Positions 1 to 64,000 of a stretch of 64,000 nucleotides of DNA are shown here, piece by piece; the stretch's first letter is position 1; each line of letters opens with the position of its first letter. Source of the stretch: Bryum argenteum (Eukaryota > Streptophyta > Bryopsida > Bryales > Bryaceae); NCBI GenBank assembly GCA_037043015.1, contig CM073322.1, positions 3,979,601-4,043,600 of the forward strand, given 5' to 3'. The notes beneath the pieces were generated by a model. That model ran no database searches and was not told the DNA's origin. It saw only the letters and a list, made by a program, of their open reading frames with translations. Position numbers and translations under genes: made by a program.

Positions 1-445
1 TTGGTGTTTTGTAGGAGCTTGAAACCTCATAACTCTGATCTTCTACCTCTATGCACCCAGGGGGGTATGAACCAAATTTTCTTCTCTTTTTTAAGCTTTT
101 AACCAAAGAATCTTGTACCTAAGACTATCTATATTTACTTAATTACTGTTTCAAAAATTGGCCGTTGGATATTTACCATTTGAGAGATTGTATCATTCAA
201 AGTTTGCCTCCTAGATATTTTTAGGCATTATAAATATTGTTTTTGAAAGATTTCGAGGTTGCCCTTGTAAATTTGGTTAACTTTATGAGTACAGTGAAAA
301 CTACAGAGCAGATTCTGCTGGGAAAAAGCCCCACAGGCTTTCGTGGGCGTTTAAGGGCCAAAGCTTCTTAGAATCACAATGTGAAATTTCAAACCCTACG
401 TAGAGCAAGTTCCCCAAAACTAATCAGAAAAAGTTCTGAGAAGAG
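1..445. repeat. Dispersed repeat fragment
   Basis: AT-rich non-coding sequence. The first 290 bases resemble segments near 25500-25680, 54130-54400 and inside the elements at 55857-56785 and 62644-63566. Shared phrases include the CCGTTGGAT block followed by ATTTACCATTTGAGAGAT and the TTGTTTTTGAAAG block followed by GGTTGCCCTTGTAAA. I read it as a truncated member of the same old repeat family. No gene is seen. Confidence 0.6.
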
Positions 446-1110
446 ATGTTTGAGGTTACTCAAAATGGCAGTGACGAAATCCGAAGGTCGGACTGGGCCC
501 AACTAGAACAAATTCGGTTACATGAAAATGGTACAACACAGTTACTTCCTTCTCTTATTGCGATAGCTGTAACACCCCAGAAATCCTCCGTACTAGACAC
601 ATCGACATGTTGTGTTCTCAGCTCCGGCTTTGCTAGTGAGAATATCCTCAATAAAGCTCGAGAATCATCCCTTAGAAGCTTGGAACAGTGAGCACCAAGT
701 AAGGTAAGGATAAGTTTCAGTGGCCTGATATTATGTCCTGGATGGCCGATCCTTTCCACACATGGCTCTTTCAATTCTGCAAAACTCTGCACAACGTGAC
801 GTTCACTGCAAGTCTTCCTGCAATCCTCAATAGAACAAGATCCTGATAGACACCGAAATAAGCGTAAGATGCTTGGGCTCCAATCCTTTATGAATGATAA
901 TTACATATCTACAAGCCTGAACAGGCTGGTCGACAATAAAAGGAAGTGGTGAGAGTATGGGCTCCGAAAGGGAAAGACAGTAACCTGTTCAACGGATCTG
1001 CTTGAAGCATCCAGATGCCCCCTTGATGTACAGATACTCATGAGCCAGGGTGCTTACAATTAGGTCATTCATATGACACGAGATGTTGATTAGAACCTCC
1101 ATCCGATATG
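446..1110 (-). other. Unresolved coding-like segment downstream of the ANTH gene
   Basis: Two stretches read like protein on the minus strand. One (about 1101-990) begins MEVLINISCH and runs through AHEYLYIKGASGCFKQIR to a stop. The other (about 890-460) contains SPSILRLFRCLSG and LLRDDSRALLRIFSLAKPEL before a stop at 460. They are separated by an in-frame stop near 901-903 and could be joined only by an intron I cannot place confidently. I do not recognise the product. They may be exons of a small gene, a decayed gene fragment, or chance open frames in the 3' flank of the ANTH gene. Confidence 0.25.
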
Positions 1111-1141
1111 CAAGCTATGTCCAAGAGAAGTCCTCATAAGT

Positions 1142-2635
1142 CTAGAACGTGATGAGGTCTTGGAACGTGCTCTGATTAGCACGGTGTTTCTCCACACGGT
1201 TTGATTCATCAGAATCCAAGGAGAGGTCGATAAGATCGGCACTTGAATAACGTGTGTAGGGAAGCTCCTCTGGAATGTACGAGAATTCTCGGTTTGTGCC
1301 TCCGGGAGCTCGTCGAGGTAGGTTGCTCATTGGTTGACTTGAAGTTCTTTGCAAATTACCCGGCCCTGCACAGGAAGAATCAATTGCAGCCTTAGGAATG
1401 TGTAACAGCCAATTCTACACTTAAAACCCCATTAATTTTACTCATATTCAGCACCATGTTGAAGATTGAATCTGTAACAGGTTTGTGGCAAGTGTATTGT
1501 ATATTCTAGTAAGGCAAACGACATAGCTTTCTTCTTAGATAATGAAATTGTTCAAGAAAATATGACAGGTGAATGATCTTGTGACTAGAAACTGACCTTC
1601 TATACGCAACGGTTGTCGAGCTGGGCCCTTAGAAGGAAGACTTCCAGCCAGGACCTTTCCGCCTGTCGATACGGACCTTGTAAATGAGGGAGTAGGTAAA
1701 GGCTCTTTCTGTAAGCTTTGAATCGCCTCAGTCAACTTCTGTATTTCAAGATTGGTCACCATAGCTTTCCTCGGCATGGGAATGTCCGAAAGCAATCGAA
1801 ACTCCTTGCAATGTTCTAAAAACGTCTGCAGGGTCTGCATCTGAATATCGGCGCGCTTGCAATCATAAAGAACAGCGAGGCTTTCAGAAAGCGGCAAGGT
1901 ACTGATTCTCTCCAACAATTCCTTAATCCGGGACCTAATCTCGTCAACCAGCTTGTAGCTATCCATCACCACCAGCACGAGCGTACCTTGGATCACTGGA
2001 TTCTCCCCTACATCACCTGCTGGCTCACATTGGTAAAGCTCATGTAGCAAATTCTGAAGCGCTTCTAATTGATACAAAAGCTCCTCGGTGTCCATAAACT
2101 CCACCCTCCTCTCCGTAACCTCGCTTTTCCACCTGTAATCAAGATGAGTCTTTAACGCATGAGCGCATCTAAGCCTTTCGTCCAAGTACTTCGCATAACT
2201 TCTCACATAAAAACAATGCTCCCAGTCCCCAGCCGCTTGTTTAAACCTCGAAAAACTAATGTAATCGTTCCCCTCTCGAAGTGCACTGTAAGTGAGCAGA
2301 TCTTGGAACAAAAAACCGCCATCGACAATAGACCTATGTAAGATAACGAGGCACTTCAAGGCGACGGGCCAGCTTTGTGTCTTCTTGAGTCGCTTCACGA
2401 GGAGGCTCGTGCAGAAAGCGACCTGCATCCGAGGACCGCTGCCGGCTGCGAGAATTTCTTCCACGTAATTCTCCCCTGGTAAGCTTTCTTGATGATTGGT
2501 GGCGTTGACTATGGCCAATTGCAAGTGCGAGAACGGGCCGCTTGTCCTTGCGATTCCAGCCGCAGTTTGATCCTTTATCAGACCAAGCACCGCGGCAAGC
2601 TTGGTCCGTCCTCTCAACCATCGCGCCACAGCCAT
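1142..2635 (-). CDS. ANTH-domain clathrin assembly protein (AP180/CALM-like)
   Basis: Two exons, 2635-1597 and 1365-1142, are joined across a GT-AG intron with phase kept, giving about 420 residues. The start is the ATG at 2635-2633; the N-terminus (RTKLAAVLGLIKDQTAAGIA) is the usual start of plant ANTH proteins. Residues about 10-290 fit the ANTH fold, including LVKRLKKTQSWPVALKCLVILHR and YAKYLDERL. These domains bind PtdIns(4,5)P2 and help assemble clathrin coats on plasma-membrane or trans-Golgi membranes. The C-terminal tail carries SADLIDLSLD, a clathrin-box-like acidic stretch, and ends in DLITF. Length fits the short plant CAP group rather than the long AP180 forms. A retained intron would instead add a short unrelated tail and a stop at 1535. 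Family assignment is firm; the exact member is not. Confidence 0.88.
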
Positions 2636-5600
2636 AACCCTAGCCCCTCACACAGCATAATCTCTCCATCAATCTAACGCCCTACCCTAACCACGATTGG
2701 CAACAAACCTACAGCACCGTCCGGCCAAGAGCAAGAAGATCAAAAACCTGCGCAAGAAACTTCTGGATCACTCGAATCGCTCAATGCAAAGTTTTCAATG
2801 GCACAGAAACGTAAGCTTGGCTGAGGAATTCTCCACGTGCAAGGGGACAAGCCATACCAACCAAAAAGCCCTACAGGAATCGGGAATATCTAGTCCAAGT
2901 ACCGTACTATTGTAGAGCAGAGCATATGGTAAGGGTCCCAGCTAGCGTTGACAGCAAATCGAGCTGGGATATTGCAGCGCAGCAAGAGGCAGCAGCAGCG
3001 AAAGTCTAAAAGCAGGGCGGGGCCACAGTCCGAAGAGCTCCATTATTGAAGCAATTCTCCCAGTTGGGTGTGTTTCCATTGCGGATCTTTACGCATTCTT
3101 TCAGTGTAGTCATTGTTTATGCATTTAAGAGACATTCTGGAGGCATTGAGGACGACTTGGTTTGTCAATGTCCCGGCGACCGAGTTTGTGTGGATGTCGG
3201 AGGAAGGCTGAGAGCCGGTGGGAATCCGAGGGGCGGTGTGAACAGGTCTTACCTATGCTGATGATGGTCGACGTCCTTGTTCAACGGCTAAATCGGACGT
3301 CCATAACGAGGTGCTTTTCAAGCTTCTGCGAAGGGTCGTTTTACGAGAGTCAAAGTTGTCAGATGGGTTGTAGAGAGCAAATATCCTTTCATGTGAAAAG
3401 TCCGCCACTTCCTACATTCCAACCTAGTTCTCAAGGGGTGGGGTCCTAGTTTTTTGTTTTTTCATTATTACCTTTATGTCATTTCTTTATTTTTTTAAAA
3501 ATGGAGTCTACGTCTTCATTTTATCCTTGGGAGCCTTTTCTTAGAATTTTGAGGGAATTTCCAACACATAGGCTACATTTAGCAAGGAAAAGGTCATTTT
3601 CCTTTTCCAACGAAATGGTTATACAACCCATTAAGTTTGGCAACTGTGAGAGAAACGAGATAAATGCTCCATTCTCTAGGATATGACTTGGGACGTTCTT
3701 GTTTTTGTGTATTCCGACGATGTCTTTTTACTTTGTGATATTTTATACTTTTCGAACTATAGTGGTTGATCATATTCCCTTTTTTTGGTGGCGCTGCTTA
3801 TATTTGGAATGTAAAGCTTTTTATCTTCTCTCACTGCATTCCTTGACTTCTTTTGTCTTTGTATTATTGTCACTATAGCGTTATCGTTTGTTTACTTCGA
3901 TTTCTCATGTTCTCACTGTTGTCAGCTGCCGGCTAATACTATCTCTTTAAAATAGTTTGTGTTAGGTTATCGACTGTCGGCCGATATGTCTGCAACTCTT
4001 TGTTGTCACCTACTCTTGGTTCCTTTCTTTCATTCTAGTTTCGTGACTTATACTTGTTGATTTTCTTGTTAAGGGAGACTGCCATTTGAATTATGAAATC
4101 GCTGAAACTCACGACTCCATGAAATGTATTATACTCTGTGTCTCAGGATTGCTCTACTTCATCAATCCTAGTATATAGACGCACCAATGGAACGCTCACT
4201 GTAGTGTTGTCAGGTGGCCAAGTTTTTGAAAGTTGTTTGCCATGTTGTTGGAGCGCTTCCATGTTGGTCTTTGGTGTACGATGCCAACCCAAGATCTGAA
4301 GCCCCTCCTAAGTTTCATCCTACCTTGCAGCATTCTGAATAGGCTATCATTTGTTTTTGGTGGAGAATATTGTAATCGTCCTGAAAATCATTCCTAGTGT
4401 TACAAGCTTCTCAATACTCTCTATTCCAAGCTCCAATCCCGTGATTTGTACAAGCGTGGCCAGGTTCTCCTCTTTGATGTTAGTCCTCTCCCTCTACAAT
4501 TCATGCCGGATGTTGCGTACTTCATGCCTTATCCTTTTCGAGGGGACTCTACTTCATCAAGCACGACTATCTAATGCTGATACAAATATTCTTCCCTTCA
4601 TCTACCCCTTATATGGGTTCAAGTCCGTGAGTGATTACATGAATCATTCTTATAGACTTGGTCAACTACAATACAAAGTTGCACATGCCCTCAAGTACGG
4701 AGTTTCTCTCGCATTTCATTATTCCTAGTTTTATTCTATTGTGGATGCTCATTTGCTGCGAGCCGACACTACAAGATTGTGCAATTCTGCTCCTATTCTT
4801 ACTTATTGCTTTCGAGTCGACATTGTGATGTCACACATGAGCAAGAAGCCCATAGTGTTTTTGATTGTGAGGAGGGCTAGTGTTCTTTTGCACTGGATGG
4901 TTGTTGTTGTATGCCGACACTACGAAGTTGGATTTCATCGGGAAGTAAGGGGTTCAAGTTGATGTAGAATATTATTTTATTCCTTTATTATAAGAAGTTA
5001 GTCCCCTAAACCGACCCTATTCTGCTCCATGTGAGCAACTTGTATTTGACCATTTATCTCAATTTTCAAATCAAGCTAAAAAATAATTAATTTCATGTAT
5101 TCATATATTTTTGGTTTTGTTGCTTCATTCCTGACATATTTAACGTTCATTGCATGGTAGCCGACTTATTTCTCGACTATCTATTTGTCCATAATTAGTT
5201 AAATATCAATTACCAACATTAGAGTATTTACTTAACCAATTAAGGGTAATCATAAAGTATTAGTAGCATCATAATTACACAACAAAATATGAATAATCAA
5301 CACTCATTCTGATATTGTTTATTACTCCTAAGGTCCCAGGGGTACTAGCATCTTTTAATTTCCTCCCAATATAAGCAATGTAAGAATAATTCTAAAGATT
5401 TTTTACTAGATAACTTAAAGAAAAGTAACCATAACATCTTATAGAGGAGTTCTAAAAGATATATTCAAATATTTTAACCACATAATTTGGAGATTCATGA
5501 TTCACTTTGATTGAGAACAAGCAATAAGCAAAATTTGAAAAAGACAGACTTAACAGACTTTGGCTAAGCACGAGTGCATTAATAGTAATTTGAATTGCAA

Positions 5601-6524
5601 CCTTTTCAAAGAATAAGTTACACTCACAATTGAGGTACTCACTCCTCTCCAATTCATCATACAATCATCTGATGCTTCCAATATCATGTGCTTTGAGAAG
5701 TGCATTGAGTGCAGGTACACAAAGCTCAACACTTTTTGCAAAAATAATAGAAAAGATACTAAAGACTTGGGCAAGTGTAAAATAAAGAAAGAATCTAGAA
5801 CATGGATCAATACCATTCAAAATGTACTCAAATCATGCATGGATCCCATGTCAATTGATCCCCCACCGAATGAGGCTTGATCGCAGGCTGATTAAAGCTG
5901 GTGAAGCATTGGATCAAACATGGTGCTTCGGCAGGTTCGTATTCGTTCTTGCAAGCTAGGACGAAACAGAATCAAACATACTACATTTGTGAATGCGTTC
6001 AGAGTGAAGTTTATGTGCATTTTAATGGTGGAAATTCATTGTGCAGGAATACTAGTAAGACGGTTGATTGTGTTTATTGATCTGATCTTTGAGGAGCAGA
6101 GTAGAGATGAGCAGCTGGGCAACTTGGACTCCTTGCTAGTGGACGGTGACGGCCATGTCCGAAGCCCCACAACACATCACTGTCGTTGTGGCTGATCTTA
6201 CCGTTCGCTCTTTGATGCTCTTTGGTGTTCGGCGTGGGGAAAGCAGAGACTAGGGTGGCCGCTGCCGTAATAGCTCCGAACCACAGCTGTGCATTTGCGA
6301 TCTATGCTCTCTACTTTGGCAGGAGAACGGCAACTGCTGATGTAGAAAAACACTGTAGCTTCTTTGTTCTAGGGATTGTATGCACATAAAACTTGCTCCT
6401 GCTCTCTTCAGACGAGATTGTAGTAACACTTTGCTAAGTCTTGGGATTGCATATTGTAGGAAGGGGAACTGGATGGTTTGTTTTGACGAACTGTCAGGAA
6501 TGCGATTCTCTGGCTCCCAGGCAC
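2636..6524. other. Intergenic region, no gene recognised
   Basis: This covers the presumed 5' flank of the ANTH gene (2636 to about 3450, GC-richer) and then AT-rich sequence. Open frames at 4351-4728 and 5920-6195 on the plus strand have no recognisable motifs and unconvincing composition. The stretch 6250-6524 is open on the minus strand just past the stop of the membrane-protein gene and is best read as its 3' untranslated region. No transposon ends were identified here. Confidence 0.5.
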
Positions 6525-7838
6525 TCAAGGCGTTGTGGTACTTGTGACTAGGCTTGGAGTTGGATTTGCAGCAGGAATGGTCGAGCTTGGAACTGGATTT
6601 GCAGCAGGAGTGGTCGAGCTTGGAACTGGATTTGCAGCAGGAGTGGTCGAGCCTGGAACTGGATTTGCAGCAGGAGTGGTCGAGCCTGGAACTGGATTTG
6701 CAGCAGGAGTGGTCGAGCTTGGAACTGGATTTGCAGCAGGAGTGGTAGAGCTTGGAATTGGATTTGGGTTGGGGATGGTAGGGGGGGTTGCAGAGGCTGG
6801 AGCGGGATTGCTCGCGCTAGGCACCGAACCTTGGGTGACGTTTGGAGTGGGATTTCCAGCCGTGGAGGGTTTTAGAACACCAAAAGACCGCAGCTTCGCA
6901 ATCACACCCGCGGCTTGCAAGAGCTCGATGAACCCACATTCGGCCACTTCCACCGCCTTCACCATCATGTGCCCGCCAGACCAAAAGATAGCCAACACGA
7001 CGATAGGAATGGCTTGCGCGGCGGCTTGCTCTAGCTGCCCAGGCGAAGTTTCCACCCCCGTCGAGTACATGTACATACATATTCCCGCGGCGACTTGCGC
7101 CCACACTGGTTGCCACCGCCAGTCGGTTCTCTCCAGCCCCCGCTTCAGCATCACATGCAGCTTCTCCCCAACCAAAACATCATCCTCATACGCAAGGTGC
7201 TCAATCACCATACAGAATACGGACAGGAGCGTCAGGTAACTGTACAACGACATGGCGCATGAGAATGAATCGGCGGAGAATGACGTGAGTGCGCCATGCC
7301 CCGCGGCCACCATGGCCGCAAACCCGTTCACCCCAAGCAAGCCCATGTGGAAACAGGCGATCAGCGCAGCATCGTAGTCCTCACTCCACATCGCCAGAGG
7401 CCGCTTCAACCAGAAGCGCCATAGGGAGATGATCAGTCCCTGCGTGAACAAGATTAGAGCGAATCCGAACAGTACTCCGTGGAAGAAGACGTTGGTTTGG
7501 AACCACCGCTTGTAGAACTGGTGCAGGACGGAATACTCGCACACAGCCACGGCCTGCGGCTTGGTCTTGTCGAGGAAAGAGAAGTCCCAGTGCAGGAAAT
7601 ACCACTTGAGGCTCCCCACCAGGCGCACGTCGTAGTAAATGCCGGTGACCAGCGGGTCGCAGGGGCGGCCTGGGTAGGAGAAGTTGGCGAAGGCGTCCCC
7701 GCGGCCGCAGCAGAGCGTGTGTGCCTGCCGCTCCGGCCATCTGTAGAAGCGAGACGGCGTGCCTTCCGTGCGGAAAGCGGTGCAGGCAACATTGAATGAG
7801 GAGGTAAGGAATCGTGCGCCATCATTGCACCGCGACAT
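6525..7838 (-). CDS. Multi-pass membrane protein with Pro-rich repeat tail, function unknown
   Basis: One uninterrupted frame of 437 residues starts at the ATG at 7838-7836, with clearly higher GC than its flanks. About five hydrophobic segments lie near residues 118-144, 157-180, 195-216, 246-262 and 277-295, so it should be an integral membrane protein. The N-terminal 100 residues are Cys- and aromatic-rich (for example HTLCCGRGDAF and WYFLHWDFSFL). From about residue 325 the sequence becomes Pro/Ser/Thr/Asn-rich and ends in six copies of an 11-residue unit like STTPAANPVPS, which looks like an extracellular or lumenal mucin-like or arabinogalactan-type tail. I do not recognise the family. 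The intronless form could also mean a retrocopy, but no poly-A trace or target duplication was found. Confidence 0.72.
   Translation of the reverse strand: MSRCNDGARFLTSSFNVACTAFRTEGTPSRFYRWPERQAHTLCCGRGDAFANFSYPGRPCDPLVTGIYYDVRLVGSLKWYFLHWDFSFLDKTKPQAVAVCEYSVLHQFYKRWFQTNVFFHGVLFGFALILFTQGLIISLWRFWLKRPLAMWSEDYDAALIACFHMGLLGVNGFAAMVAAGHGALTSFSADSFSCAMSLYSYLTLLSVFCMVIEHLAYEDDVLVGEKLHVMLKRGLERTDWRWQPVWAQVAAGICMYMYSTGVETSPGQLEQAAAQAIPIVVLAIFWSGGHMMVKAVEVAECGFIELLQAAGVIAKLRSFGVLKPSTAGNPTPNVTQGSVPSASNPAPASATPPTIPNPNPIPSSTTPAANPVPSSTTPAANPVPGSTTPAANPVPGSTTPAANPVPSSTTPAANPVPSSTIPAANPTPSLVTSTTTP
6555..6752 (-). repeat. 33-bp coding minisatellite (6 units)
   Basis: A 33-bp unit (read on the plus strand as GGAACTGGATTTGCAGCAGG plus 13 bases) is repeated about six times in frame inside the membrane-protein gene. 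Each unit encodes 11 residues. Units differ mainly at one base (Ser/Gly alternation: NPVPSS versus NPVPGS). Frame-neutral length change is expected, so copy number probably varies between individuals. Confidence 0.9.
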
Positions 7839-8406
7839 TGTGCTCTTTGATCACTCGCTCACTTTCCAAGTTGGGCCGCATTGGTTCTCCTGGTGGACTG
7901 GGGGCCTGGGACATGGACTTTCAGAGCTATGGTTGTGCAGATTTTGGGCAAAAGGTCGCAACCTGTCAGTGAACACCTTCTTCAGATCCTTTTATGTATT
8001 CTAATCTAGACTTTTATTTGCTGGATTAGTGGGCTTGTACAGTGAATGTCTGTACGAAGTGCACATCGAGAGAAGAGTGTCGGATTGCAAAGATTCTCGT
8101 TCCCACAGTGCAAAGATTCTCGTTCCCATTGCCTTGACAAAGTAAAGAGAATAATTTTTCATGGGAACTTCTAAAATTTATTATGAATTTTTGAAGTTGA
8201 CATTGTAGGTGTGCCTACAATGGCAGTCTAAATTGTTCACCATAAGTCCATCAAAAGTCAACCTAGCTACTATGAACCCCCTCCGAAGTTTGCCATTTTC
8301 GATACCGCGCCATTATCGACTAACTTATAACATTCACATTTCAATGTTGATAAGATTGACACCTGCTCTCAAATATCAGAATACTAGTAAAACTGGATGT
8401 GATACA
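7839..8406. other. Short intergenic spacer
   Basis: This lies between the start of the membrane-protein gene and the stop of FAM91. It contains a tandem doublet of GCAAAGATTCTCGTTCCCA at about 8087-8129 and otherwise nothing recognisable. It must hold the promoter of the membrane-protein gene and the 3' end of FAM91, but no clear core elements were identified. Confidence 0.5.
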
Positions 8407-11400
8407 TTAATACATGACCCTCACTGTTTTAGTGGAAGCACTTGCTGCGACCACCAAGCGGGCAGGGAGTCTACCCTGGAGGCAACGGTCAACATGGAGT
8501 GGCTCCAGGAAAGCGCCATTGAAAATTAGATTTGAACCAGGTAAAGGAACGTCACTTCCTTCTTCTTCAAGGGATTTAGGCCTGGATACCTCACCAGAGC
8601 CATTGCGGCTGTTACCGGCAGCTTGATAGTCCAAAATGAATTCCTGTAACCGCTGTCGAAGGTCGTGCATGCGCTGTCGATGCTCCAGGAGAGAACCATT
8701 CGAAAAAAGATGTGCCTGGATAGCATTTCGACAAACGCTCCTGCATAACTCCGTATCAAAAAGTGGAACTCCAAACTCAACACTTAGAGGGACCCAATCC
8801 CAGTCAACTTCTCCTCGTGGGACCTGCACCAACCGGATGTAACCTGAACATGTCTGAAGAGCAAGCTCCTTTGTGGTCTGCAAAATCGATGGGTGAACGG
8901 ATGAATCATCTTCACATAGCGGTAGAGGGACGTTTCTTTCCACAGGCCTTCCGGAGTATGCCTTCGAATAGGGCTGGATGAGCAAAGCATTATGCTTCAA
9001 CAACGAGTTCACACAATGCAGTAAGATACTTCCATCTACCAGCGTGCCTTCGAATTTGCCTCCGAGTCCATTCACACCGATCCCATCCCAAGTCCATAGG
9101 AGCGCTTTCGCACAACCTGCCAGTGGAGGAGGCAGGATTCGGAACCGCTGACCTTTAACCAATGCAACAGAGATGGGCCCTGATCCTGCTGTCTGATACA
9201 ACAGAAGCTTCATCCAAGGGGAGATCGATGCTCGGGATGGAGGACCAAAATGTACAGGAGATTCGGCACCACCAGAGATAGGTGAAGGCAATGGAATCAT
9301 TGACACAACCACGTCGTAGTCTCTCCGCAGAACTCGTTGCACGGTAGCTGGAGCGAGGTCTTGCAAGCTTTCTATCCGGATCACATCAACACGGGAAGTA
9401 GGGTTCCGGGCCTGGTTTGATTCTTCATCGCCAACCGTTTCCACATTGGTATCTTGAGCCCTCAAACTTTCGAGGGCATGACGGAAACTGAATGCATGAT
9501 CTGCAAATTGTTGCAGCTCTCCTTCCATTTTCGTTCCTTCCACTTGTTGGAGGTCCTCACACATGTCAATAACACTAGAATCCAGAAGCTTTCCAGCCTC
9601 GTACAGTGTAACCGCATGGCCCTTCAGACCTGAAAGGTACAAACAGTTATTTTTGGACTTGAATAACGAGTACATGGATATTATGCAATAAAGCACAAGG
9701 TGAGTTTCGAACCTGTAGAAAAAGAGCCCATCATCAAATAGGATGTAAGATTAGCATCCACCATAAAGGCAAAGCGCGTCAAGCCAGCGGCACCCTTCGG
9801 CGTCACGTCGATATCTAACGATGGCTCTAGCGGGGATTCTCGTGATGGGCTGCTGAATGGATTGTCACCAGCAATGCTTAGAGGAGATTCAGGTATCATT
9901 GTGTCCTGTAAAAAAGAACTAGGATCGATGTACTTCTTTGCCCATCCCAATCGAGAAGCCAATGCCACTGCAGACTGAAGTCGCTCGAGGTTGGCTTGAA
10001 GCGTTTGCGCAAGTTCTGCAACGGTCGTTTGCACGCTAGATGCCACAAATACGGCGTACAAAAGCCTGTTGGTACAATCATGTAGCAATTTTGAATTAGC
10101 GATGTCACAAATTTTGGCTTAATTATGAGTCAGGTGATGGAACTTGATCTATTCTCACATCAAGACACCCTCCGTCAAACTATTCGTCCTTTTGCTGGTC
10201 CTTCTATAAACTTCGCATTCTTATATGATGTACTGGGCCGGAATGAATGCTTATATATGTTGATGGATAAATGATAGATACAAGAACAAGACTAACTTAT
10301 AAAGTTTTCACGTGTGTTACGTGGTATGGCAGAAAGAGAGCAGCCCTTTCATCAAAATATTCCTAGCAGGAATAAATGCTATAACTAAGTGTTCGTATGG
10401 TTCCGATGTGTAGAAATAAACTTGAAATATTATAAACCACAATATTTCGACAAGCACTGCTGCAACGGTTATTTGTCCACTATTTTAGTGGAGTAACAAT
10501 GCAACAAAACGCACTAATATTTTTTTTTTTTTTTGCGGTGGAAGTTCGTTGCTTTAGCAGTAACCTATTAAATCTGGGTCGGAATTTTAAGGTGCTCCTC
10601 TGTACCACAAAAATTGATACAAGCAGTCCTTACAGATAGCAATCAAGAAGAGGAAAAAAACTCACTCTTCAGTTGGGTCCTCATACTGTTGATTTCGATT
10701 CGAGACGAAACCCTCCAAAGTGGACACTGCAGAGAATGTAGAAGAGTAACACACGTAAACAACTCCCAATTCCCAATCTCAAACTAGAATAATGCTTCCA
10801 GTCCCGATCCCAAACTAGACTAATGCTCCCAGTCAGTAAGACTACAGGATGTGGAATAATAGAAAGACATGCTAAAAGTGGGAGGTACGGGAGAACCTTG
10901 AAAATGATCGTCCGGATACACTGGAACTTCCAAATAGATCAAACCTCGTCGGTAAAGGGAACGCACCACATCTATGTCAACCTCACCGACAAGGTGCACC
11001 CCTTCCTTGCCTAAACGATCGCTGGTATTAACGTCTCCTCCACTGATTATTGCCATCTCCTCCTCTGACAATTTCTAAGCAATGGCACACAACACCTCGT
11101 AAACATCAAATAGAATTCATGTTCTCATGAAGAGAGCAACCAACATTTTTAGCGAAGACACCTAGTTCTCAGTTTTAGAGATCTCATGCTAAAGAAAGTA
11201 CAGGATAACAGACGTCCAGAACTAAATCCTTACCCGATATTCATCAGTGGTCAAATTGACAAAACAAATGAGCCACCACGGCTCCATGGGAAAATCAACT
11301 GGATGGGTAGGCAACATTTCCTTTACTATGGTTTTATTCAGCTTCCACATGAGTTTCTGCATCACATCCAAAAATAATGTCAAAATAATAGAATTTTCGT

Positions 11401-12720
11401 GAAGAGCGCGAAGTGTTGATAGTGCACAACATCAACAACTACAGAAGACCGGATACTTGATTCTAAGCATGATATAGAGTATCCATGAATGTAATACGTA
11501 CAGATGATATTCTAAAATAGAGTCTCAATAGGAATGAGGGAAACATCTCGATTAATGAACATTATATCCGTCACTGAAGTTTAATACTTCACCTTAGCGC
11601 GACACCTGTTCATAATATCAATGAACTCGTTCCGTCCAACACCAGTAAGCCTTAAGACATCCGCTGCCGTAAAGTTGGGAATTGAATCATATGGTTGCTC
11701 TGCAAAGATAGCTCAAAGTTCAACTTTACATCAAATAAGATGCATCTTTCAATACAATTCCTCACATGCATGGTGGTATTATACAGACCTCTACTGCAAA
11801 TTACTTCTATGAAACTATGAAGGCCCCCTGATGTTGAACACATCTCTACAGGAAGGAAAGATCGGTAGCAGCATGAAACAGACGACTCAAAAGTCAAAAA
11901 GTGAGAAATGTACCATTTCTCATCACATCATATAGCATCACGTTGTAGTAACGGAAGGCTGTGATGCGCAAAATCCCGCAGACATTCTCTGATAGGTGGT
12001 ATGGAAACAACTGATGTAGCCAAAACAAACATTAGACTCTTCACCTCTATACCTTTCTTAACCACTAATCTTTAATATCAAGAGATAACTTCCTTCCTGA
12101 GAAGGTTCACTAAAGAAATAAAGTGTGACAAGTATGCTCACGATCCTATGGAATCAAGTTATGACACCATTAGATCGCCAGAGCAAGACTTCTTCCGAAC
12201 AAAACTATTCCTTTCCATTACATGAATCTGAGCAAAGAGTACAAACCCCGAGATTTTTTCGTGAGTATCGAATGAGATCATCGTAATACTCATTTTCTCG
12301 GCATGCATGACGTGCTGCGCACTCACTCCACTTCAGACGCTTTTTGATGCAATACTCCTTCACTCTAACGAGACACCAAACATAGCTTACAATAAGTGAG
12401 AAGGCAATAAGAACCAGGGTCAAAATCCTACTCAAAACAAGTATGCAGCAACAATACAGTACGAATTATTGGGATTACTCATCAAGAGACGCTAGAGGAA
12501 CCCTAAGTTCTTCGAAGAAATTGAACGTACTGAGATATCAAAAACAGAAACTCTGAAAGGATACTATACCAGAGGCATTCAGTTCTTACCGCTTCTGATA
12601 CTCATCATTTGTTGGAACCAATGTCAGTTTAAGGCGCTTGGGAAGCTTTTCCCATGGAGTTTCCTCCAAGATTGCTTTCACTAATATATCCTCCTCTGTA
12701 TTTGATGTCCCATGCTGCAT
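8407..12720 (-). CDS. FAM91 family protein (Golgi vesicle-tethering factor)
   Basis: Nine exons keep phase through GT-AG introns: 12720-12590, 12364-12247, 12010-11914, 11699-11593, 11356-11234, 11074-10897, 10726-10666, 10065-9713 and 9629-8407. The product is about 796 residues. The start is the ATG at 12720; [17 protein letters not shown] then [11 protein letters not shown] matches the plant FAM91 N-terminus. Further family blocks are [125 protein letters not shown] and [12 protein letters not shown]. In animals FAM91A1 works with WDR11 and TBC1D23 in capturing endosome-derived vesicles at the trans-Golgi network; a similar role is inferred here. Phase agreement at all eight junctions is strong evidence that the gene is intact. 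Confidence 0.92.
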
Positions 12721-14640
12721 TTTGCTCCAATCCTATCACCGTGCTGTCATTCAATCCTTCACCTAAATTACGAAGATAGCCTCCTGTACAGGCCGAAACG
12801 CAGTACATGTACTTGGACTAAGATTCCGCATAAAAAGCATCCTACACATGTTGGCTCCGCTGACATTTAAAGAATCAATATCTTATGCAAGAACATGAAT
12901 GCCAAAAGCTGAGAATGCAAACAATTGGCCACCACTCTCCAGGACAATGGAGGCGCATTACAGCCTGGAAGTTACTGACGCCTTCAGCTCTCAGTACTCT
13001 CCTCAAAGTTTCATTTTAGACGTCAAACCCTCAACGATACTTTTCTAATTTCAATAGAATGAACCTCTCTGCACGCCGATCGATTGGAAGCTCGCCATTA
13101 TCAAAGAGAAAAATCAAGGCTTTAATCAAAGCCGAGCAAAACAAAAAAAAGAAAGCCTCAAACAATTCGATGACCCCGTGAGCTTAGACGGGGGAAATCA
13201 ACGGGATTACGTCACTTCACCTCAATCAACGTCTGGGCTCCCTGTGAGAGCATGTTCACCCGATCATTCCGAAAGAGTTCTCACTTCGCCAAAGCCTAAA
13301 AGATTACACCTCTGCTCTATGGTCCGACCTAGACCTACACAAATTTCACAATCACTGGTATCGCCGATCACTAAGAATGAGCTCGAGACTTTCACTTACC
13401 GAAATAGCTCGACCTCCGGAAACTCCAGCGCGGCAACGAGCGGTAAACAAAGTGGAAGCAGTGACGGAAATGAGCGAAATGGACTCAAAAGCAATAAGTC
13501 CACGCTCATGGGTTCATAGGCCCGGTAACTTGAACTGCCCCTACGAGCGTTTGTAGGGGGAGGGGCAGAGAGCCCCTAGTGTTGAATATAAATCGATTGG
13601 CGGGGCTCCGGGGTCCCCATGAAAGTTCAACCTCAATCTTAAAATCATATCGCACTTATTCATTAACTAAGGAAAAAAATTCTTTATTCTTTTTAATGCA
13701 TCTCAACGAAGAGAATATGAAAAGTAATTCTTATTTATAGCACTTCAAATATTGATGTAGAGATGGTATTTATTCCTTCACCAAATTCTTATGGTAATCT
13801 GCCAATAGGTTCATATATGGATTATAAATTCCAAGGAGTATGTCCCGAATGGAGTTTGGAACCGTAGGTCTCATTTTGAAATCAAAATCACCAAAAATGG
13901 TCTGGAGGTGCTTCTAATTGAAAATTCTTGGGTTCATAATTACGATCTTATTGGCTGTACGTGGCTCTAGAAAAGGTCCACATGAGGCGAAATGTAGTGA
14001 TTAGTTCAATGTAAACTTTAGGCCCAAGGCCTGATCACATCCATGTATTAAAAAAGTGAAAACCCTTGGTGATTGTTTGGGAGTCTATATATACAATCTT
14101 TAGACTCTATATATTTATATTTTTATAAATCCTCAACCCCTAAGTGCCCCAAGGTCTTTTTACTCTATACACATCATTATATTTGGAGTGTCATTAGTGA
14201 AAATGAAAGTGAGATTTTTAAATCTAAAACTTACATTATTTTGATACTTAGACGAATTGAGAGTGCATAAACATGAAAATTGCAATCTTCATATTACAAG
14301 CTTCCAAAAATACCAGGATCTTTAGGAGCTAAGGAGGAATTGGGATATTACAATAACTTTACATCTTGCAAGTATATCCACTAGATAAAGATTTTTATTT
14401 TCTGTTATAATTCTTGGAATGTTATTACTTCAATGAAATTGAGGTGAGACAACTTGTAATGTTATGAAACATTCAACTATGGTTGGTTGACCAATTTACT
14501 TTAGCGAAGTTATTCTATGCTCATAAATGGTGTACTTTATAATATCACTCTACTTTATACAATATCATTCATATTTCTCAATAGCACATTCAGATTCTTT
14601 GATAACACCTAGTTTCTGAATGGTCTTTGAGAAAGTTCAA
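12721..14640. other. 5' flank of FAM91 and AT-rich intergenic sequence
   Basis: About 12721-13640 is moderately GC-rich and is the likely promoter and 5' leader of FAM91. An open frame on the plus strand at 13178-13519 (Ser/Arg-rich) has no family motifs and lies in this leader region, so it is not called. 13640-14640 is AT-rich and shows no gene. Confidence 0.45.
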
Positions 14641-14909
14641 GAATGCTATCTCCACACAATATCGCCATTTTAGCAAAATTGGCCATGGTGTTTACAACAT
14701 CTTTGTGTTAGTTGTTGCTTAAGCAAAGTAATTGCGTGGAACTTGCTCTACCAATGTTTTCCTCCAAAAATAAGCAACGTTATATAGACTCATAGATGTG
14801 AGGCTAATATGTTGCTTGAACACGTTTCACGCAGTTGCTTCACTTGAGCAACATTTTCAAAAGATTGTTGCAAATAACAATGCATACTCTTTTTTTTCTA
14901 GTAAAGTGA
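14640..14909. mobile_element. Degenerate CACTA-type MITE (AACGTTGCT family)
   Basis: It contains several copies in both orientations of the word (A)GCAACGTT / AACATTGC seen in the intact element at 41011-41279. Its right end (CTCTTTTTTTTCTAGTAAAGTG) resembles CTCTTTTCTAGTAGTG at the end of that element. The left end is too decayed to place exactly. Probably an old, diverged copy of the same family. Confidence 0.5.
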
Positions 14910-15059
14910 TATTTTATACTTTTCACTGATGTAAAGTTGGTGTGTTGCACAAAAATGAAGACCTTTACAATGAATATATGAAGCCAAAGTTATGATTCAT
15001 ATTTCCTCAATTATATCAATGGAATCAATAAGATCTTACCAAAAGTTAGCAATCTAGTT

Positions 15060-15425
15060 ACTAACATTATTCCTTTCCTTAATGTGATTTACTAGTTCTC
15101 ACTTGGATAAATGGCTTAAAAACTAATCCTTACCGAGCTTGTATGTGAAACATGAAGTAAGTAATCAGATTAGAATTTAGTTTTATTTACAGTGGCTCTA
15201 ATCATTAATCATATGGCAACAATATATGGACCTAATAGGATGATATCATCTGGTCATGTAAGAAAAATATACAATACTCATATATGTATTAAAAGACAAA
15301 GTGGAGGGGACTCAACATCCTACATGAATAATTTCCATTCTTTAGTCTTCTAGTTTGAATTAAAATTGTTAATATCCACATGTTTCGAACCCAGCATAAG
15401 AGCAACCTTATCATATGCTATATGC
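15060..15425 (-). pseudogene. Decayed AP2-like gene remnant (copy A)
   Basis: 15331-15425 aligns along its length with exon 5 of the intact AP2-like gene (37796-37883) and its flanks: the order ATTTCCAT, GTCTTCT, TCCACATGTTTC, CCAGCATAA, CTTATCATATGC is kept with many substitutions. 15060-15180 weakly matches exon 6 (37500-37627; for example GGATAA..GGCTT). The frame is lost. Together with the upstream block at 16990-17230 this marks an ancient copy whose exons 1-4 are no longer recognisable. Confidence 0.5.
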
Positions 15426-16089
15426 ATTGGTATCAACAAGCATTATGTTAAGTCACTCTTAATGTTATAATCCATCATTCTACAAGTAGAAATCATGAAA
15501 AGATAAAGGAAACAACAATAATTTATGTGTAATTTTTTCATGGAAACGACTTATCAATATAGCATCAAAAAATTAACCAAAGGCCTTAATCATTAAAATG
15601 AGACAAATTGAAGTCTGATTTTAATCTCTTATATAAATAAATCATAGAATATGTTCATTAAAATAAGACATTTCAACAATTGAGACTATTAAATATTTTG
15701 TGAATTGGAACTTTGTATTAGAATTGAGAAAATGTTAGTATCTAAACATTTCACAGCATGCAATCCAAAGTCCACTATTTGCTAATTATGTTTGAGATTG
15801 GTTTAGCAATTAAAATTAGGCCTCTCAAAGTAACTCATACAATGTAACTTTTTACTGAATTAATATGGTATAAATTTTCAAGCTAGACACAATAAGTAAA
15901 TGCAAAGCCTATTTTGCACAACCTACTAGCTAGGCTTCTACAAAGTCAACTATACCATCCGTCAACTACTGAGTTATATTATAAAAAGGAAATGCAAAGT
16001 CCATTTTTTGGAACATTCTACAACATAAACAACTTCTACATCTTTAGCATTGCTTATCCCTCCGAACTAAATGTGTCATCGTCAATGTG

Positions 16090-16780
16090 AGTCGTAAACT
16101 CCTAATGTCTCTCACATTTGTCCTAATGATGATGTCAATTTGAGGGATTGGTATTGTTACTTTCGGATCCATAGTTCCTTCTCGCCCTTGTGGCTTCCAA
16201 GCTGTCATGATTCATTTTGTGCAAAACCATGTTGGATTCATTGCTCAATTTTTGCACCACACGTTCCATTTTTTCGTGTCCCAAATGTTCTACATATGTC
16301 TCCATGTTGGTATGTTTTTAGTTGTAAGAGTCCAACACTGAACTTGGATTATATGCAGATGACCGGGGTTTGTTCGTGTAAATAGGTTTGTTAGCGCTTT
16401 AGCAAGCCATAATGGCCTTGGATCATTCTTAGCAGAAGGCACTGTTGCAAAACATCCTGCAAACGTTTCGCAATTCACACGGAATGAAGCATGTGAGGGT
16501 GCATCCTCCGCATCCTCTTCCTCCAGTGTGCCCTCTCTATGCTTGTTATCGGCCTTCTCCTAAACGATTCTAAAAGTGGGCCAAAATCCATTAAGTAGAC
16601 TTTCATGTGGCTCAAGTGTTGCATTCAGAGCAGCTCTAACACCTTTCCAATAATCTTTTAAAAGATAATCTTTCATTATTATGTAATCTGAATTCTACAG
16701 AAGAATCATTGTTTGCAATTCCCGTCCAGTGTGCAATAAAACCATTTAACTCTTTCTAAATTTCATTAAGTGCACACATT
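16090..16780 (-). pseudogene. Broken coding sequence of unknown family
   Basis: On the minus strand one frame reads as continuous protein of over 200 residues, interrupted by several in-frame stops. Readable blocks in order: KDYWKGVRAALNATLEPHE, LNGFWPTFRIV (stop), EKADNKHREGTLEEEDAED, FRVNCETFAGCFATVPSAK, DPRPLWLAKALTNLF, GHLHIIQVQCW, then IWDTKKWNVWCKN (stop), MNPTWFCTK (stop) and WKPQGREGT. The acidic stretch followed by a CxxFAGCFATV block and PLWLAKAL gives the impression of a once-real protein, perhaps from a transposon or a plant-specific gene. I do not recognise it. It lies between remnants of AP2 copy A. Confidence 0.6.
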
Positions 16781-16989
16781 TTACAGTGGACTAGAGGTAG
16801 AGAATTACCTATGGGAACTTTCGATTGACCGTCATCACTCTCACATAACTAGCAAATCCGCTTGCCGTGCTCTCGTAGCCAAATCAAGTCTCTTACTACA
16901 CAAAATCTTGTACTATATCAAACTTATGGCAACCCTTTGGAATCCACGTAGAAATTGAATCGCGAATACGTTAGCATAACTGAAAAACC

Positions 16990-17230
16990 AGCTCTATACA
17001 GTCGGGCAGGACTTAATTTGCGCGTTGACAGCGGCTGTGAACAGTACCTGATTTGATGCGACCCTGCCTACGTGAACTCCCCCTCTCCTCCTGCCCCATG
17101 GCCCCATGCCTTGCCGCTTGAGTGTAACTCAATCATTCACATTCACTCAGTGTGTTAGTATTGAATTATGAACAAACTGAAGTGTATTTTACCGATATGA
17201 GGTCGACCATTCGGTTTGGAAGGAATATGA
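16990..17230 (-). promoter_or_regulatory. AP2-cluster upstream block, copy 1
   Basis: This is a conserved block that precedes the AP2-like copies (reading on the minus strand it lies 5' of exon 1). Shared words on the plus strand include TTAATTTGCGCGTTGACAGC, GGCTGTGAACAGTAC, CCCCATGGCC, GTGTAACTCAATCATTCA and TTTTACCGATATGAGGTCG. Related blocks lie at about 20640-20880, 28080-28350 and 39895-40080. It is likely the promoter or 5' leader, duplicated with each gene copy. Confidence 0.6.
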
Positions 17231-17239
17231 TTGTATAGA

Positions 17240-18055
17240 TCTTTGTTGATGTTATGTGAAGCTTTAGATTGGAAATTAAAGTAACAAATTTAATATTGCA
17301 ATGGAAATGTCTTTAACCAGAAAATTGTTCACCTTCATCTCATCTATTAACACACTTGCAACAAAAAGAGTTATGAAGAGAAATTATTGGAGCCCTCTCA
17401 TGTCAGTAGCCAAGTAGCATAGGAATGGTGAAAACCGCCAAAAAATTTACAAAGGAAAAGTAGTTCATATCTAGTTCCTATGCACTCAAACCTATGCCTT
17501 ATAATCAAATCATCTTCGATTTAATTACGATTCCTACCACTAAAAGTGGACTCTTGATGGATTCTATCTCAAAAACTAATAAAAAGTTGAAATCCAATAG
17601 TGGATGAAGGGGATATAGCTCCTCAAAAGTCATCCATTTTCCACTTTTTTCATGTTAAGAACATCATTGCAAATCTAATACCAAAATTATTTGGATCAAA
17701 AATCTTCCAACTACAAATTTGTTAGAAATTATTTCAACTTTTCAAGGTCTTAATTAATTATGCACAAGACTTTCATGAGAAAATATTCACTAATTCACAT
17801 AATAGGCATGCAATATTGAAACATGCCCCATTTTTGATAACTCGTAAACAAAAGCTACCTTCTCTAATGTACATGCCATGAAGTCATACTTCATTTTAAG
17901 AGACTCTTATTTTCACCACACAAAATAGATTTGATTTGGTACACAATGTTACACGTAATTTCATCAAAAACAAAGTTTGGATGAAGAATCTATGGCTCTT
18001 CAAAGTTTCTGCCCTTCATCCGAAATTAATGTAGAAAAACAAAATTGGTGTCGTT
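17240..18055 (-). mobile_element. TTAA-family element, truncated (family A)
   Basis: This is an inverted relative of the element at 58529-59500. It contains ATGGCTCTTCAAAGTTTCTG and ends GTCGTTTAGGGGTTA. The other end is not clear and the TTAA is degraded to TTAC. A closely related stretch follows the upstream block at 40081-40712, and a partial one follows 28350, so it appears to have been carried along when the AP2 unit was duplicated. Confidence 0.6.
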
Positions 18056-18059
18056 TAGG

Positions 18060-18785
18060 GGTTACAGCACCGCAAGCGGAAAAGCTTAGTGACACAAAAT
18101 CAAGCAAGCATTGATATAACTATCGCAACAAAAGAAGTCTCACGTGTAGCAGTAGATTTCATATGTAGAGCAATTATTAGTATATATTGTGATACAATTA
18201 TTTTTTTGAGGTCTACCCTCTCTTTTAAGCCTTTAACCTCCATGAACACTGTTTGTAAGTTTATATACAAATACATATGTAATAATTTCTAACATACTTA
18301 CCCTTTCCAAAAGCACTCACTTTTCTTATTCAAAGAACTATAATTCTATAATCTCATATTCTCATGTCGTTGCCTCGTTGGTGCATATCATTTTTTCACA
18401 TCCTCTTACACCTTGGCTCTCAAAGAAGAGTAAACTCAAGGTTGATGATGGTTTAGGCCACTTGTACATAGAGATTGAGAAATATGATAGAAAACAAAGT
18501 CTTGAAGGGGTACTAAGGAAAATGAGGTGATAAGAAGCTATGTCCACACTCCTCTTGCTTGACAAGGAGGACAAAAAACTCTTGATTGCTCACATTAACA
18601 TTGCCCTTTGACTACAACTATTTTGTGAAAACGCCACATCAAGCGAATCAACAATTCAATTCTCCTAGGAACGTCATTTTTCCATCCTACCTTTTAAGAA
18701 AAAAATGTGAAACCTAGTCACTAGTCTTAGTGCACCTCCAATTTCTAAAGCTATCATGTTAACATGCACATAATCTTAAAACAGG
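18060..18785. other. AT-rich sequence, no gene recognised
   Basis: Between the truncated TTAA-family element and AP2 copy B. Short open frames on both strands have no motifs. I see nothing that can be named. Confidence 0.4.
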
Positions 18786-18789
18786 CACA

Positions 18790-20460
18790 TGACCCTGCCT
18801 GGTCAAGGTTCGGCTCACCTTTACTGCAGTCGCGGCGGAGTTGGTAACCTCAGTAGCAGTCACTGTCGCCATCCGAGGCTTCATGGTACTCAAGGTCCAT
18901 GGTCGTCTCGCTCATGGTCCTAGTAGCGGGATCGTCCATATTACCTCTTGACGCCCTGAAAAATCTTCCTCACGACGGATGGAATGTCAAACAGGCTCAT
19001 CAAAAAATGGCTCCAACTAACAACGTCGACACAACAACGCTGGCAATAACCGACAACGCCAAGAGCTTTATGCTTCGAGGCCGAAAGTTGAATTGTGGCT
19101 CACCAGGAAGAGCAGCAGCAAAGCAGCTGGCGTCCACCGAGCAGCAGCAAAACAGCCGGGGTCCACCTAGCTTCAATTTTTTTAGAATATGCGTTAACGA
19201 CCCAGCTTCCAGGTCACACTCTTGCGCTCGATACGAGTATGATATCAAAGATGTATTGTACAGTGGAGGACGTCCTTGGATCACCGCGGGAGCGAAGAAG
19301 GTGCAGAAAAGCAGGCTGCAGGCGAGGTGGAGCTATCTTTCCAAGTTGATGATATACTTGAACAAAATGCTTCAAGTCTGAGCTGATGGTTCCCTGGGGA
19401 AAGATTGTACGTTGTAAAAACTATCACTGGCAGGAGCTCATTGGTTTGCACACCGCCTGCTAAATCAACTGCATAATGGCGATGGGAGCTCTCTCTGGCG
19501 TGTAGCACAGTAGTCATCAATCAACTGAAGTCATCAATCAAGTGAAAGAAAAGGCGACTGTGTGTGGGTATTACCTGCCACTCATGCCCTGCCACTCATT
19601 CATTGGCGACGCGACCCAACCCGGCCGTGCGTCCGCCAGTCACATACCTACTGCCTTTCCCCACTACTCGACCTCACTCTTAGTTGGTGAATCTAGCTCT
19701 CGAACTCTCCTTGCCGCTCCTTCACTAATCTGCACGCGCAAGAGTTTGTATCAAACTAATCTCAACATTGTAGTCATCCACAAGCAAATATCAGAATGGT
19801 TAAACCTTGGTGAGTCAAGTTCGCCTTCTTACAGCATACCTAGGCGTGAATCTCTTTGAGCCTACTGTGATATGTTCACGCCACGTAGATGGTCCCACAC
19901 GTGATTTGAAAACAAACTGGAACCCTTCTGCGTTTCAGATACTCATGCATGGTGTGGTGTTCTTGGTGGCAGTCGGATTGGACCAAACCTCTACGGCGGG
20001 TCATGCTTGTAGACTGGACTAAAGCTCGTAGCAAGTCGGCCAGGGTTAGTGAAATAAGGTGCGACAGGGCAGCACTAGTTTTCCAAGCAGCCGATGTAGT
20101 GATGGGACCGATCGTAGCCGGCTAGGGTTGGTGCTGAACGCACACCGATATGTTAAACTCAGATTTATCACGACCTCTGCTAGCTGTGGTAGAATCTGAG
20201 GCCCCTGGCAGCCATGGAAAGCGGTGCACGGTCGGGAGCAGGGAATGCCCATGCAGAGATTGAAGGAAGTCGCTCTCGCGCGTGCGTCGTGATGTTGTTC
20301 CCAACCATGGCTGCGTGTGTCGTGATTCATTGTCTATGGAGTGCATGTACCGGTGGCACTAAAACTCTAAATAGTCCAGAGCACAGAAAAAGCCACTCAG
20401 AGCGTCTGGATCAAAAGAAACTACAAAAAGATTGATGAACTAGTCAGATGTACAACATGC
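18790..20460 (-). pseudogene. AP2-like copy B: first exon split by an insertion
   Basis: 18790-18935 matches the 3' half of exon 1 of the intact gene (39011-39165), including the donor-flanking GGTTCGGCTCACCTTTACTG. 19946-20460 matches the 5' half (39170-39650). About 1 kb of unrelated sequence lies between. Stops and frameshifts break the frame (for example in the region matching the Arg-Gly-Gly-Asn-Asp segment). No downstream AP2-domain exons are found to the left of 18790. This is a dead copy. Confidence 0.75.
18936..19945. mobile_element. About 1.0-kb insertion in AP2 copy B
   Basis: This sequence is absent from the matching position of the intact gene (around 39165-39170) and is GC-richer than the surrounding repeats. 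Both strands have open frames: plus 18899-19381 contains YEYDIKDVLYSGGRPWITAG; minus 19284-19000 ends in a hydrophobic run (LLALSVIASVVVSTLLVGAI). I cannot assign either. No clear inverted repeats or target duplication were found, so the mechanism is unknown; a captured gene fragment is possible. Confidence 0.4.
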
Positions 20461-20639
20461 GCGACAAGAACTCAGCCCTCGGGGTTAGAACCGGAGCACG
20501 AACAGTTCGGTTGAGTCGGGGAAGAGTCGGGGAGGAGAGGCTACCCTGCAGCGCAAGCGTTGGGAGCAGCAAACGGATGCAATTGAGGTGTGATGAAGTT
20601 GCGAGAGACAGGCACATCGAGGTAGGATTTTGTACCGAT

Positions 20640-20880
20640 CGTGTGGCCCGTTAGTAGGTCTGCCCGGCCCTCCATTGACCACAGCCGGGCGGGCCTTAAT
20701 TTGCGCGTTGACAGCGGGTGTGAACATCTGCTTTGTTGTGACCCTGCTTCATCTCCCTCGCTCGTGCCCCATGGCCTGTCGCTTTAGTGTATCTCAATCA
20801 TTCACTCAGTGTGTATTGCATTATCACGAAGCTAAAGTCTATTTTTTTTTCCCTATGAGGTCGGTCGGTTATTGGGTTTT
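20640..20880 (-). promoter_or_regulatory. AP2-cluster upstream block, copy 2
   Basis: This is the same block as 16990-17230, placed 5' of copy B. It carries GGCCTTAATTTGCGCGTTGA, GCGGGTGTGAACA, GCCCCATGGCC and GTATCTCAATCATTCACTCAG. At 20884 it passes abruptly into the C-terminal-exon sequence of the next copy, which marks the junction between two tandem units. Confidence 0.6.
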
Positions 20881-20883
20881 TTT

Positions 20884-22210
20884 GAGCAACTGCAGGTGCA
20901 CCTTTCAACCAGATGTTATGGACAAAAAGCTGCTCGCTTGTGCTGGTGCATCTGGACCCTTTGGATACAGACTCAACGACCATGAATCTTGTATACCAGT
21001 TGTATTGCAGGGTGAATTATGCATTTGACCTTATGCTGTGCGCACGCAGGTCGCAGGCTTGTGAGCTCTTGTCTGCAACAGGTGGAAATGGCAGTCATGC
21101 GATCCCGATCCCAGATTGCAACAACTCCTCACTAGAGGATTGTTGTTTCTTCATTCACTTACACTCATAGAGCATTTCAGAAATTTTTGGCCATCGTTGT
21201 TGAGATTTGCCTCTAACGATATCGACCAGGGATTATTACTCATTCCAGTCTAATCCCTAGCCTGCAAGCCTATTAGGACAGAGGACGCTTCGGACTGCCT
21301 TTGCTTTGCATGACTGCCTTTTGCTTTGCATGACTGCCTTTTGCTTTGCATTTCCCTTTTCGTGACCCATCCTGTATCACGTGACAAGCACTCATGTACC
21401 TGATGTCCAAAATCTAGAAATATGAGAACGTGCACGCCATAGTTGTGAAACAGCAGATGAGACCATTCATGGTTAAGTGAGTGGTACAGCTCACCTAAAC
21501 TGGGGTCTTGCGGGAGCTGATGATCCCGCAGCCGTCACTCTGGCAATCTGAGGCGTCATGATACTCCAGGTCTGTGGTTGTCTCAGTCATTGTCCTCACG
21601 GAATTGACCATGGTATCGCTTGCGGTAGAAGAGTTGGACGCAACCTCCAGAACGCGGCGTTTGTAGGCTGGACTCAAGTCCGTGGCAATCGGTCAGGGTC
21701 AGTGAAATATGGTGCGGCAGGGTTAGACTGGTTCTCTTGGCCAAGACACCGCGGGCTCTGTAATTGCTGGTGGTACCACGTGAGAAACTCAGTTAAAGAA
21801 CGACCTAAGGCCTGGAAGTGTCTAAGGAGTCTGGCCGTCTTACCAAGCGGGGCACGGTCGGGAGCATGGAACGGCTAAGCTCGAAAGGAAGACGGTGTTC
21901 GGCGTGCGTCGTGAATCTGAACCATAGCAGTATGACGTCAGATGCACGCACCTGTTTCTAGCCTTGTTAATAATGCATTAAGAACGATCGGTTCGACTGT
22001 GAGAAATAGCATGAAACAACGAAAAACATGAAAGTAGCCTACCATATCAAACATAATAGCAAGCGAATCTTACACACACCGTTCAGACCAGAGCAAGCAC
22101 CTGTAACACACGAAACAGACACTCAGACACTGAAACTCAAAATTCCCTCGAACTCACTCGAGAAAGACCTCCAAGAGCACAAATGGGTGGGGAATACCCT
22201 GCAGTGCAAG
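20884..22210 (-). pseudogene. AP2-like copy C lacking DNA-binding exons
   Basis: From right to left: exon 1 (about 21900-21500; SPAYKRRVLEV, TTTDLEYHDASDCQSD), a shortened exon 2 start (about 21400-21285), then directly last-exon sequence (about 21160-20884). No AP2-domain exons are present. The codon at the exon 1 donor is TAG instead of AAG, so the frame stops exactly at the splice junction. Layout matches the copy at 41904-43318, so the AP2-less structure arose before these two copies separated. Confidence 0.7.
21291..21352 (+). repeat. Tandem 20/21-bp triplet in exon 2 remnant
   Basis: TGACTGCCTTTTGCTTTGCA occurs about three times in a row; the sister copy at 42440-42470 has a single unit. 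On the gene strand it encodes a Lys/Ala/Gln-rich stretch. Confidence 0.85.
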
Positions 22211-22216
22211 TAAACC

Positions 22217-22395
22217 TACCCCGAATAGTAGAGAACTAGGTTGAAACAACATGTTGAAACAACATTTTGCCAAAAATGTTGTTTCAACCGCCCCAAAATC
22301 TAAATGTTGTTTCAACCAGTAGTGCCAGAGAACACTTGAGGGTTGAAACAACATTTTCCTTGTTAGGTTGTTTTAACAATGTTGTTTCAACCATA
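22217..22395. mobile_element. CACTA-like mini-element with GTTGAAACAACAT repeats
   Basis: The word GTTGAAACAACAT occurs repeatedly in both orientations. One end at about 22300-22325 reads, reverse-complemented, CACTACTGGTTGAAACAACA, typical of CACTA termini followed by subterminal repeats. The left end (about 22231, GAACTAGGTTGAAACAACAT) is degenerate. It sits where AP2 copy C stops matching its sister copy. Confidence 0.5.
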
Positions 22396-23572
22396 AGTTC
22401 TTCTTCTTCCGCACTGATTATAAATTGTGAAGTATAGAATGATTAGTCTAAAATTGACAAGCTTTTAATAGAGCAACTCATTGATAAATTGACAAGGTCC
22501 TTCTTATAAGTTTTGAATCGCTTGAAAAATGAAAATTGTTATTAATAACATAATACTCAATATTTTACAAGTTCATGTAGTACCATTTAATTGCTTTAGT
22601 TTTCCAATGAGCGATAGGTGTTTACATTTTGAAACTTCACAAAATTTATGCAAGAAAGCTTCAACATCACTATTGATATACATTTACTTAGTACAAGACA
22701 TGAATTATTTGGTGCTTACAAAGATTTTAGAATGAACTCCAACACTAACGTAATTCGGTACAAATGGTAACACATGCACTCATTACCAGACATAATTTTG
22801 TATGGTAAGGCCATTTGTGTTGCACTTTTAGGAGCTTTATGCAACAAGGTTTAGAACTAATATAGTCTTTGGCATCATTGATAGTTGGATTATCTTTGCT
22901 TCTATGCTTAATCCTACCAAATTGAGACATGACAACATGGTGACAAGTGCACTTGCTTGTTGTGCAAAAACTTTTTGTATCTCATCTAGGTGCAACAAAC
23001 TCTACCGAATGAATCTAGTCTAAGTATGGTGTAGTTGATAGTCGCATTTTCTATTGTATAGGTGAAAATAATAGTAAATTTGATATTTCTTTCAAACAAA
23101 TGCTAGGCCAACACTACAAATCATAACATTAACTAACTATGTTATATGTTATATTAAGTATTTTATACCTATGTGGCTATGTGTAGGCTCAATTTAAGAC
23201 ATTTGTCAATATTTAACTTATGGTCAATGAACTTTTTTGAACGATACGTATGAAAATGGCTCTTTTCGGGTTTCTACAGGTTTTGGAACGGCCGTTCGCA
23301 AAATGCGCGTTTTCAATATATGTTTAAATGGTGGCTGTCACTAGTATAATTTCCTGTACTATTTTAAAATTTTAATGAAATTATAAAAATACATAATATT
23401 CACAAATTTGGTAGTTTAATAAAGAAAATGGGTAGTAGCATGTCATGCGCCGTTGCCACATTTTATTACATGATTACGTCTCATCTAGACATTTTCACCT
23501 CCACTTGTCCCGTGGACATACATAATTACATACTTGTTATTGGAGGATTTTCATCTACAAACGACCACACGT
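22396..23572. other. AT-rich sequence, no gene recognised
   Basis: Only short frames are present. I see no motif or transposon end. Confidence 0.4.
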
Positions 23573-23765
23573 TCGTCGACCCAATGTTCGTTCGACCGTA
23601 TGTGCGACCAAACGTGCGACCAAACTCGACCAAATGTGCGACGAAACTCATTCAACCAAACGTGCGACCAAACTCAACCAAACGTGCAACCAAACTCAAC
23701 CAAACGTGCGACCAAACGTTTGACCAAATGTTCGACCAAATGTTGGACCAAACGTTCGTGCGTCT
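23573..23765 (+). repeat. Short-period minisatellite (CCAAACGTGCGA units)
   Basis: An irregular array of 10-11-bp units, CCAAACGTGCGA / CCAAACTCAA / CCAAATGTTCGA, alternating in a higher-order unit of about 21-22 bp. It is open in two frames but the peptide (VRPNVRPNSTK type) is simply the repeat translated. CpG is frequent compared with the flanks. Confidence 0.8.
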
Positions 23766-23879
23766 TGTCTCCCCTTAATGGTCCGTGTCCCCGTTCCCAA
23801 CCCACTTAAGGCCATGTTGATGTATTTTTGTGCTTCACACATGTTCTATAAATTGACATCTACCAGCATCCGAGTTTAC

Positions 23880-25690
23880 AAACCACATTTTGGATGGAAT
23901 TGAGGTTTCAACTACAAATTCTAGATTCAAATTCAAATTGAAAGCCAACCCAAAAAAAGAAAAAATTAAAAAAATTAAAAAATAAAGTAAAGTCAAATAA
24001 TTTTAAAAATAAAATAAGAATACAAACTTAAATTCCAACTGTGAATGAATGAGAAAGTTATCTTTCTACAACTACAAGGTTGTTGGATTTCATCTTGAAA
24101 TCATACTTATGCAAAAAAAGGTCCATGAGAAACTAAATTGGATTCACATAATTCACTTGCAATGATAAAACATGCCCCTTGTGTAAAAACCTAGAATCAA
24201 GATTTACCTTCGCTTAAACGCATGGGCCCATTGATCCATACTTTGCGGCATAGATTTGCAATTTTTACCACACAAACAAAACTAAATTTGGGACCCAATA
24301 CAAGTAATTTCATCCAAGAATGAACTCCAGATAAAACTGTTATGGCTCTTCAAAGTTGCCATTAGCCATTTGGCCCACTTCTAATGTTTGCATAACGAGG
24401 CTCTAATGTTAACTTACACATATTCCTTAATCACCTCGGAGGCTCAAACCAAGAATTCAAAGAAATTTACCACTGAAATTGGATTTTTTGCTCAGGAAAC
24501 ACTTCAAACCTACCTCGACGCCAGGAATACTATTTTTTTTTTTCCTAGAATACCTCAAAACATTTGAAAATATGCATCTTGTAAAAAAAATAAAAAATAA
24601 ATTGTTTTTGAAGGGGTTTTTGGCGGTTTTGAGGCCTTCTGATTATAGGGATAAAGAAGTTAGAGATGTAAACATGCCCACATATTTCTATAATATTCAT
24701 TCCATATTCATAAAAATTATGAGGCCATGTTATAATTAATACGCCATACTTGTGAAATGTGGGGTGGGATTGCAGAGTTGGACATTTTTGGTGCACACAC
24801 ATACCATTTGCAAAGATTTAAGAAGATTTAAGAATATATATGTAGCTCGTGCTTAACTTAAGAGCACTTGAGAATGTTAACTTCAACCCGTAAAGCTCCT
24901 TGAGATACAAAATTTGTTTTTGCAATTTGGGGCACCTTAGATGATGGGGTTAAAATTCAAAAGTAATATTTTTGCCCAAATTGTTTTAATGCTCCTTATA
25001 CTGCATAGTGTATGTGATGAAATTCTAATTTTTGAGTCTTTTAGGACAATTCTTGCCTTCTTGGGTTGCAAACCAAAATGGGGCAATTTTAGAAAAACAA
25101 ACTTATTGAATTGATTTCATTTTTGGAAAGTATGTTCATTACTAAATCACTACTTAAGTTCCATTGTGATCCAAGTCAAAAAGTTTACCGCATCTATAAG
25201 GGAAGGTTGGGAAGCCTCTAAAATTCTCAAAACCAATCTTCACAATGCCCAAAAAATACTTGAAGATAAACTATGGATGTTATGATTTTTCAAATGGTAA
25301 ACATCCAACGATCAAGCTTTAGGAGTTAAGTGCCACATTTCCTTCGGGCAATTGGACTTTATGTGACATTTGAGTAAAAAAAAAGGTAGGTTGCTCTAAG
25401 AACCGAATAAAAATATCAATACATCAAACTCTTCTTTTAATTAACATCTGTTAATAAATTTCCCAATTGACCTACACTCTTTGTGATGTGAAATTATTTT
25501 TAAAACATCCAACTATAAGATCTTGCACCTAACACTATTATTGGTTACCCCTTCAAAAATAGACCGTTAGATATTTATCATTTGAGAGATCATAGCATGC
25601 AAAGTTTGTCTTCCAAGTTTTTTTGGGAGTTTTGAAGATTGTTTTTGAATTTTTGGAGGTTGCTACTATAAAATTGCCAAATTGGTGAAT
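23880..25690. repeat. Old segmental duplicate (partner 51350-54400)
   Basis: Blocks in the same order as 51350-54400: TTGGATGGAATTGAGGTTT, the A-rich run, CATCTTGAAATCATACTTATG, GTTATGGCTCTTCAAA, AACACTTCAAA, GAGATGTAAACATG, ATTCATTCCATATTCAT and GGATTGCRGAGTTGGAC. The partner carries the 0.94-kb mariner-like insertion that is absent here. No gene. Confidence 0.65.
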
Positions 25691-25879
25691 TTTCTGACTT
25701 ACGCAAATATATTACTTTCCACCTATTCCTCCGGACTCCCAAATTTGCAAAACCTCATTTCGAGCTTCAAGGAAGGTAAGATGTCAACTGTTAGGTGCAC
25801 AGAGAATCGGAGATAAAGAAATTTCATCGGTTTAAAATCTCTTAGTAGACTAATAATAGGTGGACATAGACTCTGAATA

Positions 25880-27710
25880 AAAAAGTTAAAAGCTTACCGT
25901 ATGTGGATGTGTACCTGGCTGACCCGTCTTCAGTAGGGTAAGTCAGCAAGATAAAATCCCTGCAAGCATATTTTAAGTGCACTGCGCACTTCAGACTCCC
26001 GCAAGTCAATCAAGAATTCAAGATCGTAGATGATATTAGAGTTATCTTTCAGCTTAAAGCATTATCATTTAGCTTAAAGCATTAGAGAACTTTACGATTA
26101 ACTCTTAAAGCCAAAGTTCCAAAGTTCCAAAGACTCATAATTCTCAGCTCTACTAGTAGAATTAATGCAATCTTACCCGTAGGTAGCAATGTAGCACTGA
26201 TCCTTTTCTTTGATGTGTCTCCCACCCTAATAAGTTGTTTGCGATCCGTAACCACGACTATCCCGGTGGAGATAAAGCACAAGCTGGTGGTTTTTACTGA
26301 GCTTCTAAATCTGAAAAATGAAGTATTTAACTAGATCAGCCCGATTTGCAATAGTCCTACTTCTGTATGATGTAGCAATAACATATGATTGAACCCTCAA
26401 AGATGCTACCATCCAGTCGTATTTCATAGAAACTATATAGTATTCATATTTCAAAAGTGAGCATCTGACATGAGACATTTCCATTTGAAAGTCTTCTGGT
26501 TAAAAGTTGTTGTCCACATGTTTCCCACTCAGCATAATCGCAACTTGTCATACGCACTGCGAAGATAGCAACAAGCACTTTCTTAATTGCTAATAGTCAA
26601 CAGGTTCAGCAATCCACGAGTCTAGCTTTCTGTAAGCAACAATCACGCATACATGAAAGAATCAGCATTTCAATATGTATAAAGCTTCAGTTAGTAAGGG
26701 TTCCAAAACTCACCAGGCCGCTTCTTCTTTTGTTGTAGATGCACATCAAACCCATGCCATAAAACAACTTAACTAGTTGACTTTCTGATCAAGAATAAAC
26801 TGCTGAACGACATGATCATTCTGTAACGACATGATCATTCTGTAATCAAAACCCCAAAACCTACGTTACAAGTGTAAGTCTTGTCGCTTTCAGATAACGC
26901 AAGTATTTCAGGAGGGATAATAAGTCCTTACCAAGGTAGACTTGGGCATGGTCATGCCTGCAACAACGACCAATAATCTTAGAGGTATTACACATGCAAC
27001 TAAATGCCTTGAAGGCTGAGTTGATCCTTCCAAGGCACTAATCAACTTAGAGTCTATCACAGACTATACATCAGTATCCATGGAAAAGTATCCGCTGCTT
27101 ATTCTGGCTCGATTTGAAGTAGAGCTATGTTTTTTGCACACAATCTCAAAACAGGAATATGACACTACATGGTCAAGGTTCGGCCCACCTTTACTCCAGT
27201 TGCGGCGGAGTTGGTAATCTCGTAGCAGTCACTCTCGCCATCCGAGGCTTCATGATACTCAAGGTCCATGGTCGACTCACTCATGGTCATCACGGTATTG
27301 ACCATAGTGTTGTTGGTGGCAGAAGGATTGGACCAAACCTCTACCAGGCGGCCATTGGACCAAACCTCTACCAGGCGGCCATGCTTATAGGCTGGATTCA
27401 AGCTCGTAGTAGAGTCGGCCAGATTAGTGATATAAGCTCGTAGCAAGTCGGTCAGGGTTAGTGAGATAAGGTGCTACAGGGGTAGCACCAGTTTTCCAAG
27501 CAGCCGATGTAGTGATGGGACCGACAGGGACTCCGGGTAGGGTTGGTGCTGAACGCACGATATGTAATACTCAGAATCATTACGACCTCTGGCGTCGTAG
27601 AATCGAAGGCCCCTAGCCGCCACGGAAAGCGGTGAACGGTCGGGAGCATGGAATGGCCTTGCTGATAGAGAAAACCTTGTCGTGCATGCGTCGTGATTCA
27701 GAACCATTGC
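25880..27710 (-). pseudogene. AP2-like copy D with exon 2 deleted
   Basis: Exon 1 (27701 to about 27180) keeps [18 protein letters not shown] and two in-frame copies of a 27-bp unit (27333-27386). Exon 2, which in the intact gene carries [18 protein letters not shown], is missing: introns flanking it are fused near 27090-27130. Micro-exons 3 and 4 (about 26940 and 26715) are preserved with splice sites. Exon 5 (about 26550) has a frameshift, exon 6 (about 26290-26175) has two in-frame stops, and exon 7 (about 25960) is still open. Exons 8-10 are absent. A clear pseudogene by exon loss and point mutation. Confidence 0.85.
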
Positions 27711-28079
27711 TGCCTGCGTCGTGATTCAGTGTCTGTCAAGCGTACCGATAGCACTGAAACTTCAAAGACCCCTAAGCACAAAAAACCCTGAGCGTCTTAC
27801 ACGAACGAAACGGCAAGAAAAATTCAACTGGTCAGATACGCAACGTGCGCAACAAGAACTTCCACCACAGAGCGAGAACCGAGAACCGGTGCCGGGGCAC
27901 GTAGAGTTCGGTTTTGATCTCCAGCCGATCTCACAGAATTCCCTCGGAAAAGGAAAGGAGCAAGAGTGGGGGAAGAGTCGGAGAGGAGGGGCTACCCTGC
28001 AGTCCAAGCAAGTGAATTGGGAGCAGCAATCGAAGGCAATTGAGGTGTGATGAAGGTCCTAGAGAGAGGCAGATCGAGG

Positions 28080-28350
28080 TAGGATTTTGTTTCGATCATG
28101 GCGTGCAGGTCTACCCGACCCTCCATCGACCACAGCGGGGTTGGCCTTAATTTGCTCGTTGACAGCGGCTGTGAACAGTACGTGGGATGATGCGACCCTG
28201 CCTCAACAGGCTTAGATCCCCCTCTCCTGCCCCACGGCCCCATGGCCTGCCGCTTGAGTGTAACTCAATCATTCATTCAAGTGTGTATTGAATTATGAAC
28301 AAAGTGGTGTCTATTTTACCGATACGAGGTCGATCAGCTATTCGGTTTGG
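28080..28350 (-). promoter_or_regulatory. AP2-cluster upstream block, copy 3
   Basis: This is the upstream block of copy D: CCCTCCATCGACCACAGC, TTGACAGCGGCTGTGAACAG, GGCCCCATGGCC, TGTAACTCAATCATTCA and TTTTACCGATACGAGGTCG. It is followed to the right by partial TTAA-family sequence (GGTGAAAAGTGCCAAAAAAT). Confidence 0.6.
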
Positions 28351-29320
28351 AAGGAATATGTATCTTCATTGTTCTCGTATGTGAAATTTTAGTGTGGAAA
28401 TTCTACCAACAAATGAGTTGCAATGTAAAATTTACGAGCTAGAATGTTGTTCACCTCTCATCTCCTTTACAAACTTGCACAAAAAAAATAAAAAAATAAA
28501 AAGTAATTTGCTCTTGTAGTAGCATAGCAATGGTGAAAAGTGCCAAAAAATTACAAGGGAAAATATTAAGCATATAAGCCTCCTTAAATCGTATAATCAG
28601 AATTATAGTGGTTGGCCCTCAGTTGCAAGAACATACTTATAAAATAATCACCCCAATACTCCAAATATGTGGTCTAAGTGATTGAGCAAGATTATCCCGG
28701 AGAAGCATTAAATCCAAAATGATTTTATTATTTATTATTTTTTATTATTTTTTTATTTATTTATTTTATTTATTTTTAAAAATCTCATAACTTCTTTCTG
28801 TACACTTTAGAGTTTTTATGAAGCCAGGGTCCAATTTTTATAAATCAAGCTTATTATTATGACTTTAAACCTAGAGCTTTTCTTAGGCACAAGAGTATAG
28901 GCCAACAAGTTCTGCTCTGCACTTGAGGATTCGCGCACGAGTTCCTACTGAGTAAGATAAGTAAAAACATTGAGCAGAAATGCTTCCAACCTTATTCCAC
29001 CACCCTTAGACGGGGGCAATGGTGCATGGTAGCTACCACGGAGGCAACCTAGAATCCGGGGAGAGACATTTTTGATGATTTTGAATTTAGAAATGAGATC
29101 TCCGGCCCCAAATTACTCTAAGGGCATACTCCTTAGAAATTTGAACCAATACATTAAAAACTAGGGGGCTCTTTAACCCCTCCCACTGCTCCTTGGTAGG
29201 TGCTACAAACGCTTACCCCTCACATGGGTGTACACTCAAAGAACACTCATGAAAATCACCTTATCAATTAATACTCTTTTTTCTTTATCTTTTCAAAATA
29301 CTCTAAAGCTTCGTTGCAAA
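28351..29320. other. AT-rich sequence with A/T low-complexity tract
   Basis: Contains a TTATTTATTT-type tract at about 28720-28785 and decayed repeat sequence. No gene seen. Confidence 0.45.
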
Positions 29321-30192
29321 TGAATGCTCATGCCAAGTAAAACTTAGAAATCCATCACAAATAAGTACAATAAGGATGGCATATAAAACACTCTATTAAT
29401 AAATGATTGTCACCCAAAATGATTCATGGAAATTTCCTCACACACAAGAACTCAAAGAAAAAACTACAACCCCATCATAATGGCACTATTCGAACGCCAA
29501 AATAACACATTTCTGGGGTGTTCAAAACGTAGATTTCTTACAATTTATGACCTATGAAATGCAATGAGGGGCAAATATTTCTCAACAGGACCAAAAAAAC
29601 ATTCGGATGTTCTTGAACGGTGGTTGAAAAGTATTTGTCTTCAACTAAATATTTTTCGGCGGGCATTCAAAACCGCAATGTTTTTGAAGTGTGCTTGAGA
29701 AATTTTTGCCCTCACTACCTCTTAAAGGTCAAAACTGTCAAAAATGTGTAAAGATAAAAGCACACGAGGGTGGAACAATCAGAGCCTAGCAAAATACTCT
29801 AAATTAAAGTACTCATAGTCAAACTTCACAGCTTTTCTCATATAATTGATTATTTTGGATATAAATATAAGTGTAAATTATGTTCTAAAGATAATTTCTA
29901 AGGTAGATTTTGGGGTTGAAGTATTTTACACAAATTTACTAACATATTCAACTTCCATAGTATAATTATATACGAATCTATTCCGTTTATTAGGGGATAA
30001 AAATACATTGATGTACTTTTGATCTCATTGCAATGACCTTGTAATGTCATATTTCTCGTTAGCTATTGCTCAGTTCATAATCTGAAACTTAAGCACCTAA
30101 TGTCGTTATCTTAATATGGTTAATACAATCAAGAATTACTCGAAATTGTTGATTTTTAACTAAAATTCACCATGAAGATCATATTTGTTATA

Positions 30193-30384
30193 CAGTGGTA
30201 CTTGGATAAGATCAACCTCGTTAAGATCAACATCTAGTTAAGAACGTTTTCCATGTCCCTTTTGGTCCAAAGAGGAAAGAGGCATTGTTTCGTTATGGGG
30301 CCAAAGATGCATTGTTTCGTCAACGCTTGGATAAGATCAACGTTTTTGTCTGTCCGAAAACGTTTATTTAACCAAGGACCATTG
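30193..30384. mobile_element. Tc1/mariner (pogo-like) MITE
   Basis: Starts CAGTGGTACTTGGATAAGAT and ends ACCAAGGACCATTG, imperfect inverted termini of about 14 bp, flanked on both sides by TA (30191-30192 and 30385-30386). Internal GATAAGATCAAC repeats. It is missing from the partner duplication near 62585. 192 bp, non-coding. Confidence 0.65.
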
Positions 30385-30815
30385 TATTGAGACAATATGC
30401 ACACTTTGAGACTTTGAGGATAAATAAGGTCTATTGGTTTGATCTCCGGGTCGGGGATAAAACTTGATGCAACCTTTGGGCAATGAAATTTTTTTATGTA
30501 AATTGATATGTGAGAGCCTCAAATTATCAAAAAGATTTAATATTGAACAGGTAGAATATAGTTTCCTTTGGGTCGAGGATAAAATATGAGACTCCAAATT
30601 GACTCAACGTAACCCAAATGTCATGTACAAATAATTTATGTGACATTATACCTAAATTGACCATGAATATTTTAAAGAACGTGATATTATCTATGATGTA
30701 GCAACACACCATCTATGCGCATGTAATATGCTGATTCTAAACCTTGGATTATTAGAGAACAATTTTCATTCCTCCTAGAAATTTAGAATTTTTCACAAAA
30801 TGTGACAGTACTTAA

Positions 30816-31077
30816 CCCCTAAACGACCACGGCCACTGATTCGGTTTTTACCGTCAAGGCAAAATAATGTATTACAATCAAATTCAAATGTTACGATCTC
30901 ACATCTAGTGATGATCCAACGGTTGAAAAGTTTCACACTACTACCTATGGTAGTCTACTTCAAGATCCTACGGTTGAAATTATCAAAAATTTCCAAAAAA
31001 AATTGGACGTACCCCCATTAGTACATAGTGGTTAGTGTTGGGATTTCAAGCTCCCAAACATCGTGGATTTTTAGGGG
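30816..31077. mobile_element. TTAA-flanked element, 262 bp
   Basis: Starts CCCCTAAACGACCACGG and ends CGTGGATTTTTAGGGG, with TTAA on both sides (30812-30815 and 31078-31081). The partner duplication at about 63711-63725 reads GACAGTACTAAAAACATAAC with no insert, an apparent empty site. Contains two copies of the phrase CC(A/T)ACGGTTGAAA. Confidence 0.75.
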
Positions 31078-31438
31078 TTAAAACATAACAAAGTACTCTA
31101 GATATTATGATTTTATAAGCATAAAACGAACTTAACAGAATCAAGGTTACAAGCGTATATCAGAGGTAAATAATTCGATTGTTTGTCCACCTCGATTCTC
31201 CTATACATTGCTCAAGATAGCTTCTTAATTATACTGTAAATAAATGTACTTGCCATATTTTCCCTTGTGGAAGCTCGGCAACCGTAATTTGTTGATTGAT
31301 TGGGCAGCCATACTATCTAGGGAATAAAATTTAAGGGTTATCGCCCTCATTTTAGAGTCAAGCCCTTTGCATCTCCTTCAAACAAATTGCAACCCTTCAA
31401 AACGAAGGGGTAATATTCTATAGACATGATTCATTTAA

Positions 31439-31698
31439 CCCCTAAAGATCCACGATGTTTTGGGAGCTTGAAATCCCAACACTGACCAGTATGTACTAAT
31501 GGGGGTACGTCCAATATTTTGGAAATTTTTGATAACTTCAACCGTAGGATCTTGAAGTAGACTACCATAGGTAGTAGTGTGAAAATTTTCAACCGTTGGA
31601 TCATCATTGAATGTGAGATCATAACATTTGAAGTTGACTATAAACTTTTTTTGGCCTTGACCGTAAAAGCCAAATCGGTGGCTATGGTCGTTTAAGGG
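31439..31698. mobile_element. TTAA-flanked element, 260 bp, inverted copy
   Basis: Near-identical inverted copy of 30816-31077, starting CCCCTAAAGATCCACGATG and ending GGTCGTTTAAGGG, with TTAA at 31435-31438 and 31699-31702. The two copies are 361 bp apart and could fold into a hairpin with a stem of about 260 bp. Confidence 0.75.
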
Positions 31699-31702
31699 TT
31701 AA

Positions 31703-34700
31703 GTGATTTAACTACTTCTGGACTGGAAGCAGTCCAGAAGTAAAGCAACACAAGATCTCTCTACACTCATGTGAGTAAGATACAATGTGAACATGAAATT
31801 GTGAATTGGGAATCTTTGGATACTCACATCCCCGATGTAAATTTTCAATTGGTGTATTGGTTATTCCACGAAATTGTAATTTCCAAACTCTGCTTCAGTC
31901 CATAATTCGTGAATGACTCTGGACTAAGTTAATTGTGGCATAAACCCTTCAAAATGAAAGGCAAACAAATTCAACCGGGCCCTAATAAAAATACATTGTG
32001 TTATGCTAAATGGTTGATTCTTGATTTTTTGAAAAATTTGTTGAAGGTCTAGTGATATCTTCAAAAACCTGCGAGAGCCCACCTATTATATTGGAAACCA
32101 ATCAATGATGGTGGCATGAAGCTGGCGGCGTAGGTTGTGGATGTACACAACAACCATGTTGTATGCATTCTTTTTAAATTATCCTCTTTTTTCCAAAAGG
32201 GGTACTCCATAGTAGTTGGAATCATTTTTATTTATTTTGGAAACCACTTAGAATTTATCTTCTCTGGGAAAATCTTGTGCTTCTCGCCTTGCAATAAAAT
32301 ATATGATCTTCGATTCTTATATAAGAGTGAATGCCATTTGGTTGTGAGTTTCTACCATGTTTCTTATAGTGCTCCTTAGCCCTAGTCTTTATTGAGAAGG
32401 TCTTGTACACTAAATCTTAAGAATGCAATTCTTATTCAATTGCAAATACTATAGAAAATAAAATAAAATTTGTTCTTTCATTTGTGCAAATTCATCCCTA
32501 TGTAAAAAAAATCTACAATATGTGTTGTTTGTCTGTCCTTAGCAATCCAACCATGGATGGTCATGGTCATCATCATTTGGTCATGTATACACGACATGAA
32601 ATCAAAAAATAAAGATGGAAATTGGAAACAGGAGTTGGAGGAGGGGGAACCCGAAACAAAGAATGGAAATTGGAACATGAGTTGGAGGATGGAGAACCCA
32701 TAATAGGAAGAGTTGATGGAGAAATAGGAGCAAGAAAACAAAGGACAGAAACGGGAGCCATGCTATTATTTTTAAGAGCACCGAGAACCAAGAGCAAGAG
32801 AACATGGGAGAAAGGATAATCTTAAAAAGCACGAGACAAGAAATTACCCCATTGAGATGACATGGACCTTACTAATGATTATAATTTCAAGTTGGTTTAC
32901 TTTTTGTGTTTACAGAGCTATGAGGGAAAGTCCTCATGAGTAACTTTTTGATTGCTCTTAGTCTAAAAATAGTTAAATATTGCATAAAGGTTTTCCACTT
33001 GAATTGATCAATTAATGCAATATGATTTTGAATTTGATTTTTGGTTCATTAGGGACCCTAGGTCCTACCAAAGAGTTTATATGATCTCACAATATATAAG
33101 CTTGAAAAGTCTTCTCCAACCATGTCCATTTGTTTCCAATTTGCCTTTTGAATACTTCGTAACTTTCTCTAAGTACGAGAATATAAATTACATCTACTTT
33201 TCTCTAAGTACGAGAATATAAATTACATCTAATATAAATTACATCTACTTTTCTTCCAATGTTTTGGCAATTCCAACTCATACATTTATAGAAGGCAATG
33301 GGGATTCTAGACACTAAGTTTAATGAAGGTTGTCTTAAGGCTTTATGTGGAAACTAGCACAAGCATCACCACTAGCTAGCGGGATATGAAATATATAAGC
33401 CCAACTATTGGACCTCGAGTCATTGACAACAAGTTTTGCTTGAGGAAGTTTTGGTCAAGTAGACCAAAAGAGAAGAAGTTTATAAGTGTTGGAAACCTCG
33501 ATTTAGATTTTTTACATGTTTTTAAGATTTTGATTTCACCTTTTGATGTTTGTACAGATATAGAAACATCAAACTTTTAGAGAATAATTCAATAAGTATG
33601 TGAATGGACAAATTTGAATTATACTTTCATATTGAAGGGCAAAGTTTCAAGTGACCCTTTCCCATAATAATCGCGTGATCCTTCACATTTACTCACCAAT
33701 AACATGGCTAGTTTTTTTTTTACTTATTTTGAACCAAATAATGAATTAATCATTTGAGAGATACATCAAGAACCAAGGCAAAAGGCCAAAGGGAGGAATT
33801 TTTTTGTATTTTCTACAATCTATAATTATGGAGGTTTGGTTACTACTAAGTGAACTCACATCAACAATCTAGAAAGACTTAATATCCCAACAACCAGAGA
33901 AGTTAGCCTTTTAGACATGAAACCAAAGTATCTCAATAGCTCACAATCAAAGGATAGTCACCAATACGGCAATACTAATAGTGGGGCTTGCCTCACTAAC
34001 TCAAGGTGCCCAACTTGAGTTGAACAGTTAGCTAACTGCAACCTTTCTTCTCGACCTTTCTTCTCGACGACTCAACCAAGGCATTTAATAGCAACAACAT
34101 GACCAATTCGAAGGAGCAATAATAGAAATTTTGGCAAAATGGTATATGTACAATAAGTAAAAAATACCTCCTTGGCCATCGATTCTTGGTTTTAACCCAA
34201 AAGAGGCTGTGAAATCCTCCCCTCACTAACCGACCCCTCACGGGCACGGCTCCAAAAAACCAAAGATGCATGTAGGTCTCTTGTTCCCTATACATAATTC
34301 CTTGTGGATATTAGGTAATTTGCATGTTATATTATACAAATTAAACTCGCATGTTCGTAGAATAGGCAGGGCATGCACATTGTCAACCTCTCATCATCAT
34401 TTCATTGCATGATGCACTACAATGCGCCGACTCATCTGAACAAGCACCAACTCTGCATTCTTCATGCTTTTGTGCTCGCTCATTTGATCAAACACCTGCT
34501 AGGCATTATTCTACCCTTGACGTACATGGTGACAAGATCTGGGCTCTTTGTAGATAAAGGTCCAAATGGTAACTAGACAACACCAGGTGAAGAAGATGAT
34601 ACTATATATCAAAACAAGTTCAAGAACTATGTGTATTTTATTTCATGATCTCTATATGGAGAAGAGTACGATTGATTCTTGTCTCTATTCTGACAATCTA

Positions 34701-35835
34701 TACATGCATGGTCATGGTCATGGTCATGATCATCATCGTTTGGTCAAGTATACATGACATGAAGGGTTTTAAAGATTTTGAAGAGTCTCCATAAGTGGCC
34801 TTTCATTGTTACAAGTTAAGAGTTGATTGAATCTCAAAAATATAATAAGGAGTCAAAGGGACAAGGAATAGGAATCATGAAAATGAGCACAGAGGAGTGA
34901 ACACGAGATCAAGGGAACATCGGAGGGGAACTAGGAACCGGGAACATGAGATGGAAATCACGGATCGAAGCCACGGGAGCCATCTTCTTCAAATATAGGT
35001 AATAGTAAGGCAGTAAGCGAGAGGAGCCATCTTCTTGCAAAATAGTGGAGTGGAAGAGTGTAACTTTGTAGCTATTTGCTTCTTTGCACGAAATAGCACA
35101 CATTGCAATTCTGTACTATTAATTTTGCTCCTTGGAGAAAGAGCTCAGCCTAAGGCAATGTATCAATGCACATGAGAATATATGTTGCATTCAAACCAAT
35201 CAATGTGTGGGTTGAGCTCATTCCAAAAAATGAAAAACAACTAGGAAAGACTCATTTACTCTCGAAAACAAAAAAGTAGCAGGGGTGAATTCAAGAAAAT
35301 ATTACGTAACTTGGTCGAGCTCAGGTTGGACAAAAAAGTAACTGGGTTGATCTCATTCTTGAAAATAGAAGGTATAACTGCTGTAATTCTTGATTGCCTT
35401 TCTACAAATGCCTGATCGTGCTGTTAAGTTTGTTATTTTATATATTTCAAAGCAACCATGTTTCAGGATTCCTCATACTCTAAGAGGTATTCTCTCACAA
35501 AGTTTACAAATGTAGTCTGGGTATGTTGAAATCTATCTAGATAAAATCGTATAATTTACTCAAAACATGCCCAACATCAATAAAAACATAGCAACTTCAA
35601 ATATTCACAAACTTTTAATATACATTATTTCAATTCACCTTTTATTTCAAGTAGGTCCAAAGAACGCGGGTTCTACAAACTAGTACCCCATACTTAGCAT
35701 GCAATTGAATGCATCTGAACTAGTTATGCGCATGAAGCCTGATGGATAATATACTAATATTGGATCATGGTGCTCCGCAAGTAATACTTGTCGTCTAATC
35801 CTGACACTCGGCGAGTCTTTAGCAGGTCGTAGCGG
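31703..35835. other. AT-rich sequence, no gene recognised
   Basis: Includes a local tandem duplication of CTCTAAGTACGAGAATATAA at about 33166-33240. Two related patches at about 32550-32830 and 34690-35000 share GGTCATGGTCAT, ATCATCRTTTGGTCA and GTATACAYGACATGAA. Open frames are short, hydrophobic or low-complexity and are not called. Confidence 0.45.
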
Positions 35836-38800
35836 CTACATCTCCATCTCAGGCTTCATCTCGGGCTCTGGCGCAATGATTTCCACGTTGAACAGTTTGA
35901 ACTTCACAAGACGACGGGTTGCTGGCAGGGGCACAGAAACCTTATCAATTCTAGCAACCGCTCGCACACCTTTGCGACCAAACGTGGTCGACAAAACGCT
36001 CGCCACTTGACTTGTTGACTTGTCGACGAGGCTTGTGCATCGGGACGCCGAGGATGCAGATTCATCGGCCACGACTCCTCCAGTGCACGACTTGTATTGA
36101 GTCCGTAGTCAATACTTCTCCGGTTCGATGTTGGAGGCGATTGCAGCATGTGACCAAATCCTACACGCGTGCAAGCTGCGTGCCTGCGAGCTTTCTTGTG
36201 CCAGAGGTGGGAATGGCAGTTGTGCGACCTCAAGTTGGGGTAACTCCTTGATTGAAGATAACCCGTCTCTTCATTGATCTGCAGTCATGTACACAGTAGT
36301 TACCACCTTCAGAAGCATGTGTTCATCAATCACAGGTTAGATATGACATTTACAATGTCAATCATTCAACAACAACACATTGGTAGTCGATCGAGTATCT
36401 TGAAATGTATGAACGTCCTTGCTAATCCTTCACAAGCGAGATCGAGAATGATAAGTTAAACAATGTCTTTTTCTCTTCGGGATGAATGCGGCATGTACCT
36501 GATCTGTTGGTAATGGGCAAATTTCGAACACAGGCTGCTCAGGATGGGGAGCTAATGGAGGAGAAGTTTGGCTTGTAGCCTCTGCAGGTGAGGAAACTGT
36601 GCGCAATGCTGCTAGACGAGCAGAGCGCCTCTTCTTCGTTGGAGATGAAGTCGAGCAGAGCGCCTGTTCCTTTGCCTTGGCCTCATTCGCTAGCTTGGTT
36701 TCCAATGCTAACCGCGCTTGTCTTGCTTGTGAGGCCCTCAGATATTCTAATCATCAACAATACATTTCCCATCAAAAATAAATTTGACTAAATAATCAGC
36801 CAGCACCGTCCTTCTAGTCACCTTATTTGTGCTGATTTTCTTTGAAACTCCACATGAATGATTATACCATAACCGGATCAATTATTTATCTACTTGGGAT
36901 CAAAGTGTCACTTACCCGGGTATACTGCTGCAAATCGCTCTGCAGCATAGGATGGCATGGCCCGAATGTGGAAAGTATCCACGATCAGACATGCCAGCTC
37001 TCCAAATGCATCCTTCACTGCTTTGTCATAAATGGCTCTGTGTGCCTCATTAAACATGCAAATTAGCAATGAAATTAAGGAACTACTATTCCTGCAATGA
37101 AACTATTTGAGAGACTGCTATCATATGAAACTCCAATGATAGGAGAAAAGAATGATAGTGGATGATACTAGCCGTGCACACACACACACAAATAAAAATA
37201 AATAAATAATATAAAATAAAATAAAATAATAAAATAAAAATCTGCAAGTTACGGTATGTGGATGTGTACATACCTGGCTGCATCGTCTTCAGTAGGGTAG
37301 ATCCCCAAGATGATCTCCCTGCAAGCATATTCAGAGTGCACTGCCCACTTCAGACTCCCGCAAGTCAATCAAGATCGTGGATGGTAATAGAGTTATCTTT
37401 CAGCATAAAGCATTACAGAACTTTACGACTAACTCTTGAGGCCAAAGTACCAAAGATTCATAATCCTCAATTCAACTAAAACAGTCATTGTGATCTTACC
37501 CGTAGGTAGCAATGTAGTGATCCTTTTCTTTGATGTGTCTCACACCCGGATAAGTTGCTTGCGATCCGTAACCACGACTATCCCGGCGGAGATAAAGCAC
37601 AAGCTGGTCCTTGCTGAGCTTATAAATCTGAAAAATGAAATATTTAACCATGTCAGCCCGATTTGCAATAGTCCTACTTCTGTATCATGTAGCAATAAAA
37701 AATGAACCCTCAAGGATGCTACCATCTAGTCATGTTTGCTAAATGACTACAAAGTATTCGTATTTCAAAAATTAGAGTGCAAGTGAGCAGCATACATGAG
37801 AAATTTCCATTTGATAGTCTTCTGGTTTGAAGTTGAAGTCCACATGTTTCCCACTCAGCATAACCGCAGCCTTGTCATACGCCCTTCCAAGATAGCAACA
37901 GACACTTTATCAAATGCGTATAGTCAATAGGTTCAGCCCTCAGTTTTATAATGAGAAGTCTAGCTTTCTGTAAGCATCAATCACGCATACATGGAGGATA
38001 CATCATTACAATATGTATAACCCTTCATTCAGTAAGGGTTTTCAAAACTGACCAGGCCGCTTCTTCTTTTGTTGTAGATGCCCCTGCACATGAAACCCAC
38101 GCCGTGAAACAACTTAACTATCAAATCAAGAATAAACTCCTAAACTTCATGATTATTGTCAAATCAAAAACCTCAAAAGCCTACATTACGAGTGTGAGTC
38201 TTGACGCTTTCAGAAAACGAAAGTATATTAGGGGAGATATTAAATTCTTACCAAGGAAGACTTGGGCATGGTCATGCCTGCAACAACGACCAACGATCTT
38301 AGAAAATATTGCTCATGCAACTACATGCCTTGAAGGCTGAGTTGATCCTTTCAAGGAATTAATCAAGTTCTAAGAGTCTGTCTCAGACCGTATATCAGTA
38401 TCCATGGATATATATCTGGGTGTCGACATAGATATTGTATCAATCGAGCCAGAAAAAGCAGTGTATATAGCAAGTGTGGCATGTTACCAGATGTGTGTCT
38501 CCCACCTTCCGGTCCTCTTGTAGAACGTGACACCTCGATACTCCGAACTTCGACTTCTTGGCCCATGGCGAGAGTGCTTCCTGCTAGCAACATCTGCTGC
38601 ATTCATGTTCTTCAGAACCGGAGGATGATCCGCATCGATATACCGAGCTCCTAGTGAGCCCGCACACTCAGCATACAGAGCCTCCGGCATCGGAGTCTTG
38701 ATGAAGTCCAGGCATGATTTGCAGGGGTCAGTCGGAATGCATCGCCTGGTGCCGAACTTGAAGGTGGAATGGAATGCCGCCTCTCGTTCCTTTCTGATGG

Positions 38801-39521
38801 GATTCTCCAACTCCATCGTATGTTTCGACCACATCGGGGGCCTCAGTGGCAGGCCGTTTGGCTGCGCCGATGTATCCTTGAACTTCGACACTGGACGCTT
38901 TGGACTGCCTCTTGCTTTGGCTTTCTCTTTTGCTGAACCACCCTGTATCATCAAGGATTGATCGATGGTAAATCCAATTTCTAGAGCTATGTTAACTTGC
39001 ACACAATCTCATACCCGGAATTATATGTCCTGCAAGGTTAAGGTTCGGCTCACCTTTACTGCAGTGGCTGCGAAGTTGGTAATCTCGTAGCAGTCACTCT
39101 CGCCATCCGAGGCTTCATGATACTCAAGGTCCATGGTCATCTCGCTCGTCGTCCGAGCGGGATCGTGCATGGCGTTGTTGGTGGCAGATGGATTGGACCA
39201 AACCTCTACGGCTGGGCCGTGCTTGTTGGCTGGACTCAAGCTCGTAGCAAGTCGGTCAGGGTTAGTGAAAAAAGGTGCGACAGGGGTGGCACTAGTTTTC
39301 CAAGCAGCCGGTGTGGGGATGAGGATGACGGGGACTCCGACAGTAGCCGGGTAGGGTTGGTGCTGAATGCGCGATATGTTAAACTCAGAATCATTCCCAC
39401 CTCTAGGGCGGTAGAATATAAGGCCCTCCTCCGCCATGGAAAGCGGTGAATGGTCAGGAGCATGGAATGGCCATGGGGAAATTGACGACGGTGTCGCGCC
39501 TGCGTCGTGATTCTGAACCAT
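35836..39521 (-). CDS. APETALA2-like (euAP2-type) transcription factor
   Basis: Exons with matching phase: 39521-39054, 38942-38488, 38277-38252, 38083-38053, 37883-37796, 37627-37500, 37318-37274, 37037-36916, 36746-36499, then a last part from about 36278 to the stop at 35836. The first nine give exactly 537 codons. AP2 repeat 1 follows the motif [11 protein letters not shown] and reads [55 protein letters not shown]. The 26-nt and 31-nt micro-exons are a hallmark of euAP2 genes. Repeat 2 ([38 protein letters not shown]) is diverged. A Lys/Arg-rich stretch ([11 protein letters not shown]) could be a nuclear signal. The C-terminal [10 protein letters not shown] frame needs one further intron or a frame shift near 36000. 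Start ATG at 39521. Nuclear DNA-binding regulator; no miR172 site was noticed. Confidence 0.85.
37170..37252. repeat. Microsatellite in intron 7 of the AP2-like gene
   Basis: A (CA)n run followed by AAATA/AAAAT repeats, within the intron between exons 7 and 8. Copy D ends (25880) near the equivalent intron, so this tract may mark a breakpoint. Confidence 0.8.
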
Positions 39522-39894
39522 GGTTGCGTGCGTGGTGATTTTGTGTCTAGCGAGCGGAACTCCAAAGACCCTGGAGCACGGAAAGCCCACTCAGAGCTTC
39601 TGAAACAAAAGAAACAGCAAGATAGGTTCAACTTATCAGACACACAACATAATTGACAAGAACTTCCACCACGAGAGGACGAGCCGGTGCCGGAGCACGA
39701 AGAATTCGGTGCCGATGTCAACCGATCTCACAGAATTCCCTAGGAGTAGAAAAGCACCAAGAGTCGGGGAAGAGGGGGCTACCTTGCAGAGCATGCGAGT
39801 GAAGCAACAATTGGATGCAAGTGAGGTTTGTGAAGGTGCGAGAGAAAGGCCGATCGAGGTCTGACTTGTTTCGATCGTGGCCTGGAGGTCTGCC

Positions 39895-40080
39895 CGGCCC
39901 TCCATCGACCACAGCCGGCCCTCCTAAATTTGCGCGTTGACAGCGGCTGTGAACAGTACCCCTCCGTGCCCCATGGCCCATTGGCCTGCCTGCCGTGTAA
40001 TTCAATCTAACACTCAGACAGTGTGTTATTATTGAATTATGAACAATCTGAAGTGTATTTTACCGATATGAGGTCATATT
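39895..40080 (-). promoter_or_regulatory. AP2-cluster upstream block of the intact gene
   Basis: Upstream block about 370 bases 5' of the start codon of the intact AP2-like gene. Contains CCCTCCATCGACCACAGCC, TTTGCGCGTTGACAGCGGC, GTGCCCCATGGCCCA and TTTTACCGATATGAGGTC. Conserved among copies, so it is a good candidate for the promoter or 5' leader; no TATA box could be assigned with confidence. Confidence 0.55.
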
Positions 40081-40712
40081 GTAGCATACATTAGAAATGG
40101 TGAAAATTGCCAAATTATTTACAAACAAAAAGTAGTTCAAAACTATATCCTTTGCTATCAAACCTCTACCTCATAATTAAAACATCTTCGATCTAATTAA
40201 GATTTCTATGACCAAAACTAGACTCTAGATGGATTCTATCCCAAAAATAAAGATGAAATCAAACTTTGGATGAAGGAGATATAGCTCCTCAGAAATCATC
40301 CATTTCTCTACTTTTTTCATTGTAGAAACATCATTGCAAATCTAATACCAAATATGTTTGGATCAAAAATCTTCTAACTACAAATTTGTTAGAAATTATC
40401 TTAAGATCATTAATATGCACAAAATTTTCATGAGAAAATATTTACTAATTCACACAAAAGTCTTGCAATAGTAAGATATGCCCCATTTTTGAAACTCGGA
40501 AACAAAAGCTACCTTCACTAATGTGCATGCCATTAAGTCATGCCTCATTGTATGAGTTTGCAATTTCTACCATAAAAAATAGACTTGATTTGGGACACAA
40601 ATCATATGATTACATCAAAAACAGAGTCTAAATGAAGAAATTATGGCTCTTCAAAGTTTCAGCCCTTCATTCGAAATGTAGGGAAACGGCATTGGGGTTG
40701 TTTAGGGGTTAT
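40081..40712 (-). mobile_element. TTAA-family element, truncated (family A)
   Basis: Inverted relative of 58529-59500: contains GATGAAGGAGATATAGCTCC, TTATGGCTCTTCAAAGTTTC and ends GTTTAGGGGTTA. The far end is lost at the junction with the AP2 upstream block. Same arrangement as at 17240-18055. Confidence 0.6.
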
Positions 40713-41010
40713 AGCACAGGAAGCAGCTAAACTTAGTGACACAAAACGATACAAGCATTGATATAACTATGAGACATGACAAAAGAAGTCATGTAGCACA
40801 AGAGTTTACATGTACAGCAATAATTAGTATATAGAGTCATATATACTCTCCATGCACATGAAAGTGATGCCATATTAAAATATCTTAATTGTTTTACCTA
40901 TGTTAAAATGTTGAACAAAAGCTCATTCTTTAATTCAAACCCCAAAAGCTAGCATTTGTGTAAATGTTTATGTTTCGTACAAACCAAACAGTTGTAAGTC
41001 AGTGTTGCTC

Positions 41011-41279
41011 ACTACTACAATTTGAGGGGGGTTGCAACGTTTTTTATTCAAACGTTGCTCAAGTGTAGCAATGTTTTGGAACAGGCTTGAGCAACGTTCT
41101 CCAGAAAATAAGCAACGTCATCGGATCATCAAGCAACGTTATTTATAATCTAATTGAAAACGTTGCTTATTTTCTTGAGAACGTTGCTCAAGCAAGTTCC
41201 AAAACGTTGCTAGACTTGAGCAACGTTTACACAAAAGCAACGTTACAAACGTTGCAAACCCCCCTCTTTTCTAGTAGTG
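41011..41279. mobile_element. CACTA-superfamily MITE, intact ends
   Basis: Begins CACTACTACAATTTGAGGGG and ends CCCCTCTTTTCTAGTAGTG, inverted termini of the CACTA class. A 3-bp target duplication GCT lies on each side (41008-41010 and 41280-41282). The 269-bp interior is a long imperfect hairpin built from repeated AACGTTGC / GCAACGTT words in both orientations, as in CACTA subterminal repeats. Non-coding, so it must depend on a transposase elsewhere. Confidence 0.88.
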
Positions 41280-41903
41280 GCTCTTAGAAGGCAGTGTTGC
41301 TGTTTCTCAGACTACAAGTCCCTACAAATTCAGATCATTTAACTCTCATGCATGTCATTGAACAAGACCAGCATATTTCAACTAAAGGTGCTCGGCCCGA
41401 TCACTCATCGACATCATGTTCGAAACTAGTGATCATTTTCGAAACGTTTAGATCGAGAGGTAAAAAACGTTTTCGAAGCTTGGTGCAGTTAAAGCTTCAA
41501 CATATCTCACATCCTGGGCAAAGTAATTAACAATTTTGAATAATAATACATTGTAATCATATACTTTAGTATAGAAGTTGAGAAACATGAGTCGACTCTA
41601 CAAGATATCACCTTATCTCAAATATTCGGACATATCACTCCAAGTATTGAGATTGGACCCTGATATGTACTGAACTACCTGAAGCATTTGTGAGCATAGC
41701 CTCGGATTCTCTAAGTAAAGAAGGGAGCCTTTATCTAAGGAGCGTTAATCTTCTACAGTCAGTCAAATTCTTGAACCGAAACGATAATCTGAGTTTGCGA
41801 TCAAGACATGGACCAGCAATCTGTAACTGATCTGTAACTAATAAAAGCTCAATCTATTGCAAGCGACAGTAAGAGTGTAATAGCATGAAGTCTGCGAGAT
41901 GCT

Positions 41904-43318
41904 TCAGAAACGAAGCATGTTACTATGGATGTAGTAGTACTCATCGAGTGCCGAGACTGGACGAGTTTTACCCTGTGGCAATGGCAGCTTGTCTATCTCA
42001 GGTGCTGGCGCTGTGATCTCCACGTTGAAGAGCTTGAACTTCACACAACTAGGGGATGGTGGCTTTATTGTGAGAAAATTGTCGACTTGAGCAACTGCAG
42101 GAGCACCTCTGCGAGCAGATGTTATCGACAGACCTGGACGCTTTGGATACACCCTGTACTCCAGTTGTATTGCTGGGCGATTGTGGCATGTGTCCACATG
42201 CTCTGAGCACGCAAGCCGCACGCTTGTGCACTCTCTTCTGCTACAGGTGGGAATGGCGGTCATACGATCCCAGGTTGCAACAACTCCTCATCAGAGGATG
42301 GCTGTTTTCTTCATTGACCTGCACTCCTAGAGCATTTCAGAACTTTGTGGTCATCGTTGTTTAGATTTAGCATTAATCATATCGACCACGGATTATTACT
42401 TATTCCAGTCTAAGCCCTACAAGCATATTAGGACAGAAGACGCTTCTGGCTGCCTTTTGCTTTGCATTTCCCTTTCCGTGACCCATCCTGTATCACACCA
42501 CAAGTACTGATCTATCTGATGTCCAAAATCTAGAAATATGAGAACGTGCACGCCATAGTTTTGAAACAGCTAATGAGACCATTCATCCATGGTTAAGTGA
42601 CTGGTGCGGCTCACCTTGACTGGGGTCTTAAGGGAGCTGATGATCTCGCTGTAGTCACTCTCGCCAACTGAGACATCAACTGAATTGACCATGGTTTTGC
42701 CTGCGGCAGAAGAGGACCCAACCTCCACAACGCGGCGTTTGTAGGCTGGACTCAAGCCCATAGCAAGTCGGTCAGAGCAAGTCGGTCAGGTTTAGTGAAA
42801 TATGGTGCGGCGGCAGTGAAACTGGTTCTCTTGGCCGACTCTCCGAAAAGATCCGGGCTATGTAATTGCTGATGGTACCACGTGAGAAACTCAGGTAAAG
42901 ATCGACCTAAGGCCTGGTAGTGTGCAAGGTCCCTCACCGCCTTACCAAGTGGTGCACGGTTGGGAGCATGAAACGGACGGGGTTCGGCCTGCGTCGTGAT
43001 TCCGAACCATAGCTGGAGTTGGACTCAACCTATCGTTGCCGGGAGCAGTAAGACGTCAGATGCACGCAACTGTTCAGACCAAAGCAAGCACTAGTAACAC
43101 TCGAAATTGACACTGAAACTAGGAAATTCCCAGCGACTGTTGCAAGAATCCCCTCGAACTCTTTTGCGGAAAGCAGCAAGAGCGCATGTATGGGTGGGGG
43201 AATACAGTGGAGGCAAGCGTGCCCCGAGAAAAGGAGAGCAAAGGGGAACAAAAGGAAGTAAGGGATGCAATGGCGAATGCGCACGGAAGTTGATTTACGT
43301 TCATGGCCTGCTTGCAGG
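41904..43318 (-). pseudogene. AP2-like copy F lacking DNA-binding exons
   Basis: Last-exon sequence at 42300-41904 keeps [17 protein letters not shown], then a short exon 2 start (about 42490-42440; GSRKGKCKAKGSQKR, then stop TAA) and exon 1 (about 42960-42615; SPAYKRRVVEV, GESDYSEIISSLKTPVK). The AP2-domain exons are absent. A 14-bp tandem duplication (AGCAAGTCGGTCAG twice, about 42766-42793) shifts the exon 1 frame, and the last exon has a TAG after HSHL. The 5' flank runs to 43318, where it is cut by the hAT-like element and resumes at 49887. Confidence 0.75.
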
Positions 43319-43499
43319 CAGGGTTGTCTTATTAGACACAAACGGACGTCAGACAGACAGACATTGAGCCTCAGAATGTCTAATAGAATCTACAGAATCT
43401 TTTTTTTACCCTGGATTTACCCTGTCCACGTTGCATCCTACGTGGCTGCCACGTGGCCTTTACAGCTCAGCAATACGGTTCGCGACTGCGTCACGTAGG

Positions 43500-43768
43500 A
43501 CTGGACCGGCGGTCGCGTCATCTAGACCGGCGGTCGCCTTGGCCGGACCGGCGGTCGCCTTCTCTCGACCGGCGGTCGCCTTAGCGACCGACGATCGCCC
43601 AGGTCGACCGACGATCGCCCAGGGTCGACCGACGATCGCCCATGAGCGACCGGCGTTCGCCCCTAGGCGACCGCCGATACAGCGGATGGACGAACGTCGG
43701 TCGCTAGGGCGACCGCCGATCCAGGTGATGGGCGAACGTAGCTCATAGGGCGACCGGCGGTCTACCCT
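43500..43768. repeat. CpG-rich dyad minisatellite, left array
   Basis: About a dozen units of roughly 21 bp with core GACCGGCGGTCGC / GACCGACGATCGC, nearly palindromic and extremely CpG-dense in an AT-rich setting. Left subterminal array of the hAT-like element. Both strands stay open for a long way, giving repetitive Pro/Ala/Arg/Val peptides that are not genes. Confidence 0.9.
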
Positions 43769-44231
43769 CTTCAAACGAAGCACATGAACTTTGAAGAGCC
43801 ATAACTTTTTCATTCGGACTCTGTTTTTGACGAAATCACTTGGGTTGGGTCCCAAATTAAGCCTTGTTTATGTGGTAAAAATTGCACACTCACACAATTA
43901 AGTATGAAAAAATGGCATGAATTTTAGTGAAGGGAGTATTTGTTTTCTGGGTTTTTAAAAATTTGGCATGTTTTACCATTGCAAGCCTATTATGTGACAT
44001 CAAAAAGGTTTTTGCATGATGTGTTTTAGACAAGTGTAATCTTTAGATGCATCCCACAATCTTTGCAGTTGGAAGTATTTTGATCCAGATAGTTTTAGTA
44101 TTGGCTTTGCAATGATATTTCTACGATGAAAAAAGTGAAAAAGTGGATGATTTTTGAAGAGATAGATCTCCTTCAACCATCGTTAGATTTTGAATTTTTA
44201 TTTTTAAATGGATTCCAATTACAGAACGTTT

Positions 44232-44345
44232 ATGGGCGATCGCGGGTTCCGCATGCGCAACCGCGGGTCCCGCATGGGCGACCGCCGGTCCCGCATGGCG
44301 ATCGCCGGTCCGCTGCAACTGGAGTTTTGGGCGACCGGCAGTCTG
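44232..44345. repeat. CpG-rich dyad minisatellite, array 2
   Basis: Short array of GCGATCGCGGGTTCC and GCGACCGCCGGTCCC units about 22 bp apart, placed just after a TTAA-family-like segment inside the hAT-like element. Confidence 0.85.
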
Positions 44346-44783
44346 GAGGGGCGAGTGCAAAAGAGCTCCCGCTCTTGCTCTTGGATCCTCTTTTACGCAA
44401 TCCCTCAATCTCTCATATTCAAATTTCAAATTCACCGCTTCAAGCCTCTTCTCCGTTCCCCCTCATTTCCCTTATATCTCCCTTCATTTTTCATTCTCCA
44501 TGTTCTTCAAATTTCATATTCTCCGCTTCTTCACATTTTCCATAATGAAATGAAAATGATTGTCATGGTCATGACTTTTGGCCAAGACTTGGGAGCATGA
44601 TAAATGAAAAATGAATTTTTGAGTGCCTTGGACACTCTTCTGGTGCAAGATGGATTTAGACATGTACAAGTTTAATCTCAATTTTAAAATAAAATTCTCA
44701 TCATTCTCTCTTTTACCCTCCCCTTTTTCTTTATTTTGTTTTTAAATAATTGTACTCTAGCCAATCAATGATTTTTGAGCCTC

Positions 44784-44849
44784 ATGGTCTCCTTGATAGT
44801 AGTTGAGTTGAGGCATTTACTTCCACTCAACTACAATCAAGGAGACCAT
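44784..44849. repeat. Short near-perfect hairpin
   Basis: Arms 44784-44808 (ATGGTCTCCTTGATAGTAGT onward) and 44825-44849 pair over 25 bp with one mismatch and a 16-base loop. It could be a tiny foldback element or a small-RNA-type hairpin; no expression evidence is available. Confidence 0.7.
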
Positions 44850-45404
44850 AAAATCATTATCCATTTTGGATAAATTAGCATACTTTGGGGACTTTGAAGT
44901 TAGTGATCATTCTCCTTTCATCAAGGTATTGTAAAGCCAAATGGTCAATCTTGAGGGTCCACAATGTAAAGTGAGCCTAAGACAAGTAGAGTAAAGGTAC
45001 GCTTATTTCAAGTTCCGATAATGTCTTAGTAGTAAATACAAGTGTTGAAAATATCTTGACTGTCATGATATTTAAGTTTGATTTATTCATCATAATATGG
45101 GCAAGTGATATCAAATACTTGCACGTCATTCACAAATAATGGGTTAAATATTACTATGAGTAATTGGTTCATTAGAATGTTTGTAAATGGTTATTGTTGT
45201 CGACTTATAATATTTACCTTCATATGGTGGTCACTCAATTTTTTGCGAAATCTATAATATGTTATATATCACCCTTTAATTTGACAAGCAACTTTTTCCC
45301 TCACTTGTTACTAGGATATATGCACAAACCCCTTTCTCTTAATTGTATTAGAAGGCGTTAATACTTAACCCGCCAAAATTTCCAAATGCCTCCCGCCAAT
45401 GCCT

Positions 45405-45568
45405 CCCCCGACGATCGCCCATGAGCGACCGACGATCGCCCATGAGCGACCGACGTTCGCCCCTAGGCGACCGCCGATACAGCCGATGGGCGAACGTCGG
45501 TCGCTAGGGCGACCGCCGATCCAGGTGATGGGCGAACGTAGCTCATAGGGCGACCGGCGGTCTACCCT
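45405..45568. repeat. CpG-rich dyad minisatellite, array 3
   Basis: Almost the same sequence as the right part of the array at 43500-43768 (CGACGATCGCCCATGAGCGA and following), showing an internal duplication of about 43615-44215 onto 45405-46020. Confidence 0.9.
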
Positions 45569-45585
45569 CTTCGAACGAAGCACAT

Positions 45586-46945
45586 GAACTTTGAAGAGCC
45601 ATAACTTTTTCATTCGGACTCAATTTTTGACGAAATCACTTGGGTTGGGTCCCAAATTAAGTCTAGTTTAGCTGGTAAAAATTGCACACTCACACAATTA
45701 AGTATGAAAAAATGGCATGCATTTTAGTGAAGGGATTACTTGTTTCTTGGGTTTTTAAACATTAGGCATGTTTTACCATTGCAAGCCTATTATGTGACAT
45801 CAAAAAGTTTTTTGCATGATGTGTTTTAGACAAGTGTGATCTTTAGATGCATCCCACAATCTTTGTAGTTGGAAGTATTTTGATCCAGATAGTTTTAGTA
45901 TTGGCTTTGCAATGATATTTCTACGATGAAAAAAGTGAAAAAGTGGATGATTTTTGAAGAGATAGATCTCCTTCAACCATCGTTAGATTTTGAATTTTTA
46001 TTTTAGAATGGATTCCAATTAGAGTGTTGTATTGGTGATAGAAACCTCGATTCATTCGAAGGTATATTGAAGATAACGTATAATTTGAGTGCTAGGGATC
46101 TAGGTTTGGACTATATTAATTACTTTGTAAAATATTTGGCAGTTTTTATCATTATTGAATCATCTCTTCCCTCCTTTTATATACACACCCCATTTCAACA
46201 AATTTAATTAATCCTAGGTATTTAATAGAAACTACTTACCTTCATCTTATAGGCCAAAACTTTTGATCATGTTTCATATAAAATACATAGGAAAAGTATA
46301 AATACTACTCTCTTTCTCTATTTCCCTATACACCTTACACTTCCCTATGGCTCGAATAGTAGTCTTGCAATGATAAAAATTGCCAAATAGTTTACAAAAC
46401 AATTAATATAGTCCAGTAATAGACCCCTTACACTCAAATTATACGTTATCTTCAATATATCTTCGAATGGATCGAGGTTCCTATCACCAATACAACACTC
46501 TAATTGGAACCCATTCTAAAATAAAAATTCAAAATCTAACAATGGTTGAAGGAGATCTATCTCTTCAAAAATCATCCACTTTTTCACTTTTTTCATCGTA
46601 GAAATATCATTGCAAAGCCAATACTAAAACTATCTGGATCAAAATACTTCCAACTGCAAAGATTGTGGGATGCATCTAAAGATCACACTTGTCTAAAACA
46701 CATCATGCAAAAACCTTTTTGATGTCACATAATAGGCTTGCAATGATAAAACATGCCAAATGTTTAAAAACCCAAGAAACAAGTACTCCCTTCACTAAAA
46801 TGCATGCCATTTTTTCATACTTAATTGTGTGAGTGTGCAATTTTTACCAGCTAAACTAGACTTAATTTGGGACCCAACCCAAGTGATTTCGTCAAAAACT
46901 GAGTCCGAATGAAAAAGTTATGGCTCTTCAAAGTTCATGTCCTTC
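45586..46945. repeat. Large internal inverted repeat of the hAT-like element
   Basis: 45586-46160 and 46365-46945 are near-identical in opposite orientation (for example AACTTTGAAGAGCCATAACT versus AGTTATGGCTCTTCAAAGTT), separated by about 200 bp. A direct relative of the first arm lies at 43786-44220 and of the second at 48750-49405. The arm sequence is related to the TTAA-flanked element at 58529-59150. Confidence 0.85.
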
Positions 46946-46951
46946 GTTTCT

Positions 46952-47395
46952 AGAGGGTAGACCGCCGGTCGCCCTATGAGCTACGTTCGCCCATCACCTG
47001 GATCGGCGGTTGCCCTAGCGACCGACGTTCGCCCATCCGCTGCATCGGCGGTCGCCCCGTCAAAAGGGGTGCGCGGAGGCTCGCGGACACTTTCTCCTTG
47101 ATTGCTTGCCCATCACGTAGACCGCCGGTCGCCCTGTCAGCATTGTTCGCCCATCGACTGGATCGGCGGTCGCCCTAGCGACCGACGTTCGCCCATCGGC
47201 TGGATCGGCGGTCGCCCCATCAGGAGGGGGTGCGCGGAGGCTCGCGGACACTTTCTCCTTGGGTGCTTGCCCATCACGTAGACCGCCGGTCGCCCTGTCA
47301 GCGCCGGTCGCCCTGTCAGCGTCGTTCGCCCATCAACTGGATCGGCGGTCGCCCTAGCGACCGACGTTCGTCCATCCGCTGTATTGGCGGTTGCG
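46952..47395. repeat. CpG-rich dyad minisatellite, array 4
   Basis: Longest array. Units GATCGGCGGTCGCCC, GCGACCGACGTTCGCCCATC and GTAGACCGCCGGTCGCCCT, interrupted by a duplicated spacer with GTGCGCGGAGGCTCGCGGAC (about 47070 and 47230). Confidence 0.9.
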
Positions 47396-48181
47396 CGATT
47401 TGGAGGTTTTGAATGAAGTTAACACCAAGTATCCTATACCATGCTAGGGTTGAATCAAATTAACACCAAGTATTTCCTTCCATGTAAATCCAAGTTCCAT
47501 GTGGCTTCTTTCATGATTTAATATATTTAATACGGTTAGAGAAAATAATAAAACCACCTCCTCCCCCCTTTAGTATAACTTCCTCTATTACTTAGCATCC
47601 TACAAAGTCAAAGTAAATCATAACATGTAGATACGTTTCTCTTACGGGAAATTTTGTTCTTCCATAATTTTTATAAGGTATTTTTTAGTCAACACAAGTT
47701 TTAAAATCGTTATCCCTTTCCACAAATCTATTTTCCGTATATCATTCAATATTCTACTCATTCAAATGACTTACAAGTAAATGATGACCTATAGATGACA
47801 TATCCCCACGATTTTCTAAATAACACCATCATTTCCATAGGGTCATCATTAGGTAGTCTAAGGGTTTAAATTGTCCCCTTACCCCCTTTATCTATTTTTT
47901 CTTATTTTTGAAGTTTTGGTGTTTGTAAGTGCTTGTAACCAAAATCCACCCTATAGATCCTTTACTCCAACGATTTTTTTTTATAGCTCCATCATGTTCA
48001 TAAGGTAGTTATTACATAGTCCAATTCTTTTTAAAATATTTTTTCTCTCCATTTAACTATTTTTTATCTATTATTTAAAGCTCTACTTACTTCGAAAATT
48101 CTATATTAATTTGGGAAAAATAGTACAGGTTGTCCTATAATATTTTTGATGGTTCCATCATTTTTATATGATCCATATTAC

Positions 48182-48404
48182 CTACACTAAATAGGCAGAT
48201 TAGTGTTAGATACACTAATTTACATAAATAGGCTATAAGTTTTTACTATTAGTCAATATTTGTACCCTCTACAATGGTGAAGATGGGGATCCTTACATAG
48301 TATTGGAATCGATACTCTTGGTAAAAATTTTATCCCAAAAGTAAAAACTTGTAGCATTTTCAAATCTTATAAAAATCTAACACTAATGTACCTATTTAGT
48401 GTAG
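48182..48404. mobile_element. Possible foldback MITE
   Basis: Arms CTACACTAAATAGGCAGATT (48182 on) and its near-complement ending CCTATTTAGTGTAG (48404) pair over about 30 bp. Interior AT-rich, non-coding. Target duplication not clear. Confidence 0.45.
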
Positions 48405-48682
48405 TCCAAATGTTCAAATTACATTCCCCACTTTGTTTTCGTATGCATGTGCGCACACCACCTACTTTCACATGACTATTTAATTTTTAGAAATTCGGGA
48501 AAAATACTTTCGTTCGTCCTGTGCCCCTAAGACTTATACCATATTTTTTACACAATATGAATCACCTAGGAAAGTTATCAACACCCCTTCCACAGTTCCA
48601 CTCCCTTTTTGCTTATATATTTACATATGCCCCCGTGCTTCAAACCCCGCAATTCAAATATCCCCATATAAATTCAACCACA

Positions 48683-48745
48683 TAGGCGATCGTCGATTGC
48701 TCAGGCGATCGTCGGTTGCCCAGGCGACCGCCGGTCCAGGCAAAG
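48683..48745. repeat. CpG-rich dyad minisatellite, array 5
   Basis: Three units: GCGATCGTCGATTGCTCAG, GCGATCGTCGGTTGCCCAG and GCGACCGCCGGTCCAG. Confidence 0.8.
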
Positions 48746-49404
48746 TATAAATACTACTCTCCCTCTCTATTTCCCTATACATCTTGGACTTCCCTATGGC
48801 TCAAATAGTAGCCTTGCAATGATAAGAACTGCCAAATATTCTATAAAGTAATTAATATAGTCCAAACCTAGATCCCTAGCACTCAAATTATACGTTATCT
48901 TCAATATACCTTCGAATGGATCGAGGTTTCTATCACCAATACAACACTCTAATTGGAATCCATTCTAAAATAAAAATTCAAAATCTAACGATGGTTGAAG
49001 GAGATCTATCTCTTCAAAAATCATCCACTTTTTCACTTTTTTCATCGTAGAAATATCATTGCAAAGCCAATACTAAAACTATCTGGATCAAAATACTTCC
49101 AACTACAAAGATTGTGGGATGCATCTAAAGATCACACTTGTCTAAAACACATCATGCAAAAACCTTTTTGATGTCACATAATAGGCTTGCAATGGTAAAA
49201 CATGCCTAATGTTTAAAAACCCAAGAAACAAGTACTCCCTTCACTAAAATGCATGCCATTTTTTCATACTTAATTGTGTGAGTGTGCAATTTTTACCAGC
49301 TAAACTAGACTTAATTTGGGACCCAACCCAAGTGATTTCGTCAAAAATTGAGTCCGAATGAAAAAGTTATGGCTCTTCAAAGTTCATGTCCTTCGTTTCT
49401 AGAG

Positions 49405-49680
49405 GGTAGACCGCCGGTCGCCCTATGAGCTACGTTCGCCCATCACCTGGATCGGCGGTCGCCCCAACAGGAGGGGTCCAGCTTGGCTCGCGGACACTTT
49501 GTCCTTGCCCCTAAGGTCGCCTAGAAGCGGTTGCCAGGGCGACCGCCGGTCTCCATACTGGACCGCCGGTCGCCTTCTCGCGGCAGCCAGGGCGATCGGC
49601 GATCGCAGTAGGCGACCGACGTTCGCCCCGGTGCGACCGTCAGTCGCCTAGCGAGGTCGCCCTCCCGCGGTCGCCCACTG
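49405..49680. repeat. CpG-rich dyad minisatellite, right array
   Basis: Right subterminal array of the hAT-like element: GACCGCCGGTCGCCCTATGA, GGCGATCGGCGATCGC, GGCGACCGACGTTCGCC and similar units. It is the mirror image in position and orientation of the left array at 43500-43768, both about 180-210 bp from the element ends. Confidence 0.9.
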
Positions 49681-49886
49681 TGACGTGTATTTTGATTTTC
49701 CACGTCATTATCAACCCTACGCCACGTAGGAAAATAGCTTTTTACCTCAAGGTAAATCTCAGCAAGTTTTTTACTATGTAATTTTTGGTACGGTCGACAT
49801 TTTCGTCGACTCGACGTCTAACAGACATGTCCAATACGTCAAATCAGACAGATATTCCCAAAATTGTGTCTAATAAGACAACCCTG

Positions 49887-50060
49887 CCTGTAGGTCCATC
49901 ACAGGCCTCAGCTAGCGCATTGACAGGCTAGTTGCATGCCCTCCCGTGAGTCCCGTCCCTCCCATCCCATCTCCTCCATCCCCTATTCTCCTCCCGTCCA
50001 TCTCCTCCATCCCCTCCCGTCTATCCCCTTCCCTCCATCCCCACCCATCCATCCCCAGAA
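49887..50060 (-). promoter_or_regulatory. Displaced upstream block of AP2 copy F
   Basis: Continues the 5' flank of copy F after the hAT-like insertion: TCCATCACAGGCC, GCGCATTGACAGGCTAGTTG correspond to CTCCATCGACCACAGC and GCGCGTTGACAGCGGCTGTG of the other copies. Followed by a CT-rich tract of TCCATCCCC units (49936-50056). Confidence 0.5.
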
Positions 50061-50985
50061 TATGTATCAATATTAATCAATATTTATATTATGGTTGTTG
50101 AAATCGCTTCAAGCATGAAACCCATCTATATACTATATGGTTGAAGTTGACAGATTAAATGAAGAGTATTTAACTCCACTAGCTTGCGAACCATCACATC
50201 TATTATTGAAGTTAACTGAACTTCAATTCTAGACGAAGAGTTTTAATTGCCTATCCTGAAAAAAACCAAGTAACTTATCGGCAAGTGTTTCAATTTTGTA
50301 TTAGTTACTATTGATCAACTTGAGTAGATCATGGATAAGACCTTGAAGATATAGTTTGAATATTGTTGAAGTTGACAATTCAATTTAAGACGAATAATTG
50401 AAGTAGGCAACTAGTTTGCAAGGCGGCCATCTGTTGTTGATGTTGATGTAACTATGATTCTATATGAATATCTAAATGGCTTGTTCACCCACAAACTAGT
50501 TCGTCGTAAGCCACTCACTATTTCTCTAGTATTTAAAGATACTCTATGATCCAATATATAATGATCTTACTTGCTCAAACATTTTGAAAGTCAAGAAATA
50601 TAATTTGAGAATCTTAGTATCTTGTACAGATTATTATACATTTTTATTTTCTGAAAAAGTACATGAAGAAACTAAACATTATACTTATATTATATATCTA
50701 AGTAACTCCGCAGTATCCAATTGTTGCCTTTAGACAAGAAATCAATGTATTTATCCTATTTGATCAAATTTTTCTAAGAGCTAGCCGGAGAGCCAGAGAG
50801 CATTTTGGAAACATGAGTATCTAAGAGCATCTATTTATGATAAAAACTTATGATGTGCAATTCAATACCTTCACAATACATGAAGTCAATCAACATCTTT
50901 ATAATAGTACATTCTTTTAACCTCAACAAGTTTGGCTCATTTCTAGCAAAAGAATAAACTTTTAATTAGAAGTGCTATAACTAGA
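50061..50985. other. AT-rich sequence, no gene recognised
   Basis: Short frames only. Several weakly repeated phrases (TTGAAGTTGACA) occur, but no element ends could be placed. Confidence 0.4.
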
Positions 50986-50989
50986 AGTA

Positions 50990-52020
50990 TATTAAGTAAG
51001 TTATTCACATCTCAACCAACAATCTTGTAGTAGAAATATTCTACATCATGTGGGTCAAATTTTGAGTCATGAGGTCTCATAGATTGCGAGATCCTAATAT
51101 CAGTTTTTAAAAAATCTCAAAATCTCAACATTTTCACTTTTGATGTCAATAGGCTACCAAAAGACTTATTGCAAAGCAGAAATCACCTACTTACTAAAGA
51201 TATTTACCTTCATCTCAATGACAACCTTGAACCAAAAAAAACCATGAGAAATTTCTTTTGGTGCAAAATAATGGCCTTGCAATAATGAAGATTGCACCAA
51301 AATCTATATAGGAAAAAATGTTCAAAAATGGGCTCCTTAGTTGTACAAAATTATATGCCTTAACTTCGTCACATCTTGGATGGAATTGAGGTTTTTACTA
51401 CAAATATTAGATTCAAATTGGAATCCAATGCAAAAAAAATTTAAAAAAAAATAAAAAAATAAAAAAATAAAAATAATATATATACATATATACAAAATTG
51501 AAATCCAACCGTGGATGAATGAGAAACTTCTCCTCAAAAACCATGTACTTTCTTGAGTTTTTAAGAACGAAACATTATTGCAAATATTTAATATTTATGC
51601 ACCTATGCTATAAATATTTTTTAATTAAAAGAAATAAAAAAATAAAATGTATATATATATATATAATATGTATATAAAAATAAAAATAAACTTCCAATTA
51701 CAAAGTTAATAGTGGATTTCATCTTGAAATCATACTTATGCAAAATAGATTCACGAAAAACTACATTGAATTCACATGATTCACTTGCAATGATAAAACA
51801 TACCCCTTGTATGAAAACCCAGAATCGAGATATACCTTCACTAAAATGCAGACGCGCGTTAACCCATACTTTGCACCATGAATTTGCAATTTTTACCACA
51901 TAGACTAATTAGACTAAGTTTGGGACCCAATACAAGTAATTCTATCCAAAAATGGACTCCAGATGAAAATGTTATGGCTCTTCAAAAATGCTATTTTATG
52001 CCATTTAGCTCGTTTAAGGG
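50990..52020 (-). mobile_element. TTAA-family element (family A), old copy
   Basis: Inverted relative of 58529-59500, from the GAGGTCTCATAGATTGCGAG region (51080) to ATGGCTCTTCAAAAATGC and the end AGCTCGTTTAAGGG at 52020, followed by TTAA (52021-52024). The other end is decayed. The A-rich run at 51430-51490 interrupts it. Confidence 0.55.
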
Positions 52021-54400
52021 TTAATGAGGCTCTAATATTTGCTTACAAATGCTCCTTACCAACCTCGGACCAAGAATTTAGAAAAACTTACCATTGAAAT
52101 TGAGTTTTTTTCCCTTAGAAAACACTTCAAATCTACTTCGCACCAAGGAATACTTCAATTTCACCAACGGTGAGGACTTTGAATTAAAGATATGAAATGC
52201 ACCTACATGTACAGTCGGGTACAGAAATAATTCGAACTGCATTTGAAGGCAGTTTTTGAAAAAATTTCGAAATGTGCTTGTATACTCAAAAATGATCGGA
52301 ATTGCAATCCGTAAAAGGCGTTGGAACCACATTAGAGTGTTTTACACTATCATTGCGAAAAAATTCTTCTTTTTTGTAAAATTGTTCAAAGAACTACAAC
52401 TCTACATGTTCCATCTACAATTGACTACTGTCGCTTTGTGCTTCAATTGCAATGTTCATTTTCACTTGCAAAATTGATATGAGTGCCATAAGTTGTTCTT
52501 TAAATACTTGAGCTCATGCTTATTGAATCAATGATATGTTCCTTGTTTGTTTCTTGGGTAGGAGGAATGTCTTAGAATGTGCTTGTGATTAGTCAATTTT
52601 TCTAAAAACTTTGTGAAACCATTCACACTACTAGAAATGTCCTACAAGGACTTAAAGGATGGTTTGATAAAGTTAGGGTAATTATTTTCATAAGCTCATT
52701 GCCAAACTCAAATTCTTTTAGCATTCTCGCCAAGTTTAAATCAAAGTTCAATTTCACACCTTAAGTGTTGATTGGAAACTTATCACGAAACTACTCCAAC
52801 TCAAAAGTTTAGAGGGAGCAAGTAATTTTGAACATTCAACAATGAGCTCAAGTAGCTAAAGAACAACTTATGGCACTCATATCAATTTTGCAAGTGAAAA
52901 TAAACATTGTAATTGAAGCACAAAGCGACAGTGGTCAATTGTGGATGGAACGTGTAGAATTTTAGTTCTTTGAAAAATTTTACTAAAAAGAAGAGTTTTT
53001 TTGCAATGATAGTGTAAAACACTTTGACGTGGTTCCAATGCCTTTTACGGATTGCAATTCCGATCATTTTTGAGTATACAGGCACATTTCGAAGTTTTTT
53101 CAAAAACTGCCTTCAAATGCAGTTCGAATTATTTCTGTACCCCACTGTACAATTGAGATACTAGATCTTTCAAGCTACTTCCTCCAAAGTACATCAAAAA
53201 TTGAAATTGTGCATCTTGTATAAAAATAAATTTTTAAAAAAGGTAATTTTATCTAAAGGGTTTTCGTCTTTAGGGATTAAGAAATTAGAGATGTAAACAT
53301 GTTCACAACCCCACATGTCTACAATATTCATTCCATATTCATGAAAATTATGAGATCATGCTATAATTTACACGAAATACATGTAAAATGTGGGGTAGGA
53401 TTGCGGAGTTGGACTCTTTTGGTGCACAAATACACCATTTGCGAAGATTTAAAATATTAATGTAGCACGTGGTTAACTTAAGCGCACTTGATGATGTCAA
53501 GGTTAACCCTTTAAGCTCCTTGAGATACAAATTATTTTTTTGCGATTTTGGGCACCTTAGATGAACGGGTTGAAAGTAATATTTTTGCCTAAATTATTTT
53601 TGGATGCTCCTTATACTGCATAGTGTATGTGGTAGAATTTGCAAAGTCAAATTCTACTTTTTGAGTCTTTCAGGACAATTCTTGGGTTGCGAGTGGCAAT
53701 AAGGCAACTTTAAAATAAAAAATTAAAAAATAAAAAATTTAAAAAAAATTAAAAAAAATCACTTAGGCTTGGAAAAATAAATATTTAGATTTAAGAGAAC
53801 CTACAAACAAGACATTATGGGACAATAGAAGCATTTACAAGTACAATATATATATTAAAGTGGGCTTGATGTTGTGCATCAATAGGGATTTCTTTAGAAG
53901 TCCAATCTTATTGAATCAATCATTGCATTATAACTTACTTTAAGTACATGGGGGCATATATATCATAGGGAGGTCAATTGGGCAATTTATTCATGTTAAT
54001 CCAAAGAAGAGTTTGTTGTATGAATATATTTATTTAGTTCTTAGAACAACCTAGTACCTTTCTTTGACTCAACAATCACATGAAGCCCAATCTCCAAAGG
54101 CAAAATGGCCCTTAACCCAATACTTCTTTGATATTTTCTGAGAGTTTTTAAAACCTCAAAACTACAATTTTCTACCTCTACACACTACTCGGGGTGTGAA
54201 ACAATTCTTAAAACCTCCAACCGTAAGACCTTAAACCTATGACTATTATTGGGTACTGCTCCAAAAATTGACTGTTAGATATTTACCATCTGAGAGATCA
54301 TAGCATCCAAAGTTTGTATGCTATGCAAGTCTTTTTGGGCATTTTGAAGATTGTTTTTGAAGTTTATGGAGGCTACCCTTGTACTACTGGTAAACTATTT
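51350..54400. repeat. Segmental duplicate (partner 23880-25690)
   Basis: Colinear with 23880-25690 but longer, mainly because of the mariner-like insertion at 52212-53147 and expansion around 53700-54060. Non-coding. Confidence 0.65.
52212..53147. mobile_element. Tc1/mariner-like element with about 320-bp inverted repeats
   Basis: Starts CAGTCGGGTACAGAAATAAT and ends ATTATTTCTGTACCCCACTG, flanked by TA (52210-52211 and 53148-53149). The inverted arms, 52212 to about 52533 and about 52826-53147, are close copies. The 290-bp middle holds no recognisable transposase; a stray CACTACTAG word at about 52628 sits there. Terminal CAGT and TA target fit the Tc1/mariner (IS630) superfamily. Partner duplication around 24530 lacks it. 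Confidence 0.8.
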
Positions 54401-54619
54401 GACTTAAACCACTTTGGAATTGAGTAGTAATTAAGTAATGAACATTTTTCAATTAAAAACAAATTAAAAATTTACTTTTTTAAGCTACCTTATCTCGACT
54501 CGCAACTGAAGGATTGTCCTAAAAGACTCAAAATTTTGAATTTGACTTTGTAGATTTTACCCACATACACCTTGCATTATAAGGAGCACCAAGTAAAAAT
54601 CTTGGGCAAAATTATTACT

Positions 54620-55850
54620 TTATCATTTAGACTGCCAAGATTTGCAAAAACCCATTTCAAGTTTCAAGGAAGGTAAGGGGTTAACAATCAGGTGCATGGC
54701 GATGAAGAAAATTCATTAGTTTGTAGTCATTTTGGAGCAAAACTTAGATTTGCCATGTTATTTTGATGTATGGGTGCATCAAGCAATGGTAAGTAGGCTT
54801 GACTAGGCGCCCTAACTTGTTTCTGACATCGACTTCATATTGCTAGCATCCAAAAGATTTAACCCTTAACCCTATAGTTAAAAACAACCGCATTGTGGTC
54901 GATTCGCATTTGAAAAAATGTTGTTTTTGCAAAAATTGAAATGTTGACTTTATAACTCACTTTTCGTTGGGTGAAATTTGAAAAAACATTGTAGGCGGAC
55001 TAATTTGATAGTTATAAAGAAGATCCTTTTATTAAACTACCCAAATTAACTTTAAAAGAGACAAGTGTTAGCGGATTTCAGATATGGTTGTCTTGGATGT
55101 TACTAAAAAGCTTCTCCTATACTCCTATAGGGGTGAAATTTCTCAACCTATTTTTAGCCAAATCTTACATTTTCAGAAAAAGTCTCATAAATAGAAATGA
55201 AGGTAAGTTATCCACATCTTAGTTGTAAAATCATTTAGTACACTTAGCATAGGTGAAATAGTTCTGAATTTAAAGTTAAAAGCTTATCATTCAAAAAAAA
55301 AAATTAACGACTGTCGCATATAGGGGTTAAGATTTGTGCATAGTTGGTCCGGGCTAGGATTTCATTATATTTAGGTAAACGAGTTAAGAAATATGCTGAT
55401 GTTGAAGTTTAGTTTTTGGACTTTAGGTTTTGGGTTCTGAGTTTAAGATTTGATGTCTCTACATACAACATTATAGTTAAATTTTAAGAAAAAGCAATCT
55501 ACTCTATTAACCCCAAGTGCCCAAGAGAGCAAGGATGGGCTTTTGAAGATTCCAATTTAGAATCTTGATCTAGAAAATTTAGATTTAAACTCCAAAACTC
55601 TTAGTTTAAACTTAGACTTTATTTGAATATTATTTTTGAAATCTTACTTATAAAAATACTACTACTCATGTTCCTAAATTTCCAACTTTAAACTTTTACC
55701 AATTTTGCAAGGCCAGCCTTCAAAATGTACAACATCAAATTTCAACTTTTGCAAAAAAAAACATTGCATCAACTTTGACCGTTATAATTTTTCAAATGGT
55801 AAAGATCCAACAGTTGAAAGTTTTTAAAGGGTAGTACTAATGGTAGTTAG
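54620..55850. other. AT-rich repeat-derived sequence, no gene
   Basis: Decayed repeats. 55100-55160 is an inverted match of 59940-60000 (AAATTTCTCAACCTATTTTTAGCC). No coding signal. Confidence 0.45.
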
Positions 55851-55856
55851 TTTTAA

Positions 55857-56785
55857 CCCCTAAAAATCCAGGCGTTTCCTCGACCTCCATAACCAAAAAC
55901 TGCCATCTTTAACCTTCGTTGGGAAATGGGGAAATGGAGAAACTATTTTTTTGGTTTTAGACTTTGAATCGTAAGATCTTGTACCTAACTTGTATACAAA
56001 AGACTGGTCAAAATTTCAACCGTTGGATGTTTGTCATTTGTGAGATCATAACAATCAAAGTTTGACCAACACTTTTTTTTGCCGCTGCGTGAGAAGCATT
56101 GTCTAAATGGTGCCAAGGGCAACTTGATGATTGTTACTTCAAATATTTTTCCCTCATTTTTTTTCATGTAGGTAATCAAGGTGGGTATGCTCATGCAAAA
56201 TTTTAGAGACCGATTTCACTTTTTGACCTTAATGTAAAATATTTTATGAAAGATGGTCTAAAAACAACCATATAGTAAAACAAGCACCACGTATGATATA
56301 TTTAGTTTGAGAAAAATCTGGACGGTGAGAAGGTGCATTCATGATAATGTGAATTTTGAAAAAAAAAAAAAATCTTGGAAAAATCCAAAATCTCAATTTT
56401 TGGCAATTTTTGAAAGAAAAAATTGTAAAATTACTAGAAATTGTGAAGATTGTTTTTGAAAGTTTTGAAGGCTGCCCTTGTAAAATTGGTAAACTTTTTG
56501 ACTCCGGATACTTTGAAATTTGAATAGTAATTTGGTAATGAACATATTTCCAAAAAAAATTAAAATAAAAAAAATTATTTTAAGCTGCCCGTTTTGGACT
56601 TGAAACCTAAAGTTTCTAGATGAAGGTTATAAAATTAAAATTTGGCTTTACAAATTTTACCACATACACATTACAGTATGGGGAGCATCCAGTAAAAATC
56701 TTAGTTAATAATATCAATTTAATTCCTTAAAATGAGCTGCCCGAAACCTCAAAAAACCAAATCCGTTTTCCTGGATTTTTAGGGG
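55857..56785. mobile_element. TTAA-flanked element, 929 bp (family B)
   Basis: Starts CCCCTAAAAATCCAGGCG and ends CCTGGATTTTTAGGGG; inverted termini of about 15 bp, with TTAA on both sides (55853-55856 and 56786-56789). Very similar along its length to 62644-63566, so both moved fairly recently. No transposase frame. Terminal CCC and TTAA target resemble the piggyBac superfamily. Confidence 0.8.
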
Positions 56786-56789
56786 TTAA

Positions 56790-58520
56790 GATCTTATAGT
56801 TGAAAGTAGAAAAAAAAAATGTTAAGTATTTGTCCATATGTCAATTCTTAGAAAGTAGTCAAAAATCAAAGTTTTTGAGGTTTTGAGACCCAAGACTTGC
56901 CTTGGGCATGTAGGGGTCAAGCAAACACTCTATATTTTCCTTTTTGTGTTACCTAAGGTGATGAGATTATGGTCCTTGCTTTTTCAAGAGGATTGCCTCC
57001 TTTGGTAAAACTCGCTGAAAAAGTAGCAATCATTTCATAACCAATGACTGTTACAAAGGGCAGGTCCGCCATCAACTCAAAATGACCAGTATTTCCATTA
57101 GTAAGTGTTTTATACACAAAGCTCTCCTCTCACCACATTTAAGTTATGTGAGCATCTGTAGATGATTTGAAGCATTGTAATCTCCTCCAATCATACTTTC
57201 AATTTCCGGATGGGTTTGTTCATCCATTTTTGTGCCGAAACAAAATTTTAAACACTATCTACTTTGGATACTTCAACACGTATATAATAACAAAACAACG
57301 TCTTGTAATATTTTCCAAGAAGATAATGAAAATAATGATAGATGACATTAGTTTCAAAAAATTTAGATTCAAAACATAATTTCATATTAATTCAACAATT
57401 TGTTGTCAAGGATTGTACAAATTTGAGGAAAGTTCTTATTATCAGTTGCACCATAGACTATATCATGTCGGATTCTTGTTGCACTCGATTCGTAAAGAAA
57501 GAGGAATCAAATACCAAATACGAACATCTTATATGTAGTACAAGTGTTAGAATCTCTTTTGGAATCACTCAATCACTACTCAATTAGAATCAACCTTGAG
57601 TACATCATAACTTATATTTTGTATGAAGTGCCAATATTTATTTCAAAACTTTCTTCCATTTATCTAGTATACCAAGGTGTTATTTTTGGGTATAGGATAT
57701 GGTTTATGGCAACTAAAGGACTTTGGATCACATAGTATACCTATCTTCTATAGCTTCTAGGAGAAGAAAGTATGCTATTTGGAGGAATTTGTTGTTTATC
57801 GATATATACATTTTGTTAGAATATGAAACAAAAAGTGTAATTCTCACTTTGTTTTGTACTAGTCAAATCAAACCATGGCAATTACATTTAAATGTTCATT
57901 AAAAGTTTGGATGAATACAAGATATTACAATTACTTCATAATAAAATTATATGATCAAAAATGTCTAAGCACCTTAATGTGAGTAAGAATGTAGGGAAGA
58001 TGAATTTTGCTAAGATGGCATTTATCCATGATTGACCCATTTTGATGTTTAGACTAGATTTGCTATTTTGACCAATTTGCTATTTTGATCGATTTTTTAT
58101 GCATGTCTTTCTGACATCAATCCTTGTCCTTGAGAGTATCATTTGTAATATCATTAATTTTTATATGAATGAATACCACCAAAGACTTTGGTAGTATCAT
58201 GCAATTTCACCAGTTATGCCCTCGAATATTTATTAATGCCCGTTCAAGAACATCGCATAGGAATGTTTATGTGCGGCCATTAATAAATATTGCCCTTACG
58301 ATGACATTTCTCATCGGTAGTTTAGGAACTATTCAAGGTCAATAACTATCAAAATCTTAAATGTTTTGTGAATTTTGAACTCTCTAAAATGTGTCATATT
58401 GGCATAATAACATTATTTTAACAAAATTGACATTATGGTGAGAATTAAGCACAAACTATAATAGGCAAGTGAACATGGTTGTTTTAACATTTAGCACATT
58501 GGTGAGCTAATTTCTTTTTG
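56790..58520. other. AT-rich sequence, no gene recognised
   Basis: Short frames at 57167-57735 on the plus strand have no motifs. Nothing further seen. Confidence 0.4.
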
Positions 58521-58528
58521 TCTATTAA

Positions 58529-59500
58529 CCCCTAAACGTCCCTAGTGTCGAAAAACGACATTTTGGATGAAGGGCAGAAACTTTGAACAGCCATAACTTC
58601 TTCATCCAGACTCCGTTTTCGACGAAATCACTTGGGCTGGGTCCCAAATTAAGTCTAGTTTGTGTGGTACAAATTTCAGATCCATACAATGAAGTATGAA
58701 TTAATGGCATGCATTTTAGTGACAACAGCTTTTGGTTTTGAGATTTCAGACATTGGGCATGTTTCACCATTGCAAGCCAATTATGCAAAACCAAAAATGG
58801 TTTTTCATGATTTTTTTTTATATAAGTATGATCTTAGATGTATTCTAACAACTTTCTAGTTGCAAGTTTTTCGATCCGAATAACTTTGCTAGTGGATTTG
58901 CAATGATGTTTCTACAATGCAAAAAGTGAAAAAATGGATGATTTTTGAGGAGCTAGATCTCCTTCATCCACCGTTAGATTTCGACTTTATTCTTTGGGAT
59001 AGATTCCAATCATAGTCTATTTTAAGTGGTAGAAACCTTAACCTAATTGAAGATGTATTGAAGATAGGGCATGGATTTGAGTGCAAAGGGTCTAGTTTTG
59101 GACTATTTTTCCTTTGTAAATTTTGAGGCAGTTTTCACCATTGGAAGGCTACTATTTGAGCCAAGATATTTTTTTGATGAATTTTTTTGGTACAAAAGTG
59201 CTTTTGAGATGAAGATGAACAACTTTCTAGTTGGTGATTTTTTGATTGCAAATTTCATGTTGGTAGTATTTTCACTTCAAAGTGGAAATGATGGTATTTT
59301 GTAGCCTGTTTTGCGCACTAATACGTTACGATCTCCCAATCTATGAGGTCCCATGAGTCTAGTTTTGGCCCACATGATCTACTACAAGTCTATTACAAGT
59401 TTGTACGGTTAAGATCTGAATAGCCTATCTTTATTTTCATCTATATCACTTTTTTTGAAAATGAGTTTTTGGCTAAAAATACCCCAAGGACGTTTAGGGG
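58529..59500. mobile_element. TTAA-flanked element, 972 bp (family A)
   Basis: Starts CCCCTAAACGTCCCTAG and ends AAGGACGTTTAGGGG, flanked by TTAA (58525-58528 and 59501-59504). The interior contains AACTTTGAACAGCCATAACT and the GACGAAATCACTTGGG block also found at 43825, 45625, 46880, 49340 and, more decayed, at 17990, 24320, 40620 and 51940. This is the best-preserved family A copy. Confidence 0.78.
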
Positions 59501-59970
59501 TTAAGATCAACTATGAAGATAACAACTATTGGATTTGGCTATAATCTATCTTCATATGCAATTACATTGACCAATCAAGATTGAACGACCTACTTGTGAC
59601 CTATGTTTGAAGTAATGATAAACCAGTACGAACCTATGTCCAGAGGAAAGTGAAAAGGTGAATTTAGAATCATATTAATATGGAAAAAGTCTAGAATTCT
59701 ATAGTGAGGCACTCTATGCATGCTTACCGCAATGTAATTTTCAATTCCAAAAATATGTTGGGAACGGAGAACCGGGAAATTGAGAACTAAGGATGTTCAA
59801 AGGAGCTTCTTCAATTTGTGAAATTTTTGAAAGTCGTTGTTAAAGAGTCTGCTCCATGCATGCCACAAAAGACTAAAAACTTACTCACCAAAATAATCAA
59901 CTCTGTAAGAGAGAAATTTGCTACTACGAGGCATAAATTTGGCTAAAAATAGGTTGAGAAATTTCACCCC

Positions 59971-60012
59971 TATAGGAGTATAGGAGTATAGGAGTATAGG
60001 AGAAGTATAGGA
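59971..60012 (+). repeat. TATAGGAG tandem array
   Basis: Five units of about 9-10 bp (TATAGGAG/TATAGGAGTA). The equivalent place in the inverted relative at about 55115-55130 has two. Confidence 0.85.
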
Positions 60013-60295
60013 GAGGCACGAGAATTCTATTCAATATCATCTTCTACATGTTTTACTGATTACCATTTTGTTTTTGTAAGACTCACCTTTATTTTCAAGA
60101 AAAGCGCATACACACTAGTCACCTTTGAATCCATTCATTGCGCGACAATATTCATCATACATTCAAGTAATCATTTAAGAAGCCGTTTCTTGCATGCAAG
60201 CCATTCTCTCTCCATGACTATTCTCTGATTTGTAACAACATGATGTTTTGATCAGCCATCACCTTCAAGGTATCACACCTTCGTGAGACCTTTAA

Positions 60296-60366
60296 CCCTT
60301 AAACGTCCAAGCATGCCCCTCGGGCTTGGTTTCCAGTGTATTTTCAACGGGCTTGACGTTTAAAGG
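60296..60366. mobile_element. 71-bp TTAA-flanked mini-element
   Basis: Starts CCCTTAAACGTCCAAGC and ends GCTTGACGTTTAAAGG, flanked by TTAA (60292-60295 and 60367-60370). Essentially two termini with a short hairpin-forming centre (CCCCTCGGGCTTGG). Confidence 0.6.
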
Positions 60367-60439
60367 TTAAGTTGGTTCATGCAACAACGGCATTGTGTGA
60401 GTATAATTCAATCTCCACTGTTAGTCTCATCATGATAGT

Positions 60440-60775
60440 AAGGTGCACATACTTTTTGGAGGTTGCCCTCGTGAAATTGGTAAACGCTTTGACTTGGATA
60501 ACTTTGAAACTTGAGTAATGGTTTGGCTATGAACAATTTATTGTTGTTAAATTCCAAAAAAAAATCTAAATTTAGAGTGGTCGTTTTGAACTTGAAATCT
60601 AACATTTCTAGATGAAGGTTTTAAATTCGGAAATTGGCTTTCCACGAACACTTTGGAGTATAAGGAGCATCTTGTAAAAATCTTAGGCGAAAATATTAAT
60701 TTCAACCCCTTCGTATAAGTTGCCCAAATTGGAGAAACCCATTTTGGGTTGTGAAGATATTTAGGGGTCAACCTA
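60440..60775. repeat. Fragment of family B element
   Basis: Matches the right half of 55857-56785 (TTTTGGAGGTTGCCCTCGTG, CTAGATGAAGGTTTTAAA, GGAGCATCTTGTAAAAATCT) and ends ATATTTAGGGGTCAA, a mutated element terminus. Confidence 0.6.
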
Positions 60776-61315
60776 TCAAGAATCACACACCTTGAGCTCA
60801 ATTGATGATAATGAGACTGAGGTGCTATGACAGAGAGTTGATAGCTTTCACCACTAGTTTTCTAGCGAGATGTCATATGACAGGATTTGCTCTAGTAAGC
60901 ATAAAAATGTGGCTTGGTAAAGGTTGGACAAAACTTCCCTCAACCATGTTCATGTTATGTATGTTGCCGGTTGGTACTGAGAGTTCAATTTTTTTCTTTT
61001 TTAATTCCAAGTATGAGCTGATGATGCACAATCATAGAACGAGTAAAGTGGTACCATAAGGAAATTAAAGAACTCAATATACTATAGTTTGGAGATCAAA
61101 GTGCTGAAGTAGTACCACGAGGTGATTAAAGAGCTACATACATTATACTTTGGGGATCAAAGTGCTCAATTTTGTACTTGTTTGAAACTGATCAAAGATT
61201 TGGGAACATATGAAGTATTAATATGAAAAATCTCACTTCGCACTAAAAGAGGGCAAATCTGAGAGTAAAGAATGCAAATAGTGATTTTAAAACTTTAGGC
61301 GTTAACCCCTAGAAG

Positions 61316-61746
61316 TCCAGGAAACCAAAAATGGGTTTAGGGGGTTCCTCGAACCTTAGGAAAGAAATCAAGAAGATTAAACGGTTTGGAATTTTTACCA
61401 CTGCAAGGCTATTATTCGAGGCAATTTTTTTTATAAGTTTTCTGGTACAAGGGAATAAAATGAAAGCGTACACTCACTAGTTGGAGATATTTCATTGTAG
61501 TAGCTTTGTTTGTAGAATTTCCACTCTAAGGTGAAATTCGTGAAATTTTGTAATTTGATTTGCGTACTAAAACATCGTGATCTCGCAATCTATGAGGCTT
61601 CTCAGGTCAAATTTTGCTCCACATGATATGCAACAGTTTATCACAACATAATATAGTTAAGATCCAATATTTTACCTCCATTTTCATACGACATTTTTTC
61701 AAAAAAAGTGTTTTTCAAGCTAAAAATAGGCTAAGACGTTTACGGT
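61316..61746. mobile_element. TTAA-family element, shortened (family A)
   Basis: Starts CCCCTAGAAGTCCAGG after TTAA (61312-61315). The right end, GACGTTTACGGTTTTA, is a mutated terminus. The interior matches 59110-59490 (TTTTTACCACTGCAAGGCTATTATTCGAG, GATCTCGCAATCTATGAGG). An internal-deletion derivative. Confidence 0.55.
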
Positions 61747-61789
61747 TTTATTGAAAAGATCCAAATTTAAAGGCCCATAGACGCATGAG

Positions 61790-64000
61790 TTCAATAAGGA
61801 TGACGTATGCAACAGTCTATTAATAATTGCAACAGTCTATCAAAAAGATTCATATCACACAAGATTTCAAAGAGAAAACTTAACCTTCATTGTAATGGCA
61901 TAATTTTATCAAAATAGCACATTCTGGGGTGTTCAAAAAGTCACAAGTAACGTAAATTTCTGAACATATTTGACCTATGAACTACAATGAGGGGCAAATA
62001 TTTCTCACTAGTAACTCAAAAACATCCGGATGTTTTTGAACAATGGTTGAAAGTATTTGTCCTCAACCAAATATACTTCAAGGGGCAATCAAAACCGCAA
62101 CATTTTTGAAGTGTGGTTGAGAAATTTTTGACCTCGCTCCTTCTTTCAAGTAAAAAATTGCCAACAATGTGTGAGGATAAAAGCACATTAGCGTGGAACA
62201 ATCTCAACCTACTTAGCAGTATACTCCAAAAGTATTCAAAGTCAAACTTCAGAGCTTTGCTCATAAACTTGATTATTTTGGGTATAACTATAATTTATTT
62301 ATTTTGAAGGCATTTCTAGGGTAGATTGCGGGATTTGAAGTTTTTTATACTATTTAGTGATCATTGACTTCCATAAAATAAAAAATTTACATATCTCTTC
62401 ATTTCAGGAAAAAAAAAATATTGTTGATACACTTTTAATGTCATTGCAATGACCTTGTGATGACCTTGGAATGTTACCTTTCTCGTTTAGCTAGTGCTCA
62501 GTTGCCACTCTGAAAGCATCTAATGTGGTTATGATAATATAGTGAATACAATAAAAAATCACTAGAAATGTCAATTTGTAACTAAAATAGACCATGTACC
62601 AAAAATTTATGTGAAATTATACCTTTGATTCAGAGAATATTAACCCCTAAAAATCCAGGGGTTTCCTCGACCTCCAGAACCAAAAACTGCCATTTTTCAC
62701 CTTCGTTGGGAGATGGGGAAATGGAGAAACTTTTTTTTCTGGTTTTAGACTTTGAACCGTAAGATCTTGTACCTAACTTGTATACAAAGGACTGGTCAAA
62801 ATTTCAACCGTTGGATGTTTTTCATTGTGAGATCATAACAATCAAAGTTTGACCAACACTTTTTTTTTGCCACTGCGTGAGAGGCATTGTCTAAATGGTG
62901 CCAAGGGCAACTTGATGATTGTTATTCCAAATATTTTTCCCTCATTTTTTTTCATGTAGGTATTCAAGTTGGTTATGCTCATGCAAAATTTTAGAGACCA
63001 ATTCCACTTTTTGACCTTAATGTAAAATATTTTATGAAAGAAGGTCTAAAAACAACCATATAGTAAAACAAGCACCACGTATGATATATTTAGTTTGAGA
63101 AAAATCTCGACGGTGAGAAGGTGCATTTATGATAATGTGAATTTTGAAAAAAATCTTGGAAAAAATCCAAAATCTCGAATTTTGGCAATTTTTGAAAGAA
63201 AAATTGTAAAATTACTAGAAATTGTGAAGATTGTTTTTGAAAGTTTTGGAGGCTGCCCTTGTAAAATTGGTAAACTTTTTGACTTCGGACACATTGGAAT
63301 TTGAATAGTAATTTGGTAATGAACATATTTCTAAAAAAAAAAAAATTAAAAAAATTAATTTTAAACTGCCCGATTTGGACTTGAAACCTAAAATTTCTAG
63401 ATGAAGGTTATAAAATTAAAATTTGACTTTGAAAATTTTACCACATACACATTACTGCATGTGGAGCACCCAATAAAAATCTTAGGCAAAAATATCAGTT
63501 TAAATGCTTAAAATGAGCTGCCCGAAATCTCAGAAAACCGAATCGGCTTTCCTGGATTTTTAGGGGTTAAAGAACGTGATATTATCTATAATATAGCAAC
63601 ACACCATCTAAGGGCATTTAATATGCTCACTCTAAACCTTGAATTACTTGACAACAATTTACATTCCAAACATTTAGAGTACTTTTGTGAATTTTTCACA
63701 AAATGTGACAGTACTAAAAACATAACAAAGTGCTTTGGTTATCATGTATTTATAACAATAAAGCCAAATCAACCTAATTGATGTTACAAGCATATATCAC
63801 ATGTAGATAATTTATGATTGCTCATTCACCAAGGTTCCTGTATACATTGCACTAGGACAACTTCTTGATAACATACAAGTGCTATAAAGCTTTTGCCATA
63901 AGTTCCCTTGTGGGAGCTCGACGACCAAAATCTTCCTAGACAACTATAATTTGATAGGGCAGTCATAACATATTGACAGGGAATAAAATTGAAAGGCTAT
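61790..64000. repeat. Segmental duplicate (partner 29330-31340)
   Basis: Colinear with 29330-31340 apart from the 923-bp TTAA element here and the 192-bp and 262-bp elements there. It runs off the window end. No gene. Confidence 0.8.
62644..63566. mobile_element. TTAA-flanked element, 923 bp (family B)
   Basis: Starts CCCCTAAAAATCCAGGGG and ends CCTGGATTTTTAGGGG, flanked by TTAA (62640-62643 and 63567-63570). The partner duplication at 30665-30680 reads GAATATTTTAAAGAAC, a single TTAA with no insert. This empty site shows directly that insertion duplicated TTAA. Confidence 0.85.

Follow-up and report, generated by a model that had tools for sequence, protein, structure and literature searches.

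Known piggyBac elements and their occurrence in plants

piggyBac elements are defined by short terminal inverted repeats that start with CCC, and for the insect piggyBac a mode of movement has been established that includes excision at TTAA, reinsertion at TTAA and duplication of these four bases. The closest described systems are piggyBac (PDB 6x67/6x68) and piggyBat (9c0f), with which the elements described here share the TTAA target and its duplication, the CCC-starting repeats, a transposase of the PF13843 type with aligned aspartates and a Cys-rich C-terminus. They differ in their size (5.7-6.4 kb in six elements, 2.2-2.6 kb in three), in their moss host and in their coding part, which comprises transposase frames of 831-910 aa (L084, L088 and L089) and an upstream ORF with a conserved region of ~105 aa. 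Insects also contain piggyBac-derived MITEs, which resemble the element studied here as short, high-copy, TTAA-flanked derivatives, although with 923 bp the latter is long for a MITE and it resides in a plant.

Regarding plants, either Yu et al. 2022 or Bouallegue et al. 2017 may reportedly already describe piggyBac elements. A survey, in the excerpt available, places PiggyBac among the superfamilies common to all taxonomic groups studied (PMC4438587), whereas a 2025 paper, in the portion cited, describes piggyBac as broadly distributed among animals, fungi and protists and only occasional in plant genomes (PMC12732532). The original prediction, that piggyBac-like elements are seldom described in land plants and that a TTAA family would therefore be notable, holds as far as this rarity is concerned, but not for mere presence, since the survey finds the superfamily in all groups. 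Repeat tables of land plants, in their excerpted form, carry the same superfamily label, with 1,230 matches amounting to 122 kb in C-fern and one 75-bp match in Stipa; unlike the elements reported here, these entries are annotation counts that come without an intact transposase, termini or empty sites. Among the matches listed in literature searches of incomplete journal coverage, none concerned piggyBac elements in mosses.

Anatomy of the 923-bp element

The window, that is, the whole stretch of 64,000 nucleotides from Bryum argenteum that was analysed, contains at 62644..63566 an element of 923 bp without any ORF of 150 aa or more (features are given without strand unless one is stated). With a probability of about 96%, we read it as a non-autonomous member of a piggyBac family in this moss genome, a MITE-like derivative formed by internal deletion. 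The element is bordered by the left (62640..62643) and right (63567..63570) TTAA of a 4-bp target-site duplication, so that the predicted element with TTAA at both ends proved exact in its coordinates. Its terminal inverted repeat, CCCCTAAAAATCCAGG, is perfect over 16 bp and begins with CCC; with the TTAA included, the two ends (TTAACCCCTAAAAATCCAGG / CCTGGATTTTTAGGGGTTAA) are 100% complementary over 20 nt. The left copy of the repeat (62644..62659, plus strand) is the counterpart of the 3' end in the transposase-bearing elements discussed below, and the right copy (63551..63566, minus strand), which continues on the minus strand as CCCCTAAAAATCCAGGAAAGCC, corresponds to their 5' end, for example CCCCTAAAGGCCCAGGAAAGC in the L083 family. 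A tblastn comparison of the 923-bp element with piggyBac transposases gave no match.

Copies, termini and target-site duplication

A DNA search of the element's own genome (258.8 Mb, 25 contigs) yielded 42 matches from the best 40 of 3,947 candidates scored, a lower bound that is biased to the closest copies. Leaving aside two partial matches (74% identity), there are at least 40 full-length copies, with identities of 97-100%. All of them (40/40) have equal 4-mers on both flanks, namely TTAA in 38, ATAA in one and TTAT in one, and no flanking column is fixed outside these 4-mers. The exact 16-mer end occurs 1,110 times genome-wide and is preceded by TTAA in 1,066 cases, so TTAA duplication at most intact copies, as had been anticipated, is borne out both in the copies and in the termini. 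The 20-mer end occurs 532 + 534 times, compared with zero for a reversed-pattern control, and TTAA makes up only 0.6% of the 4-mers in the window; the TTAA-flanked ends are therefore not due to chance. A broader end pattern, TTAACCCCTAAANNNCC, has 10,006 occurrences against two for its reversed control, which suggests that several thousand related elements are present in the genome.

The nature of the duplication bears directly on two alternative superfamilies. In the first alternative, the 923-bp element would be a Tourist-like MITE of the PIF/Harbinger superfamily that duplicates 3 bp (TTA/TAA), of the kind common in plants. Both trinucleotides are contained in TTAA, and a MITE review, in the section available, names TAA/TTA as the duplication of angiosperm Tourist elements (PMC10004981). 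However, four bases rather than three are duplicated in every one of the 40 copies, including those with ATAA/ATAA and TTAT/TTAT, and PF13843 is the only transposase match in the three loci that were scanned against Pfam (L085, L088 and L089). The PIF/Harbinger reading was consequently rejected and we regard it as extremely improbable. In the second, the element would be Tc1/mariner-like (Stowaway), duplicating only TA but preferring TTAA as its target, a reading under which the flanks T-TA-A can be split into TA and element ends A...T. For the right side of the ATAA copy, this 2-bp TA model predicts GGGGTTAA, whereas GGGGATAA is observed. The copies with ATAA/ATAA and TTAT/TTAT show that the whole 4-mer, outer bases included, has been duplicated, and the related transposases are of the piggyBac type; this second reading was likewise rejected, with hardly any probability left to it.

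In pairwise comparisons, the 40 best-matching copies differ by 0 to 3.7% substitutions (median 0.65%), although this sample favours close copies. By these low values many copies are young, so that the system moved recently and may still move. On contig C1, 13 distinct copies of ~0.9 kb were found by their exact end, and these are 91-99% identical to the copy in the window.

Several arrangements of copies relative to each other were also observed. At G000:C2:1912898-1912943, two ends of the L083 family face outward and have only the TTAA in common, as would result from the insertion of one copy into the TTAA flanking another. In L058, a copy is directly followed by TTAACCCCTAAA, the TTAA being common to both, and in L024 another piggyBac transposase gene harbours a nested copy of the short element.

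The paralogous segment and empty sites

The segment around the element has a paralogue in the same window, at about 29361-31341, which is real but diverged (69-91% identity in pieces). The aligned pieces are 61785-62596 versus 29361-30174 (73.5% identity), 62593-62624 versus 30622-30653 (91%), 63567-63718 versus 30672-30815 (82%) and 63717-64000 versus 31080-31341 (69%). At the position that corresponds to the insertion, the paralogue has a single TTAA and no insert (30672..30675), as had been claimed. The reciprocal situation is found a short distance away, where a shorter TTAA-flanked relative at 30812..31081 (262 bp plus TTAA on each side) is missing from the paralogous site at 63.7 kb, and thus from the 62-64-kb segment, in which TAAA, differing from TTAA by a single base, occupies the site. 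An inverted relative, 90% identical to this 262-bp element, lies at 31435..31702 (minus strand).

The window also holds a second copy of the 923-bp family at 55853..56789, 92.8% identical and with TTAA on both sides, and another TTAA-flanked family, represented by a 972-bp element with CCCCTAAACGTCC at both ends (58525..59504). Six diverged relatives of the latter are present in the window, 72-80% identical over 430-730 bp, at 17296-18026, 40096-40711, 43787-44219, 45587-46153, 46348-46945 and 48797-49394.

The search for empty sites was extended to 63 distinct TTAA-flanked elements, whose flanks, fused across a single TTAA, were aligned to the whole of the fetched DNA, the results being tallied by script. 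A match spanning the joined flanks was obtained for 17/63 elements, and for 46/63 there was none within the fetched DNA. In seven cases the site is gap-free with an intact single TTAA (E0, which is the window element, E10, E17, E31, E46, E52 and E62). Another five have a gap-free site with one TTAA base changed in the best such match (E9, E32, E38, E55 and E56), two are gap-free but three or four bases off TTAA, with flanks that lie in related repeats (E6 and E26), and the remaining three show gapped or self matches at the joined flanks (E30, E34 and E42). Besides their intact empty sites, E31 and E62 have further, more diverged relatives without TTAA. E62 is the full-length, transposase-bearing element L089, and its empty site, located in L044, shows 99.5% identity across 189 bp. 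Single-TTAA empty sites, as expected for piggyBac, are hence found for the short element as well as for a full-length one. The original prediction had named two findings that would speak against a piggyBac assignment, PIF/Harbinger-like ends together with a TTA/TAA duplication, and empty sites without TTAA; neither is what the copies and sites display, although some diverged empty sites have lost the TTAA.

piggyBac transposases in the genome

The piggyBac-type DDD transposase that had been proposed as a target for a genome search is present, and in many copies. A search with the PF13843 profile returned 776 candidates; the 116 that were scored all lie above the cut-off, which gives at least 116 piggyBac-type matches with a best value of 7.4e-82. 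A stop interrupts the domain in 23 of these 116 and is absent from the other 93. The same profile found no match in 14 control genomes, which constitute a weak control.

The L088 protein, when compared with the PDB at a cut-off of 0.01, matches only piggyBac 6x67/6x68 (1.4e-28) and piggyBat 9c0f (3.8e-28). Its aspartates in TIDE, TMD and GVD align to residues 268, 346 and 447 of the 6x67 chain (counted from the alignment), which we take to be the catalytic aspartates, and all three (D509, D604 and D722 of L088) are invariant in 8/8 aligned transposases. The Cys-rich C-terminus was recognised by eye in six of these eight (L085, L086, L088, L089, L090 and L092), while it is degraded in L087 and absent from the frame of L084. 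Transposase frames reach 831-910 aa in L084, L088 and L089. L083, L084 and L091 have interrupted transposase frames, because of which these copies may be inactive.

Full-length elements and their relation to the 923-bp element

Ten 7-kb regions around transposase matches were fetched (L083-L092), and in six of them the transposase is enclosed by TTAA and matching inverted repeats of the CCCCTAA type, delimiting elements of 5.7-6.4 kb. These are L083, L084 and L091, with ends CCCCTAAAGGCCCAGG and a length of 5.7 kb, L088, with ends CCCCTAAAGATCCAAG and a length of 6.4 kb, and L089 and L092, of 5.8 kb each. In L085, L086, L087 and L090 a scripted search gave no matching end pair; inspection by eye revealed one recognisable end and a probable decayed one in L090. 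The mutual identity of L083, L084 and L091 is 97.9-99.8%, and this full-length family is probably recent, given an identity of 99.755% between L084 and L091 across 5.7 kb.

Of the 61 occurrences of the 25-base 5' end that belongs to the L083 family, nine sit 2,693-2,703 bp upstream of a transposase domain on the same strand, compared with an average of 0.1 pairs within 6 kb, and a maximum of three, upon random placement (2,000 trials). For the remaining 52, the matches listed include no transposase in the 6 kb downstream on the same strand. A compact second piggyBac group of ~2.2-2.6 kb with unlike ends, TTAACCCTTAAA / TTAACCCCAAAT, was observed in L071, L072 and L075, the last with one base different.

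In the 931-bp frame of the short element (923 bp plus the TTAAs), the stretches 1-382 and 772-931 align collinearly with the ends of L083, at 73% and 69% identity, and the same applies to L084 and L091. Across the fetched relatives, the aligned subterminal stretches are ~68-77% identical to the 923-bp element. Since it aligns with both ends of full-length elements, the 923-bp element most plausibly represents a non-autonomous derivative shortened by deletion, and internal deletion of a related full-length element would be the simplest account of its origin. Transposase elements had been expected to have matching ends of their own, and this is mostly borne out by the TTAA, the CCCCTAA-type repeats and the subterminal homology, but the ends are related rather than identical: in this limited sampling no full-length element ended in exactly CCCCTAAAAATCCAGG, and only related ends such as CCCCTAAAGGCCCAGG and CCCCTAAAGATCCAAG were found. 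Thirteen listed transposase matches fall within the stretches of the first 100 listed CCCCTAAAAATCCAGG ends, and 12 of them lack such an end within 5 kb. The remaining one, at C1:24627430 (L083), has two ends at 4.7-5.6 kb, but they come from a separate 0.9-kb copy outside the L083 element. A lone end at C1:16797835 was considered as a full-length element and rejected, as by eye it adjoins an LTR retrotransposon.

The relation to transposase-bearing elements also bears on a third alternative, in which the 923-bp element would belong to another TTAA-specific superfamily and be merely piggyBac-like at its ends. Kolobok and Sola3 likewise use TTAA. The short element, however, shares terminal and subterminal homology with elements that encode a piggyBac transposase, which makes an origin from Kolobok or Sola3 very unlikely. 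The assignment to a piggyBac-type non-autonomous family, as originally predicted, is supported instead by the 4-bp TTAA duplication, the PF13843 transposases and this end homology. For such a derivative, the piggyBac DDD transposase from a related full-length element would bind the ends of the 923-bp element in trans and excise it at TTAA, and the element would then reinsert at another TTAA, with duplication of the four bases.

An upstream ORF with a conserved, putative N-terminal transposase region

A second ORF lies upstream of the transposase ORF, and its last ~105 residues are conserved among families, the divergent L086 included. This region (LRSLPVRKKSR..RHHFYRQ..ILGW) is located at L088:5362-5682 (minus strand), L089:5375-5692 (minus strand) and L085:474-767 (plus strand). 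In L085, the upstream ORF region and the transposase form a single ORF of 1,331 aa, while in L088, L089 and L091 GT...AG boundaries, placed by eye, delimit putative introns of 94, 92 and 77 bp between the two ORFs. The first exon would accordingly encode a predicted N-terminal transposase domain. Searches with this region gave nothing convincing in the PDB (best E 0.41) or in Pfam (best 0.13, in one of seven members).

Chlorophyll-binding genes in the same genome

The chlorophyll a/b-binding family has 90 matches in this genome. LHCII-type genes are densely clustered, with near-identical profile scores, at G000:C6:9320599-9366664 and C5:16213940-16356462. The clusters at G000:C5:8161886-8412977, C5:14730833-14760859 and C2:25064562-25094660 have weak matches to the chlorophyll-binding profile, at positions ~31-161, and are possibly expanded early-light-induced proteins. 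Compared with the PDB, an Lhca2-like ORF has its best matches in 8htu, 7xqp, 6l35 and 7ksq (445-409 bits), presumably Physcomitrium patens photosystems, followed by a second 8htu chain (391) and 7wfe (379). An LHCII ORF matches 9vfj_2, a long chain, with 534 bits, 8htu with 459, 7xqp with 457, another 9vfj chain with 454 and 8c29 with 442. Taken by themselves, these photosynthesis genes indicate a moss close to Physcomitrium as the most likely host, in line with the land plant presumed in the original prediction.

Significance of a moss piggyBac lineage

The piggyBac superfamily is known; what sets this moss apart is its unusually large and recent presence. No description of a large, recently mobile moss lineage with an unmatched N-terminal transposase region was found in the literature searched. 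A broader reading, on which the evidence leaves us about evenly divided, is that these elements constitute a native lineage, recently and perhaps still active, that forms a major repeat class of the moss (~10,000 TTAACCCCTAAANNNCC ends), has its own N-terminal domain outside Pfam and the PDB and represents the first well-defined system of full-length and non-autonomous piggyBac elements in a land plant.

piggyBac is a standard tool for genome engineering, and plant-adapted piggyBac transposases could be obtained from a moss in which several related families occur together with open transposase frames and near-identical copies. An early arrival of piggyBac in land plants could also be tested against horizontal transfer.
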